From assembly GCA_002684495.1 (NCBI GenBank), contig NYVG01000029.1, positions 26,496 to 90,495 on the forward strand: a DNA stretch of 64,000 bases. The letters run 5' to 3'. Position 1 is the stretch's first letter. Each line of letters starts with the position of its first letter. The stretch comes from Gammaproteobacteria bacterium (GTDB lineage Bacteria; Pseudomonadota; Gammaproteobacteria; Pseudomonadales; Azotimanducaceae). A model generated the notes under the pieces. It saw only the letters and a program-made list of their open reading frames with translations, ran no database searches and was not told the DNA's origin. Shown here in pieces: positions 1 to 64,000 of this stretch. Both the position numbers and the translations under genes were made by a program.

Positions 1-94
1 TTTTAGGCTGGCGTTGCGCATAATTTGGCCAAGGTCGGAAATCAAGGGGATATTAACCACATCTAAGCACCGCGTCAGGCGCTCCGTGTGATGG

Positions 95-952
95 CTAGCG
101 ACGGTTTAGTTCTCGATGTCTGACCAGCACATTGTCGTAATCGTTAGCCAGATGCCCCGCCAGTCGTTGCGCCATATATACACTGCGATGTTGGCCACCA
201 GTGCAGCCAATGGCTACCGTCATATAGACCCTAGAGTTCGCTTCAAATCGCGGTACCCAACGGGCGAGGATATTAGTGATGTCCTCAAACATCTCATTAA
301 CCATGGGCTGATTTTGCAAATAGTCCTGCACAGGGCGATCCAAGCCCGACAAGCTGCGCAATGCCTGGTCCCAGTGAGGATTCGGTAAACAGCGCAGGTC
401 AAAGACGAAATCTGCATCGACGGGCACGCCATATTTGAATCCAAATGACCGAAACAGCAGATTGATGTTGTGTGAGCCATGATCCAGCACGCGGTCTACG
501 AAATGCGCAGCCAACTGTTGAGTGGTTAATTGAGTTGTGTCGAGGGTGAGATCGGCCAGATCGGCTATAGTCGCCAGCACCTGGGCCTCCATATCAATCG
601 CCTGACGCAGATCTATTTTATTTGAAGTCAGCGGGTGTCTGCGCCGAGTTTCGCTAAAACGTTTAACTAAAGTTGGACTCTTGGCGTCGAGATACACGAC
701 ACGTCGATCTTCCTTGGCAAGCGGCAAGCTCTGCAAAATCTCCGGAAAGGTCTGTAACGCCTGACTGCGGGCATCGATACAAACGGCCAGTTGGGCAGGT
801 GCGGCACCAGCCCTATTGAGATTTTCCTCCACCAGACTGTGCAGTAGGGTGACCGGTAAATTATCGATGCATTGGTAGGCATTATCCTCCAGGGCTCGTA
901 GCACCGTTGATTTTCCTGAGCCCGATCGGCCACTGATGATGAAGAGTTTCAT
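95..952 (-). CDS. rapZ: RNase adapter protein RapZ (P-loop nucleotide-binding)
   Basis: MKLFIISGRSGSGKSTVLRALED Walker A start and C-terminal GCTGGQHRSVYMAQRL motif; located next to ptsN. Confidence 0.96.
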   Translation of the reverse strand: MKLFIISGRSGSGKSTVLRALEDNAYQCIDNLPVTLLHSLVEENLNRAGAAPAQLAVCIDARSQALQTFPEILQSLPLAKEDRRVVYLDAKSPTLVKRFSETRRRHPLTSNKIDLRQAIDMEAQVLATIADLADLTLDTTQLTTQQLAAHFVDRVLDHGSHNINLLFRSFGFKYGVPVDADFVFDLRCLPNPHWDQALRSLSGLDRPVQDYLQNQPMVNEMFEDITNILARWVPRFEANSRVYMTVAIGCTGGQHRSVYMAQRLAGHLANDYDNVLVRHRELNRR

Positions 953-1434
953 GCGCGTTTAGCGTCAGGTGCTGCCGCGTCGATACGTTGAAGGCAGTTC
1001 ATTATTGCATCAGCGTTGTCACATTGGCGCAGAGCTGAGCGATGTTCGGCACAACTAAAAACCGTGGCAAGCTCGGCGAGCACATCCAAGTGTGCATGGG
1101 TTTCATTTTTCGGCACCACGAGCACAAACAGCAGATCCACGCCTTCGTTGTCCAGTGCTTCATAGTCCACTGATTCCTCTAAGGACATGAAGGTGGCATG
1201 AATAGATTGGCAGGCCATTCGGCAGTGGGGTATTGCAACCCCGAAACCTAAGCCGGTAGAGCCAAGTCGCTCCCGCTCCACCAAGCCGGCAAAAACCTCG
1301 TCTGCCACCAAGCCGTCGCGATCAGGGTCGTTTTCGGCAATAGACTCTGCTGCCAGCTGCAGAGCGCGCTTGCGGCTCTGGCATTGAACATGACAAAGAA
1401 TATTCTCTGGATTTAATAGAGTGCTTATCGGCAT
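949..1434 (-). CDS. ptsN: PTS IIA-like nitrogen regulatory protein PtsN
   Basis: EIIA-Ntr pattern LGSTGLGFGVAIPHCR; overlaps rapZ start by 4 nt; canonical rpoN-hpf-ptsN-rapZ order. Confidence 0.95.
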   Translation of the reverse strand: MPISTLLNPENILCHVQCQSRKRALQLAAESIAENDPDRDGLVADEVFAGLVERERLGSTGLGFGVAIPHCRMACQSIHATFMSLEESVDYEALDNEGVDLLFVLVVPKNETHAHLDVLAELATVFSCAEHRSALRQCDNADAIMNCLQRIDAAAPDAKRA

Positions 1435-1452
1435 TGGCGTGTGTCGTTGAAA

Positions 1453-1785
1453 CTATTCGAACTTGGTGTGCGCATGTTTACGCTCTCTGCTGCCGTGATT
1501 GTGATCGACTGCTTTTTCTTTGTGTTTGATCACCTGGCGGTCTAGTTTGGCAGACAATTGATCTATGGCTGCGTACATATCTGCGGCTTCTGCATTAGCG
1601 AAAAGCTCGGAGCCAGCGACGTGTACTGTGGCCTCCGCCTGATGTTTGAGTTTTTCAATATTTAGAACTACGTGCACTTGGGTGATGTGATCATAGTGCC
1701 GTTCCAATCTCTGTAGTTTCTCATGAACGTAATCTTGTAATGAAGTGGTCAGGTCAATTTGATGACCGGTGACGTTGATCTGCAT
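1453..1785 (-). CDS. hpf: Ribosome hibernation promoting factor
   Basis: MQINVTGHQIDLTTSLQDYVHEKLQRLERHYDHITQVHVVL is typical HPF; located downstream of rpoN. Confidence 0.95.
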   Translation of the reverse strand: MQINVTGHQIDLTTSLQDYVHEKLQRLERHYDHITQVHVVLNIEKLKHQAEATVHVAGSELFANAEAADMYAAIDQLSAKLDRQVIKHKEKAVDHNHGSRERKHAHTKFE

Positions 1786-1838
1786 GCTTGCCTCCTTGCT
1801 AGCATCATTACACGCGTATTATCGCAAATAGCGAGCGA

Positions 1839-3338
1839 TCAAACTAACTGTTTACGCTCATTAGAAGGGGGTATGGATAATGACTCCCGATACTTCGCAA
1901 CGGTGCGACGAGCGACGTTAATGTTCTGCTCCTTGAGCAGTGCTGCAATTTTATTGTCGCTCAGAGGTTTCCGTGGATTTTCATCAGCCGTGAGTTTTTG
2001 AATGAGGGCCCGTATTGCGGTACTCGAGATCTCCCCGCCAGATTGCGTGCCCACATGGGATGAGAAAAAATATTTCAACTCGAATAAACCGCGTGGAGAG
2101 ACCAAATACTTTCGGTTGGTTACCCGCGAAATCGTTGACTCATGCAGATCTACTTGTTGTGCGATATCGGCGAGAATCAGCGGTTTCATGGCCTCTGGGC
2201 CATCCTCAAAAAAGTCTTGTTGCACTTCGACGATCTGCGAGGCTACTCGCAGAAGGGTATCGTGTCGCGTCTGCAAACTCTTGATAAACCATCGAGCCTC
2301 CTGCAGGTTGTTGCGCATGAATTCGCGGTCCGAAGACTGAGTTGCTTTGTTAATCCATCCGGCATAGACGCTGTTGATACGTATCTTTGGCAATGTGGCC
2401 GGATTCAGTTCAGTCTGCCAACGCCCGGCATGTTTTCGCACCACCACATCAGGTATTACAAAATCAGATTGGCTTTCGGAAATGGCGGCTCCGGGGCGTG
2501 GCTGCAGAGTTCGAATCAGCGCTACGACTTGGCTGAGTTCCGATTCAGATAACCGAGACTGGCGCACTAAGGTGGCGAAGTCCTTTTGCGCTAGCAGATC
2601 TAGATGCTCACTAACCAGTGTCTTGGCCTCATCCAGCCAAGGAGTTTGGGCGTCAAGTTGGGCTAGCTGCAGGAGTAAGCATTCACGCAGGTCGCGGGCA
2701 CCGACGCCGACTGGATCAAATTGTTGAATCTTCTGCAGAACCGTTTCTACATCCTCAAGTGTTGGCTGCTCATCTGACTCTCGAGTTGGGTCGATGAGGC
2801 TTGTGCAGATCTCTTCGATCGAAGCAGTTAACATGCCGTTATCGTCAATGCTGTCGATGATCATGGTAGCAATGGCGCGGTCAGATGCAGCCAAGGGCGT
2901 GAGGTTGAGCTGCCACTCGAGATGCTCGAGTAGACCCTCTGCTGCGCTGTTATTGACGCTTGGATCAAAGTCATTGTCGGCGTTTGTACCCGTGCCGGAT
3001 TGGGGATAAATATCATCCCACGTAGAGTCACTAGGCATGGACTCGCTCAAAGGCTCTTCGAACTGCTCACTGACCTCAGCTTCGGTAGCTTCGGCGAATT
3101 CGTCGACGGTGTCGTTGCCATCTGTCAGCGACAAGTCAAGCTCGCTCTCCGCCTCAGCGAGCTCGTTGTCGCTGTTTTGGAATTCATCTTCCGCTTCCAG
3201 CATCGGATTGGAGTCCAATGCCAGTTGTATCTCTTGACTGAGTTCCATCGTAGACAGCTGTAGCAAACGAATCGCCTGTTGCAGCTGAGGCGTCATTTTC
3301 AGCTGCTGGCCGAGCTTCATTGAAAGAGATTGTTTCAT
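1839..3338 (-). CDS. rpoN: RNA polymerase sigma-54 factor
   Basis: N-terminal MKQSLSMKLGQQLKMTPQLQQAIRLLQLSTMEL and C-terminal RpoN box ARRTVAKYRESL. Confidence 0.98.
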   Translation of the reverse strand: MKQSLSMKLGQQLKMTPQLQQAIRLLQLSTMELSQEIQLALDSNPMLEAEDEFQNSDNELAEAESELDLSLTDGNDTVDEFAEATEAEVSEQFEEPLSESMPSDSTWDDIYPQSGTGTNADNDFDPSVNNSAAEGLLEHLEWQLNLTPLAASDRAIATMIIDSIDDNGMLTASIEEICTSLIDPTRESDEQPTLEDVETVLQKIQQFDPVGVGARDLRECLLLQLAQLDAQTPWLDEAKTLVSEHLDLLAQKDFATLVRQSRLSESELSQVVALIRTLQPRPGAAISESQSDFVIPDVVVRKHAGRWQTELNPATLPKIRINSVYAGWINKATQSSDREFMRNNLQEARWFIKSLQTRHDTLLRVASQIVEVQQDFFEDGPEAMKPLILADIAQQVDLHESTISRVTNRKYLVSPRGLFELKYFFSSHVGTQSGGEISSTAIRALIQKLTADENPRKPLSDNKIAALLKEQNINVARRTVAKYRESLSIPPSNERKQLV

Positions 3339-3430
3339 CTACTGTCGTGGGCGGTTATGGGTATGGTTTTGCTTGTTATGTTAGCTTGAAACTTCAACCT
3401 AAGAGGTTAACTCATAAGTCAGCCAAGGTC

Positions 3431-4162
3431 TCATAGTGCAAAGCTGTCGCCAAGATAGACTCTTTTTACGGTCTCGTTCTGGAGTATATTTTCCGGCTCA
3501 CCAGCGGCGATAACATGGCCTTCGTGGACAATGTAGGCGCGATCGCAGATGTCCAAAGTTTCTTTAACGTTGTGATCCGTAATGAGCACCCCCAAACCTC
3601 TGCTTTTCAGATCCAAGATGCCGTTTTTAATGTCGGTTACTGAGATAGGGTCAACGCCTGCGAAAGGCTCGTCGAGCAACATAAAGTCTGGTTCGCTGGC
3701 CAAGGCGCGGGCGATCTCTAGGCGCCGGCGCTCGCCACCGCTGAGACTCTGGCCGAGCGAGTCTGCGATATGATTAAGATGAAATTCATCGAGCAGTTGT
3801 TGGAGCCGCTGCTGACGCTGCTGTTTGTCCAGGTGCGTTTGCAGTTCAAGGACGGCCAGCAAATTGTCCCGGGCATTTAACGTTCTGAAGATGCTGGCTT
3901 CTTGGGGCAGATATCCCAAGCCGGCATTCGCACGCAAATGCATGGGGGCGTGTGTCAGCTCAGTGTCATTCAGTACGACCTGCCCGGAATCGCATTTCAG
4001 CAGACCGACAAGCAGGTAAAAGCAGGTGGTCTTGCCTGCTCCATTTGGCCCGAGTAAACCCACTACTTCACTCTGATGGACATCAATACTTACATCGTTA
4101 ACGGCAATTTTATCCCGGTAACGCTTGTGCAGATTAAGACCGCGCAGTGCGTTTGTGCTCAT
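3431..4162 (-). CDS. lptB: LPS export ABC transporter ATPase LptB
   Basis: [12 protein letters not shown] Walker [16 protein letters not shown] signature, located next to lptA/lptC. Confidence 0.97.
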
Positions 4163-4692
4163 TGGCGCTCAGATGCCTCACGGGAGGTTGTGTTGGATAT
4201 TTCAAATTCCATGCGGACACGCTCGCTGTCGCCGTCCGCGCGAATTTGCTGAGCATTTAGATCGTAGATAATTGCATCACTCCGAATGATATTGCCGCTT
4301 TGTTGCAGAGTTGCATTGCCGAGTAATCGCAGCTGATTGGCAATAGGAGCAAAAATAATGGTCGAAGCGCTCGCCCTAAGGTCGGCAAGTTGGCTTTCAC
4401 CGTCTTTGACTGGTGTCTGGCGCAGCGAAAATTTAGCAGGGGCTCCGGTGGTGCGAATGGTATCCACATCATCCTCCACCAGCGCAAGGGTTAATTCGTC
4501 GCCAGCAATCATTAAGTCGCCCTGAGTCGCTATCACCGAACCAGAATAAACAATGTTTTTGCTGGTTTGATCGAAAATGGCGCTATCGCCCTCGATTTGG
4601 ATGCTGTTCGGCGCAGCAGCCCGTGCGCCCCAGGGCATTAATGCGAGGGTTAGACAAGCCAGTCGCATGATGCCAAGTGTCGCTCTAGACAT
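4159..4692 (-). CDS. lptA: LPS transport periplasmic protein LptA
   Basis: Signal peptide plus OstA-like repeats; between lptB and lptC. Confidence 0.92.
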
Positions 4693-5347
4693 CGCGCCCC
4701 CCCGGGGGGTTGTTGGCTTTTTCTTGAGGAAGATGCAGGGTACTTAGGACGCGCAGATTGTTCTCGCGCCTGAACTCGAGGGTCGAATTTTTGTGCAAAA
4801 TCATGACCGGTGCAGAAGTGCGCAATGTCCCAACGTTCAAAATGACATTGCCACGCGCCGTGGCTGATTGATTAGCGGCATCCACCGAGAGACGGTCACT
4901 GCGCAGGTGCACAGGGTCAGCAGATGGCGTTGTTTGGCGAAGTTGAACCTGATCTGACAAGGTCAGGTGCGGCTTGCTCCCAAGTTTTGTTGCCCTCCCT
5001 CGCTGCGCCGATACCTGCCAGGGCGTGGTATCGGAGTCATCAAACAAGCGCATTTCCGGTTGCTGCAATTCAATGTGGTTATTGTCTGTGCCGCGGTACT
5101 GGGTCCATTCTGCAACCTTGAGAGAATAAAGGCGTTGCCCATTATCGGCATATTCTGTCATCTGCATACGTGTACCGGTGGCCATGATCGCATCATTATT
5201 AGCGCTGTCACTGACCAAGAGGTTAACGGCAGTCGACGTGGGTTCGCTGGTGGCCGACAGAAATAGCAGCGCAGCAGTAAAAATGAGTGCTCCAGTTGCT
5301 AGCCGCTTAGCGCTAAGAGCGTCCATCGGATGTGCCACTCTAGTCAA
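4685..5347 (-). CDS. lptC: LPS export protein LptC
   Basis: N-terminal TM plus LptC-like domain; overlaps lptA and kdsC. Confidence 0.88.
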   Translation of the reverse strand: MTRVAHPMDALSAKRLATGALIFTAALLFLSATSEPTSTAVNLLVSDSANNDAIMATGTRMQMTEYADNGQRLYSLKVAEWTQYRGTDNNHIELQQPEMRLFDDSDTTPWQVSAQRGRATKLGSKPHLTLSDQVQLRQTTPSADPVHLRSDRLSVDAANQSATARGNVILNVGTLRTSAPVMILHKNSTLEFRRENNLRVLSTLHLPQEKANNPPGGRDV

Positions 5348-5858
5348 AGTCCCAGCGATCCTGCGCTTGCAAGATCAACTGCGCAAGCTCGACGATAACC
5401 CCTTCGCCGCCCCTTCGCTGGGTGACAAAGTCAGCGCGCGCGCGCACAACCGGATGGCTGTTTGCCACCGTCGCCTTAAGAGTGACGTTCTCTCTGGCAT
5501 AAAGTTCGAGATCGGCCAGATCGTCGCCAATTGCACATAAATTGTCCTTGCAGAAGCCTGCATCCAGTAGTTGGTCGAGTGCCTGACTCTTGCTGTGGGC
5601 GCCCTGTATCAAGTATTTGAGTCCGAGTTCTTCAGCGCGCCGGTTAACGGCAGGGGACTCACGGCCACTGATGATGGCGACTTCGATACCATGCCGTTGC
5701 AGCAGCTTGATACTTGCGCCGTCTTGTACATGAAAGCTTTTTAGCTCTTCGCCGCGGTCGCTGTAGGTGATCTGACCGTTGGTTAAAACGCCATCGACAT
5801 CGAGAATAACTCCCTTTATCCGCGCGGCGAGTGACATCGATTGATCGGTTGTGTCCAT
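5340..5858 (-). CDS. kdsC: KDO-8-phosphate phosphatase KdsC (HAD)
   Basis: GVILDVDGVLTNGQI, AIISGRESPAV and AIGDDLADLEL HAD motifs. Confidence 0.96.
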   Translation of the reverse strand: MDTTDQSMSLAARIKGVILDVDGVLTNGQITYSDRGEELKSFHVQDGASIKLLQRHGIEVAIISGRESPAVNRRAEELGLKYLIQGAHSKSQALDQLLDAGFCKDNLCAIGDDLADLELYARENVTLKATVANSHPVVRARADFVTQRRGGEGVIVELAQLILQAQDRWDFD

Positions 5859-5859
5859 G

Positions 5860-6819
5860 CTAGGCCTGGTGAATAAGCAGTAAGTTATAGCCTATCCAAG
5901 CTGCCAGCATCACCGCGCCTTCAAACCGGGTGATAACAGCTCGAGAGTTAATGCCGTACGCAAAGAGCGCGAGCATCACGGTGAGTGCGGTCATCATGCC
6001 AGCGTCTCGCCATAATGCGACATGGTTAAGCTCCACACCACCCAGCAGTGCTGGAACGGCGAGTACCGCAAGAATATTAAGAATGTTGGAGCCAACTACA
6101 TTACCAATCGCGATCTCCGGATGGCCTTTTAATGCGGAACCTACAGTTGCTGCGAGTTCCGGAAGACTGGTACCGATAGCGATAATAGTGAGGCCAATAA
6201 TGAGTTCGCTGACGCCAAACATCTGCGCAATATTCACCGCTGAGTAAACGAGTATTTGCGCCGATAGAAGCAATATGGCCAAACCTACGGCCAGCCAAAA
6301 AAGACTTTTAGCATTGTTCATTTCGGGAATATCGTCTAGCTCGTCTTGCAGCGGGTCATCTTCAGCGTCAGGGTCGCGGGCGCTTACTAATAGCTGCCAC
6401 AGAATAATGCTCAACCCGAACAATAGGATAAGTCCGTTGACCATAGAGAGTTCGCGGTCGAACAGCAGTACCAGGGTCAGTAGCGTTGCGCCTATGAGCC
6501 AGGGTAGTTGTTTGCGCCGAACGTTGCGCGAAAAAGCCAAGGGCGTAATAATCGCCGTGATGCCGAGCACGAGACCAATATTAGCGATGTTGGAGCCGAT
6601 GGCGTTGCCCACCGCAAGCAGATGATTGCCCTCCAATGCCGCAAAAGTGGCAACAACGATTTCTGGAGCGGAAGTGCCAAGGGATACGATGGTAAGCCCG
6701 ATAATTATCTTCGGGATTCCGAAATTGACAGCAGCAGAGGCGGCGCCTGACAAAAATTTGTCGGCACTCCAAACCAAGGCAACAAAGCCCACTAATAGCA
6801 GTAGCAGCTGCAACCACAT
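5860..6819 (-). CDS. Calcium/sodium antiporter, YrbG/CaCA family
   Basis: Two internal repeats with GTSAPEIVV / GTSLPELAAT alpha-repeat motifs. Confidence 0.93.
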   Translation of the reverse strand: MWLQLLLLLVGFVALVWSADKFLSGAASAAVNFGIPKIIIGLTIVSLGTSAPEIVVATFAALEGNHLLAVGNAIGSNIANIGLVLGITAIITPLAFSRNVRRKQLPWLIGATLLTLVLLFDRELSMVNGLILLFGLSIILWQLLVSARDPDAEDDPLQDELDDIPEMNNAKSLFWLAVGLAILLLSAQILVYSAVNIAQMFGVSELIIGLTIIAIGTSLPELAATVGSALKGHPEIAIGNVVGSNILNILAVLAVPALLGGVELNHVALWRDAGMMTALTVMLALFAYGINSRAVITRFEGAVMLAAWIGYNLLLIHQA

Positions 6820-7059
6820 TTTCCGCCACCATCCTTATTTGGGTGAATCCCTCAATTGGGTGTGTCGTTCAGAACTGCTGTTGTCAGCGCCGATACGGGA
6901 AACCCGAAAAACTTAGCTTAGTCTGATCTGCTGCGATATCCAAGCGAGCTCTGATGCGACACTGCGCCGTTTGTTGTATTGTTTAAGGCTATGCCACCGT
7001 TCTCGGTCATTTTTTCTACGCCCACTCAGGGAAAGTCGTTCTACGAAGGTCAGCAAAAT

Positions 7060-8572
<1,513 letters not shown>

Positions 8573-8626
8573 CGGTGCAGGACGCTACGTGAATCCTCTA
8601 CAACTCGATTAAAAGGACAACAACGG

Positions 8627-9253
8627 ATGGGTTTGGTTATTGCCCTCAACAAAGGGCGGATCTTGAAAGAATGCTTACCAATTTTGGCGTCTTGTGGCGT
8701 TGAGCCGGTTGAGCATCCGTCTGAGTCTCGGAAGCTTATTTTAGCCAGTCGTTGTGGCGAGCATCGACTGATTGTGACGCGTTCAGCTGACGTGCTGACC
8801 TATGTAGAGCAGGGTGTTGCGGATGTTGGCATAACCGGTAAGGACACCATTTTAGAATATGGCGCCGGCATGAGTTTTTATGAACGACTCGACCTAAAAA
8901 TAGGCTTGTGCCGCATGATGACTGCCGCACCCGTTGGGTTCGAAGCACCAACGGGGGTGCTTCGCGTCGCCTCGAAATTTGTCAATATTGCTCGCAGTCA
9001 TTACCACAGCCAAGGTTGCCAAGTTGAGCTGATCAAGCTCACAGGGGCGATGGAAATCGCTCCCGTGCTCGGATTAGCAGACTGTATCGTTGATATTGTT
9101 GATACCGGTAATACGTTACGCGCTAACGGACTCGAGGCTCTGGATGTTATTTGTGATATCAGCACTCGAGTCATTGTTAATCGTGCATCAATGAAGACGA
9201 AGTTCGCGGATGTGCAGACTTTGGTCCAGCAATTAGCGGCAGTTGTTGACTGA
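8627..9253 (+). CDS. hisG: ATP phosphoribosyltransferase, short form
   Basis: ALNKGRILKECLPIL and ADCIVDIVDTGNTLRANGL; 208 aa short form. Confidence 0.96.
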   Translation: MGLVIALNKGRILKECLPILASCGVEPVEHPSESRKLILASRCGEHRLIVTRSADVLTYVEQGVADVGITGKDTILEYGAGMSFYERLDLKIGLCRMMTAAPVGFEAPTGVLRVASKFVNIARSHYHSQGCQVELIKLTGAMEIAPVLGLADCIVDIVDTGNTLRANGLEALDVICDISTRVIVNRASMKTKFADVQTLVQQLAAVVD

Positions 9254-9336
9254 ATTAGCCGCTAGGCAAAACGTACGCTGGTACGATTTGGGGCAGAGCA
9301 AAACTACCACCGCAAGTTTGGAACGGTTTTAGAAAC

Positions 9337-10686
9337 ATGGTTATTCAGCAGCTAGTCACCTCGAGCGAAACATTTGAGCAGCAGTTTGCTGAACTGTTGC
9401 ATTGGGATATGCGCACCGATAGTACGCTAGATCAGCAGGTCGCAGAGATCATTGGCCGGGTTCGTCGGCACGGCGACAGCGCGCTGCTGGAATTGACCAA
9501 CAAGTTAGATCGGCGCGCGCTAAAAAATCCCGCAGATTTTAGATTGGATAATAGTGCGTTGTTAGCTGCCTGGCAGCGCCTACAACCAGAACACCAGCAA
9601 GCATTGGAATTGGCGGCGGAGCGGATTCGATTGTTCCATCAGCAGCAGTTGGATGCATCTTGGTCCTTTGAGGACGAGTTGGGGAATCGTCTAGGGCAAC
9701 GCATCAGTGCGCTGGAGCGTGTAGGTGTTTACGTTCCCGGTGGGCAAGCAGCGTATCCTTCGAGCGTGCTTATGACGGTTATTCCAGCAAAAGTGGCTGG
9801 GGTGGAAAATATTGTTGTCACTGTGCCTACGCCCGATGATTCAGCAAACGATATGGTTTTAGCCGCCTTGTATTTAGCCGGAGTTAATGAGGTATTCAGT
9901 ATTGGCGGCGCTCAGGCGATTGCAGCAATGGCTTACGGTACAGAGACTGTATCGAGGGTAGATAAAATTGTTGGCCCGGGTGGCGCATACGTTGCTACAG
10001 CGAAAAAGCAGGTCTTCGGGCAAGTGGGAATAGACATGATCGCAGGTCCGAGCGAAGTATTGATCCTAGCCGACGGTACGACACCGGTAGACTGGGTTGT
10101 ACTAGACCTCTTTTCTCAAGCAGAGCATGACAGTTCGGCGCAAAGCATCTTGATCAGTCCCGACCGAGCCTATGCCGCACAAGTGGTTAGTCGGATTGAA
10201 GCAATGCTGCCTGCCATGGAGCGAGAATCGATCATTCGCCAATCGTTACTGCAGCGTGGTGCGGTAATCGTGTGCTCGGATAAGCATGAGGCGCTGGAAC
10301 TGGCCAACCGCGTGGCGCCAGAGCACCTCGAACTGGCAGTAGCCCAGCCACAAGAATGGATAGATGAGATTCGTCATGCCGGCGCTATCTTCTGTGGCGC
10401 CCATACCGGCGAAACGTTCGGCGACTACGTGGCGGGACCATCTCATGTGCTGCCGACGTTTGGCACTGCCAGATTTGCCTCGCCGCTCGGTGTCTATGAT
10501 TTTCAGAAGCGTACCTCGGTGGTAGAAATGTCTGCCCGCGGTGCCAGCGAGTTGTCTGCAGTTACTGATATTCTGGCTCAATCCGAGGGGCTGTTTGCCC
10601 ACGCGCAAGCGGCAGCAGCGCGCGGCGGTGCTAACGATAGTGTGCCTATTACCGACAACGGGCCGAGCTCAGGCGCGGTTGAGTGA
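9337..10686 (+). CDS. hisD: Histidinol dehydrogenase
   Basis: [43 protein letters not shown]-terminal extension overlaps zapE start. Confidence 0.97.
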
Positions 10687-11828
10687 GCGATTCTGCGGCG
10701 CAGCCGGATGCACACAGTCCGCTTCAGCGATACCAACGAATTTTAGCTGACACTGCCGCTGATGGTGGGACGTTTCATGCAGATTTAGGCCAAGAGCAGG
10801 TTGTTCAAAGGCTGGATGAGTTGTTCCAGCAATTAATGCAGCAACCGAAGCAATCCTTATGGCAAAAATGGATCACTCGGTCAGCGCCCCAACCAGTAGA
10901 AGGTCTTTACATCTGGGGCACGGTAGGGCGCGGCAAAACTTTGCTTATGGATATGTTTTTTGACTGTTTGCCGGCTGGTCGGGCGCAGCGGATGCATTTC
11001 CACAGATTTATGCGGCATGTTCACTTGGGCCTTAAAACCCATGGCGGAGTAGCAGATCCGTTGCAGAGCGTGGCAGATGAGTTTGCGCATCAGGCTTCGA
11101 TCTTATGTTTCGACGAATTTTTTGTATCTGATATAGGCGATGCAATGATTCTCGCCGAATTGATGCGCGCGCTATTTGTCAGAGGCGTTACTTTGGTTGC
11201 AACGTCGAATGTAGAACCTCGAGGGTTGTACGAGAATGGCCTGCAGCGTAGCCGATTTTTGCCGGCGATAGATTTGTTGTATCAGCATTGCGCGGTCGTT
11301 GAGATAGAGCAGGGGCAAGATTTTCGCCTGCGTACGCTGGCACAGGCCGAGATTTACCACTATCCGCTGGACGCTGGCGCTGAAGAAAGCCTGCAACGCA
11401 GTTTTATCGCACTTGCAGCAGCGCCGATAGAGCAAGCCATACCGCTAATGATTGAAGGGCGTTCAATCAAGACACGCAAGCTCAGCCAAGGCATTGTCTG
11501 GTTCGATTTCGTGGATCTCTGTGAGGGTCCGCGTAGTCAGAACGACTACATAGAGCTGGCAACGCTTTATCACACCGTGTTTTTGAGCAATATTCCGATT
11601 CTTGATATGCGTAAAGAAGATGGGGCCAGACGTTTTATTAGCTTGGTGGACGAGTTCTACGATCATGGGGTGAAACTCATTGCTTCTGCAGCAGCGCCGA
11701 TTCATGAGCTCTATCAAGGGCAGCGTTTGCGATTCGAGTTCGCGCGCACCGAAAGTCGACTCTTGGAAATGCAGTCGATGGATTACCTGGCTGGGTCGCA
11801 TACGCACGTCGACAGCGCTGCTAACTAG
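10683..11828 (+). CDS. zapE: Cell division ATPase ZapE (AFG1-like)
   Basis: GLYIWGTVGRGKTLLMDMFFDCLP Walker A; LCFDEFFVSDIGDAMIL Walker B. Confidence 0.95.
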   Translation: MSDSAAQPDAHSPLQRYQRILADTAADGGTFHADLGQEQVVQRLDELFQQLMQQPKQSLWQKWITRSAPQPVEGLYIWGTVGRGKTLLMDMFFDCLPAGRAQRMHFHRFMRHVHLGLKTHGGVADPLQSVADEFAHQASILCFDEFFVSDIGDAMILAELMRALFVRGVTLVATSNVEPRGLYENGLQRSRFLPAIDLLYQHCAVVEIEQGQDFRLRTLAQAEIYHYPLDAGAEESLQRSFIALAAAPIEQAIPLMIEGRSIKTRKLSQGIVWFDFVDLCEGPRSQNDYIELATLYHTVFLSNIPILDMRKEDGARRFISLVDEFYDHGVKLIASAAAPIHELYQGQRLRFEFARTESRLLEMQSMDYLAGSHTHVDSAAN

Positions 11829-12053
11829 GCGAAAACTCTGTTGTAAAGCGCATGTGCCTCTACTATTATGCGCGTCCGAAAATTTCGGCTGCTGTCAGCA
11901 CCAGCAGACTCGAGTGAGAGAAGCACTGTCGCGACTGCACGTAAAGCGCGCACCGGGAAAAGATCATCACTGCTGAGGAAATTAAGCGCTGAACACGAAA
12001 TTAACCAAGGCTTGGAAACAAAGATCCAGGTGGCAAGGTAAGGCAAACAGATA

Positions 12054-12482
12054 ATGAAAACGGTAAGCATGCGCGCACAGGACGTCGAACGCGCCTGGTG
12101 GTTGATTGACGCGGACGGCAAAACGCTCGGGCGTTTAGCTACCGAAGTGGCGAGTCGTTTGCGCGGTAAACACAAGCCAGAATTTACGCCCCACGTGGAT
12201 ACCGGTGATTATATTGTAGTAGTCAACGCAGAGAAGATCCGTGTTACGGGGAATAAAGAGAAAGGCAAGATCTATTGGCGGCATACCGGGTATCCTGGCG
12301 GCATCAAGGGTGCTGATGTGGCTACCGTGCGAGCAGAACACCCAGAGCGGATGATCGAGAGCGCTGTGCGTGGAATGTTGCCGAAAAACCCCCTGGGACG
12401 GGCGATGTTCCGCAAATTGAAAGTATATGCTGGCGATGAGCATCCCCATGCAGCACAGCAACCGCAAGTATTGGAGCTTTAG
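12054..12482 (+). CDS. rplM: 50S ribosomal protein L13
   Basis: [47 protein letters not shown]. Confidence 0.99.
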
Positions 12483-12485
12483 TAC

Positions 12486-12875
12486 ATGACTGACTACAAC
12501 TACGGAACTGGTCGTCGTAAAACAGCGGCTGCGCGTGTATTTATCGCGTCAGGCACCGGACGCATCATGGTCAACTCGCAACCCCTAGACGAGTTTTTCG
12601 GTCGTGAAACGGCACGCATGGTTGTGCGCCAGCCGTTGCAAGTGGCTGATTTGGCTGACAAGTTGGATTTAAAAGTTACAGTCCGTGGCGGCGGCAATAC
12701 GGGCCAGGCGGGAGCAATTCGCCACGGTATTGCGCGTGCGTTGGTGGAATACGACGAGACATTGCGCGGACCTATGCGACAAGCGGGTTTCCTAACACGC
12801 GATGCGCGTGCGGTAGAACGGAAAAAAGTCGGACTGCGCAAAGCTCGCAAGCGACCACAATTCTCCAAGCGATAA
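12486..12875 (+). CDS. rpsI: 30S ribosomal protein S9
   Basis: [16 protein letters not shown]-terminal [14 protein letters not shown]. Confidence 0.99.
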
Positions 12876-12888
12876 TCAATATATGCTC

Positions 12889-12909
12889 AGTAACCCGGTG
12901 GGTTACTGA
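12889..12909 (+). terminator. Candidate rplM-rpsI terminator hairpin
   Basis: CAGTAACCC-GGT-GGGTTACTG, perfect 9-bp stem shortly after rpsI stop; only a weak T-rich tail. Confidence 0.6.
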
Positions 12910-13223
12910 CACTGTTTTGTGCTACACTTTTGCGCGCGAAATGCGGCACCAAACCAGAGTTAACTGCGCATGTGTCGAGAGCCGCATACGCAAGGCTGAT
13001 GTCGACATCGAGCACTTTCGGTCAACGGTAAGAGCCTCTTTATTTGGGCGATATTGTAGACTAGGGGCGCCATTGCAGGACACGGCATTGCAGAATAAGA
13101 AAGAGCAATATTCAAAACATAACAACACCATAACGCGAAAACATTGGCGTTGGCCTTAGCTAGAGCCGCCGGATAAACGGCGTCTGATCGAATGGGTCGA
13201 AAGCCTATGCTCTTCAAACCCAG

Positions 13224-13865
13224 GTGTTGAAAACAGCGGAGCAAAAAGCCTTGAGTACTGGCGACGCAGTCCATGATGCCCCAACCGGGGATTCTTCGAA
13301 CAGCGACGGATCTAGCCGACGCTATTTTTTGATCCAAGCTACATCAGTGGTTGGCGCCGCTGGGGCTGTAGGCGCGGCTTGGCCGTTTGTCAGCTACTGG
13401 TCGCCTAGCGAGAAAGCTAAGGCCCTAGGTGCTCCGGTGAAGATTGATTTGTCGAAGCTTGCGCCTGGCGAAATGCTCAGCCCGATCGTGGCGTGGCGTG
13501 GGAAGCCGGTATTTGTGGTTCGCCGTGATGCCGAGACTCTTGCATCCCTAGAAACCGATACCGAGATGCTGGCTGACCCGGATTCTGAAGTGGCAGAACA
13601 GCAACCTGACTTTGCAGTGAACGCTTGGCGCTCCGAGCGCAAGGAATACGGTATCTTCCTTGGGGTGTGCACTCATTTGGGTTGCTCGCCAAAGTATGTA
13701 GTCACAGATAATTTTGTTGAAACGGGTCAGGGCGGCTTCTTTTGCCCCTGTCACGGATCCCGGTTCGATATGGCGGGACGAGTTGTGAAAGGAGTTCCAG
13801 CTCCGTCCAACTTAGAGGTTCCCCCGTACCGTTTTGAGTCTGATACCGTGGTTCTCATTGGTTAA
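13224..13865 (+). CDS. petA: Ubiquinol-cytochrome c reductase Rieske iron-sulfur subunit
   Basis: [10 protein letters not shown] and CPCHGSRFD Rieske motifs. Confidence 0.97.
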
Positions 13866-13881
13866 GGTTAGGTAAACGTAG

Positions 13882-15147
13882 ATGCAACAAACAAACGGTG
13901 AATCCAAACAAGGCAGTTTGGCCAATGCAATGAGCTGGCTGGACGCGAGGTTCCCTGCGACCGAAACCTTCGAATACCACATGTCGAAGTATTACGCGCC
14001 GAAGAACTTCAATTTTTTCTATTACTTCGGCTGGCTGGCGACATTTGTGCTGGTGAATCAGCTGGTCACCGGGATCTGGTTGACCATGAACTACGTGCCC
14101 AGTGGCGACGCCGCGTTTGCATCGGTGGAATACATCATGCGTGACGTGGAGTTCGGTTGGTTAATACGTTATCTGCACTCAACAGGCGCTTCCGCGTTTT
14201 TCGTTGTGGTGTTTTTGCATATGTACCGTGCGCTAATGTATGGCTCCTATCGCGGTCCCCGGGAGCTGCTTTGGTTGATTGGTATGGCGATCTTCATCGC
14301 GCTCATGGCGGAAGGATTTTTTGGCTACCTGCTTCCTTGGGGCAACATGTCCTATTGGGGTGCCCAAGTGATTGTATCCCTCGCCGGCGCTATTCCATAT
14401 GTAGGCGCTGACCTCATGGAGTGGGTCCGGGGTGACTTCTTAATGTCAGAGGTGGCGCTCAACCGTTTCTTCGCTCTGCATGTCGTCGCACTCCCCATCG
14501 TGCTACTCGGCCTGGTGTTTGTGCACTTTGTAGCATTGCATCATGTGGGCTCGAATAACCCTGATGGGATCGAGATCAAGAAAAATAAAGACGAGAATGG
14601 CGTGCCCGTTGATGGCATTCCGTTCCACCCGTATTACACGGTGCACGACATTCACGCGACCGTCGTTTTCCTGTTCCTATTCTGCGCGGTAGTGTTTTTC
14701 GCCCCAGAGATGGGCGGCTACTTTATCGAGAAGCCTAATTTTGAAGTGGCGAACCCGCTGAAGACGCCAGATCACATTGCGCCGGTCTGGTACTACACGC
14801 CGTATTACGCAATGTTGCGGGCAGCAACATTCCCACTCTTCGGCCTGGACGCTAAGTTCTGGGGACTGGTCACAATGGCGGCGGCAGTAATCATCCCTGC
14901 GGCACTGCCCTGGCTCGACCGCAGCCCGGTTAAGTCTATGCGCTACAAAGGCATCCTGTCTAAGGCAGCGCTGGGAATCTTTGTTGTCAGCTTTATCATA
15001 TTGGGCGTTCTAGGTGTCTTACCGGCAGAAAAGGAATATACGATCCTCGCGCAGATTTGCACCATGCTGTACTTCGCTTATTTCGTTCTAATGCCTTGGT
15101 ACACGCGTGTTGAGCAGACGAAGCCAGAACCGGAAAGGGTTACCTAA
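13882..15147 (+). CDS. petB: Cytochrome b
   Basis: GWLIRYLHSTGASAFFVVVFLHMYRALMYGSYRGPRELLW. Confidence 0.98.
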   Translation: MQQTNGESKQGSLANAMSWLDARFPATETFEYHMSKYYAPKNFNFFYYFGWLATFVLVNQLVTGIWLTMNYVPSGDAAFASVEYIMRDVEFGWLIRYLHSTGASAFFVVVFLHMYRALMYGSYRGPRELLWLIGMAIFIALMAEGFFGYLLPWGNMSYWGAQVIVSLAGAIPYVGADLMEWVRGDFLMSEVALNRFFALHVVALPIVLLGLVFVHFVALHHVGSNNPDGIEIKKNKDENGVPVDGIPFHPYYTVHDIHATVVFLFLFCAVVFFAPEMGGYFIEKPNFEVANPLKTPDHIAPVWYYTPYYAMLRAATFPLFGLDAKFWGLVTMAAAVIIPAALPWLDRSPVKSMRYKGILSKAALGIFVVSFIILGVLGVLPAEKEYTILAQICTMLYFAYFVLMPWYTRVEQTKPEPERVT

Positions 15148-15875
15148 TGAGAAAACTAGCCAAATTATTCGTCAGCCTTGCAATGATGGGGCTGTTCGTT
15201 GGAGCGCCTTTCAGTTGGTCTGCAGCAAAAAATGATTGGCCGATGGAGGCTTTTGAGCCGGATTTGACTAACCTGCCGAGCCTGCAAAATGGTTTTAAAG
15301 TGTATGCCAATTACTGTCTTGGTTGCCATAGCTTACAATATCAGCGCTATGGACGAACCGCTGACGATCTTGGTATACCTCGGGAATTAGCCCTAGAAAG
15401 TGTTGTCTTTACCGGTCAGAAAATCGGCGAATTAATCACAACATCGATGGATCCTGAGCAAGCCAAAGCTTGGTTTGGCGCGGCTCCACCGGACCTTACA
15501 CTGGAAGCGCGGTTGCGCTCGCCTGAGTGGATCTACAACTACATGAAATCGTTTTACGTAGATGAATCTCGTCCTCTAGGCGCCAACAACGGGGTATATG
15601 AGAATGTTGGCATGCCGAATGTACTCTTGCATTTGCAGGGCGTGCAGCGCTATGACGAAGAAACAGAGCAACTATCCTTGGAGCCCGGTACAGGGAGCCT
15701 GTCTGCAGAAGAGTTCGATCAAGTAATTTACGATCTTTCGAATTTCCTATACTACGTCGGCGAACCGAATCGACTTGAACGGCAACGTCTAGGAATTTAC
15801 GTCCTGTTGTTTCTGGTCATACTCGGCACGTTTACGTACTTGCTGAATCGGGAGTTCTGGAAAGACGTTCACTAG
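15147..15875 (+). CDS. petC: Cytochrome c1
   Basis: YCLGCHSLQYQRYGR heme motif, C-terminal TM; follows petAB. Confidence 0.97.
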   Translation: MRKLAKLFVSLAMMGLFVGAPFSWSAAKNDWPMEAFEPDLTNLPSLQNGFKVYANYCLGCHSLQYQRYGRTADDLGIPRELALESVVFTGQKIGELITTSMDPEQAKAWFGAAPPDLTLEARLRSPEWIYNYMKSFYVDESRPLGANNGVYENVGMPNVLLHLQGVQRYDEETEQLSLEPGTGSLSAEEFDQVIYDLSNFLYYVGEPNRLERQRLGIYVLLFLVILGTFTYLLNREFWKDVH

Positions 15876-15914
15876 GCATAGTATCCCTATGCCTATACAA
15901 ACTAGGCCTACAAT

Positions 15915-16547
15915 ATGAGCGCCGTAACTAAGAGAACCGCTATGACTTTGTTTTCAGATCCTCGCGATCATTATTCCCATCGAGTGCGCATGGTTCTGGC
16001 GGAGAAAGGCGTTACCGTAGACATCGTTGATGTGGTCGGTGGCAAAATCCCCGAAGATCTTGCCGAAGTGAATCCTTACAACACCTTACCTACCCTGGCG
16101 GATCGTGATTTAGTGCTTTACGAATCCAACGTGATAATGGAATACCTAGACGAGCGTTTTCCGCATCCGCCTTTATTGCCGGTGTACCCTGTGCAGCGCG
16201 CGTTGTCGCGCCTTTGGATTACACGGGTTGAAAAAGAGTGGAGCAGCAAACTTGACCTGCTGATGTTGGGGAAGGGCCGAGAAGCGGCTTTAACTAAGGC
16301 GCGCAAGGAATTGCGTGAGAGCATTATCGCAATCGCCCCGATATTCGCGGAAAAACCCTTCTTTATGAACGATGAATTCTCCTTGGTCGACTGCTGTGTT
16401 GCGCCCATTTTATGGCGCCTTAAGGAAGTCGGGATAACGCTTCCAGAAAAATCTACGCGGCCGTTGTTCAAATACATGCACATGATTTTTGAGCGTGATG
16501 CCTTTAGGCAGAGCCTTACCGAGGCTGAAATGGAGATGCAGGAGTGA
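15915..16547 (+). CDS. sspA: Stringent starvation protein A (GST fold)
   Basis: TLFSDPRDHYSHRVRMVLAEKGV; next to sspB; true start may be an internal Met at 15954. Confidence 0.93.
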   Translation: MSAVTKRTAMTLFSDPRDHYSHRVRMVLAEKGVTVDIVDVVGGKIPEDLAEVNPYNTLPTLADRDLVLYESNVIMEYLDERFPHPPLLPVYPVQRALSRLWITRVEKEWSSKLDLLMLGKGREAALTKARKELRESIIAIAPIFAEKPFFMNDEFSLVDCCVAPILWRLKEVGITLPEKSTRPLFKYMHMIFERDAFRQSLTEAEMEMQE

Positions 16548-16987
16548 AGCCCCGGCGCCCTTATTTGTTGAGGGCGTTATACGAGTGGATAGTCGACTGT
16601 GATGAGGTTCCCAACATTTTGGTCGACACTGAAGTGGAGGGGGTCGTAGTCCCTTCCGAGTTCGTTGAAGACGGGCAAATCGTCCTCAATATCTCTCCCA
16701 GCGCGGTCCGTGAGCTCTCCTTCGGCAACGAATTCGTCATGTGCTCTGGGCGTTTTGCAGGGCGGAGCTTTGAAATTACGCTGCCGATCGAAAGCATTCG
16801 TGCCATTTATTGTCGTGACAGCGGGCAGGGCCTTGCGTTTGAGGATGAAGACTTCGCGACCGCAGATTCTGACTCGCTATCTGTCGAGCAGAAAACTGCG
16901 GTGCTGGATACGGACGGAGCAGCCGAAGAAACGGCGGTAAAGGTCAGCGACGCTGAGAAAAAAGGCCCTAACCTGCGGCTGGTCTAG
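16544..16987 (+). CDS. sspB: ClpXP protease specificity-enhancing factor SspB
   Basis: RPYLLRALYEWIVDCDEVPNILVDTEVEGVVVPSEFVEDGQIVLNISPSAV; C-terminal GPNLRLV. Confidence 0.95.
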   Translation: MKPRRPYLLRALYEWIVDCDEVPNILVDTEVEGVVVPSEFVEDGQIVLNISPSAVRELSFGNEFVMCSGRFAGRSFEITLPIESIRAIYCRDSGQGLAFEDEDFATADSDSLSVEQKTAVLDTDGAAEETAVKVSDAEKKGPNLRLV

Positions 16988-16999
16988 CCGCGATTGCGA

Positions 17000-17563
17000 T
17001 CAAAGTGTGGGTTGTAAAACGGTGTACTGGAAGACCTTTACAATCTTTTGCACCCCAAAAGCTTTTTGCGCTTCAACTACCGCAGCGTCAGCTTGTTCGC
17101 TCGTTACTGCCCCTAATAGATAAACTACGCCGTTCTCAGAAATCACTTTTATTCGCAGTCCCTTGACCGCTTCTGAGGCCAACAACCTGGCTTTGACCTT
17201 AGTAGTTAGCACACCGTCGTTAGTGCGCGCGAGCATGGAAATCGGGCCGCCAACCGACAAATGATTGTGTACGTTTTCAGCGTCAGTTTTATATAGGCTA
17301 CCTGCGACGACAGCAGCCTGGGTTCTGAGTTGCTCGCTAGGGACTTGGCCGAGTAATAATACAAGTCCGTCGTAAACAGCGATTACCAAGTGAGCGCCCT
17401 TATAGGCCTCATCAGACGCGCGTATTTCCCGTTCGATGGCAACCTCCAGAATGTTGTCATCGATCCACGCGCCGGTGGAGCGCGGTCTTTCCTGAGTGCC
17501 AGCGCAGCCGCCGAGAAATATCAGACCGGTCAGCAGTACCGTAGCAGGCCAGATTGTCTTCAT
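17000..17563 (-). CDS. BON-domain outer membrane lipoprotein (DolP/YraP-like)
   Basis: Lipobox LIFLGGCAG and two BON domains. Confidence 0.9.
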   Translation of the reverse strand: MKTIWPATVLLTGLIFLGGCAGTQERPRSTGAWIDDNILEVAIEREIRASDEAYKGAHLVIAVYDGLVLLLGQVPSEQLRTQAAVVAGSLYKTDAENVHNHLSVGGPISMLARTNDGVLTTKVKARLLASEAVKGLRIKVISENGVVYLLGAVTSEQADAAVVEAQKAFGVQKIVKVFQYTVLQPTL

Positions 17564-17931
17564 GTGTCAAATATATCCTTCATCCAAGTTATTCGAGGCA
17601 GCCGTGCTGACCATGTCATTAATACCGCATCAAAGCGCACCGGTAGCCGACTGTACTGCTGGTGCCTGTACACAAAATGGTTCGCGCTCTTTATTAAACG
17701 AAGTTGCTTAGGCACGTCAATGCTCGCGGCGGCACTGCCCAGAGATTCAGTCGTTCGGTAACGCACTTCGACGAATACAAGTGCGATTGCCTGTCGTCGC
17801 TCGCGGTGCAATGCAATCAAATCTATCTCACCATAGGCACAGTAGTAGTTGCGATCGATCATCCTTAACCCTCGCAGTAGCAGAAACAATGCGGCTACCG
17901 CTTCAGTCATGCGACCAACTCGCCGTGACAT
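17560..17931 (-). CDS. YraN family protein (UPF0102, endonuclease-like fold)
   Basis: YCAYGEIDLIALHRERRQAIALVFVEVRYR; between lpoA and the BON-domain gene. Confidence 0.88.
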   Translation of the reverse strand: MSRRVGRMTEAVAALFLLLRGLRMIDRNYYCAYGEIDLIALHRERRQAIALVFVEVRYRTTESLGSAAASIDVPKQLRLIKSANHFVYRHQQYSRLPVRFDAVLMTWSARLPRITWMKDIFDT

Positions 17932-19754
17932 TATTCAGACCCTATGATTCCGGCTGACGATCTTTCGCTTTGCTGATCACTTACAGTCGTTACCGTAAGA
18001 GTTCGCGATAGACGGCCTGTAGAGCCGATTCTGAGTGTGCCGATGGGCGAATGACGAATAAAGTGCTCGCGCCAGGACGAGGATTCGGTGAGTACTGGCG
18101 CCCAGGTTGCCATCTGGAATGCGGCTAGACCGAGTGCATAAAGGTCAACAAGTGGGCTCTGGTTGAGATTAAACGCATCGATCAGCGCTTGCTCTGCCAC
18201 GTCGGGTTGGACTAGTGCAGGTAATTCTGTGGCCGCAAAGCCGGTTGGTGATTTGTTGTCCCTTAAACTTTGCGAGGTGGCATAAACCGGTAAGTGGTCG
18301 GCAAAGTGAAATTGCAGCGCGGGCACCAACGCCGCTGATTCGAACCCGGTGGTAAGTGCGAGGATGGCGTCGAGGTCCTGCCTTGCTCTGGGTAAGAACT
18401 CAACCGGCTCGTCAAGTAGTGCGGCGATTCGAGTCTTGCGAGCTGTGCTCGCTGCGACACCCATGGTTGAGCCAACTGCGTTAGTCAGCTGCTTTATGGT
18501 ACTGAAATTCGCGGTATGAACCGGATATGGCCATGCTTTGCGGAAGGTGTTCAGAGCTTTATTCGCCCAAGCACTGTTGTTATAGACGACCATGACCCGC
18601 TCGTGTTGATTGGTTTGCATGTGCGCCGCCAGTGTAGCGGCCTCATCTTCGATAGCTGTGCCTAATTGCAGCAAATTAATTGCTGGTGCACCGATGTCCT
18701 TGTCACTGGGAAGATAGTTGAGCAACAGCGTAGGGGTTTCGCTGGCTGCCGCAAAAGCTGCAAAGGCATCGACGTTAAGTTTCAGCAGCGGGCCTACAAG
18801 TACATCGGCGCTGACGTTGCGTGCGAGACGTATAAGTTCAATCGGGGAGTGGGTTGCGCTATCGAAAATATGCAGGTCAGTATTGAGCTCTTCGGCCATG
18901 AGTGCTGCGATAAAGCCGTCACGCACTGCTCTACCCACCCGGGCAAGGTTGCCAGACAGTGGCAGCATTAGCGAAATTGACTGGGTCGGTTTAACAGCAA
19001 GCTGATCCGTCAGTGTCGGGGCTGTCAGAGCTGCTGGATGAGTAGACCATCGTAGCTGCCAGTTGTCCCAGGCGGCCGCTGCTTTTTGTCTTGATCCAGC
19101 GGATGTGAGAATGTCTGTAAGAGCGTACCAACCCAAGTGTCGTGTGTTCTCAGGAGTGGACAAGGGGGTGATCTGGGCCGCATTTAGCACTAGATCTTCG
19201 TATCCTGGATTTCGGTTGGCCTCCAGTAAGGCTTCCAAAATAGCATCTTGCTCGACTTGATCGAATAACTGGGTCTGGCTCTGGAGCGCGATCATGCTAT
19301 CAGCCTTGCAGCGGTTGAAGACCAGCGCTGAACAAACTCGTTGTAGCAGAAACCAGTATTCAGCAGTCGTTTGCGACACTTGGGTAAGCGCCCGATAAGC
19401 TTCGATGGCGTTATTCAGCGAGAAATGCGCCTGCGCCATGAATGTATAAAGCCTATCGCTCACCGGTGCAGAAAATTCTTGATTCGTGAATTCGTCGAGC
19501 AAGATTAGGGTTTGCGCCGGCTCCCCGGAGTTGAGTAGCGCTTGAGCCTTTGCAAGTGTCAGCTTGAGGTCACGGTCCCGTTGTGTAAGGGTCTGCCGCG
19601 CTTGATTGAAGTCAATGCCGATACTATTTGTCTGTGCACCCGCTGGTGCAGACTTTGTGGTTTGTGATGGCATAGACCGCGAGCTTTGTGGAGCAGTTTG
19701 ACAGCCGATCGTTAAAATTGCGGCGCAGCAAAAAATTAGGAGTCTAGTGGGCAT
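17931..19754 (-). CDS. lpoA: Penicillin-binding protein activator LpoA family lipoprotein
   Basis: Lipoprotein signal, TPR-like N-terminus and periplasmic-binding-like C-terminus; divergent from rsmI. Confidence 0.9.
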   Translation of the reverse strand: MPTRLLIFCCAAILTIGCQTAPQSSRSMPSQTTKSAPAGAQTNSIGIDFNQARQTLTQRDRDLKLTLAKAQALLNSGEPAQTLILLDEFTNQEFSAPVSDRLYTFMAQAHFSLNNAIEAYRALTQVSQTTAEYWFLLQRVCSALVFNRCKADSMIALQSQTQLFDQVEQDAILEALLEANRNPGYEDLVLNAAQITPLSTPENTRHLGWYALTDILTSAGSRQKAAAAWDNWQLRWSTHPAALTAPTLTDQLAVKPTQSISLMLPLSGNLARVGRAVRDGFIAALMAEELNTDLHIFDSATHSPIELIRLARNVSADVLVGPLLKLNVDAFAAFAAASETPTLLLNYLPSDKDIGAPAINLLQLGTAIEDEAATLAAHMQTNQHERVMVVYNNSAWANKALNTFRKAWPYPVHTANFSTIKQLTNAVGSTMGVAASTARKTRIAALLDEPVEFLPRARQDLDAILALTTGFESAALVPALQFHFADHLPVYATSQSLRDNKSPTGFAATELPALVQPDVAEQALIDAFNLNQSPLVDLYALGLAAFQMATWAPVLTESSSWREHFIRHSPIGTLRIGSTGRLSRTLTVTTVSDQQSERSSAGIIGSE

Positions 19755-20583
19755 GTCAGGAACACTCTATGTGGTTGCAACCCCAATTGGCCATCTGGGC
19801 GATTTGAGTCAACGCTCAATCTCGACCCTCAAACAAGTCCAAGTTATCGCAGCGGAGGATACCAGACGCACTGGCGTGCTGTTAGCGCACATTGGCCATG
19901 AGGGCTGTGAGCTTGTCAGTTTGCATGATCACAATGAAGACACTGCAAGTCCCAGACTAATCAGTCGTTTGCAGGCTGGGGATTCTGTGGCCTTGGTAAG
20001 CGACGCGGGTACGCCGCTGATTAATGATCCAGGTTTTCGATTGCTGCAATTGGCGTGGCAGTCGAGCATAACGGTAGTGCCGATTCCTGGTCCAAGTGCG
20101 GTTATCACAGCGCTCAGTGTTTGTCCGTTGCCCAGCCAGCCGTTTCGCTATGTTGGTTTCTTGGCGGCTAAGCCGGTGGCGCGTCGGCAGCAGTTACAAA
20201 CCTGGCTCCAGCACCCAGAAGCCGTTGTGTTTTTCGAGTCACCCCACCGAATTCGTCATACTTTGGAACAGTTGGCTGAAATCACTAGCCGGCGGATTTT
20301 CCTTGCTCGCGAGATGACTAAACAATACGAAACACTGATGCAGGGTTCGGCTACAGAGCTGCTAGCGCAGCTATCTACTCCGCCTAGGGGTGAGTTTGTG
20401 GGCATTATTGAGAGCGGTGAAGAAATGACTCAGCAGTTTCAGCATCAACAGGTTATGCAGGTTTTGTTGCAGGAGCTGTCACCGGCAAAAGCGGCACGGT
20501 TGGGTGCGCAAATATGTGGAGTTAACAAAAAAGAGCTGTACGAACTTGCCATGTCGTTGAATCCACAGTCGCCAAAGAAATAA
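19747..20583 (+). CDS. rsmI: 16S rRNA (cytidine(1402)-2'-O)-methyltransferase RsmI
   Basis: LYVVATPIGHLGDLSQRSISTLKQVQVIAAEDTRRTGVLL. Confidence 0.97.
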   Translation: MGMSGTLYVVATPIGHLGDLSQRSISTLKQVQVIAAEDTRRTGVLLAHIGHEGCELVSLHDHNEDTASPRLISRLQAGDSVALVSDAGTPLINDPGFRLLQLAWQSSITVVPIPGPSAVITALSVCPLPSQPFRYVGFLAAKPVARRQQLQTWLQHPEAVVFFESPHRIRHTLEQLAEITSRRIFLAREMTKQYETLMQGSATELLAQLSTPPRGEFVGIIESGEEMTQQFQHQQVMQVLLQELSPAKAARLGAQICGVNKKELYELAMSLNPQSPKK

Positions 20584-20642
20584 TCGCACTAGGTTGGTTT
20601 GCCGACTTGTGTCAGGGCGCGATCGCTCTACACTGTCGGGCG

Positions 20643-20989
<347 letters not shown>

Positions 20990-21104
20990 ACCGTTTTCGC
21001 GGTCCCTACTCGGGTCGGATTTAGCGCCGTTGGCTACTGGCCATGCAACCGAAAAGTTCTTTTATATCCGTAATTTATGCCATCTATTCAGTACTCAATC
21101 GCGC

Positions 21105-21165
21105 TTGACTCTGGCATACGGGCTATATAGTGTCGCACATTGGGTAAATGTGGAGAAAAGTGGGA
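21105..21165 (+). promoter_or_regulatory. Candidate dcw promoter and MraZ operator
   Basis: TTGACT...TATAGT followed by TGGGtaaatg-TGGAgaaaag-TGGGagaaa repeats at exact 10-nt periodicity just upstream of mraZ. Confidence 0.75.
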
Positions 21166-21215
21166 GAAATGGCGCGATAATGCCTCGCGCGCGGGCCCGC
21201 TATAAGGAAAAAAAG

Positions 21216-21674
21216 ATGTTTCGCGGCATCAACAGTGCAACTCTCGATGCAAAAGGTCGCATGGCTCTGCCAGCGCGTAGCCGAGAGGCTGTGCTCCTTG
21301 CTAGCGCGGGGAAAGTGGTCGTGACAATTGATATGCGCGAATCCTGCTTGTTGTTGTATCCATTGCATGAATGGGAGGTGGTGCAGCGCAAATTAGAAGC
21401 TTTGTCGAATATCAATCCTCAAGCTCGGTTATTACAACGACTATTAATTGGCCATGCCACGGACTTGGAATTAGATTCTGCAGGGCGACTGCTGTTGCCT
21501 GCCATGCTCAGAGACTATGCTGAGTTGGATAAAAAATTAGTGCTTGTTGGTCAAGGCAACAAAGTCGAAATTTGGTCTGAAAAACACTGGCAAGAGGGTA
21601 TGGGCAGTTGGCTGCTTGAGGGCGCCGAGGCCTTGAATGGGACGGGTAATGACCTATCTGGGTTGTCCGTATGA
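21216..21674 (+). CDS. mraZ: Transcriptional regulator MraZ
   Basis: MFRGINSATLDAKGRMALPARSRE; start reassigned within ORF 21030..21674. Confidence 0.97.
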   Translation: MFRGINSATLDAKGRMALPARSREAVLLASAGKVVVTIDMRESCLLLYPLHEWEVVQRKLEALSNINPQARLLQRLLIGHATDLELDSAGRLLLPAMLRDYAELDKKLVLVGQGNKVEIWSEKHWQEGMGSWLLEGAEALNGTGNDLSGLSV

Positions 21675-22642
21675 CCAAGCCGGCGCAGCCACAGTCGGTC
21701 GCAGCGGACGGCACTGAGCATAAACACCTACCGGTTTTGTTAGTAGAAACGATACAGGCGTTGTCGATTAGCAAGAAGGATGGGGCCTACGTTGACGCGA
21801 CCTTTGGTCGTGGCGGGCATTGTCGCGCAATGCTTGCAGAATTGTCTGATCGGGGGCGGGTGATTGCACTTGATCGAGATCCCCAAGCTATAGCTGTGGC
21901 CGAAAACCTGCGCATTGTTGAGCCGCGCTTACAGGTTTTCCAAGCGCGCTTTGCTGAATTGGACACCGTGGTGGCGAGCTTAGGGCTCACCGGTGCGATC
22001 CAAGGGGTACTAATGGATGTCGGGGTATCGTCCCCGCAATTAGACGACCCAGACCGTGGCTTTAGCTTCAGACACGCGGGTCCGCTGGATATGCGTATGG
22101 ATCCGAGTCAGGGTGTAGATGCAGCGCAATGGCTCAACAGCGCCGATGAAGAAGTTATTGCTAACATCATCTGGCGTTACGGCGAGGAGCGTCGTTCACG
22201 ACGCATCGCTAAGGCCATCGTTGCTGCCCGGCCGTTGCATACGACGGAAGCTTTGGCCGAAGTTGTGGCTGCTTGTGTGCCGCGCGGCAATACTAAGTCA
22301 GCTAAACACCCGGCGACTAAAACCTTTCAAGCTGTGCGAATTTTCATCAACGATGAGTTGCAAGAATTGCAGCGGGGTGTGCAGGCGGCTTTTGAAAGTT
22401 TGGCAGTAGGTGGGCGACTTGCGGTCATTAGCTTTCACTCGCTAGAAGATCGACAAGTTAAACAAGCGTTTAAGGCGTTGTCCCAGCCTCCAGTGTTGCC
22501 ACGGCGCTTGCCGGTACAAAATTCGCAGACCGTGGTTCCTGGTCGACTTGTGAGTGGTCCGATCCGTGCTGGCCAGAGCGAACTTGATAGCAACCCCAGA
22601 GCGCGCAGTGCAACACTGCGGGTAATCGAGCGAGTGGCCTGA
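21671..22642 (+). CDS. rsmH: 16S rRNA (cytosine(1402)-N4)-methyltransferase RsmH
   Basis: HLPVLLVETIQAL...YVDATFGRGGHCRAML; RLAVISFHSLEDR. Confidence 0.98.
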   Translation: MTKPAQPQSVAADGTEHKHLPVLLVETIQALSISKKDGAYVDATFGRGGHCRAMLAELSDRGRVIALDRDPQAIAVAENLRIVEPRLQVFQARFAELDTVVASLGLTGAIQGVLMDVGVSSPQLDDPDRGFSFRHAGPLDMRMDPSQGVDAAQWLNSADEEVIANIIWRYGEERRSRRIAKAIVAARPLHTTEALAEVVAACVPRGNTKSAKHPATKTFQAVRIFINDELQELQRGVQAAFESLAVGGRLAVISFHSLEDRQVKQAFKALSQPPVLPRRLPVQNSQTVVPGRLVSGPIRAGQSELDSNPRARSATLRVIERVA

Positions 22643-22644
22643 AC

Positions 22645-22986
22645 ATGACAGCCCAGGCACAGCAAAAACATACACCGCAGTCGCGCCGCCGCGCAAAAGA
22701 GCAACCTGATCAGCCGCTTAGCAAGTCGCTTTACCCCATGCTTGTGGTTGTTGGATTGCTCGTCGCCAGCGTGTTTTCGGCCCTGGAGATGGTGGATTCA
22801 GCCCATCGTATGCGCAGTCTCTATCAGGAGCTGGATCTGGTTCAGCAGCAACAAAACGAATTGCTCGCTGTCCACAGTAGATTGCTTCTAGAGCGTGGGG
22901 CGCGAGCGAGTTTGAACGAAGTAGAGCTAGCTGCAGAGCAAGAACTGGATATGCATTTTCCACCTTTGACGAAGGCGGAGCCCTGA
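22645..22986 (+). CDS. ftsL: Cell division protein FtsL
   Basis: Single TM plus coiled coil, positioned between rsmH and ftsI. Confidence 0.88.
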   Translation: MTAQAQQKHTPQSRRRAKEQPDQPLSKSLYPMLVVVGLLVASVFSALEMVDSAHRMRSLYQELDLVQQQQNELLAVHSRLLLERGARASLNEVELAAEQELDMHFPPLTKAEP

Positions 22987-24689
22987 TGCAATCGTGGCGC
23001 CATTACTTTGTGCTCGGTCTATTTCTGCTTGCAGTAGGTGCGCTGTCGACTCGTGTGGTGTTCCTTGGGGTTACTGAGCGTGACTTTTTGCAGCAGGAGG
23101 GTGATGCGCGATCAATCCGCCGGGAGTCTATTCCCGCGTTGCGCGGCGTGATCTATGACCGCAACGGCGAAGCCTTGGCGGTCAGTACTCCCGTCTATGC
23201 GGTCTCAACCAATCCCCAGAAAGCTGATTTCAGCACAGCGCAATTTGCAGCGATATCAGATGCGTTAGAAATACCGCAAAGGGATCTCGAGCGTCGGATG
23301 CAAACCCATGCAGATAAACAATTTGTCTACTTGAAGCGCCATGCCGGATGGGACATGAGTCAGCGGCTTGATGCTTTGGATTTGCCGCACTTGGAATTGC
23401 GCCCGGAATATCGTCGTTATTACCCGGCAGCAGAGATTGCTGCCCATGTCACTGGCCTGACAGATATCGACGATCAGGGCATCGAAGGAGTGGAGCTGGC
23501 TTTTGAGCGCAACTTGCGAGGTCAGCCTGGTGCCAAGGTTGTGCTTAAGGATCGACGCGGCAATTCCATACGAGATTTGGATTATTTGGCGCCACCGAGG
23601 TTTGGTCAGGACGTGAGCTTGAGCATTGATTCGCGATTACAATATATCGCCTATCGCGAATTGAAATCGGCAGTACAGGTGCATAAAGCGGAGTCTGCTT
23701 CGCTGATTATGGCTGACGCGAAGACCGGGGAAATTTTGGCTTTGGTAAATCAGCCCTCCTACAACCCGAACGATATCGCCGGTCAGCTTGCAGGAATGCG
23801 CAATCGTGCGGTGACTGACTCCTACGAGCCGGGGTCGACAGTTAAACCTTTTACCGCTTTGGCGGCGCTGGAGTCTGGTCGCTATGACACGGAATCTGTT
23901 ATCGACACTTCACCTGGCTATTTTCGCGTTGGCGGCAAGTTGATTCAGGACCCAATTAATCGCGCCTCTTTGTCGCTCGCTCAAGCCATTCAAAAGTCCA
24001 GTCAGGTGGCGATAGCAAAGGTTGCGCTGGATCTGGAAGAGCAAGCGGTCTTTGACGTTTTGGTCCGAGCGGGGTTGGGCGACTTTGTCAGTTCCGGCTT
24101 ACCTGGTGAGGCCATGGGTCGGTTAAATAACAGTCAACTGCGCTACCCGGTCGTGCGTGCAACCCTTGCCTATGGATATGGGTTATCGGTAACGCCGCTG
24201 CAATTGACAAGGGCCTATTTGACCCTTGCCAGCGGCGGAAAACGTATGCCGTTGTCGATAATCAAGCAAGATCGGCAGATCGAAACAGAGCAAGTCTTTG
24301 ATCCAGAGCATGTGCGTGATGTGCTGGCAATGATGGAGCTAGTGACCGCCCGTGCCGGCACCGCAGCTCAGGCCGCAGTGCCCGGTTACCGGGTAGCGGG
24401 TAAAACCGGTACTGCGCGCATAGTCGGTAAACAGGGCTACGACGATGAGCGGCATGTGGCTTGGTTTGCTGGCATGTTGCCAGTGTCCGATCCGCGGCTG
24501 GTAATGGTGGTGTTGGTCAATGAGCCAAGGTCCGGAGTGAACAGTGGTGGTGGCGTCGCAGCACCAATCTTTGGCCGAGTTGCCGAGCGCAGCATGCGCC
24601 TAATGGGCGTCCCAGGTGATATGCAAGAACCGATAATCGCCGAACGCGGCGCAACTGGTTTTGTATCGGCTGCAGGAGCCGGGCTATGA
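22986..24689 (+). CDS. ftsI: Peptidoglycan transpeptidase FtsI (PBP3)
   Basis: RGVIYDRNGEALAVSTPVYAV, YEPGSTVKPFTALAAL, GKTGTARI. Confidence 0.98.
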   Translation: MQSWRHYFVLGLFLLAVGALSTRVVFLGVTERDFLQQEGDARSIRRESIPALRGVIYDRNGEALAVSTPVYAVSTNPQKADFSTAQFAAISDALEIPQRDLERRMQTHADKQFVYLKRHAGWDMSQRLDALDLPHLELRPEYRRYYPAAEIAAHVTGLTDIDDQGIEGVELAFERNLRGQPGAKVVLKDRRGNSIRDLDYLAPPRFGQDVSLSIDSRLQYIAYRELKSAVQVHKAESASLIMADAKTGEILALVNQPSYNPNDIAGQLAGMRNRAVTDSYEPGSTVKPFTALAALESGRYDTESVIDTSPGYFRVGGKLIQDPINRASLSLAQAIQKSSQVAIAKVALDLEEQAVFDVLVRAGLGDFVSSGLPGEAMGRLNNSQLRYPVVRATLAYGYGLSVTPLQLTRAYLTLASGGKRMPLSIIKQDRQIETEQVFDPEHVRDVLAMMELVTARAGTAAQAAVPGYRVAGKTGTARIVGKQGYDDERHVAWFAGMLPVSDPRLVMVVLVNEPRSGVNSGGGVAAPIFGRVAERSMRLMGVPGDMQEPIIAERGATGFVSAAGAGL

Positions 24690-26122
24690 CGTTAGCTGAG
24701 TTAATACAAGACCCGAATTGGTCCGAGTTTAGGATTTCTGGTATCAGCGAAGATTCCAGAATTGTGCAGCCAGGCGACGCATTTATCGCCGTCAGCCAGC
24801 ATCCTGATCAGCGCTTACAGCATGTGCAAGACGCGGTGAAGGCCGGGGCTGCAGTAATACTTGTGCCCGAGGCGATAGATTTGCAAGCGCCGATACCCTT
24901 GGTGCCGGTAGCTAACTTGGCCGCACATAGAAGTGAAATTGCTGCACGCTATTATCAAAGCCCAAGCCAAGATTTGTGTTGTGTTGGCATAACCGGAACA
25001 AATGGCAAAACATCGATTGCCTGGCATCTCGCGGATTTAAGCCATCGGCTTGGCGTGTCTACAGGTTACTGCGGCACCCTTGGCTGGGGGGAATTGGCGC
25101 AACTTCAACCGACGCAATTGACGACACCGAGCGCCGTGATTTTGCAAAGCTATTTGGCCACGATGCGCGCACAAGGCGCTGCACGCGTTGCCATGGAGGT
25201 GAGTTCTCACGCCTTGGACCAGGGCCGAGTCAGTGCCGTGCAGTTTGATGTTGCAGTGTTTTCAAATTTGAGTCGTGATCACTTGGACTACCACCAAACT
25301 ACTACTGCCTATAAGAAGGCGAAGGCCAAATTATTCCAAGATTGGCCACTCGCTGCGGCGGTTATTAACAGTAACGATGCTGTGGGTCGGGAACTTCTCT
25401 GCACAAGCCGTGCGAACGAGGTGATCAGCTACGGTACCCATGGCGATGTCAGCTGGCACAGTGAGACTGTGCGCCAGGGTATGCGGGTATCCTTTGCGAC
25501 ACCATGGGGCCGCGCTGAAACTCGCATGCCTGTTGCTGCTGAGTTTGCGGTAGCTAATGTGGCTGCAGCAATGGCAGTGCTCCTTACCCTAGGGCATAGC
25601 CTGCGCAGCGTAGCCGAGGCTGCAGAGGCCATGGTGCCTGTTCCCGGGCGTATGCAAGTCATCGATGGTGGTCCTAAATGGCCTCGAGTTGTTGTTGACT
25701 ATGCGCATACACCGGATGCCTTAGAAAAAGCGTTAGCTGCCTTGCGGCCTCAGTGTCGTGGGAACCTGATTTGCGTTGTTGGTTGTGGCGGCGATCGCGA
25801 TCGCGGCAAGCGCGCGCAGATGGGGCATGCTGCTGTTAAAGGCAGTGATTGTGTTTGGTTTACTTCAGACAATCCGCGTAGCGAAGACCCAGAGCAAATC
25901 TTGCACGATATGGGTCGTGGCTTAGAAGCATCCATTGCTCAGGGCGTTCGCAGCGAGACAGATCGCGCTGAGGCGATTGCTGCTGCTCTGACAGGCGCGG
26001 AGCCTGATGACGTAGTGCTTATCGCCGGCAAAGGGCATGAGCAGACCCAGGAAATTAACGGCGAATTGATTCCTTTCAGCGACTTTACAGTCGTTCATGA
26101 TATCCAAAGTGAGAACACCTGA
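24686..26122 (+). CDS. murE: UDP-MurNAc-tripeptide synthetase MurE
   Basis: [28 protein letters not shown] meso-DAP-specific motif. Confidence 0.97.
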
Positions 26123-27204
26123 TGTTGCTATGGTTAACCGACTATCTTTCTGAATTTGTAAGCGGTTTTGCGGTGTTTCAATATTTGACCTTTCGCACCA
26201 TGGTCAGCGTGGTCACCGCGCTATTGATGTCATTGCTCATAGGGCCGGTGATGATTGCACGCTTGGCGCGAGCGCAAATTGGCCAAACCATTCGCGACGA
26301 CGGTCCGGCCTCGCATTTCAGTAAGGCGGGAACTCCTACTATGGGTGGCGCGCTGATCCTAGTAATTCTCGTGGTCACTACGCTGTTATGGGGCGATCTG
26401 ACCAACCGTTATGTCTGGTTGGTGATTCTAGTCACGCTAAGTTTTGGTGTGATTGGCTGGGTCGACGACTATTTAAAAATTTCCCGCAAAAATACTGAGG
26501 GTCTAATTGCGCGCTGGAAGTATTTTTGGCAATCGGTGTTTGCGCTAATGGCTGCGGTTTATCTCTATACCGCGGCGCAGTCGCCGGTGGAAACCACTTT
26601 GTTTGTGCCTTTCTTCAAGTCCATTGCGGTGCCTCTGGGCATCGGTTTTGTGCTGCTCAGCTATTTGATGATTGTTGGTATGAGTAATGCGGTGAATTTA
26701 ACCGACGGTTTAGATGGTCTAGCGATCATGCCAGCTGTGATGGTCGGTGCAGCGCTCGGTCTGATTGCCTATGTGTCGGGTAATACGGAGTTTTCCTCGT
26801 ACCTGCAAATTCCATACGTTGCAGGCGCTGGTGAATTGGCGGTTTTTTGCGGCGCGCTTATCGGGGCAGGTTTGGGTTTCTTGTGGTTTAACACTTATCC
26901 TGCGCAAATCTTTATGGGAGATGTGGGTGCTTTAGCCATTGGCGCCGCGTTGGGATTGGTCGCGATTATAGTTCGGCATGAAATTGTACTGCTGATCATG
27001 GGTGGGCTATTCGTATTGGAAACCGCTAGCGTTATTATCCAAGTGGCGTCATTTCGTCTCACGGGGCGAAGAGTCTTTCGCATGGCGCCCATCCATCACC
27101 ACTTTGAGCTAAAGGGCTGGCCGGAGCCCAAAGTAATCGTTAGATTTTGGATCATCACCTTGGTGCTGGTGACCATTGGTCTTTCAACCCTGAAACTCAG
27201 ATAA
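26122..27204 (+). CDS. mraY: Phospho-N-acetylmuramoyl-pentapeptide transferase
   Basis: [42 protein letters not shown]. Confidence 0.98.
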
Positions 27205-27206
27205 GT

Positions 27207-28550
27207 ATGCCAAGAGTTCATGCAATTATTGGCTTTGGTGTCACTGGGCAATCGGTGGCCAGGCACATGCTACGCAATGGCACGCCCTGCGTAGTGTTTG
27301 ATACGCGATCACCTCAGCGGTTACCGGAGGAGTTTCGTGGCATTGAAGTGCACTGGCAGATTGGGCAATGGTCTGCGGCGCAGCTGCGTGAATCCCTCAG
27401 CGACATTGGACGGTTGGTGGTAAGCCCCGGGCTGCCTATGGATCTGGCGATATTGTTGGAAGCTCGTAACCTGAAGTTGCCCATCGTCAGCGATATTGAC
27501 TTGTTTTTTGAAGCAACGTCGGCTCCCGTAATCGGTGTAACCGGAACTAATGGCAAAAGCACCGTAGTCTCTCTGGTTGGTCATATATTTAATTCTTTAG
27601 GCCAAGCCTGTGGGGTTGGGGGAAATATTGGTGTTGCTGCCTTAGATTTGTTGGCGCAGCCGCGCGAGCAATATGTATTGGAACTTTCGAGTTTTCAGCT
27701 GGAGCGCAGTGCAGTACTGCCTTTTGTAGCGTCAACTGTACTCAATATCTCTGATGACCACATAGATCACCATGGCTCTATGCAAAACTATCGCTGTGCG
27801 AAGTTGCGTATTTATCGCGGCGCTCAACGCTGCGTGTTTAACCGTGGGGATTTAATGACCCAGCCCCACGCGGCTGAGCAATTGGCGAGCTTCGGGCTGG
27901 GCGCTGCTGCTGATGCAAATTCATATGGCGTTGCGCAAAGCAAAGGGGAAGACTGGATCACTAGAGGCGATGAACCAGTTTTGCCAGCTGATCAACTGCG
28001 TTTAAAAGGTGCCCATAATTTGCTCAATGTTATGGCCGCCTTAGCGCTGGTTGATTCTGTCGTCGACGTCCAAGACGCGGCATCCGCAGCAGCGCAATTT
28101 TCATCCCTTGACCATCGCTTTCAGTTCATCAGAACCTTGGATGGTGTGACTTATATCAACGATTCGAAAGCCACTAACGTTTGCGCTACGTTGGCCGCGC
28201 TACAAGGCATAGGTCCAAGTGAGCGAACAATTTTGATTGCCGGAGGTGATGCTAAGGGCGCCGACCTGCTGGCCTTGGCACCGGCTCTGGCTGAATCTGT
28301 GGCGGGTGTAGTTGCCCTTGGTAAAGATGCAGCGGCCATGTCCGCGGTGGCTGCAGCCGTTGGTGTTGACTGTGTTCAAGTGCAGGATATGGCAGCAGGC
28401 GTTGTGGCGGCACGACGGATGGCTGCACATGCGGATATGGTCCTGTTGTCGCCAGCCTGCTCCAGTTTAGATATGTATCGTAATTTTGCCGAGCGGGGCG
28501 AGGTATTCGCTCAGGCGGTGCATCGTTTAAGCAGTGAATCAGAGGTCTAG
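27207..28550 (+). CDS. murD: UDP-MurNAc-L-alanine:D-glutamate ligase
   Basis: GVTGTNGKSTVVSLV; YINDSKATNVCATLAAL; start reassigned. Confidence 0.96.
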   Translation: MPRVHAIIGFGVTGQSVARHMLRNGTPCVVFDTRSPQRLPEEFRGIEVHWQIGQWSAAQLRESLSDIGRLVVSPGLPMDLAILLEARNLKLPIVSDIDLFFEATSAPVIGVTGTNGKSTVVSLVGHIFNSLGQACGVGGNIGVAALDLLAQPREQYVLELSSFQLERSAVLPFVASTVLNISDDHIDHHGSMQNYRCAKLRIYRGAQRCVFNRGDLMTQPHAAEQLASFGLGAAADANSYGVAQSKGEDWITRGDEPVLPADQLRLKGAHNLLNVMAALALVDSVVDVQDAASAAAQFSSLDHRFQFIRTLDGVTYINDSKATNVCATLAALQGIGPSERTILIAGGDAKGADLLALAPALAESVAGVVALGKDAAAMSAVAAAVGVDCVQVQDMAAGVVAARRMAAHADMVLLSPACSSLDMYRNFAERGEVFAQAVHRLSSESEV

Positions 28551-28558
28551 GTAACGTC

Positions 28559-29674
28559 GTGATATTCGCCGCTGTACATAATCCATTCGTATCTAAAAGC
28601 TTTACCCAGCTATTGTTGTGTTGGTTGGCCTTGCTCGCGTTCGGATTGATTATGGTGAGCTCGGCAGCAATCGCCCTAAATGGCAATTATGCAAATAAGC
28701 ACTTGGTCTTCTTGGTGGTGGCCCTGTTGGCGTTTTTCGTGACCTTTATCGTGCCGCTCAGGGTATGGAACAGTTTATATCTGGTAGGTTGGCTCGGTGC
28801 TCTGGCTTTTGCTGTGGTGGTGTTGCTGCCCGGTGTTGGGCATACCGTAAATGGCGCGACGCGTTGGTTGCAGATTGGCGGTTTTACGCTGCAGGCATCG
28901 GAGGTGGCTAAATTCGGTTTGATGATTTATCTGGCGGGCTATCTGCACCGTTATGGTGAACAACTGAGTGTTGAGCCGGCGAAAATTTTTGTCCCACTGA
29001 GTATGATCGCAGTCGTTGGTGCCTTGCTGGTCGTTGAGCCTGATTTGGGTTCGGCGGTGGTGATCGTTGCTGCTTCGGTTGCACTGCTGTTTATTGCGGG
29101 AGCCCAATTGCGTTATTTCTTGCTGCTGCTGGTTGTGGCTGGGGGATTACTTGCGCTGCTCATTTGGATGGAGCCCTATCGGATGCAACGGCTGCTGGCA
29201 TTCATAGACCCGTGGGCAATGCCGTTTGACGGCGGTTATCAGCTAGTGCAGGCGCTCATTGCGTTTGGACGTGGCGAAATATTTGGTCTGGGCCTAGGAG
29301 AGGGGATTCAAAAACTCTTCTACCTGCCTGAGGCCCACAACGATTTTATCTTTGCAGTTATTGCAGAAGAGCTGGGTGTGGTTGGCGCGCTGACAGTGCT
29401 CGCCGTTTACAGCCTTTTCATTGTTCAGATCTTCGCCGTGGCGCGGGCACAGTTGAGCCGTGGCGAATTGTTCGCTGGGTATTGTTGTTATTTCGTAGGG
29501 TTAATCTTTGCGTTTCAGCTATTGATCAACTTGGGGGTCAATACTGGTGCCTTGCCCACAAAGGGCCTTACCCTGCCATTCATTAGCTATGGCGGTAATA
29601 GTTTGATCATTTCTTCGGCCATGATCGGCATGGTGCTTCGTTGCGCTTATCCACGGGAGGTGCGTCATGGCTGA
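28559..29674 (+). CDS. ftsW: Lipid II polymerase FtsW (SEDS)
   Basis: [53 protein letters not shown] start. Confidence 0.97.
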
Positions 29675-31085
29675 AGCAGAGCTTTTCCGTGTTCCCGAAA
29701 TGGGCCGTATTCGGCGGATTCACTTTGTCGGCATTGGTGGTGCGGGCATGTGCGGTATTGCGGAGGTGATCCTTAATCAGGGCTATCAAGTTTCCGGATC
29801 CGATATTGCTGAATCTGCAGTAACGTCGCGTCTACAAAATAAAGGTGCGGAGATTTTTAAAGGTCATGATGCGCTTTGGATCAAAGGCGCAGATGTTGTT
29901 GTCGTGTCTTCTGCGATTGATGAAAACAACTCAGAAGTGCAGGCCGCCCGAGCCGCGCTGATTCCGGTGGTGCCGCGAGCGGAAATGCTGGGTGAACTGA
30001 TGCGTTATCGCCATGGCATCGCGGTGGCCGGTACCCACGGCAAGACCACTACCACCAGCTTGATCACAGAAATTTTTCGTTGTGCTGGGCTGGCGCCGAC
30101 CTTTGTGATTGGCGGTATGTTGAACAGCGCAGGCACCAATGCAGAACTGGGTCAGGGTCATTACTTAATCGCCGAAGCAGATGAAAGTGATGCGTCATTC
30201 TTACGGCTACAGCCGATGACTGCGGTGATTACGAATATTGACCAAGATCATATGGCGACGTATGGGCACAGTTTTACCGAACTGAAAAAGTCCTTTGTAG
30301 AATTTGTTGCGCGCCTGCCGTTTTATGGCGCGGTCGCTATTTGTACAGACGACTCAGAGGCCCGGGCTTTGATTCCAATGTTGACCCGGCGGGTTATCAC
30401 TTACGGTACTGACGAGGCTGCAGATTATCGAGCTACCAATATCAACGTGGCAGGAAAGTCATGGAGTTTCGATGTAGACCGTGGAGTCGATAAACCAGCG
30501 TTGCAGGTGCGCTTAGGGATTCCCGGGCAACATAACGTAATGAATGCCTTGGCCGCGATCGCTATTGCCAGCGATGAGGGCATTGCAGATTCCGCGATTG
30601 TGCAGGGTTTGAGTGAATTTGCCGGCGTCGATCGGCGCTTTGAAATTACTGCGCCAGTTCATGTTGACGACGCGGTCGTGAGTCTTGTCGATGATTACGG
30701 TCACCATCCGACGGAAGTCGAAGCAGTGATTGCAACAGCTCGCCAAGTTTGGCCTGAGCGCCGGTTGGTGATGGTTTATCAGCCCCATCGATATTCGCGC
30801 ACGAAAGATCTGTTTGATGATTTCGTTCGCGTATTGTCGGCGGTCGATGTGCTGTTGTTGTTGGATGTTTATGCCGCTGGTGAAAAGCCCATTGATGGCG
30901 CAGACAGCCGTTCGCTGATCGCATCGATTAGACAGCGCGGCCAAATCAGTCCGGTGCACGCCAAAGACACGATCGAGGCGATGCAATTGCTGCCGAATCT
31001 CTGTGAAACCGATGACGTAGTCTTAGTGCAGGGCGCTGGTAATGTCAGTGCACTGTCGAAAACGTTGAGGGGGGTGAGTGTTTAA
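29667..31085 (+). CDS. murC: UDP-N-acetylmuramate:L-alanine ligase
   Basis: [48 protein letters not shown]. Confidence 0.98.
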
Positions 31086-31848
31086 GCGTCTGGCAAAAGC
31101 GCTAGTAACCCTGAGCGTGGTGGTCGCGGGCATCGCGGTATGGATAAAGTTTGATCGTCCCATTGATACGATCGTGATCGAAGGCGATTTGACGCCTGCC
31201 GAGCAGGTGGCTATGCAGGAGCAAATTGGTGGTCTCGATTTGCCGGGGATCTTGAGCTTAGATCTGCCAGGATTTGAGGCGCAATTGCAACAGATGGATT
31301 GGGCACGGCGGGTTGATGTGCGTCGGCGCTGGCCGAACAAGTTGGTGATCTATGTCTACAAAGAAAGCCCGGTAGCTCAATGGTATGACCATACATTCTT
31401 GTCAGCCGACGGCGATATCCTGCAACTGCCGGATCAATATGATCAGCTGCCGAAACTGTCCGCGCAGTTAAGTTCGCCGCGGGAAAGCATGGAGATATTT
31501 CGGCTGTTGCAACAATACGCGGCGCGCCAGGGCCTGGCGATATTAGAATTGACAGAAACCGCACAAGGCGAATGGCAGGTAGGATTTGAATCGGGCACGG
31601 TTTTACATTTGGGCGCGGTCGAATTAGAGGCTCGCATGAATCGATTCTTGCGCGCGTATGTGAACATTATCCAACAACAGCAACGACCAGTTGCCTACGT
31701 GGATGCTCGCTACCCTAGCGGCGTTGCTGTGCGCTACAGTGAAATTGATGTCGCTAAATTTGATGCGCTGGGGCCGATTCAGGCGCAGAATTGGGGGCAA
31801 AATACTGGCATGAAACAGACCAATAGCAATTTAACCAACGGGCGCTAA
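31078..31848 (+). CDS. ftsQ: Cell division protein FtsQ
   Basis: TM plus POTRA/FtsQ domain; located between murC and ftsA. Confidence 0.93.
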
Positions 31849-31850
31849 AC

Positions 31851-33080
31851 ATGGCTTCGGACGCAGAAAGACAAAGGATAGTAGCCTTGGATATTGGCAC
31901 CAACAAGATAGCGACTATTGTCGCCGAGGTTGGTGATGCCGGTGAGCTGGAAATCATAGGTATTGGTACCCACCAGTCCCGTGGGTTGAAGAAGGGTGTT
32001 GTGGTCAATATCGAGTCCACAGTGCAGTCTATTCAACGCGCAGTAGAAGAAGCGGAGCTCATGGCAGGTTGCGCCATTGAATCGGTATACGCGGGTATAG
32101 CGGGCAGCCACATTAAAAGCCTCAACTCCCATGGGATCGTCGCAATTAGAGATCGCGAGGTATACAGCCAAGACGTAGAGCGGGTAATTGATGCCGCCCA
32201 AGCTATGGCTATCCCCGCTGATCAAAAAATACTGCACGTATTGCCACAAGAGTTTCTTATAGATGCTCAAGAAGGCGTCAAAGAGCCGTTAGGGATGTCT
32301 GGTGTGCGCTTGGAGGCCAAGGTGCATATGGTGACTTGTGCGGTAAATGCTGCGCAAAATATTGAGAAATGCGTGGAGCGTTGTGGTCTGTTAGTCAACG
32401 ATGTGGTGCTGGAACAGTTGGCCTCCAGTTATTCGGTGCTCAGTGCCGATGAACGCGATTTGGGGGTTTGCTTAGTTGATATTGGTGGGGGCACCACGGA
32501 TATAGCAGTATTTACTGACGGCGCAATCCGGCATACTGCAGTGATTCCGATAGCCGGAGATCAGGTTACCAATGACATAGCGATGGCGCTTAGAACGCCA
32601 ACGCAAAATGCTGAAGACATCAAGATTCGGTATGCTTGTGCCTTGACGCAGCTGGCCAGGGCAGATGAAGTAATTAAAGTTCCTGGTGTTGGCGACAAGC
32701 CTGATAGAGAATTGTCGCGTCAGACACTCGCTGAGGTGGTAGAGCCTCGCTATGACGAGTTGTTTAAGTTAGTCCAGGCAGAACTGCGACGCAGCGGTTT
32801 TGAACACCTGGTCGCATCGGGCATCGTGCTCACTGGGGGCGGTGCCAAGATGGAAGGTTTGATCGAGCTTGCGGAAGAAATTTTCCACATGCCGGTCAGT
32901 TTGGGGGCGCCACGAAATGTGGCGGGTTTGAAGGACATCGTAAGGAACCCGGTATTCGCTACAGGCGTAGGTCTGTTGCAGTACGGGTTGGACCAAGAGA
33001 AGGAAAAGCCGAGCAAACAAAGCGACCGTAAGAGTGGCACGTTGGCAAAGCTAAAAGGTTGGTTTAGTGAAAACTTCTAG
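31851..33080 (+). CDS. ftsA: Cell division protein FtsA
   Basis: IVALDIGTNKIATIVAEV; VDIGGGTTDIAVFTDG; GIVLTGGGAKMEGL. Confidence 0.98.
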   Translation: MASDAERQRIVALDIGTNKIATIVAEVGDAGELEIIGIGTHQSRGLKKGVVVNIESTVQSIQRAVEEAELMAGCAIESVYAGIAGSHIKSLNSHGIVAIRDREVYSQDVERVIDAAQAMAIPADQKILHVLPQEFLIDAQEGVKEPLGMSGVRLEAKVHMVTCAVNAAQNIEKCVERCGLLVNDVVLEQLASSYSVLSADERDLGVCLVDIGGGTTDIAVFTDGAIRHTAVIPIAGDQVTNDIAMALRTPTQNAEDIKIRYACALTQLARADEVIKVPGVGDKPDRELSRQTLAEVVEPRYDELFKLVQAELRRSGFEHLVASGIVLTGGGAKMEGLIELAEEIFHMPVSLGAPRNVAGLKDIVRNPVFATGVGLLQYGLDQEKEKPSKQSDRKSGTLAKLKGWFSENF

Positions 33081-33092
33081 CAGGAGAATACG

Positions 33093-34244
33093 ATGTTTGA
33101 ACTGGTGGATAGCGCACCCCAAAGTGCGGTAATCAAGGTTATAGGAGTCGGTGGCGGCGGCGGCAACGCGGTCGAGCACATGGTCTCAAAGCAAGTCGAT
33201 GGCGTAGATTTTATCGCCACGAATACCGATGCTCAGGCGCTCAAAGGTCTGGGCGCGCAGACGACAATGCAAATCGGCAGCAGTGTTACAAAAGGCCTCG
33301 GTGCCGGTGCTAATCCTGATGTAGGTCGCGCTGCGGCGTTAGAAGATCGCGATCGCATTGCCGAGTTGCTCAGTGGCTCGGATATGGTTTTTGTCACCGC
33401 AGGTATGGGCGGTGGTACGGGAACCGGTGCGGCTCCGGTAGTTGCCGAGGTAGCAAAGGAATTAGGTATCCTCACCGTTGCGGTGGTGACTAAGCCCTTT
33501 GATTTTGAAAAACGTAAGAATAATGCCGAGCACGGTATTAAAGAACTTGCGTCTCATGTTGACTCCCTCATCACTATTCCGAACGAAAAACTGTTGGAAG
33601 TGCTCGGCGAGCAGACCAGTGTGCTAGACGCATTTGCCGCAGCGAATGACGTATTGCTGGGTGCGGTGCAAGGCATAGCGGATCTGATTATTCGTCCCGG
33701 CATGATTAACGTCGACTTTGCTGATGTGCGCACGGTGATGTCAGAGATGGGTATGGCAATGATGGGCACCGGTTCTGCGTCAGGAGAGAATCGTGCCCGG
33801 GATGCCGCAGAAGCAGCGATACGTTCGCCGTTGCTAGAAGACGTTGATCTTAATGGCGCTCGGGGAATTTTGGTTAACGTAACCGCTGGGCTCGATCTTA
33901 ATATTGGCGAGTTCACGGAAGTTGGGCGCTGCGTAGAGGAATTCGCCTCACCTGATGCGACGGTAGTTGTTGGCACAGTAATCGATCAGACCCTGCAGGA
34001 CGAGATTAAGGTAACTGTCGTTGCGACTGGCCTAGGCAAAGCTTTGAAGCCGAATGTTGTAGTGGACAATACTGCGATCGAGCCGGCTGCAGTTGCGGGT
34101 CAGATGGATTACGCAAGACTAGATACTCCAGCCTACGAGAGACAAAAACCTGTAGAGAAACCGGCCCAGAGCCTCGATGTCGGCCAAACCAAAGATATGG
34201 AATATCTGGATATTCCTGCGTTTTTGCGGCGTCAGGCAGATTAA
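33093..34244 (+). CDS. ftsZ: Cell division protein FtsZ
   Basis: GGGTGTGAAP tubulin signature; C-terminal YLDIPAFLRRQAD. Confidence 0.99.
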   Translation: MFELVDSAPQSAVIKVIGVGGGGGNAVEHMVSKQVDGVDFIATNTDAQALKGLGAQTTMQIGSSVTKGLGAGANPDVGRAAALEDRDRIAELLSGSDMVFVTAGMGGGTGTGAAPVVAEVAKELGILTVAVVTKPFDFEKRKNNAEHGIKELASHVDSLITIPNEKLLEVLGEQTSVLDAFAAANDVLLGAVQGIADLIIRPGMINVDFADVRTVMSEMGMAMMGTGSASGENRARDAAEAAIRSPLLEDVDLNGARGILVNVTAGLDLNIGEFTEVGRCVEEFASPDATVVVGTVIDQTLQDEIKVTVVATGLGKALKPNVVVDNTAIEPAAVAGQMDYARLDTPAYERQKPVEKPAQSLDVGQTKDMEYLDIPAFLRRQAD

Positions 34245-34294
34245 CCTTTAGGTCATTGACCTAGCGGCTGGATCTTTAATTTAAGGTTGCGCGT

Positions 34295-34383
34295 CCCGAG
34301 TCAGCGACCGATCCTCACCTCCTGCTAGAAGTGTCGGCACCCAATAGTATTGGGTGCCACAGGATCGGTTTGCTCGACTCGGG
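34295..34383 (+). promoter_or_regulatory. Nested inverted-repeat structure in the ftsZ-lpxC intergenic region / lpxC leader
   Basis: CCCGAGTC(34295-302)/GACTCGGG(34376-383), CCGATCCT(34308-315)/AGGATCGG(34361-368), GGCACCCAATA(34336-346)/TATTGGGTGCC(34348-358), all nested. Confidence 0.8.
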
Positions 34384-34411
34384 CGAGTAGCCGTTAGAGT
34401 GGAACCCATTA

Positions 34412-35335
34412 ATGCAAAGTAGTGCTCGGCAACATACGCTAAAAAATTGCATTCGCGCCACCGGCATAGGATTACATTCGGGCAAGCAGGTCAACGTGGT
34501 CCTGCGGCCGGGCGCGGTTGACAGCGGCATCGTGTTTCGGCGCACTGACCTTGACTACGATTATCGTGTTAGGGCCCACGCTATGAATGTGGGCAGCACA
34601 GCGATGGCCACGTCGTTATCCGATGGCGCTAATGAAATTTCCACCATTGAGCACCTTATGTCGGCCTTTGCGGGGCTGGGTATCGACAACGCTGAAGTTG
34701 AAGTCGACGCAGGTGAATTACCGATAATGGATGGCAGTGCTGCGCCGTTTGTCTTCCTAATTCAGTCTGCCGGCGTTACCGCTCAGAGCGCGGTAAAAAA
34801 ATTCCTCGTCATTCGTGAAACGATTCGTTTTGGAAGCGATGAGGCCTTTGCTGAACTGCAGCCTCACGAAGGTTTCGCTCTAAAGTACACGTTGGATTAC
34901 GATCATCCAGTTTTTGCTCAGCATGAGCACACGGCAGAGGTAAATTTCTGTTCGACCTCGTTTATTAAGGAAATTAGCCGAGCGCGAACTTTTGGTTTTT
35001 TAGCAGATTACGAGAGACTGAAAGCCCGAAATCTGGCCCAGGGCGGTAGCCTTGATAATGCGGTGGTGGTTGATGATTCACGTATTCTCAATGAAGAAGG
35101 CTTACGTGTTCGCGACGAGTTTGCCAAACACAAACTCTTAGATGCCGTGGGCGATCTCTATCTTATCGGCTTTAGTTTAGTCGGGCGATTTCACGGTTAT
35201 CGCTCGGGCCATACCATCAATAATGCGCTGTTGAAAAAAGTCCTAGCGACACCTCGCGCTTTTGATGTGGTGAGTTATCAGTCTGATTGTGTTGTTCCCC
35301 AATCCTATCAACGCAAGGACGCTCTACCAGCCTAG
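34412..35335 (+). CDS. lpxC: UDP-3-O-acyl-N-acetylglucosamine deacetylase
   Basis: TGIGLHSGKQVNVVLRPG; STIEHLMSAFAGLGIDN; FHGYRSGHTINN. Confidence 0.98.
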   Translation: MQSSARQHTLKNCIRATGIGLHSGKQVNVVLRPGAVDSGIVFRRTDLDYDYRVRAHAMNVGSTAMATSLSDGANEISTIEHLMSAFAGLGIDNAEVEVDAGELPIMDGSAAPFVFLIQSAGVTAQSAVKKFLVIRETIRFGSDEAFAELQPHEGFALKYTLDYDHPVFAQHEHTAEVNFCSTSFIKEISRARTFGFLADYERLKARNLAQGGSLDNAVVVDDSRILNEEGLRVRDEFAKHKLLDAVGDLYLIGFSLVGRFHGYRSGHTINNALLKKVLATPRAFDVVSYQSDCVVPQSYQRKDALPA

Positions 35336-35339
35336 GTAT

Positions 35340-35678
35340 TCAATGCGAGTAATCGTCGCCGGCGTGGGTACTGAGTCTCGCGATTCGCAGTTTTAGCTCT
35401 CGCACCTGGGCAAAACTCGCGAGGGGCTGCAAATTCTGTACTAAGTCGTCAGCCATGAATCGCAGGCGCGTGGCGACCGCAGCGGATCTGCACAGCAGCA
35501 ATAGGTGGGGCCCGCGAATGTCTGTGACTTCGACTTCATAGCGCAGCGGCGCATCTAAAATTGACCGAAACTCTGCGGTCCAAGATCGTTGATTGGCCGA
35601 ACGGTGTAGGAGCTTCTGTAACGGTGAGTAGCGACCGTTGTGTTGTTGCAGAAGATCGTCTATTCGATCTGTCGTCAT
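35340..35678 (-). CDS. DciA-like DUF721 family protein
   Basis: DUF721-like region; characteristic position opposite lpxC and before the M23 peptidase-secA block. Confidence 0.7.
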   Translation of the reverse strand: MTTDRIDDLLQQHNGRYSPLQKLLHRSANQRSWTAEFRSILDAPLRYEVEVTDIRGPHLLLLCRSAAVATRLRFMADDLVQNLQPLASFAQVRELKLRIARLSTHAGDDYSH

Positions 35679-35915
35679 GCGAATTCGGGTCCTCGTTATC
35701 CATGAGCGTTGGCCTCGTGTCTGACAGGCGGTGATGAGCGTATCGACCGCTCCACACAGCAGTAGGATAACAGCCTACAGTATGGGTCCAAAATGCTCGA
35801 TCGAAGCGATTGAAAAATTTCTGGGAATAGACCAAGCTGTTCGAAGGTCAGAGGATTCCAACTGCGTTTTTGTAGCTCGTTGATGCTGGCGTGGATCACC
35901 AAGGAAGCAGGCTAC

Positions 35916-36836
35916 ATGCAAATTATCGTTATCGGTAAACGCGGCGACTTCAGAGGCATCACTGTCTCCAAATATCTAGGGTACCTTTTCGCTGCTGTAT
36001 CCATAAGCCTTTTCGCAGCACTTATTGTACTGGGTGTCAGCGTGTCCAAGCATCAGGCCATTGACAGTACGGTAATTGAAAACTGGCAGGGCGCCATTAC
36101 CGAGCATCGATCTGAACTAGATGGATTGCAGCAACAAGCGTCAGCAAAAAATGATGCGCTAGCCAGCCAATTGTCAAAAATGCAGAGCCGTTTGTGGCGC
36201 ATTGAGGCGTTGGCAGCACATATGCGCGACCTCTCGGGTCTAGAAGAGGGTGAATTCAACTTTGATCAAAGCATCGCCCAAGGCGGCCCCTTGGCTGAAG
36301 AGGCCCAAGAGTTCGCATGGGTTGATCTACAAACGCAACTTAACCAGCTGGCTCTGCAATTAGACCGGCGAGAGAAAGAGCTCGGCATACTAGACACTGT
36401 GATGATTGAACTGCAGCGGTCTGAGCAGGTTCGGTTGAGCGGTCGGCCCATCTCCAAAGGTTGGCTATCATCGGCCTACGGTAATCGTATTGACCCGATC
36501 ACAGGGCAACCCGCCTGGCACGCTGGGGTAGACTTTGCCGGAAGCCAAGGTTCTGATGTGCTGGCTGTGGCAAGCGGTGTGGTGGTGTTTGCTGACCGTC
36601 GCGACGGCTACGGTAAGTTGGTCGAAATAAATCACGGCAAGGGCGTCAGTACGCGGTATGGACACCATGAAAAGCTACTGGTTAAAGCTGGGGAAATTGT
36701 TAAAAAAGGCGACGTGATCGGATTAATGGGCAGTAGCGGTCGATCGACCGGGCCCCATGTGCATTTCGAGGTGTTGCGCAATGGTAGAACCATAGACCCG
36801 ACCCGCTTTATCAGCGGTAGCGCGGGTGGCCGCTAG
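35916..36836 (+). CDS. M23 family peptidoglycan metallopeptidase
   Basis: PAWHAGVDFAGSQGSDVLAVASGVVVFADRRDGYGKLVEINHGKGVSTRYGHHE...GSSGRSTGPHVHFEVLRNG LytM motifs; start reassigned. Confidence 0.93.
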   Translation: MQIIVIGKRGDFRGITVSKYLGYLFAAVSISLFAALIVLGVSVSKHQAIDSTVIENWQGAITEHRSELDGLQQQASAKNDALASQLSKMQSRLWRIEALAAHMRDLSGLEEGEFNFDQSIAQGGPLAEEAQEFAWVDLQTQLNQLALQLDRREKELGILDTVMIELQRSEQVRLSGRPISKGWLSSAYGNRIDPITGQPAWHAGVDFAGSQGSDVLAVASGVVVFADRRDGYGKLVEINHGKGVSTRYGHHEKLLVKAGEIVKKGDVIGLMGSSGRSTGPHVHFEVLRNGRTIDPTRFISGSAGGR

Positions 36837-36950
36837 CAACCTACGCTTCTTATTGATTGTTGGATAAGCCTGTCCCGCTAGCCGCGCTGCCGCTACAATG
36901 CGCGGCACGATTGTTCCGCCCTAGATTGGGCCCTATTAACATCAAACATC

Positions 36951-39707
36951 ATGGCGAATTTTTTCACTAGGCTTTTTGGCTCGAAAAACGCGCGCGAATT
37001 GCGTCGCATGCAGAAGATCGTCGATCGGATCAACGCGTTAGAAGAAACGCTGGACTCCACGGCGGATCTGCCACAATGGACCCAGACCCTGCGTGAGCGT
37101 GCGAGTGCGGGCGAATCATTAGATACGCTGCTGCCAGAAGCGTTTGCTGCCGTTCGCGAAGCCGCGAAACGTGCCAAAGGCATGCGTCACTATGACGTAC
37201 AGTTAATCGGCGGGATTACGCTGCACGAGGGGCGCATTGCAGAAATGCGCACAGGGGAAGGCAAGACCCTGATGGCCACATTGCCGGCTTATCTCAATGC
37301 GTTATCTGGCAAAGGCGTCCATGTTGTCACTGTGAACGACTACCTTGCTAAGCGCGACGCCAATTGGATGGCGCCGATTTACGAGGCGCTGGGGATGCGC
37401 GTTGGCGTCATTCAATCGAATCAGCCAAACGAAGAAAAACATCAGGCGTACGCGGCGGATATTACCTACGGCACAAATAACGAGTTCGGGTTCGACTACT
37501 TGCGCTCGAATATGGCGTTCACCTTGGAGGATCGTCTCCAGCGGGAATTGAACTTTGCGATAATTGACGAAGTCGACAGCATCCTTATCGACGAGGCGCG
37601 TACGCCTTTGATCATTTCCGGTGCCGCGGAAGAAAGCACCAAGCTGTATCAAATACTTAATCAGGTTGCGCCGACGCTGAAAGAGCAGCCTTTTGACGAT
37701 ACACCACGTGTATTTGGCGAGCCTGAACCCGAACCCACGGGCGATTTCAGCGTTGATGAAAAAAATCGGCAGATTGAAATAACTGAGTTAGGCCATCAAA
37801 AAGTCGAGCAGGCGTTGAAGCAAATGGGGCTTCTGCAAGAAGGCGATAGCTTATATTCATCGACGAACCTGAATCTTTTGCATCATGTCCTTGCTGCGTT
37901 GAAGGCGCACGCCTTATTTAAGCGTGACGTTGACTATATGGTGCGCAACCAAGAAATCGTCATTGTTGACGAACACACGGGGCGCGCGATGCCGGGCAGG
38001 CGTTGGTCTGATGGTATTCATCAGGCTATTGAAGCCAAAGAGGACCTGCCGATCCAAAACGAAAGCCAGACTTTGGCGTCAACGACGTTCCAAAACTATT
38101 TCCGTTTATATGGCAAGTTGTCGGGGATGACCGGTACTGCAGATACCGAGGCCTTCGAATTCAACCAGATCTATGGGTTGGATGTAGTGGTTATTCCGAC
38201 CCACAAGCCAATGATTCGCGACGACCAAAACGACCTGATTTTTCTTACCTTGCAAGAAAAATACGACGCCATCGTTGAGGATATTGAAACTCGCACCAAA
38301 GTCGGTCAGCCAATATTGGTGGGCACCGCATCCATCGAGTCATCAGAGTTGTTGTCTAAGGAACTGACTCGCAGAGGTATAGGGCATAACGTCCTAAACG
38401 CAAAGCAGCATGAGCGTGAGGCGGACATCGTAGCCGACGCGGGGCGACCGGCAGCTGTAACCATAGCCACCAATATGGCCGGTCGAGGCACTGATATCGT
38501 ACTTGGCGGTAATCTCGAGGCTGACCTGCAGCGCGCTGGTTCCGGCGGTGATGCAGAGGACAGTCGTATTCGTGACTCGTGGGAGCAACTCCATGAGCAG
38601 GTGCTGGCTGCGGGTGGGCTTCACATTATCGGTACCGAGCGGCATGAGTCTCGACGCATTGATAACCAGCTGCGCGGGCGCTCAGGCCGCCAAGGGGATC
38701 CGGGTTCAAGCCGGTTTTATCTGTCAGTTGACGACAACCTCATGCGTATCTTTGTGAACGATAATATGCGCGGCATGATGCAAAAGCTGGGTGGTGAGCC
38801 TGGCGAAGCCATAGAGCACAAGCTGATTAACCGGTCCATAGAGAACGCCCAGCGTAAGGTTGAAGGTCACAACTTTGATATCCGCAAAAATCTGCTGGAA
38901 TACGATGATGTATCTAACGATCAGCGTCAGGTCATATATCAACAGCGCCTGCAACTTATGCAGTCCGAGAGTATTGCAGACACAATCGAGGGTCTCCGCG
39001 AAGAAGTAATTGTCGATCTGGCGGGTCAGCACATTCCACCGGAGAGCTTGAGCGAGCAGTGGGATCTGCCGGGCTTGCAGCAGGAACTGCAGGCCGAATT
39101 TGGTAGCCAACAGCCTCTGCAACAATGGCTAGACGAAGACGATCAATTGGAAGAAAGTGGCCTGATTGATCGAATCTTGCAGCAAATAGAATCCGAGTAT
39201 GCTGACAAGCAGGCAGCATTCGAGGCTGCAAATATCGACATGCGGCTGGTCGAGAAGCAGGTCATGTTGCAATTACTCGACCAGCGCTGGAAAGAGCATC
39301 TGGCGTCCATGGATCAACTGCGTCAGGGCATTCATTTGCGTGCGTATGCGCAAAAGCAGCCAAAGCAGGAGTTTAAGCGCGAGTCTTTCGAGCTCTTCCA
39401 GTCGCTGTTGTACAACATCAAATACGATGTGATTCGCACCTTGTCGCGCATGCAGCTAGAAAACCCGGAAGAGCTGGCCGCCGCAGAGCGCAAACGGCGT
39501 GCAGAAGCGGAACAGCAAATGCAATTTCAGCATGCCCAGGCAGCTGAGCTCGGAGCGAGCGAAACCGATACAGCGGAACAACAACCGGTAAGAGCGGCAC
39601 CCTTTGTTCGAGATGACCGCAAAGTCGGTCGTAACGAACCCTGTCCGTGTGGCTCGGGTAAAAAGTATAAGCAATGCTGTGGCCGAGCGGGCGTAAGTGG
39701 CAGTTAA
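36951..39707 (+). CDS. secA: Preprotein translocase ATPase SecA
   Basis: [21 protein letters not shown]-terminal zinc motif [14 protein letters not shown]. Confidence 0.99.
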
Positions 39708-40905
39708 TCTATCAGCACCTCGGGATGTCCTAGATGTGCCCGGAATCAGATTGGGTACTGCAGCCAGTGGATTGAAAGCCAGTGACGATGTTGTTGTAGC
39801 ACACCTAGATCCACAGGCTCGGGTAGCAGGGGTATATACGCAATCTTTCTTTGCCGCAGCGCCTGTACTGCTAGCGCGAGAACGTCAGGAAAACTGTCAA
39901 GCGTGGGTGATCAACAGCGGCAACGCGAATGCGGCAACAGGCGGGCCCGGTAAACAAGATGCTCATATCATCTGTGAATCGGCCGCGGAATTGTTGGGCA
40001 TTGACGTTGGGCAAGTGCAGCCTTTCTCAACCGGTGTTATCGGTGAACGATTAGATGTGCCAGCGCTAACTCGGGCGGTTGCTGATGCTGCGGAAACATT
40101 GCGTTCCGATGGCTGGCTAAGTGCCGCCAGCGCCATTATGACCACAGATACGGTTCCCAAACTGGTTAGTAGACGCATTGCGCTCAGCGGCGGTGAGGTT
40201 GTTGTCACTGGTATGGCGAAAGGTTCGGGCATGATTAAGCCGGATATGGCAACTATGCTTGCCTTCGTTGCCTGCAATGCCAACATCAGCCCACCATTGC
40301 TCAAGCAATTGACCACGGACTTGGCTAACCAGAGTTTCAATCGCATCAGTGTTGATGGCGACACATCGACTAATGACTGCTTTATGTTGGCAGCTACAGG
40401 CTGCAGCGACACCGTCGAGATTAAGAGCATAGAGGATAAAGATTACGCCCCACTGCTTGCTGGCCTAACGGCCGTTGCGCAGCAGCTGGCTCAGGCCATT
40501 GTTCGAGATGGTGAAGGGGCTACTAAATTCGTCACGGTGTATGTGAGTGGGGGAGCATCGCCCCAGGAATGCTTAGAGGTAGCGTATACCGTTGCGGAGT
40601 CGCCATTGGTAAAGACCGCGCTATTTGCGGGCGATGCCAATTGGGGGCGTTTCTGCATGGCCATTGGTCGAGCTAAGGTTGAAGGGCTTGATGCTTCCAA
40701 AGTAGCGCTGTGGTTGGACGACGTGCAGGTAGCGAACGCAGGTCTGATGTCTGCCACCTATACCGAGGCGGCGGGTAGCGCTGTGCTGGCCCAAGATGAG
40801 TTTAAGATCGCCATTGATCTTGGCAGAGGCGATGCTGAAGAACAGATCTGGACCACCGACCTATCCTACGAATACGTCCGCATTAACGCAGAGTATCGTT
40901 CTTAG
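39697..40905 (+). CDS. argJ: Glutamate N-acetyltransferase / amino-acid acetyltransferase ArgJ
   Basis: [19 protein letters not shown] autoprocessing site; [13 protein letters not shown]. Confidence 0.97.
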
Positions 40906-41090
40906 TCACCGCTTTCTTCGTTAAACTCGGCGGGTTCCTCCCCGGCAATACGATGTTCCTCACTCGCCCAAGCGCCCAAATCAATGAGCCTGCAGCGCTC
41001 CGAGCAAAATGGCCGAAACGGGTTTGCCGGTGTCCATTTCACTCGTGCCTGACAAGTGGGGCAGCTGGTTATTCTGGGTGTTTCTGGCAT
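40902..41090 (-). CDS. yacG: DNA gyrase inhibitor YacG (zinc protein)
   Basis: [39 protein letters not shown]. Confidence 0.95.
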
Positions 41091-41686
41091 CTTAGAAGTA
41101 AGTCGTTGTGCAGAGTTTTGATCTGGTCGTGTAAAAAGCCTAAGTCCTGATCGTTAGTGACCACATAGTCCGCAGCATTTAAGCGTTTTTCGCGGCTGGT
41201 CTGAGCATCGATAATCGCCTGCACCTGCTCGCGGGTGTTGTCGTCTCGAGCCATCGTCCTAGACAGTTGGGTAGCAACAGGTACGTCTACCACCACAACA
41301 ATATCGCACCACTGCTGCTGACCAGATTCAATCAGCAAGGGATTCACGAGTAAACAGTAGTCGGATTGAGCAGCGTTAACCTGTTCAACAAGGTAGTTGT
41401 TGATCAAAGGATGCAGTAATTGTTGTAGCCACTTTCGTTCAGCAACATCGCTGAATACCTTCTTCCGCAGGGCTGCGCGATCGAGTTGCCCATGTGGGTC
41501 AATGATCTTTGAACCAAAATGGTCAGCGATTTTTTCCAGCGCTGGTTGCCCGGGTTCGACTACGGCACGGCTTGCAAGATCAGCATCGACTATGTCGATA
41601 CCCAGCGTTTGAAAATAATCTGCTGCGGCAGATTTGCCGCTGCCAATACCGCCGGTAAGTCCAACCAGCATTTTACCAATGCTCAC
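41069..41686 (-). CDS. coaE: Dephospho-CoA kinase
   Basis: [29 protein letters not shown]. Confidence 0.97.
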
Positions 41687-41710
41687 TTTTGTTCTAGCTC
41701 CACATCGCCG

Positions 41711-42580
41711 CTAAATCATCCAAACGCCGCGCACGCTAACATGAAATAACACCGCGACCCAGCCAGCAATGGCGAGAAAAGGCCCGAACGGTATGGCGCT
41801 AGACGTCGTCTGCTTGCCCGTTACGATCTGATATAGCGCATAAACCAGACCGCTTATGGCGGCGGCTAAAAGCACCTGGGGCAGTGCTTGCCAGCCGAGC
41901 CAGGCCCCCAACGCCGCAAGCAGCTTGAAATCACCATAGCCCATACCATCCTTGCCGGTCGCCAGCTTAAATGCCCAAAATACTGACCAGAGGCTCAGGT
42001 AACCAAATATCGCGCCAAATACTGCATCAAGTAGTGGAACCAATGGATATAAAGCATTTACGAGCAAACCAGCCCACAGCAGAGGCTGGGTGATTTGATC
42101 CGGCAGTAACCCGCAATCGAAGTCGATCAGTAGCAATGCCAGCAGTGTCCAAGCGAGACCGCAATAAAACAGGCTTGGTACGCTATAACCATGAACAGCC
42201 ACTATCGCGAGCCCTAAGGCCAGCGCGCCAAGCTCAACCAATGGATAGCGGTAAGAGATAACACTGCGACAAAAGCGGCACTGCCCTCTTAGCCAAAGCC
42301 AACTAACGACCGGGAGGTTATCTACGACTTTAAGTTGTTCACCACAGTTTGGGCAATGAGAGCGCGGCTGCGCTAAATTAAACGTGGCAGCATGCCTGGG
42401 CGTTGCCGCTGGGCTTGATCCACTAGGATGCTGGGTTTCCGAAGCCCATTGTCGCTGCAACATGACAGGTAAGCGATATGCTACGACATTGATGAAACTG
42501 CCAATACATAAAGCAAAAATGCACAGTAGAACGAGACTGGGCCACTCATAGGTATATAGAGTTTCAAAAAACATTAGCAA
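41711..42580 (-). CDS. pilD: Prepilin peptidase PilD
   Basis: CPNC...CRFC zinc motif, two catalytic Asp regions (LLLIDFDCGLLPDQIT; GMGYGDFKLLAALGAWLG). Confidence 0.95.
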   Translation of the reverse strand: MLMFFETLYTYEWPSLVLLCIFALCIGSFINVVAYRLPVMLQRQWASETQHPSGSSPAATPRHAATFNLAQPRSHCPNCGEQLKVVDNLPVVSWLWLRGQCRFCRSVISYRYPLVELGALALGLAIVAVHGYSVPSLFYCGLAWTLLALLLIDFDCGLLPDQITQPLLWAGLLVNALYPLVPLLDAVFGAIFGYLSLWSVFWAFKLATGKDGMGYGDFKLLAALGAWLGWQALPQVLLAAAISGLVYALYQIVTGKQTTSSAIPFGPFLAIAGWVAVLFHVSVRGVWMI

Positions 42581-42594
42581 TACAGAACCAAGGT

Positions 42595-43698
42595 TTATCC
42601 AAAAACGCTTCCCATTTGGAATAGCGGCAAGTACATCGCCAGCAGCAACATAGCGATCAAACTGCCCAGAGTGATCATCATAGCTGGCTCAAGCAGCGGA
42701 ATTAAGCGATCAATCGTCTCGTCGAAGCGGGCCTCGTAATGTTCCGCGGCGCGCAACAGCATGTTATCCAGCATACCGGTTTGTTCGCCCACCATAATCA
42801 TCTGGGTGAACAAGGTTGGAAAACAGCGGGTATTTTGCAGTGCTTTATACAGGTTGGAACCACGTTGAACTGACCGAGCCGCTGCGGCCATAGCTTGGGC
42901 ATAAACTGTATTGTTAGGCGCGCTGCGCGCAAAATCCAGAGCTTCCATCATTGGCAACCCCGCTGACAAGCTAGTGGCAAGGATCCTTGCGATGCCGGCG
43001 ATGCTTCGATGCATCGCCAGCTGACCGAATACCGGCAAGAGCAGTTGCCCTCGGTGCGCGAGGAGTCGGGTCAGTTTATGTTGGCGCACCGCGTATCGTG
43101 CCGCTGTAAAAGCGCTAAGCAGCAGTAGCACCAGGGTTATTCCGTGCACCTGTAACTGCTGAGAGAGATCGATGATTGCAAGTGTCAGGGTGGGTAAGTC
43201 GTGGCCAAACTGCCCGAACATTTGTTCAAATGTTGGCACGACTTTTAGCAACAAGAGTGCTGAAACAGCGCACGCGACGCTAAGAATCGCCAGGGGGTGA
43301 GCCAACGCGGTGCGAGTTTTTTGCTGTAATATTTTTTTCCTTTGCAGCAGCTTGGCCAGATGATGAAACGAACGTTCCAGAGTTCCCGATGATTCGCCAA
43401 CAGCCACTAATCGCTGGTACAAGTTGTTGAATGTTTCTGGAAATTTGCCAAATGCATTTGCCAGGCCCTGGCCTTGAGCGAGCTCGAGTTCCACCGCATT
43501 GAGTAGGGTTTTTGCAGCGCTGCGTCTTTGCCCCTCGCGGAATACCTGCAGCGCAAATGGCAGTGCTATGCCAGACTGCAGCAGAGTGGCGAGTTGCTGA
43601 GTTAGCTGTAGTAGTTCCTCTGCGCTAAGTTTAGATCTAATGCGGCTAGGTCGCGGTTGCGGGTCAAGGGGATTGCTGGGCGGCTGCAGCAAGTGCAC
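42595..43698 (-). CDS. pilC: Type IV pilus inner-membrane platform protein PilC
   Basis: Two T2SSF repeats; between pilB and pilD. Confidence 0.93.
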   Translation of the reverse strand: MHLLQPPSNPLDPQPRPSRIRSKLSAEELLQLTQQLATLLQSGIALPFALQVFREGQRRSAAKTLLNAVELELAQGQGLANAFGKFPETFNNLYQRLVAVGESSGTLERSFHHLAKLLQRKKILQQKTRTALAHPLAILSVACAVSALLLLKVVPTFEQMFGQFGHDLPTLTLAIIDLSQQLQVHGITLVLLLLSAFTAARYAVRQHKLTRLLAHRGQLLLPVFGQLAMHRSIAGIARILATSLSAGLPMMEALDFARSAPNNTVYAQAMAAAARSVQRGSNLYKALQNTRCFPTLFTQMIMVGEQTGMLDNMLLRAAEHYEARFDETIDRLIPLLEPAMMITLGSLIAMLLLAMYLPLFQMGSVFG

Positions 43699-43699
43699 A

Positions 43700-44899
43700 T
43701 CAATCCGGGGCGATACGGTCAGCTTCCTCGAGACTGATCACACCTGCAGTGACCTGGGTCAATGCGGCATCCCTGAGGCTGCTGAATGGGGTTTGATGAG
43801 CGGAATCGGCCGTGCTCATGTGGTTCTCCCTGCTGTTTGAGGATTGGACGAAACACTCATCGACCGGCAAAAGTTCAAATATGCCGATACGTCCGTGATA
43901 GCCGCGATTGCAGTTTGGACACCCGTCTGGATTAGCTTGAAAAGTGCCGTTCTCCGTTGTCTTTGCAGCAAGGGCTTGCTTGCAGTAATTGCATAGGCGT
44001 CGGGCCAGCCGTTGGGCGAGAATTAAGCTGACGGTAGTCGTAAGGTCAAATGATTCAATGCCCATTTGCTGCAGCCGGGTGAGCGCTGTTTTTGCACACC
44101 GACTGTGCAAGGTAGATAAAACCAGATGTCCGGTCTGAGCGGCACGAATCGCGGCGGTGGCTGTTTCCAGATCACGAATTTCGCCGACCATAATTACATC
44201 TGGATCTTGTCTAACCAAAGCGCGTAATACATGGCTGAAGTCGAGGCCGATTTTATCGTTCACGGCAATTTGATTAATGCCATCAAGATGGATCTCAATA
44301 GGGTCCTCAATAGTGCTTATATTGCGCTGTTCGTCGTTCAACTCTTCAAGCCCACTGTATAGGGTCAGGGTTTTGCCGCAGCCTGTGGGGCCCGTGACCA
44401 AGATCAGACCGTGCGGGCGATGTAAGGCGGTACGAAATTGCTCCTGCTGTTGAGGTGTCATACCCAGCACCTCTACAGCCAAGCGGGTATGTGGCTGATT
44501 TAGAATTCTTAGAACGGCTTTTTCTCCCCACATAGTAGGCACGGTGCTGACACGTAAATCCGCGAGGCCAGAAACCTCGGCCAGATTGATGCGACCGTCC
44601 TGAGGCAGGCGGCGCTCGGCGATATCGAGCTGCGCCATGATCTTGATGCGTGAAATTAGCCGCGGTGCCAGTGTCAGTGGCAAGGAATTGGTTAGGCATA
44701 AAAAACCGTCGAGTCTTTGGCGAATTTGCAGTGCATGTTGCTGTGGCTCGATATGAATATCAGAGACGCCGTAGCGCACAGCGTCGCGGATTAGTTGTCG
44801 CACGGTATACACGGCTTGGTTGTCATCACTTTGCGCGAGGTTGATCGAGGATGTTAGTGGAGCCAGTTTTTTGACGCGGATGTCGTCGCTGTAGACCAT
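43700..44899 (-). CDS. pilB: Type IV pilus assembly ATPase PilB, short form
   Basis: GPTGCGKTLTLYSGL Walker A, RALVRQDPDVIMVGEIRD Walker B/Asp box, CxxC...CxxC C-terminus; lacks the usual N-terminal domain. Confidence 0.92.
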   Translation of the reverse strand: MVYSDDIRVKKLAPLTSSINLAQSDDNQAVYTVRQLIRDAVRYGVSDIHIEPQQHALQIRQRLDGFLCLTNSLPLTLAPRLISRIKIMAQLDIAERRLPQDGRINLAEVSGLADLRVSTVPTMWGEKAVLRILNQPHTRLAVEVLGMTPQQQEQFRTALHRPHGLILVTGPTGCGKTLTLYSGLEELNDEQRNISTIEDPIEIHLDGINQIAVNDKIGLDFSHVLRALVRQDPDVIMVGEIRDLETATAAIRAAQTGHLVLSTLHSRCAKTALTRLQQMGIESFDLTTTVSLILAQRLARRLCNYCKQALAAKTTENGTFQANPDGCPNCNRGYHGRIGIFELLPVDECFVQSSNSRENHMSTADSAHQTPFSSLRDAALTQVTAGVISLEEADRIAPD

Positions 44900-45179
44900 T
44901 TTTGAGAATCACCTGCGATAGTTTGGCTCGATTCAAACATTCCGGAGCGTCAAGACCAGAGGCAAACGGTGCGGTCATGCGTACGTATTATTGGTAATAA
45001 CCTCAGGGCTTTTTGCCGGGGTTGAACACTTGCCTCGAGGTGTCGTGAAATCTTATCTATGCGTTGGTGAGATACCGATGGTTGGGCCTGATGTAAAAAG
45101 TCTATGGTGACCTACCTAATTCATGGATCCCCCGATGTTCGGACGGACGCCTTGCCGATTGCTCAGCTCAGGGTCGAAG

Positions 45180-45677
45180 ATGGTATTGCCGAAAAGCTGG
45201 GGTTTTACATTGATAGAACTCATGATTGTGGTCGCCATTGCAGGAGTTTTGGCGACCTTTGCCGTGCCCGCCTACCGAGATTATTTGCAAGCAGCCAACA
45301 GCAGCAAAGTAGATATCCACTATCAGCGAGCCATCGTTTGGGTGCGGTCTGAAATGCAACGTTTGCGCGTGCTGATCAACACGGGCAGCAGTCGGGCCGA
45401 GGTCAGCGCTGATTACGCCAGTGCGTCGCAATGGGTTGATGCTTTGACTCGCGAAGACATCCGATCTAAGACTGCATCGCCTGAGGGCACTGCGGCATTT
45501 GCTGTTCAATCAAGTACAGCGGATGCCGATGGTACGGTGTTACTGACACTCACAGGAACCATTGCAAAAGGCACCGCGAAGATCACGATTCGGCGGCCAA
45601 TTTACGGTGACTTCAAAATCGCCGCAATTACGCAGTTATGTTGGACGCGAGTCATTTGTGACGAAAAATCCGGTTAA
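45180..45677 (+). CDS. Type IV pilin (prepilin)
   Basis: MVLPKSWG^[28 protein letters not shown] prepilin cleavage motif; start reassigned to 45180. Confidence 0.92.
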
Positions 45678-46056
45678 ATTGGCCCGCTGGGGCTTCGGCT
45701 TTACGTTAATTGAATTGCTTATCGTTGTTGCGGTTGTGGTACTGCTGGGGTCAATTGCGTGGCCTGCTTGGCAGACCCAGAAGACAGCAGCAAGTGAGGG
45801 ATTACTTGTCGCGAATATACAGAGTATGGCGCTCTTCCAAGAGGATTACCGCATCCGCCATGGGCGTTACGCGACCGATCTTGTTGATCGACATGCCATC
45901 GCAACACGCATCGGTTGGCAACCCAAGCACGATGATCACACGCATTATTCAATCGATGCCGGCGACGGCAAGGAATATCAAGTCCACGCCAAAAGTGCGG
46001 ACGGTCATTCAGTTTGTATACGCATGCCCGCGGTTGAGCGATGTGAGCGACTGTAG
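45658..46056 (+). CDS. Second type IV pilin/pseudopilin overlapping the first
   Basis: GTG start: [14 protein letters not shown]^[27 protein letters not shown]. Confidence 0.9.
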
Positions 46057-46147
46057 GGCAACCTGCTAAATAATGGCTTTGGAGGTTCAAGCCGCCGTGT
46101 AACAATCGGCGGTGTGCGGATAATGAAATAAACCGAAGCCAAAATTT

Positions 46148-46606
46148 ATGTTAATTGCATTTGCCAGATCAGCGGGCTGGATGACATGTATCACCGGATT
46201 GCTAACGATCATTTTATCAGGAGTAGCCATGGCCGAATCTCAACAACGTCTTCAGCCCTGCCCTAGTTCACCCAATTGCGTTTGCAGTGATGCGACTGAT
46301 AGTCATGGCATTGAGCCCTTTGCGATCGCCGGCGATCCGCAATTGATGTGGCAGCGGTTGCAAGACTATCTCGCTCAACAACGAGGTTTTACGATTAAAC
46401 ATGTTGCTGATCACTACTTGCGAGTAGAAGCGAAGACTCGCTTATTGCGTTTCGTTGACGACGTGGAATTTGAGTTGCGGATTGGGGAGGGCGTCATCGC
46501 GGTAAGGTCGGCATCTCGGGTCGGCTATTCCGATCTGGGCGCAAATCGTCGCCGTATAGAGGAGATCCGCAAGGCGCTAGTGCCGGATGGCGAGGGTATG
46601 CAATGA
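46148..46606 (+). CDS. DUF1499 family protein
   Basis: LQPCPSSPNCVCSDATDSHGIEPFAI...RIGEGVIAVRSASRVGYSDLGANRRRIEEIR. Confidence 0.88.
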   Translation: MLIAFARSAGWMTCITGLLTIILSGVAMAESQQRLQPCPSSPNCVCSDATDSHGIEPFAIAGDPQLMWQRLQDYLAQQRGFTIKHVADHYLRVEAKTRLLRFVDDVEFELRIGEGVIAVRSASRVGYSDLGANRRRIEEIRKALVPDGEGMQ

Positions 46607-46650
46607 GGTTGTCGGGACTTGTTCTACCATAAGTGGAGTAACGTGAAAGC

Positions 46651-46708
46651 CTCAGGAGCGAAGTAAGAGCAGGAGGGGGGAGGAGAGCATCGTCACTTCG
46701 CCCCTGAG
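46651..46708 (+). repeat. Hairpin element copy E1 with GGGGAGGAGAG loop
   Basis: CTCAGGAGCGAAGT / ACTTCGCCCCTGAG 14-bp stem with one mismatch; loop core at 46677-46687. Confidence 0.7.
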
Positions 46709-46804
46709 ACACCTCTATAATTGCCAATGAGCTGTGAATTTCGCAGCAACAGCTACAAGAAATTCGTTCACACGAATTTCAGCTCAAAACCGTGGGGCTC
46801 AAAG

Positions 46805-47671
46805 CTATGGCTGCTCACCTAGGGTCAGCGGCCGCTCATCTGACTGAACCCATTCGGACATAGAACCGTCGTAAACGCTGACATTATGCTGGCCCATCAA
46901 CATACAGGCGAAAGCATCTATGGTTGCAGCGATACCCCCGCCGCAATAGGCTATCACGCGCTCTTCCCGCAGGAGGTTCGCGGTCGATAAAGTCTCTGCC
47001 AATTGGTCTGCGTGCTTGAAATACTCGTTTTCAAGTATTGCGTCGAAGTGCAGGAGCAAGCTCGAAGGAATGTGCCCGCGCCGGTGGTAGTAAAAGTCGC
47101 CGGTGCCGGCGTAGAGTTCTGGCGATAGGGCATTGACCACGCATACTTGTTGGTTGATTGCTTGTTCGACCTCGTTTGTGGAAACGATCGCGTTAAGGTT
47201 CGGTTGCGCTGCAAAAGTTGTCGCCGGATAGCGTTCTATGCCGCTCCTCAGGGGTAAGTTGGCCCTGCGCCATGCACTCATATTTCCGTTCAATACCACC
47301 ATATTTGTGTGGCCTGCATAATATAGACACCACCAGGCGCGGGTAGCCCACATGATATGCCCGGATGAATACAACACCACCTTATGGTTCGCAGATATCC
47401 CAACATCACCAATGGACTTGGCTAGGGCCTCAGGTGTAAGCAGGGTATTGTTGAAAGGTGAAGTTGTGTCCGACCAATCGTTAAGGAGGTCAATAAACCC
47501 CGCACCAGGGATGTGTTCTTTTTGGTAGCGCGCCAAGTCAGGCTCGGCGGTGTAACCGTTTGATGAGCGGTGTAGGAGCACCGAGGCGTCAAAAATTCTG
47601 ACGTTTTCGTCGTCCAGTAAGGTGGCGAGTTCAGCTGATTCAATTAAGTACTCTGGATGCACATAGTTCAT
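46805..47671 (-). CDS. Two-domain rhodanese-family sulfurtransferase
   Basis: Tandem rhodanese architecture; C-terminal catalytic-type loop AYCGGGIAAT. Confidence 0.9.
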   Translation of the reverse strand: MNYVHPEYLIESAELATLLDDENVRIFDASVLLHRSSNGYTAEPDLARYQKEHIPGAGFIDLLNDWSDTTSPFNNTLLTPEALAKSIGDVGISANHKVVLYSSGHIMWATRAWWCLYYAGHTNMVVLNGNMSAWRRANLPLRSGIERYPATTFAAQPNLNAIVSTNEVEQAINQQVCVVNALSPELYAGTGDFYYHRRGHIPSSLLLHFDAILENEYFKHADQLAETLSTANLLREERVIAYCGGGIAATIDAFACMLMGQHNVSVYDGSMSEWVQSDERPLTLGEQP

Positions 47672-47960
47672 TCGAATCTCCCGGCGGTATTAGCATGCAA
47701 ATGACAGCATGGCGTGCGCGTTGATTCATTATCTTAGCCAAGATGTTTGTCGATTGCATAGCCGCTAGCGTTCGCAACGCGTGGTAGGGCGCAAACGGTG
47801 CTGCGGCAACTGCTTGCGGCGAGGCGAACAATCCTTGGCCCTCGTATACTTACTTTGCTGTCCTAACCAATTTCCGTATTCGCTTCAGTTGCGATTCTGA
47901 GGACGGGGTTTTTATGGCAGCAGGAAATTTGAAGACCAAAAATTCAACTACGACTATTAT

Positions 47961-48113
47961 ATGTCTAACGAGTTCTATGGGCTCCTGTCCCAAGCCTCGT
48001 TCTATGCACATATGTATTTGCGGCAGCTGACTGATATTGGCCGCGGTTATCGCTCGGTCGGACGATTGGCTGAAACAGAACTAGCCGGGAGTTTGGCCGC
48101 CCCCGAGCAATAA
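47961..48113 (+). CDS. Putative 50-aa small protein, possibly 5'-extended by a frameshift
   Basis: MSNEFYGLLSQASFYAHMYLRQLTDIGRGYRSVGRLAETELAGSLAAPEQ; reading frame stays open upstream to about 47902. Confidence 0.45.
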   Translation: MSNEFYGLLSQASFYAHMYLRQLTDIGRGYRSVGRLAETELAGSLAAPEQ

Positions 48114-48131
48114 AAACCTGTAGAAATGACG

Positions 48132-48228
48132 GCCTTGGGGACTCGGCTTCTTGCGGGGAGGAGAGAGCGCGTGATGTAGGCAGTCCCCAAGGCAAGCAAT
48201 AAGTCGGAGCTTTGCTGATTTTCTTTAG
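48132..48228 (+). repeat. Hairpin element copy E2 plus conserved downstream block
   Basis: GCCTTGGGGACT / AGTCCCCAAGGC perfect 12-bp stem; loop core GGGGAGGAGAG 48155-48165; TCGGAGC-N9-TTTCTTTAG at 48204-48228. Confidence 0.78.
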
Positions 48229-48307
48229 TTTTTCTTTACCCTCCTAAGCTTTGTCCGGCAATAGGCAGCTATCACGGGAAAAATGCTCGCTAACTGCCTG
48301 GGTCATA

Positions 48308-48868
48308 TTACGCAGCTCTCAGCCAAGGCATGTGCTCCATGAAGTCTTTGTTAGGAAGCTCCATGGTGGCTAGTTTTTCATTTACCGCGTTTAGGACATC
48401 ATCTCCGTACAAGTCAATCGCCGACATCTTCTGCCAAAATTTATAACCCCCTGGCGTGCTGATGTGGCCGACAAACGCATCCATGACGTAGCGCAGGTTG
48501 TCGTCTGTTTCGAGGCCTTCTGCGTTGAGTTTAAGCAGGGTGTCGAGTTGGTTTCCCATAGCAAAAAGAATCACCACAGCCTTCGTCTGACGGTCGGGCT
48601 CCATGGCGTCGAAGTTGTTTAGCAGCTCGCGATACTCCGACGTATTGTTGCCGATATAAAACATCTTCTCCTGCCATATATGACGTCGTTCCCGCTGGGA
48701 CGCCGCCAAAGCTAACCGATTAGATGCCCGAGTCTGAACACCTAAAAATATTAGTGACAGCATTACTCCAACGCCGCCAAGAAATTCGCCCCAAACACTC
48801 AAAGTCTCCATGCGCCCACTCCCGTTACTAAAGCCTGCAGAATACGAGCTATTGATCGCCAGCAACAA
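48308..48868 (-). CDS. Hypothetical single-TM protein, paralogue A
   Basis: LSVWGEFLGGVGVMLSLIFLGVQTRASNRLALAASQRERRHIWQEKMF; coherent ORF resembling 49007..49528. Confidence 0.75.
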   Translation of the reverse strand: MLLAINSSYSAGFSNGSGRMETLSVWGEFLGGVGVMLSLIFLGVQTRASNRLALAASQRERRHIWQEKMFYIGNNTSEYRELLNNFDAMEPDRQTKAVVILFAMGNQLDTLLKLNAEGLETDDNLRYVMDAFVGHISTPGGYKFWQKMSAIDLYGDDVLNAVNEKLATMELPNKDFMEHMPWLRAA

Positions 48869-49006
48869 TCTTTAGATCTGTCGCCGCCGGTTTCAGGCGG
48901 AGCCTATGTCTGAACGCACAGCGTGCCAGCTCAGCGACCGAGGGATCGTGCGTGTGCCGGAGCTATTTATTGGGGCGCCCATATGCAAAAGATGATTGCG
49001 AAATCC

Positions 49007-49528
49007 TTATAAATACGGCAGCAGGTCATATAGTTTTGGTGAATCTGCTGCGGATTCTAAGAGTCTTTTCTCAAAATGCTCAGAGGCATCGCGCCCCCAG
49101 GAAGCCTTCAAGCTAGGCCAAACCGCCTGCCCACCCTCGGTAGCAAACATTGCCAAGCACAGATTTTCGAATCCATCATAGGAAGCCGCATTGATATAAC
49201 CGTCTCGCCGCATGTACCACGCTTGCTCCGCCAGAAGCATGTAATCAACGACCCACATATTAAAGATGTGTTTCTTCTCCTGATTCGCAGTTGCATAGTC
49301 CCGCATGCACTCTGAAACAGCGACCAGAATTCTTAGGTCGGAACGCGTAAGGGAGAAAAAGCTCCGTGCTTGATTCAGGATTTCTCTCTGATTACTTGCT
49401 CTTTCCATCTCGAGGTTTTGCCTCAGCTGATGCCCCACAAATAAAAACGAGACGAGGAAAGCCAATGCAGCCGTTAATTCCGATATCGCTCCTAACGCAT
49501 CCCAGTTCATATCCCTCTCCGATTTCAA
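49007..49528 (-). CDS. Hypothetical single-TM protein, paralogue B
   Basis: ALGAISELTAALAFLVSFLFVGHQLRQNLEMERASNQREILNQARSFFSLTRSDLRI. Confidence 0.75.
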   Translation of the reverse strand: MKSERDMNWDALGAISELTAALAFLVSFLFVGHQLRQNLEMERASNQREILNQARSFFSLTRSDLRILVAVSECMRDYATANQEKKHIFNMWVVDYMLLAEQAWYMRRDGYINAASYDGFENLCLAMFATEGGQAVWPSLKASWGRDASEHFEKRLLESAADSPKLYDLLPYL

Positions 49529-49671
49529 TTACTGGTTCAGTATAGGAGAAGAGTGCGCGAGGAGCAGGGCGTCTTCCCAATCGTTTGTTTTTTTTAAATT
49601 TGCCCGAGGGTTTGAACTTGGTACTGTTGCCTACACCACAGCGGGAATATGTCTTAGGAAGACAAATTATT

Positions 49672-50913
49672 ATGAGTTCAGTACCAGTGGAATTTGATCC
49701 AGTCCATGTCGCGGTTAACGCTGCCGCAGACTTGCCCATGTACCGTGATGAACTGGCATCGAAAGATCCAATGCATTCGGTGCTTGAGGCAAATCCAGAG
49801 ATTTACTTCGTGCCGCCAAAACGCTCAAGTGAGTGGGGTCAATGGGAATTCAAACCTGGAGCTTATTACGACACCACCATCGGTTCTAAACATCCTTTTT
49901 GGAGAGACAAAGATCTGCCTATTGCCACTAAGGATATTAGGCGACTGCGTGCAGATATGCTGAATTGGGGGTACTGCAAAATTGATAACGCGTTGTCAGC
50001 GGAACAAGTAGCAGTCATCCGACAGCGCGTTTTGGAACAAGCCGAAGGAGAAAGACTTGCAGGCATTGCGCAAAAAACACCAAGCGGCCAAAACATTAAC
50101 TGTTGTGTCAACAAAGGGCGGTGTTTTGAGAAATTGATCGAGCAACACCCTGATGCAGTGCAAGCAGGGCCGCTGGTAGAACAAATCGTTCTGGAGGCGT
50201 TGGGGCCAAACTGGATTAGCAATTCGTTGATCGCGTCTATCTCTTTGAAAGGTGGTGTGCCCCAGGCGTTGCACCAAGATCAGGATATTGCGCTTGATTC
50301 CCGAAGCCCGCTGACCCTTAACGTTATGACGGTAATAACAGACATTGACGAAACGAACGGCGGCACCCTAGTTATCCCTGGTAGTCATCGAACATTGTCC
50401 GACGCTGTTCGTGGGCAAGAGCCGGTGGGCAAGCTGCCGCCGGCGATCAATATGGATGCTCGCGCAGGCACCATAGTCATCACGGATGGTCGGTTAGTTC
50501 ATAGCACCGGCATTAATTACACTGACATTCCTCGAATCGTCATGCTCAATGGTATGCAGCATCCTGTAATACGCCAGCAGGAAAACTGGATGCTATCGGT
50601 TAGTCCTAAAGTCTTAAAACGCGCAAGTCCAAAGCTGTTGCAACGTATGGGATATCAGGCCACTAATGCAGCGCAAACCAACGAGGGTCATGGGTTTGGA
50701 GCGACCGGAGGTGTTAATGAAGCAGCGGGCTTGACTGTGGATTTTCGCCTAGCTGCAGATGATGGTCATTACTTGAGGGTAGGTGAGCTAAGTCCCAATT
50801 CCAGTGCGGAAGAGCTAAATGCGCCATATACCTTGCGCGAGGTTGTGGCCAAGGCGCGGGCAAGAGGTCAAAGTGCACCTGTGGGCATAGGCGGTGCTAA
50901 GGCGAATCCGTAG
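49672..50913 (+). CDS. Phytanoyl-CoA dioxygenase (PhyH) family protein
   Basis: HQDQDIA Fe-ligand motif and GGTLVIPGSHR; start reassigned from ORF 49585. Confidence 0.88.
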   Translation: MSSVPVEFDPVHVAVNAAADLPMYRDELASKDPMHSVLEANPEIYFVPPKRSSEWGQWEFKPGAYYDTTIGSKHPFWRDKDLPIATKDIRRLRADMLNWGYCKIDNALSAEQVAVIRQRVLEQAEGERLAGIAQKTPSGQNINCCVNKGRCFEKLIEQHPDAVQAGPLVEQIVLEALGPNWISNSLIASISLKGGVPQALHQDQDIALDSRSPLTLNVMTVITDIDETNGGTLVIPGSHRTLSDAVRGQEPVGKLPPAINMDARAGTIVITDGRLVHSTGINYTDIPRIVMLNGMQHPVIRQQENWMLSVSPKVLKRASPKLLQRMGYQATNAAQTNEGHGFGATGGVNEAAGLTVDFRLAADDGHYLRVGELSPNSSAEELNAPYTLREVVAKARARGQSAPVGIGGAKANP

Positions 50914-51025
50914 CCACTTTTCTGGTTCGATTTGCAGCATCTTGAAGCACGCATCCCGTTGGCCTTGGGTGCAAGAGGCGCGGTAAAAGTCAGTTTGGTG
51001 TCTCGTCAGAGAAGGAGTCGTCGGG

Positions 51026-51460
51026 ATGAAACGACCATATTATCTGTTAACGGCTATTGTTGGTGCTGTGATAGCCCTGTTACTCAGTGCATTTGCCTAT
51101 TACGGGGCAGCAGCTAATGCTCGTGTCGTTGAGGAGTTACGCAACAGTCCAGACGGGATGCGCGCAGAGATAGTGATGCTGCTGACCTTCCAGAGCGGCC
51201 GAGAGCTGCCGGTAAACTATCTGCGTGAGGGCAACCAAGTATTTGTCGGTGCTGATGGGCGCTGGTGGCGTGAGTTTCGTACAGGCAATGTGCCGGTCAC
51301 TTTGTTGATTCAAGGGCAAGAGTACTCTGGGCGAGCGCGAACGGTGATGGACAACGCCGAATATACCCGTGATGTTTTTCAGCGCCTAAGGCCAAATGTG
51401 CCTAAGTGGCTGCCGGATTGGTTGGATGCGTATTTGATCGTGATTGACCTGGATGTGTAA
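51026..51460 (+). CDS. Membrane-anchored protein with a deazaflavin-dependent nitroreductase-like (split beta-barrel) domain
   Basis: N-terminal TM, then VNYLREGNQVFVGADGRWWREFRTGNVPVTLLIQGQEYSGRARTVMD, resembling the DDN/DUF385-type fold. Confidence 0.6.
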   Translation: MKRPYYLLTAIVGAVIALLLSAFAYYGAAANARVVEELRNSPDGMRAEIVMLLTFQSGRELPVNYLREGNQVFVGADGRWWREFRTGNVPVTLLIQGQEYSGRARTVMDNAEYTRDVFQRLRPNVPKWLPDWLDAYLIVIDLDV

Positions 51461-51487
51461 ATCCTCAACCGTTCCGGCGCAACACCA

Positions 51488-52203
51488 TCATTCGCCCATT
51501 GCCTCTAACAGTTCTAATAACAGGTTGATGATGTCCAAATACAAGTTGATTGCGATTTGCAAAGCCGTTTGCCAATCGTTTACGCCTTGTCCGTCTAGAT
51601 AGGCGAGTCGGTAAAAGTCGTAGACCAAAAATAAGGTAAAAAGTATGGCGCCTATAATTGCAATCACGCGCCGCTGTTCGGGAGCAAAACCGGTAAAAAG
51701 CATCACCAGCCGGCAAAGGATGAGGGCGGCAAGAGCAAAAACGAGACAAATGCCCAACCCGGAAAAATGGATTCCTGAATACATGCCAACCAACGCGGCG
51801 CCAAAAGTAATCAGTACTGTGAGTTGTAACCCGCGCGGCCATCATTTTCATCCATATTCAGCATAATCATGGCGAGTACCGGACCCAAGGTGATGCTTGT
51901 GGTTGCCATCGTCAGTAAACCCATGGTGAGGCTGAAATGACTCAAGAAAACCATGGCGAACATTGAAATTATCGAAATCCAAGTCAATACCTGCAGCCCA
52001 TAGCTATCCTCGGCAGGTTGAAGATCTAACTCGCCCTTGCTGTTGGTTTCTTTAGTAAACGTCACGCCAAGTACACTTGTACCTGTTTCAGACGCGAGTC
52101 GCGCACGCTTAATGACAAATAGGCAGATCGCGAAGACTAGAAAGAGTTGGCTGCCCAGTATTACGAAGGTTTTGAAAATAAGTGATGACTCCATTGTCCG
52201 CAC
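51488..52203 (-). pseudogene. Bax inhibitor-1/YccA-like membrane protein interrupted by a 1-nt frameshift
   Basis: ORF 51811..52203 ends ...NMDENDGR(AGYNSQY*); the -1 frame continues (R)RGLQLTVLITFGAALVGMYSGIHFSGLG... into ORF 51488..51793. Confidence 0.75.
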
Positions 52204-52401
52204 CTTGCTTGTTCTTAGCTGTTCAGTTCTAACGGGATAGCTTTCTTAAGAGTACATTATTCTAAACTTGTGCGAAAAGTGTCGGTAACCCGATGCGTGG
52301 GGGCCGATTATTCTGCAACTGCGGCATCAGGTTGGGTCTCGGTGAATCAACGGCGAGGGTAAATTATGGCTTTGCAACAAAGCATTGATGAGTTTATGTC
52401 A

Positions 52402-52495
52402 GCCTTGGGAGCCTAACTGTTTCGTGGAGGGGAGAAGAGACTGAATCAAGCTCCCGAGGCACGAGGCAAATCGGAGCAATCCCAAATTTCTTTAG
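52402..52495 (+). repeat. Hairpin element copy E3 plus conserved downstream block
   Basis: GCCTTGGGAGC / GCTCCCGAGGC 11-bp stem with one G-U; loop core GGGGAGAAGAG 52429-52439; TCGGAGC-N9-TTTCTTTAG at 52471-52495. Confidence 0.78.
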
Positions 52496-52711
52496 CCAAA
52501 GGCTTGTTGTTCAGACACCAAAAAAATACGCTTTCTTTGTAAGCGTCACTTTGGGGCGCGGCGGCAAACGCCAAATTGAGCTTATCTTTCGGTGAAAACC
52601 TACTCCCAACAAAAAATTAGTAAGCCTTTACGCAACGCTCCCATTGAATCCAGTAGCGAAATATTGCATCTTTAATGGATAGAGAATCTTCGGTCAAAGA
52701 TAGGGAGAAAC

Positions 52712-52960
52712 ATGGAACTTCTGGGTAAGTGCCTTGCTTGGTTGGGCTTTTCGTATTTGTCTGCGGTAACTGTTGTAGCGCTTTATTTGTTACTGCAGCT
52801 TGATCTGAGTTTTATGCTAACACTAGGTTACTTACTGGTGGTTGCGGTTTTTGCTGGTTTGCCATACTTAATTTTGGTTTTACTGAACAGACTCATCCTA
52901 GGTGCTTTCACCTGGTTGCCGTGGCATGCGCAAAATGTGGGCACAGCCCAAAGCGATTAG
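52712..52960 (+). CDS. Small hydrophobic membrane protein
   Basis: 82 aa with two TM segments; purine-rich SD agggagaaac before ATG. Confidence 0.7.
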   Translation: MELLGKCLAWLGFSYLSAVTVVALYLLLQLDLSFMLTLGYLLVVAVFAGLPYLILVLLNRLILGAFTWLPWHAQNVGTAQSD

Positions 52961-53623
52961 ATGCCCGCGAAAACTTCGGTAGTGACAGGATTCGCGCGTG
53001 ATTGATGCATGGTTTTGAGTACAAGAACGCCAAGTGGTTAGCGTAAATACAACTCGTTTGCGGACTGGCTCAAGCACTAAATGCCCTTGCCCCATATTGT
53101 TTACTAAATAGAATTTTCTTTTGGATAGTATTTGGGTCCTCGGTGGCTTTTGATAACGCGGTTGTGATGATTCTCGCCGCCGTGGCGGTATTGTTCCTGG
53201 TTTATATGCTGCTCTCGCATCGAAGAAAGAGCCGAAGATTGAAGCTCTAGAAAACCGGCTTTGCCCGTCCAGTTGATGATGATTCCGAAAATTACGTAGA
53301 GGCGCAAAATTTCTTCGGCGATCAAATGGCACTTGCATCCAGCGGCCGCGGATACCGAGGCATTCGGCAATTGATACGTGTATGGCGGCTTACTGTCGGA
53401 CAAATGTGGTCCAATAGTGAAGGTCGTTCCTAGGGCCCTGCTCTCGGTCTGAGAACGGTATAGACATGGGCCTATCTGCTCTATACCCCGTTCCCATTCT
53501 AAGCTGTGGAATCAAGCTCCCAGCTCTCTCATACTCAGGTTAGGAAGGGCATCTACGCTTAAGCGGTTACTCTGTCGTCGTAGTTTCGGTAGGGTTCTGA
53601 TTTTAAAGATTAAGGGATAATTC

Positions 53624-53947
53624 ATGGGGATGTGGATCTTCGTGGGATCGGCCATTGGCATTGCTGCGCTGATTTTGGCAGTGATCGCATGGGTCAATCG
53701 ATGCAAAGAGTGTGGCAACTTGGGTCACGCGTTCAGCTCCGAAAAAGTTGCAGATTTTGACAGCGGTAAAGCGTTCGTCGTCTGCAAGCAATGTGGCGCC
53801 AGAAAGCATCAGGGTACGGTTAGTGCGGATGGCTCTGTCATGTGGTTCGGTGGGGGTACTGGAACCTTCGATGAGGACGGCAGCTATCAAAGTGATAGTG
53901 GGGGTTATGGAGACGGCGGTGATGGTGGCGGCGGTGGCGGTGAATAA
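53624..53947 (+). CDS. Small TM protein with a CxxC/CxxC zinc-ribbon-like region and Gly/Asp-rich tail
   Basis: MGMWIFVGSAIGIAALILAVIAWVNRCKECGN...CKQCGA...GGYGDGGDGGGGGGE. Confidence 0.75.
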   Translation: MGMWIFVGSAIGIAALILAVIAWVNRCKECGNLGHAFSSEKVADFDSGKAFVVCKQCGARKHQGTVSADGSVMWFGGGTGTFDEDGSYQSDSGGYGDGGDGGGGGGE

Positions 53948-54048
53948 GGAGCTTGCAACGTCACGTCTGTCCTAAGCCAGTACTTTGCTCTTCTGCCTAA
54001 CGTTTTTCCGGCGGAAGCATGAAGTAGGGATCATATCAGGAGGTTGTG

Positions 54049-54446
54049 ATGGATAAGGTTACAGGGGGTGTTTATGTGGCGCAGTGCGCTACAGCATCGT
54101 TGGCGAGCCAGTAATGCAACTCTTTTGCTATTGCACAGATTGCAGAAGAGTCAGTGGTACCGACGGCTATGCCGCCTATATCGTGCAACGCGCCGATCTG
54201 AATCTCGATCAGGGTGAACCATCCAGCTACAGCGTGATAGCGAAATCGGGCAGAACCAATACGAGAAATTTCTGTGCGACCTGTGGGAGCCGGCTCTGGG
54301 CCGATTTAGATTTAGGTTTTGCCAGCGTATCGGGTGGTTCGTTAGACGACCCTGTTAATTTCCAGCCAACAATGGTGCATTGCGAGAACGATGCTCCGAA
54401 TTGGGGCCGCGTGCCAAGCCAGTTGGAATCCTTACCCGAGGGGTGA
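54049..54446 (+). pseudogene. GFA-family (glutathione-dependent formaldehyde-activating-like) protein with an apparent 1-nt frameshift near the start
   Basis: SD AGGAGG then ATG GAT AAG GTT ACA GGG (MDKVTG); frame shifts in the G5 run 54064-54068 to (G)CLCGAVRYSIVGEPVMQLFCYCTDCRRVSG. Confidence 0.7.
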
Positions 54447-54474
54447 TGGGCACTGACCTGCTTATTTGTTGGGT

Positions 54475-55008
54475 TTAAGCTTTCGCTGTCAGGTTCGAAA
54501 AAAGTTCTGGTTTTCGCTCGGCTGGGCAATATAGGGGATGCAGTGGCTGATATTGTTTGGTGATGCCTAACGCCAGTGGTCGATCAAGTAATGGTAGTAC
54601 CGTTGCCGCGCGTTGCAGGAGTGCGCCGTGATTGCCCCATGCGCAAATGGTGTGCGCGGCGGCGCGGAAGAGTTTTTTCAAATGCTTATCGTTATCGGGG
54701 CCGATCGGGTCTGGGGCCTGCTTTAGCGTTTTTGGACTTATCGCGCGATAGGCAAATAGATTGGCCAGCACATAGCCGCCATAGCCCCAACTTTCGCTGA
54801 AGCCGGCAATCCTGCGGTTTGTGGGATCGTCGTTAATGTGGTCCGCGGTACTTGGATTCAGACCCACCCATAGCAGGATCGGCCGGCTGCTGTCCCAGGT
54901 TCGACGCAGTTCGTAACGATACGCCCCGCAGTCAGACATAATTGCCGACCTTTGCATTATTAGCCTTCTTGGGTGCCAAAGATGATCTGAGTCTGAGCAA
55001 CCGTGCAC
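54475..55008 (-). CDS. DUF1643 family protein
   Basis: CGAYRYELRRTWDSSRPILLWVGLNPSTADHINDDPTNRRIAGFSESWGYGGYVLANLFAYRA. Confidence 0.9.
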   Translation of the reverse strand: MHGCSDSDHLWHPRRLIMQRSAIMSDCGAYRYELRRTWDSSRPILLWVGLNPSTADHINDDPTNRRIAGFSESWGYGGYVLANLFAYRAISPKTLKQAPDPIGPDNDKHLKKLFRAAAHTICAWGNHGALLQRAATVLPLLDRPLALGITKQYQPLHPLYCPAERKPELFSNLTAKA

Positions 55009-55110
55009 AGTCTGGCAACCTTGCGCCGGTTGCGACTGTCGTTGAACACGAGGATGCGCAGGCGGCTGCTCTTCGTTAAGGTACAGTCAACTATGAATGG
55101 AGGCTAAGCG

Positions 55111-55194
55111 ATGTCGACAAAAGCACTTCTGTGTTACTACGCTGTGGCTTACGTGTTGATTTTCACCGCGGCTTATTTTGTCGCGAACGCATAG
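55111..55194 (+). CDS. Putative 27-aa single-TM microprotein
   Basis: MSTKALLCYYAVAYVLIFTAAYFVANA; SD GGAGG 8 nt upstream of ATG; absent from the supplied ORF list. Confidence 0.6.
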   Translation: MSTKALLCYYAVAYVLIFTAAYFVANA

Positions 55195-55303
55195 TATTTG
55201 GCGGGCAAGCGCAGCTCCAAGGAGCGTGCGCGGGGCGTGTTACTGAACTTAGATCAACATTAGCCTTTATTATCTAACAAAAGGGTAGGCTTCGGAGGGA
55301 TCA

Positions 55304-56512
55304 ATGGCTGAAAAAACCGAGAGTGATAAAGGGATGCGAGAGATCCCGACAGTGGATTGGCTCGATTTGCAGCATGATCGCGAAAAGTTTTTGCGAGATC
55401 TGCGATTCGCGTTGTCTGAATGCGGTTTTCTGGTGCTGACCAATGCGCCAGGGCTAGATGATGAATTTCAGCAGCGGGCATTCCGCGAGGTGCGAGGTTT
55501 TTTCGACGCACCGATGGATTTAAAGAAAACAGCGCATATATCTAATACGCCATACTTTCGTGGTTATACACTGCCAACCCCAGCCGATCGCGGCCATGGT
55601 CAGGTAATTGAGAATTTTCAGTACGGTTTTGAGCAAGAACCTTTGTGTGCTCACGACGATACTTCACAGCCAATACATAAACGCCTATTTCGAGGCCCTA
55701 ACACTTGGCCGACGACAGATTCTCTGCCTGGATTTCGCCCGCTTATTGAGGAGTTGAATCTCACCTACCATCGTCTCACCCATGAATTAGGCGAACTAAT
55801 TGTTGAGTCATTGGGTGAGGATCCGGCTGAGTTCCGCAAGTACTTTGATATTGCTGATCCGGATCTTGCTGCAAGTTTGAATCACAATTTCAGTCTTGAT
55901 GTATTTGCGGATGATGCTCAGCAAGAGGTGCGTAAAGCTTATGCGCAGTTCGATAGCAAAAATGTTGGTGCACACATCGATGGCCCACCCTTTATTGCGC
56001 TATTGATTAATGATCGTCCAGGTCTGCAGGTAGTGGCGGGTGAAGGCCAATGGATGGATGCGCCAGTGACCTGTCGTACTGCAGAGGGCGACTATCATGT
56101 GCCGGTAATACCGGGTTCGGTGATCGTTAATACGGGTGGCACGTTAATGCACTTGAGCGAGGGCCGCTACTCGGCGACTTTGCATCGAGTGAATACTACG
56201 TTGATTCCCAAGGGAGAGACGCGTGTGTCCATGCCGTATTTCCTGATTCCAAAAATGGAGGGCGATTTGATTCCCTTCGGCAAGACCGAAGCATCGGTGC
56301 AAGGTGCTGCAGGCTACAATGCGGGCCGTGATCGGGGCGCTAATGCCTGTGTTAACCGCATGGGCACGTTTCCTCAAGTCACCCGGCGATGGTGGGTAGA
56401 GGAGTTTAAAGAGCTGAGCGAAAAACAGCGTGCAGAAGTTGAAGCGGAAACGGCTGCGGCCTATAAATTGGCCGCAGAGCGCGGTAAACGTTATCGGGAA
56501 TCACGTGATTAA
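55304..56512 (+). CDS. Isopenicillin N synthase-like 2-oxoglutarate/Fe(II) oxygenase
   Basis: IPTVDWLDLQ... N-terminus (DIOX_N type); GAHIDGPPFIALLINDRPGLQVV; LMHLSEGRYSATLHRV. Confidence 0.9.
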   Translation: MAEKTESDKGMREIPTVDWLDLQHDREKFLRDLRFALSECGFLVLTNAPGLDDEFQQRAFREVRGFFDAPMDLKKTAHISNTPYFRGYTLPTPADRGHGQVIENFQYGFEQEPLCAHDDTSQPIHKRLFRGPNTWPTTDSLPGFRPLIEELNLTYHRLTHELGELIVESLGEDPAEFRKYFDIADPDLAASLNHNFSLDVFADDAQQEVRKAYAQFDSKNVGAHIDGPPFIALLINDRPGLQVVAGEGQWMDAPVTCRTAEGDYHVPVIPGSVIVNTGGTLMHLSEGRYSATLHRVNTTLIPKGETRVSMPYFLIPKMEGDLIPFGKTEASVQGAAGYNAGRDRGANACVNRMGTFPQVTRRWWVEEFKELSEKQRAEVEAETAAAYKLAAERGKRYRESRD

Positions 56513-56563
56513 CAGGCGAATAACGGTTCGTTTCCCACACGGCCAATGGATTCGTCGCTGATA

Positions 56564-57406
56564 TCAAACTGGCGTATCGCCTTCGACTGTGGCTCGTTCC
56601 ATTAGCCGCTCATGTGGATAGTAGTCTGCCGTCGCGTAGTGCTGAGCCGCGCGGTTGTCCCAAAACGCGATTGAGTTTTCGCGCCATTGAAATCGACACT
56701 GGTACTCTGGTCGCGTCGCAGTAGCGAATAATTTCTCCAGTAACGGCTGTGCTTGTGTATCAGCCATCCCCTCAATACCCACGGTAAACAGGGCATTAAC
56801 ATAGATAGACTTGCGCCCGGCCACTGGGTGAGTACGTACAATGGGATGAGTCACCTCTGGATACTTCTTTTCGAATTTGGCCAGTTGCTTGGCGTCCGCG
56901 CCGCTCTGCACCAAGTACTGACGCATCGGCTCGAAGCGATGTATCGCGTTGCGCCCGTCGATCTGTGCCCGGATAGAGTCGTCTAAGCCAGCATAAGCGG
57001 CCTCCATATCGGCGAATAGAGTATCACCGCCGACTTCCGGAACCTTTCTCGCGATAAGTATCGATCCCAAAGAAGGCTGGGGACGCCAAGTAACATCTGA
57101 GTGCCATATCGCTGTGTCGGAAGGCGGTCGGTCTGAATCGTTGTGTAGAACCAACAACTCCGGGAAACCGTCTTTCGGATTCACAGGGTGAGTCTCTAAT
57201 TGGCCGAATTGTCGGGCAAATTCCAAGTGTTGCTGGGCACTGATCTGTTGGTCGCGAAAGAAGATCACTTTGTGTTGCACCAGTTGTTCAGCGACCCACG
57301 CCCTAGTAGCAGCATCTTGCTGCTGCCGTAGGTCGAGGCCCTGTATCTCGGCTCCAATGGTCGGGGTAAGTGGCGTGGCGACGACCATAGATTTCTCGTT
57401 CAGCAA
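56564..57406 (-). CDS. TauD/TfdA family dioxygenase
   Basis: IGAEIQGLDLRQ; IFFRDQQISAQQHLEFARQFG; WHSDVTWRPQPSLGSIL; FWDNRAAQHYATADY. Confidence 0.95.
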   Translation of the reverse strand: MLNEKSMVVATPLTPTIGAEIQGLDLRQQQDAATRAWVAEQLVQHKVIFFRDQQISAQQHLEFARQFGQLETHPVNPKDGFPELLVLHNDSDRPPSDTAIWHSDVTWRPQPSLGSILIARKVPEVGGDTLFADMEAAYAGLDDSIRAQIDGRNAIHRFEPMRQYLVQSGADAKQLAKFEKKYPEVTHPIVRTHPVAGRKSIYVNALFTVGIEGMADTQAQPLLEKLFATATRPEYQCRFQWRENSIAFWDNRAAQHYATADYYPHERLMERATVEGDTPV

Positions 57407-57532
57407 CCGGTTGGCCAGTTTAACCCTTGCCCTAACCGGGTGGCAAAGGCCAGATAGCGCGGTAGCGCAGGGGATTGATTGGCCATTTCAGAACATATAT
57501 TCTGATAAAGCGTCAGTAGAGAAAAATTAGGA

Positions 57533-58117
57533 GTGTGTGTGGCCCGAAGCCGAGCATTCGATCCGCTGAGATTACTTGATACCGCTGTAGATCTATTTTG
57601 GATTAAGGGCTACGGCGACTGTTCGATGAGCGATTTGGTGGCTGCTTCAGGTGTTGCTCGATACGGCATATATCAGGAATTTGGGGACAAAGACGCGCTC
57701 TATCGAGCAGCATTGCAGCGTTATCGTCAGCAAGCGGTCGCGATGTTGAACGCCAAACTCAAAACGCCATATGGGGGTTTTGCCGAGATTTGTGAGTATT
57801 TCCAAAGCTTTTCCATATTACTCCAGCAGGGTGATCGACGTGGCTGCTTGGCCTGCCAGGCTGCTGTTGATCGGGCGCAACACGACCCGCTAGTAGCGGA
57901 CATCGTGGCGGCAGTAATGGAGGATATGCGTGGGGCTTTTGGCCGTGCTGTAACGGTGGGGCTAGCCCGCGGTGAACTACGAGTGTTGTCAAAAGATGCG
58001 CTTGTAGAGTTTTTGGTGGGTCTACAGCGCGCGCTAGCCACTATGGTGCGAACGTCGATGCCAGCGGCGGAGATTAATCGCTATATCCAAGTGTCTTTGA
58101 CAATGCTGAGTCGTTGA
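57533..58117 (+). CDS. TetR/AcrR family transcriptional regulator
   Basis: DPLRLLDTAVDLFWIKGYGDCSMSDLVAASGVARYGIYQEFGDKDALYRAAL HTH. Confidence 0.95.
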   Translation: MCVARSRAFDPLRLLDTAVDLFWIKGYGDCSMSDLVAASGVARYGIYQEFGDKDALYRAALQRYRQQAVAMLNAKLKTPYGGFAEICEYFQSFSILLQQGDRRGCLACQAAVDRAQHDPLVADIVAAVMEDMRGAFGRAVTVGLARGELRVLSKDALVEFLVGLQRALATMVRTSMPAAEINRYIQVSLTMLSR

Positions 58118-58169
58118 GCGGCATCAGATGCGCATTCTAGTTTTCGCAATATGCTTCGGAGAACGTTAG

Positions 58170-59042
58170 ATGATGAACTTTTCGCTTCGTGTTTTTTACA
58201 TGCTGGCTCTGGCGGCAGTGCCAGTGTGGGGCTTTGCCATAGACATACCCCCAGGTCAGGCGATTGCGCCGCCCCCGGGCAAAAGTGCAATACGCTTTGA
58301 AATAAACTCGGTTAAATTCGGAGACAAATACCTTAAGGGGGAGGCGTTGAGCACGGGGTCTGAACTGGAGCTCAACAGCCTTGGTGTCCAGTATTCGCGG
58401 AGTCTTATGATCAAGAATAGGTTAGCCGGATTTTACCTAAATTCGGCAGTAGGGTTGGCTCTGCCAGGCGGCTCTATTGCCGCCCAAAGCGATGTAACTG
58501 GCATGACCGATTCTGCCGCGGCACTAGTGACTTGGCTGCACGCGGATAGGGAGAAAGGTCGTTATGCAGTTCTTGGCACCTTTATCATTGCGCCCACCGG
58601 AGACTACGACAGTAATCGTGCGATAAATCTGAGTCAGAATAGGTTTGCGGGCGGGTTTCAACTAGGTTACCACACTAGACTGGCTAGTGACTGGGATGTA
58701 ATGACGACAGCTAACGTCATGTTCTCTGGAAAAAACGACGATTTTGGTCTTATGCATCAAACCTATGAGCAAGATCCGCTCTACTCTATGCAATTCACCT
58801 TGATGCATCACATCGACCCATCGATCACCGCATCAGCCACGTACTATGTCTACCACGGTGGCGCGGGCCAGCTAGACGGTGTTGATATGGACAACGACAT
58901 TAGCCGCAATCGATACGAAATGGTTTTGTCGAAAAGAGTTCGATCTGCCAAATACTTTTTATACCTTGGAAAAGATGCGAACACAGAAAATGGCTTTATC
59001 GAGGACCGCCGCTTGTCGTTTCGTTATCAGCACTATTTCTAG
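58170..59042 (+). CDS. Outer-membrane beta-barrel protein, MetA-pathway (Phenol_MetA_deg)-like
   Basis: Signal peptide, alternating beta-strand pattern, terminal aromatic ...RLSFRYQHYF. Confidence 0.7.
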   Translation: MMNFSLRVFYMLALAAVPVWGFAIDIPPGQAIAPPPGKSAIRFEINSVKFGDKYLKGEALSTGSELELNSLGVQYSRSLMIKNRLAGFYLNSAVGLALPGGSIAAQSDVTGMTDSAAALVTWLHADREKGRYAVLGTFIIAPTGDYDSNRAINLSQNRFAGGFQLGYHTRLASDWDVMTTANVMFSGKNDDFGLMHQTYEQDPLYSMQFTLMHHIDPSITASATYYVYHGGAGQLDGVDMDNDISRNRYEMVLSKRVRSAKYFLYLGKDANTENGFIEDRRLSFRYQHYF

Positions 59043-59072
59043 CCGCCCTGCGTTTTAAAGGGGGGGGTAATA

Positions 59073-59106
59073 GCCAACTGACCCAGCGAGGGTCGGGTTA
59101 GTTGGC
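59073..59106. terminator. Candidate bidirectional terminator between convergent genes
   Basis: GCCAACT...AGTTGGC outer arms enclosing GACCC-agcga-GGGTC. Confidence 0.55.
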
Positions 59107-59138
59107 GTCTTGCACCGCGCGCATTAGCGCGCCGATGG

Positions 59139-60677
59139 TTAAACCGGCGCGGCGTTAGCTGCCTGCGCTTTTTCTGCAATTTCTGCCTGAATTTGCGCGA
59201 GCCGCTCCTCCGTTAGCGAGTAGCTCCACAGCATGGGCACCGCGATAAACTTAAAGATCGCGGGCACGATGGAATACAAGCATGCAAGCCATAGCAGCGA
59301 GTAGGCGCTGTTCGGATCGTTGATTGGATCGGCTAAAGAATTAAACCCGACAATGGTTGCAGCAGTAGTGCCGACCACCAAGCCCATTGCGTATGCGAGC
59401 TTGCGTGTCATTGTCCAGATGCTGAAGTAGGCGCCGCCCTGACGCTTACCGGTTTGGGCACTGTCAAGATCGATGACGTCCGCCGCCATGGCATAGGGCA
59501 GGGCACTGAGTGCGCCGATTGCGCTGCCTTTTAGGCACATAACTCCGATAAACAGCGCAAATTTCCCTGTTGGAATACCTTCAAATTGGGCATTCAATCC
59601 CACCATCAAACTATCAGGGAGAAATGAAAGCAGCTTGCTTAACTCCATAGCGGTAAACCATTCTTGAGGAGCTATTGCGATCAAAGGAATAAAGCACGAC
59701 CACAGCGCATACCAGAAAATTGCCACCATGGTGGCTCGGTGTTTGCCAACTCTGCTTGACAATTTGAACCACAATGGAATCGCTACGATCTGAGAAAGAA
59801 AGTAGGGCGCCAAATAGAAACCGTATAAATCGCCGGCCAGTAGTACATGTTTCACAAAAAAGAAACTCAACGAGTTCGTCATCGCTGAACCGATCGTCGA
59901 AAATAGAAAGATGATGACCAGCTTGCGATAAGGCTCGTTGGCCCAAACGTACTTAAAACTCTCGCGTATCGGCAGGCGGCTGTTGTTGTTTTCTTTGACC
60001 GGATGTTCTGGTACCACGGCCAACATATTGAAGATCAAAATCGGCATTATTATGACCAAGGCGATGGTCAAGAAATAAACGTTATCGGTGGGTTTGGTAT
60101 AGCCCCAGAACACGATGATTGCTGGTGTCATTGCCCCAATTAGTGAACCAGATACCGTGAATGCCTCCTTCCAGCTCATGATCAATGTTCGTTCGTTATA
60201 CCCCTGTGCCAGTTCAGCACCCCATGCAGAATAAGGAACGTCTTTAATGGTGGCGCCGATATACATAATGACTAGCACCCCGAGCAAATACGGGTAGCCG
60301 GTATTAAACGTCAGTCCCAGCAAGGTTACCTCTGAAAATTCAATGGGCGGAATCCACAGTAACCAAACCCCAAGCATAAATACCGGCATGCCGATCAATA
60401 TGAAGGGCCTGCGGCGGCCCCATCGGGTGCGCATGCGATCAGATAGAAAACCGATCACCGGATCGGTGATGCCATCGAAGATTCGCGACAAAGCCAATAC
60501 CAAACCGACAAATCCAAGACTAAGTCCAAAGCCTGCAGAGTCCGCGTAGACTGGGGTCAGGTAGACGGCTAGCGGCAGGCCAACCATCGATAAGGGTAAT
60601 GACGGCGCACCGTAAGACGCCATCTGATAGATCCCTAAAGACTTCTTTTCTGACACATTATCCCCCTGCTGATTCAC
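59139..60677 (-). CDS. MFS transporter of the GPH (sugar:cation symporter) type
   Basis: SRIFDGITDPVIGFLSDRMRTRWGRRRPFILIGMP; about 12 TM. Confidence 0.92.
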   Translation of the reverse strand: MNQQGDNVSEKKSLGIYQMASYGAPSLPLSMVGLPLAVYLTPVYADSAGFGLSLGFVGLVLALSRIFDGITDPVIGFLSDRMRTRWGRRRPFILIGMPVFMLGVWLLWIPPIEFSEVTLLGLTFNTGYPYLLGVLVIMYIGATIKDVPYSAWGAELAQGYNERTLIMSWKEAFTVSGSLIGAMTPAIIVFWGYTKPTDNVYFLTIALVIIMPILIFNMLAVVPEHPVKENNNSRLPIRESFKYVWANEPYRKLVIIFLFSTIGSAMTNSLSFFFVKHVLLAGDLYGFYLAPYFLSQIVAIPLWFKLSSRVGKHRATMVAIFWYALWSCFIPLIAIAPQEWFTAMELSKLLSFLPDSLMVGLNAQFEGIPTGKFALFIGVMCLKGSAIGALSALPYAMAADVIDLDSAQTGKRQGGAYFSIWTMTRKLAYAMGLVVGTTAATIVGFNSLADPINDPNSAYSLLWLACLYSIVPAIFKFIAVPMLWSYSLTEERLAQIQAEIAEKAQAANAAPV

Positions 60678-60696
60678 TTCTTAAAATGCGCTCGTG

Positions 60697-61644
60697 CTAT
60701 TCTCTACGCGTCACTGGCAGTGGAATGAGCTGGGCGTTTTCGCCGATTAAAGCGTCTGGAAACTCTACGTCTGTGCTGCCAAAGGCAGCCCTTTGGTGCT
60801 CGACTTTGGTGCCATTTATATTCCCAAGCGTGCCATAGGTTCTGAGTCCTAGACGTGCGCGTAGCTGTGGGGTTGCTTGTTCTAAAATGTCCCGAGCTGT
60901 TGATACGCAAGCGTTTTCTTGTTGGCGTACCCAGGGCGCGCAGCAGAAGACAGAAATTGCGCGGCGCGGATGGCCCTCAAGGTTGGCGCCCGTGCCATGC
61001 CAAAGTCGACCGTCGAATACAAACAGGCTGCCGGCGGGAGCGTTGATTTGATGTCCAAGTTGCGGCTTTGGTGGATGCACCCGATAGTTCAGGGGCCAAC
61101 GGTGACTGCCCGGAAAAATCACTGTGCTGCCCCTTTGTGGCGTGAAGTCGTCTAACAGATAAAATAAATTGCACAGTGCAGGGAATTCGATTGAGGCCGG
61201 TATCTGGCCCTGATCTCGGTGAATGAGTTCTGCTGTGTCAGTGGTGCCAACAAATAGATGGGCGGTAAGACTAGAGAGCAACCAATGTTTTCCGAGTAGA
61301 TAGCTGGCTATGGCATTGGTAGTAGCGTCTTCCACCAGATCCAGATAGTGCTGACCTTTGTTCACCATATTCGGCAGCACTTGTTTATTACTGCCGCCGC
61401 GATCCGGGCAAAGTTCTCCGAGTGCTTGCTCGGCTGCGTATTGTTGGTCTAATTGCTGTTTTAATGCATCGACGATGTTGCTCTTCAATGCGTCGCGTAA
61501 AATGCAGCAGCCGTGACTATTAAGGTCGTAAAGGGCCTGCTTCAAATCTCCAGTGGGCGACGGAACATCGAGAATTACAGGACCGTTTAATTCTGGTGCC
61601 TGGATATACCCGCTTTGACCTTCTCTGTTTGATTCTGCAGTCAT
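60697..61644 (-). CDS. Phytanoyl-CoA dioxygenase (PhyH) family protein
   Basis: LIHRDQGQIPASIEFPALCNLFYLLDDFTPQRGSTVIFPGSHRWP; LWHGTGANLEGHPRRAISVF. Confidence 0.9.
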   Translation of the reverse strand: MTAESNREGQSGYIQAPELNGPVILDVPSPTGDLKQALYDLNSHGCCILRDALKSNIVDALKQQLDQQYAAEQALGELCPDRGGSNKQVLPNMVNKGQHYLDLVEDATTNAIASYLLGKHWLLSSLTAHLFVGTTDTAELIHRDQGQIPASIEFPALCNLFYLLDDFTPQRGSTVIFPGSHRWPLNYRVHPPKPQLGHQINAPAGSLFVFDGRLWHGTGANLEGHPRRAISVFCCAPWVRQQENACVSTARDILEQATPQLRARLGLRTYGTLGNINGTKVEHQRAAFGSTDVEFPDALIGENAQLIPLPVTRRE

Positions 61645-61693
61645 GGCTTACCCTTAGCGCGCTATGCCGAAACCTGTGGGTCTAGAGCATGTC

Positions 61694-62353
61694 CTACCAC
61701 TCGTTAAATCTAACCATTTTATCCACCGGTCGACGGCGGATTTTGCCATGCCCGCCCAATACCGGGTAGCCGACTGGGATGTGGGCACAGGTATGCCAGT
61801 CCTCTGGGAGTTTGAATAGCGCTTTGACCGCATCTTCCTCGTAGCACAAGAGGGTTGTTATTACACATCCTAGGCCTTCATTGCGGCAGGCGAGTAAAAA
61901 ATTCTGTACCGCTGGGTAGACCGATCCACCGCCAACCACACTCGGCCGCTCCAGCGCGCTGTCCGTAATCGTCATTAATTTGGGGTTAAAGCAAAATACG
62001 GCGATCAAAGGCGCCTCGAACATATGGCTTGCGAGGTAATTGCCCGCATCCAGAGCTTTGATGCTACTTGGTTTGGCGTCTTCTGGCATGGTGTCCAGAC
62101 GCGCTTCATAGCCCGGCACATAGGCATCCCAATGCGGTTTGTACAGATCTTGCAGTGCTTGTTTTTTCGCCGGCTCTGTTACTGCGATGAGCCGCCATGG
62201 CTGGGTGTTGCCGCCAGTTGGCGCCCAAGTTGCTGCACTGAAAATGCGTTGCTGTATGTCCTCAGCAATGGGGTCTGGTCGTAGCCTGCGCACCGCACGC
62301 AGCGTACTCATTGCGTCGTATAGATCCATAACATCCTCCCTTCCTCGTAACAT
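61694..62353 (-). CDS. Nitroreductase family protein
   Basis: MSTLRAVRRLRPDPIAEDIQQRIFSAATWAPTGGNTQPWRLIAV; GLGCVITTLL. Confidence 0.93.
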   Translation of the reverse strand: MLRGREDVMDLYDAMSTLRAVRRLRPDPIAEDIQQRIFSAATWAPTGGNTQPWRLIAVTEPAKKQALQDLYKPHWDAYVPGYEARLDTMPEDAKPSSIKALDAGNYLASHMFEAPLIAVFCFNPKLMTITDSALERPSVVGGGSVYPAVQNFLLACRNEGLGCVITTLLCYEEDAVKALFKLPEDWHTCAHIPVGYPVLGGHGKIRRRPVDKMVRFNEW

Positions 62354-62957
62354 CCTCTATTTGCGAGCTAATTTCTAGTGTTTGTTCGGTCATATGGCGA
62401 ATACGTGGTTTCCACGAATGATTACTCACCTCTGTAAATTTGTTCATTTTTTCTGAAATTCTCAATTTTCATTAAATTCATGTAGTTAGGCTTAATTCAA
62501 ACGGTTTACTCTGGTTTTTTTGGGTGAATTAGGCCCTAAAGAGCCTCTTTTAAGTGAACTCTTGACCACGCGACTTTCACCTATCCTTCATGCACCAAAA
62601 TCTAACGTTGGGCTCATGTTCAGCGCGCATCTGCTCCATTACGGTGCAGGAAATCGCCAATACAGCGCGTAGATGAATAGGGGACCACCGTCGGGAGGCG
62701 AGTGGTTTGAGGATGCACAAGTCGCGAGATGGAGTTTTTGGCGAAAAACAAACTCGCAGCTTTGCAATGGACTGGAGTACACCCCGCTGCCGTCTTAGGG
62801 GCGGCAAGAACCTAGGAAAAATTCAAACGACAGGTGCCTATGGATCGGCCATGGATCGCGATCTCTGCTCATCGGAGGGATGAGTGGGCACTGCTGAGCC
62901 AGGGTTAGGCATAGGACGCGGGGCACTCACCGTTTGAACAAATGAAGGGAGATCGAA

Positions 62958-63647
62958 ATGGAAACGACGTTGAACCCAAACGATTACGTTGGCGTTACTT
63001 TCTGGATCATTTCTGCGGCCATGGTCGCAGCTACCTACTTTTTCACTGTTGAACGCGACCGCGCTGAAGGCAAGTGGAAAACCTCACTAACTGTTGCCGC
63101 TATGGTGACTGGTATTGCAGCTATTCATTACTTCTACATGAGAGGTGTATGGATAGAGACAAATGAAAGCCCCTTAGTATTTCGTTATGTCGACTGGCTG
63201 CTGACGGTGCCATTGCAAATCGTTGAGTTCTATCTGATCTTGGCGGCTATTGCTGTAGTTCGCGCAGCGCTATTCTGGAAGTTGTTGATCGCATCGTTAG
63301 TGATGCTGATATTCGGCTATCTTGGAGAGCTTGGCGCCATGAACTATTGGCTAGCATTTGCCATTGGGATGGCCGGATGGATATACATTATCTATGAGAT
63401 CTTCGCTGGTGAAGCCAGTCAGATCAGCGCCAGTCAGGGGACTCAGGCGAGTCAGACAGCGTTCAACGCTTTGCGAATCATTGTGACTGTCGGTTGGGCG
63501 ATATACCCCCTCGGTTACATTGCCGAGCCAGCGTTCGGCGCTGCGGCATTGAATGTCATTTACAACCTTGCGGACTTCGTTAACAAGATCGCATTTGGTG
63601 TAGTGATTTGGATAGCAGCTACGTCTTCTTCACAGTCGAAGGCGTAA
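62958..63647 (+). CDS. Proteorhodopsin, predicted blue-absorbing proton pump
   Basis: FRYVDWLLTVPLQIVEFYLILAA: Asp acceptor, Glu donor, Gln at the tuning position; retinal Lys in YNLADFVNKIAFG. Confidence 0.98.
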   Translation: METTLNPNDYVGVTFWIISAAMVAATYFFTVERDRAEGKWKTSLTVAAMVTGIAAIHYFYMRGVWIETNESPLVFRYVDWLLTVPLQIVEFYLILAAIAVVRAALFWKLLIASLVMLIFGYLGELGAMNYWLAFAIGMAGWIYIIYEIFAGEASQISASQGTQASQTAFNALRIIVTVGWAIYPLGYIAEPAFGAAALNVIYNLADFVNKIAFGVVIWIAATSSSQSKA

Positions 63648-63669
63648 TGCGGTAACCCTTTCCGGTTGC

Positions 63670-63690
63670 GGGCGTCACAAAGTGGCGCCC
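63670..63690 (+). promoter_or_regulatory. Hairpin between the proteorhodopsin and polyprenyl synthase genes
   Basis: GGGCGTCAC-AAA-GTGGCGCCC, 9-bp stem with one G-U, no poly-T tail. Confidence 0.55.
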
Positions 63691-63756
63691 GTCATCGGCC
63701 TACTTCTTCAAAGAGTAATAAGACAAGTTAACGAACAGTCACCAGGAGTCCTGATT

Positions 63757-64000
63757 ATGAGCAACGACTTTAAGGCTCAGCTTGAGGCGACGATCCGTAA
63801 ATTTGGTGATGATGCGGGCACAGTCCGAGGAGCAGCAGCTCACCACTTATCTCGCTGCGGTAAACGCACCCGCGCTAAGTTCACTTTTACCGCCGCTAAG
63901 AATTTTGAACATCCTGATGTGCTAATAAAGATCGCGGCAGCGTCTGAATTGATACATGAAGCCTCGATAGTGCACGACGACGTCCAAGACCGAACCCCCG
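63757..64000 (+). CDS. Polyprenyl/geranylgeranyl diphosphate synthase, truncated by window end
   Basis: MSNDFKAQLEATIRKFGDDAGTVRGAAAHHLSRCGKRTRAKF...SELIHEASIVHDDVQDRTP first Asp-rich motif. Confidence 0.88.
   Translation, partial: MSNDFKAQLEATIRKFGDDAGTVRGAAAHHLSRCGKRTRAKFTFTAAKNFEHPDVLIKIAAASELIHEASIVHDDVQDRTP

What the first reader, a model, noticed from the sequence alone, without database searches (positions are those of the whole stretch)
48132..48228. Repeated structured intergenic element: E2 and E3 share stem, purine loop and a fixed-distance downstream block
Seen: E2 (48132-48228) and E3 (52402-52495) both have a GCCTTGGGR... stem, a long loop with GGGGAGRAGAG, then exactly 10 nt to TCGGAGC, then exactly 9 nt to TTTCTTTAG. 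Identical spacing with diverged spacer sequence indicates common ancestry and selection on structure. I do not recognise this as a known riboswitch or repeat family. Inference: a small RNA family or a mobile palindromic element; exposed GGA motifs could bind a CsrA/RsmA-type protein.
Basis: partly seen in the sequence, partly recalled or inferred. Interest (0 to 1): 0.78.

Follow-up and report, generated by a model that had tools for sequence, protein, structure and literature searches.

The report
Flagellar-sigma-driven small RNA family, opposite strand
Two look-alike hairpins in a marine bacterium are probably two copies of a small regulatory RNA gene, read from the opposite strand to the one first proposed, switched on by the flagellum-specific sigma factor and carrying a loop that could block ribosome-binding sites; this is a sequence-based prediction without transcript data.

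Summary
In detail: E2 and E3 share a stem, a loop motif and exactly spaced downstream blocks. The strand is wrong. On the minus strand the "fixed-distance blocks" form a sigma-28/FliA-type promoter, TAAAGAAA-N11-TCCGAYTT (consensus TAAAGTTT-N11-GCCGATAA), 7 nt upstream of the stem, so transcription should start at the stem base. The predicted RNA is one hairpin with a C/U-rich, anti-Shine-Dalgarno-like loop.

Covariance models found 10 copies in 8 species of one genus of marine Gammaproteobacteria (OMG/K189A) and none elsewhere in the family. All 10 keep TAAAG-N16-CGA-N10-GCC; 6 of 12 stem pairs show compensatory changes. The same box precedes flgM, flagellin, fliS and motA genes in these genomes, and one copy lies in a flagellin cluster.

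Best explanation: a FliA-dependent trans-acting sRNA family with paralogues, working like Campylobacter CjNC1/CjNC4, with a loop like the alphaproteobacterial alpha-r14 RNAs, but not shown to be homologous to either. The CsrA and mobile-element ideas are not supported. Targets are unknown (a crude test for flagellar targets was negative), the 3' end is undefined, and there is no transcript evidence. A sibling hairpin (E1, 46645-46715) shares the loop but lacks the FliA -35 box.

The parts
48220..48227 (-). E2 promoter -35 element TAAAGAAA
   Evidence: Invariant TAAAG in 10 copies; flagellar-trained matrix ranks this site 2nd of 127,944 window positions
48201..48208 (-). E2 promoter -10 element TCCGACTT, 11 nt from the -35 octamer, 7 nt before the stem
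   Evidence: Invariant CGA at fixed spacing; distance to stem 7 nt
48132..48193 (-). E2 sRNA hairpin: stem 48193-48182 with 48143-48132, loop with CUCUCUCCUCCCC
   Evidence: Stem, covariation, fold z -3.7
52487..52494 (-). E3 promoter -35 element TAAAGAAA
   Evidence: top-ranked site of the window by the flagellar-trained matrix
52468..52475 (-). E3 promoter -10 element TCCGATTT, 7 nt before the stem
52402..52460 (-). E3 sRNA hairpin: loop with CUCUUCUCCCCUCC
   Evidence: z -4.0
46645..46715 (-). E1, probable sibling hairpin with loop GAUGCUCUCCUCCCC, no FliA -35 box
46805..47671 (-). Rhodanese-family gene between E2 and E1 (context, not part of the RNA)
   Evidence: Pfam Rhodanese 2e-22; same order in G017
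51465..52203 (-). Membrane-protein gene downstream of E3, apparently frameshifted here (context)
   Evidence: Two ORFs where relatives have one of 235 aa; own sigma-70-like promoter 52285-52256 between it and E3

Best explanation
E2 and E3 are paralogous genes of a small trans-acting RNA on the minus strand. Each is transcribed by RNA polymerase with the flagellar sigma factor FliA (sigma-28) from a promoter 7 nt upstream of the hairpin, so the RNA begins at the stem base. The stem presents a C/U-rich loop that most likely pairs with purine-rich Shine-Dalgarno regions and lowers translation of target mRNAs while late flagellar genes are on. Shown by sequence: conserved promoter-like box at fixed spacing, covarying stem, paralogues, restriction to one genus. 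Inferred: transcription, FliA dependence, pairing with mRNAs. Unknown: targets and 3' end.
For: All 10 copies in 8 genomes keep TAAAG-N16-CGA-N10-GCC, with no invariant base in the 16-nt spacer, matching the published FliA consensus TAAAGTTT-N11-GCCGATAA. The own genome has fliA above the curated cut-off. The same box lies upstream of flgM, flagellin and fliS genes. Trained on eight such sites, a matrix ranks E3 and E2 first and second of 127,944 window positions. R3 also picked up the region upstream of a MotA gene. G060's copy lies in a flagellin cluster. Stem: 6 of 12 pairs with compensatory changes, 0 of 500 shuffles as high. No shared downstream gene, and a convergent one in G032, favour a free RNA. 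At the E3 place of G002 promoter and stem are both decayed.
Against: No transcript data. Against the bare E. coli consensus E2 and E3 match only 9 and 10 of 16 bases, not better than shuffles; only G012, G022 and G060 are significant alone. The matrix was trained on sites retrieved with a pattern taken from the elements, so that test is partly circular. No intrinsic terminator follows E2 or E3. Flagellar-gene start regions are not better loop targets than control genes. The loop motif is missing in G034 and reduced in G060. Most flagellated relatives of the genus have no detectable copy.
Confidence: 0.75

Rival explanations
1. The hairpin is a FliA-transcribed 5' leader that regulates the next gene on the same strand in cis.
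For: In G012 and G022 a flavin monooxygenase-like gene starts about 140-150 nt downstream on the same strand, and its GGGGGAA Shine-Dalgarno could pair with the loop. E3 precedes a membrane-protein gene by about 255 nt.
Against: Downstream genes differ between loci. In G032 the next gene is convergent. For E2 the next gene is about 520 nt away, and the gene after E3 has its own sigma-70-like promoter.
Confidence: 0.12
2. Plus-strand RNA, with a purine-rich loop binding a CsrA/RsmA-type protein.
For: The hairpin also folds on the plus strand, and the loop there has GGA motifs.
Against: The blocks that would be its 3' part have the sequence, spacing and conservation of a minus-strand FliA promoter. 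No sigma-70-like promoter or terminator was found around E2. E1 folds much better on the minus strand, z -5.1 against -0.5.
Confidence: 0.06
3. A small mobile palindromic element (MITE- or REP-like).
For: Inverted repeats at several unrelated places in the genus.
Against: At most two clear copies per genome, genus-restricted; copies strongly diverged and with promoter-type conservation.
Confidence: 0.03
4. Chance similarity or plain transcription terminators.
For: E2 lies just after the end of a plus-strand gene region.
Against: R1 finds copies not used in its training at E 4e-29 and 9e-24; no T run after E2 or E3.
Confidence: 0.01

Closest known systems
CjNC1 (CJnc10) and CjNC4 (CJnc170/FlmR) of Campylobacter jejuni (PMC4626219, PMC11187230)
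   Same: Two paralogous, free-standing small RNAs, transcribed from sigma-28 promoters and apparently acting on 5' UTRs of mRNAs.
   Different: Those are under 50 nt with a terminator-like stem and tested in a fliA mutant; here the hairpin starts at the 5' end, has a 35-40-nt loop, no clear terminator and no experiment. No sequence relationship was tested directly.
Alpha-r14 / NfeR1 and the cuckoo/CcsR RNAs of Alphaproteobacteria (PMC10746234, PMC10253847)
   Same: Anti-Shine-Dalgarno C/U-rich motif in unpaired parts of hairpins while the stems differ strongly between siblings, as in E1, E2 and E3.
   Different: Alpha-r14 has three hairpins each with CCUCCUCCC, and CcsR RNAs are co-transcribed with a DUF1127 gene from an RpoH promoter. 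Here there is a single hairpin with a FliA-type promoter, in Gammaproteobacteria.
UhpU, MotR, FliX and FlgO sRNAs of E. coli (PMC10578931)
   Same: Sigma-28-dependent small RNAs that act on flagellar regulation.
   Different: Those are derived from UTRs of mRNAs and bind Hfq; here the genes are intergenic and Hfq was not tested.

Membership tests
Sigma-28 (FliA)-dependent small RNA (functional class) | FliA-type promoter at a suitable distance from the RNA start | tested here: met
   TAAAG-N16-CGA in all 10 copies, -10 end 7 nt before the stem; same box at flagellar genes
Sigma-28 (FliA)-dependent small RNA (functional class) | Host encodes FliA | tested here: met
   fliA in G000, G022, G032 and G034 over the cut-off, partial at a contig end in G017; missing in the incomplete or fragmented G002 and G012, which have flagellins; G060 not tested for fliA but has flagellins
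Sigma-28 (FliA)-dependent small RNA (functional class) | Transcript lost in a fliA mutant | not testable with these tools
   Needs an experiment
Alpha-r14 / cuckoo RNA family | Several hairpins each with CCUCCUCCC in the unpaired part | tested here: not met
   One hairpin per gene; motif CUCUCUCCUCCCC or a variant, absent in G034
Any Rfam 15 family | Score at or above the gathering threshold, or a credible weaker match | tested here: not met
   Only RNase P in the window; only chance-level hits at E up to 5 around E1, E2, E3
CsrA/RsmA-sequestering RNA | Several exposed GGA motifs in hairpin loops | tested here: not met
   On the inferred sense strand the loop is pyrimidine-rich
MITE/REP-type mobile element | Multiple similar copies in a genome | tested here: not met
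   One or two clear copies per genome

The most novel reading that the evidence does not exclude
An undescribed sRNA family of marine OMG-group bacteria in which siblings with unrelated stems and different promoters (FliA for E2 and E3, another for E1) present the same anti-Shine-Dalgarno loop, so that flagellar and other signals converge on one set of mRNAs.
Probability: 0.35. Interest if true: 0.65.

Novelty: new variant of a known kind. Interest (0 to 1): 0.52.

Why it matters
Free-standing FliA-dependent sRNAs are known from few bacteria (Campylobacter in the papers read here; in E. coli they derive from UTRs). A conserved, paralogous, intergenic family in uncultured marine bacteria would extend post-transcriptional flagellar control to a new group, with a simple architecture of promoter, stem and seed loop that is easy to test in E. 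coli. It also shows how reading the wrong strand turns a promoter into an apparent RNA domain.

Tried and rejected
Plus-strand model R1 found the family, but its conserved 3' block made sense only on the other strand. Rfam at relaxed thresholds gave only chance-level hits. Searches of 392 genomes sampled from the order and 207 of the family found nothing outside the genus. The loop was compared with start regions of genes on flagellar contigs and of window genes: no enrichment, the flagellar mean was weaker (-16.0 against -17.9 kcal/mol for E2, -11.4 against -14.4 for E3), with crude gene calls. Exact complement of the E2 loop core (GGGGAGGAGAG) in the own genome: only E1 and E2 themselves, so no perfect mRNA target. 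Terminator scan: none by E2, none downstream of E3 on the minus strand. Weak R3 hits in G010 and G034:C155 were judged coding or chance and left out; G036 (E 0.07) is an E1-like hairpin without a FliA -35 box.

Full report
What is there. The distal block TCGGAGC-N9-TTTCTTTA is unique to these two places in the genome. A covariance model from E2, E3 and the G002 orthologue (R1) found strong copies in G017 and G032 and a weaker one in G012, so this is a family and not a chance pair.

Which strand. On the minus strand the block reads ACTAAAGAAAATCAGCAAAGCTCCGACTTATTGCTT, followed directly by the stem. G012 and G022 have TAAAGTTT-N11-GACGATTA and TAAAGTTT-N11-GACGATGT. The published FliA consensus is TAAAGTTT-N11-GCCGATAA (PMC2859248; PMC7286023). 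In the alignment of 10 copies from 8 genomes (A9), TAAAG and CGA are invariant 16 nt apart, the stem always starts 10 nt after CGA, and the spacer has no invariant column. The -10 octamer ends 7 nt before the stem, so the RNA should begin at the stem base (inference from usual start distances).

Is the box FliA-like in this genus? The own genome has fliA. The same box stands upstream of flgM (L043:3894, L082:2062, L087:5215), of two flagellin genes and of fliS in G060. A matrix trained on eight sites from flagellar contigs, without the elements, ranks E3 first and E2 second among 127,944 window positions. Caveat: the training sites were retrieved with a pattern taken from the elements (TAAAGWWW-N13-CGA), so this is not fully independent. 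Against the bare E. coli consensus E2 and E3 alone are unremarkable (9 and 10 of 16 bases), while G012, G022 and G060 are significant. Less circular support: model R3, searched through the genus, returned among its weakest hits (E 3-4) the regions directly upstream of a MotA-family gene in G011 and its near-identical counterpart in G023, TAAAGTCT-N11-ACCGATTG.

Structure. On A9, 98.3% of cells pair, 6 of 12 pairs have changes on both sides, and none of 500 shuffles reaches this; structures slid by 1-3 columns drop to 60% or less. Related copies inflate such counts, but the compensatory changes fall in several different copies. Both strands of the short hairpin fold well, so folding does not choose the strand for E2 and E3; the promoter does. 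For the sibling E1 the minus strand folds much better (z -5.1 against -0.5).

Distribution. Searched: 40 genomes of the genus, 207 of the family, 392 sampled from the order. Copies were found only in the genus: G000 (two), G022 (two), G002, G017, G032, G012, G060 and G034. The G034 copy is cut by a contig end and scores weakly (E 0.03), as does the second G022 copy (E 4e-4); both are accepted because they keep the promoter box, spacing and stem. A promoter-blind stem-and-loop pattern over 85,462 species found five loci, all of them these same copies; one is titled K189A clade bacterium AH-326-F19, a clade NCBI places in the OMG group. G060's copy lies in a flagellin cluster. E2's place beside the rhodanese gene is kept in G017. 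At the E3 place of G002 only remnants remain: the -35 core reads CAAAG, the CGA core is lost and the stem is about 5 bp.

Function. There is no common downstream gene, and in G032 the next gene is convergent, which favours a free RNA over a leader. The loop of most copies is C/U-rich and could pair with Shine-Dalgarno regions; this is inference, G034 lacks the motif and G060 keeps only UCUCCC. Flagellar mRNAs are not better targets by a crude test. In alpha-r14 RNAs a conserved anti-Shine-Dalgarno motif sits on hairpins with divergent stems. Campylobacter CjNC1 and CjNC4 are paralogous sigma-28-dependent RNAs. The present family may work like a combination of the two but is not shown to belong to either.

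E1. At 46645-46715 (minus), about 90 nt after the stop of the rhodanese gene, a third hairpin has the loop GAUGCUCUCCUCCCC. The word GGGGAGGAGAG occurs in the own genome only in E1 and E2, and the 15-nt loop word is exact in G000, G017, G021 and G036. E1 has no TAAAG box; G021 has GCCGATTAT before the stem. Kinship with E2 and E3 is likely but unproven (R3 15.7 bits).

Limits. There is no transcript, no defined 3' end and no known target. The genomes searched are largely metagenome-assembled and partly incomplete, so absence of a copy or of fliA in a genome is weak evidence.

Noticed in passing
window 46645-46715 (-): E1: a third hairpin with the loop GAUGCUCUCCUCCCC, conserved in G017 and G021 with an upstream GTGAAC...TTCAC inverted repeat and without a TAAAG box; probably a sibling sRNA under another promoter.
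   Followed up: partly
L055:1501-1660 (G060): In the G060 copy the loop GTCTCCCAAAAG has an exact 12-nt complement just downstream (CTTTTGGGAGAC), giving an alternative fold that would exclude the main stem.
   Followed up: no
window 51465-52203 (-): The membrane-protein gene downstream of E3 is split into two ORFs here, while relatives have one ORF of 235 aa: frameshift or assembly error.
   Followed up: no
window 47838-48110 (+): Remnant of a gene that is an intact 277-aa ORF in G002 (L048:1516-2349), ending just before E2.
   Followed up: no
window 48308-48868 and 49007-49528 (-): Two neighbouring small membrane-protein genes with similar N-terminal plan, function unknown.
   Followed up: no
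L043 (G000:C37) and L082 (G000:C27): Two near-identical flgM/flgN/flgA regions on different contigs of the window's assembly: a duplicate or mixed strains.
   Followed up: no
L097:1572-2126 (G017) and L045:5348-5905 (G032): A conserved 184-185-aa protein without Pfam match has a FliA-type box upstream in both genomes; possible new FliA-regulon member.
   Followed up: no
window 20643-20992 (+): Bacterial RNase P class A RNA (Rfam RF00010), ordinary.
   Followed up: no
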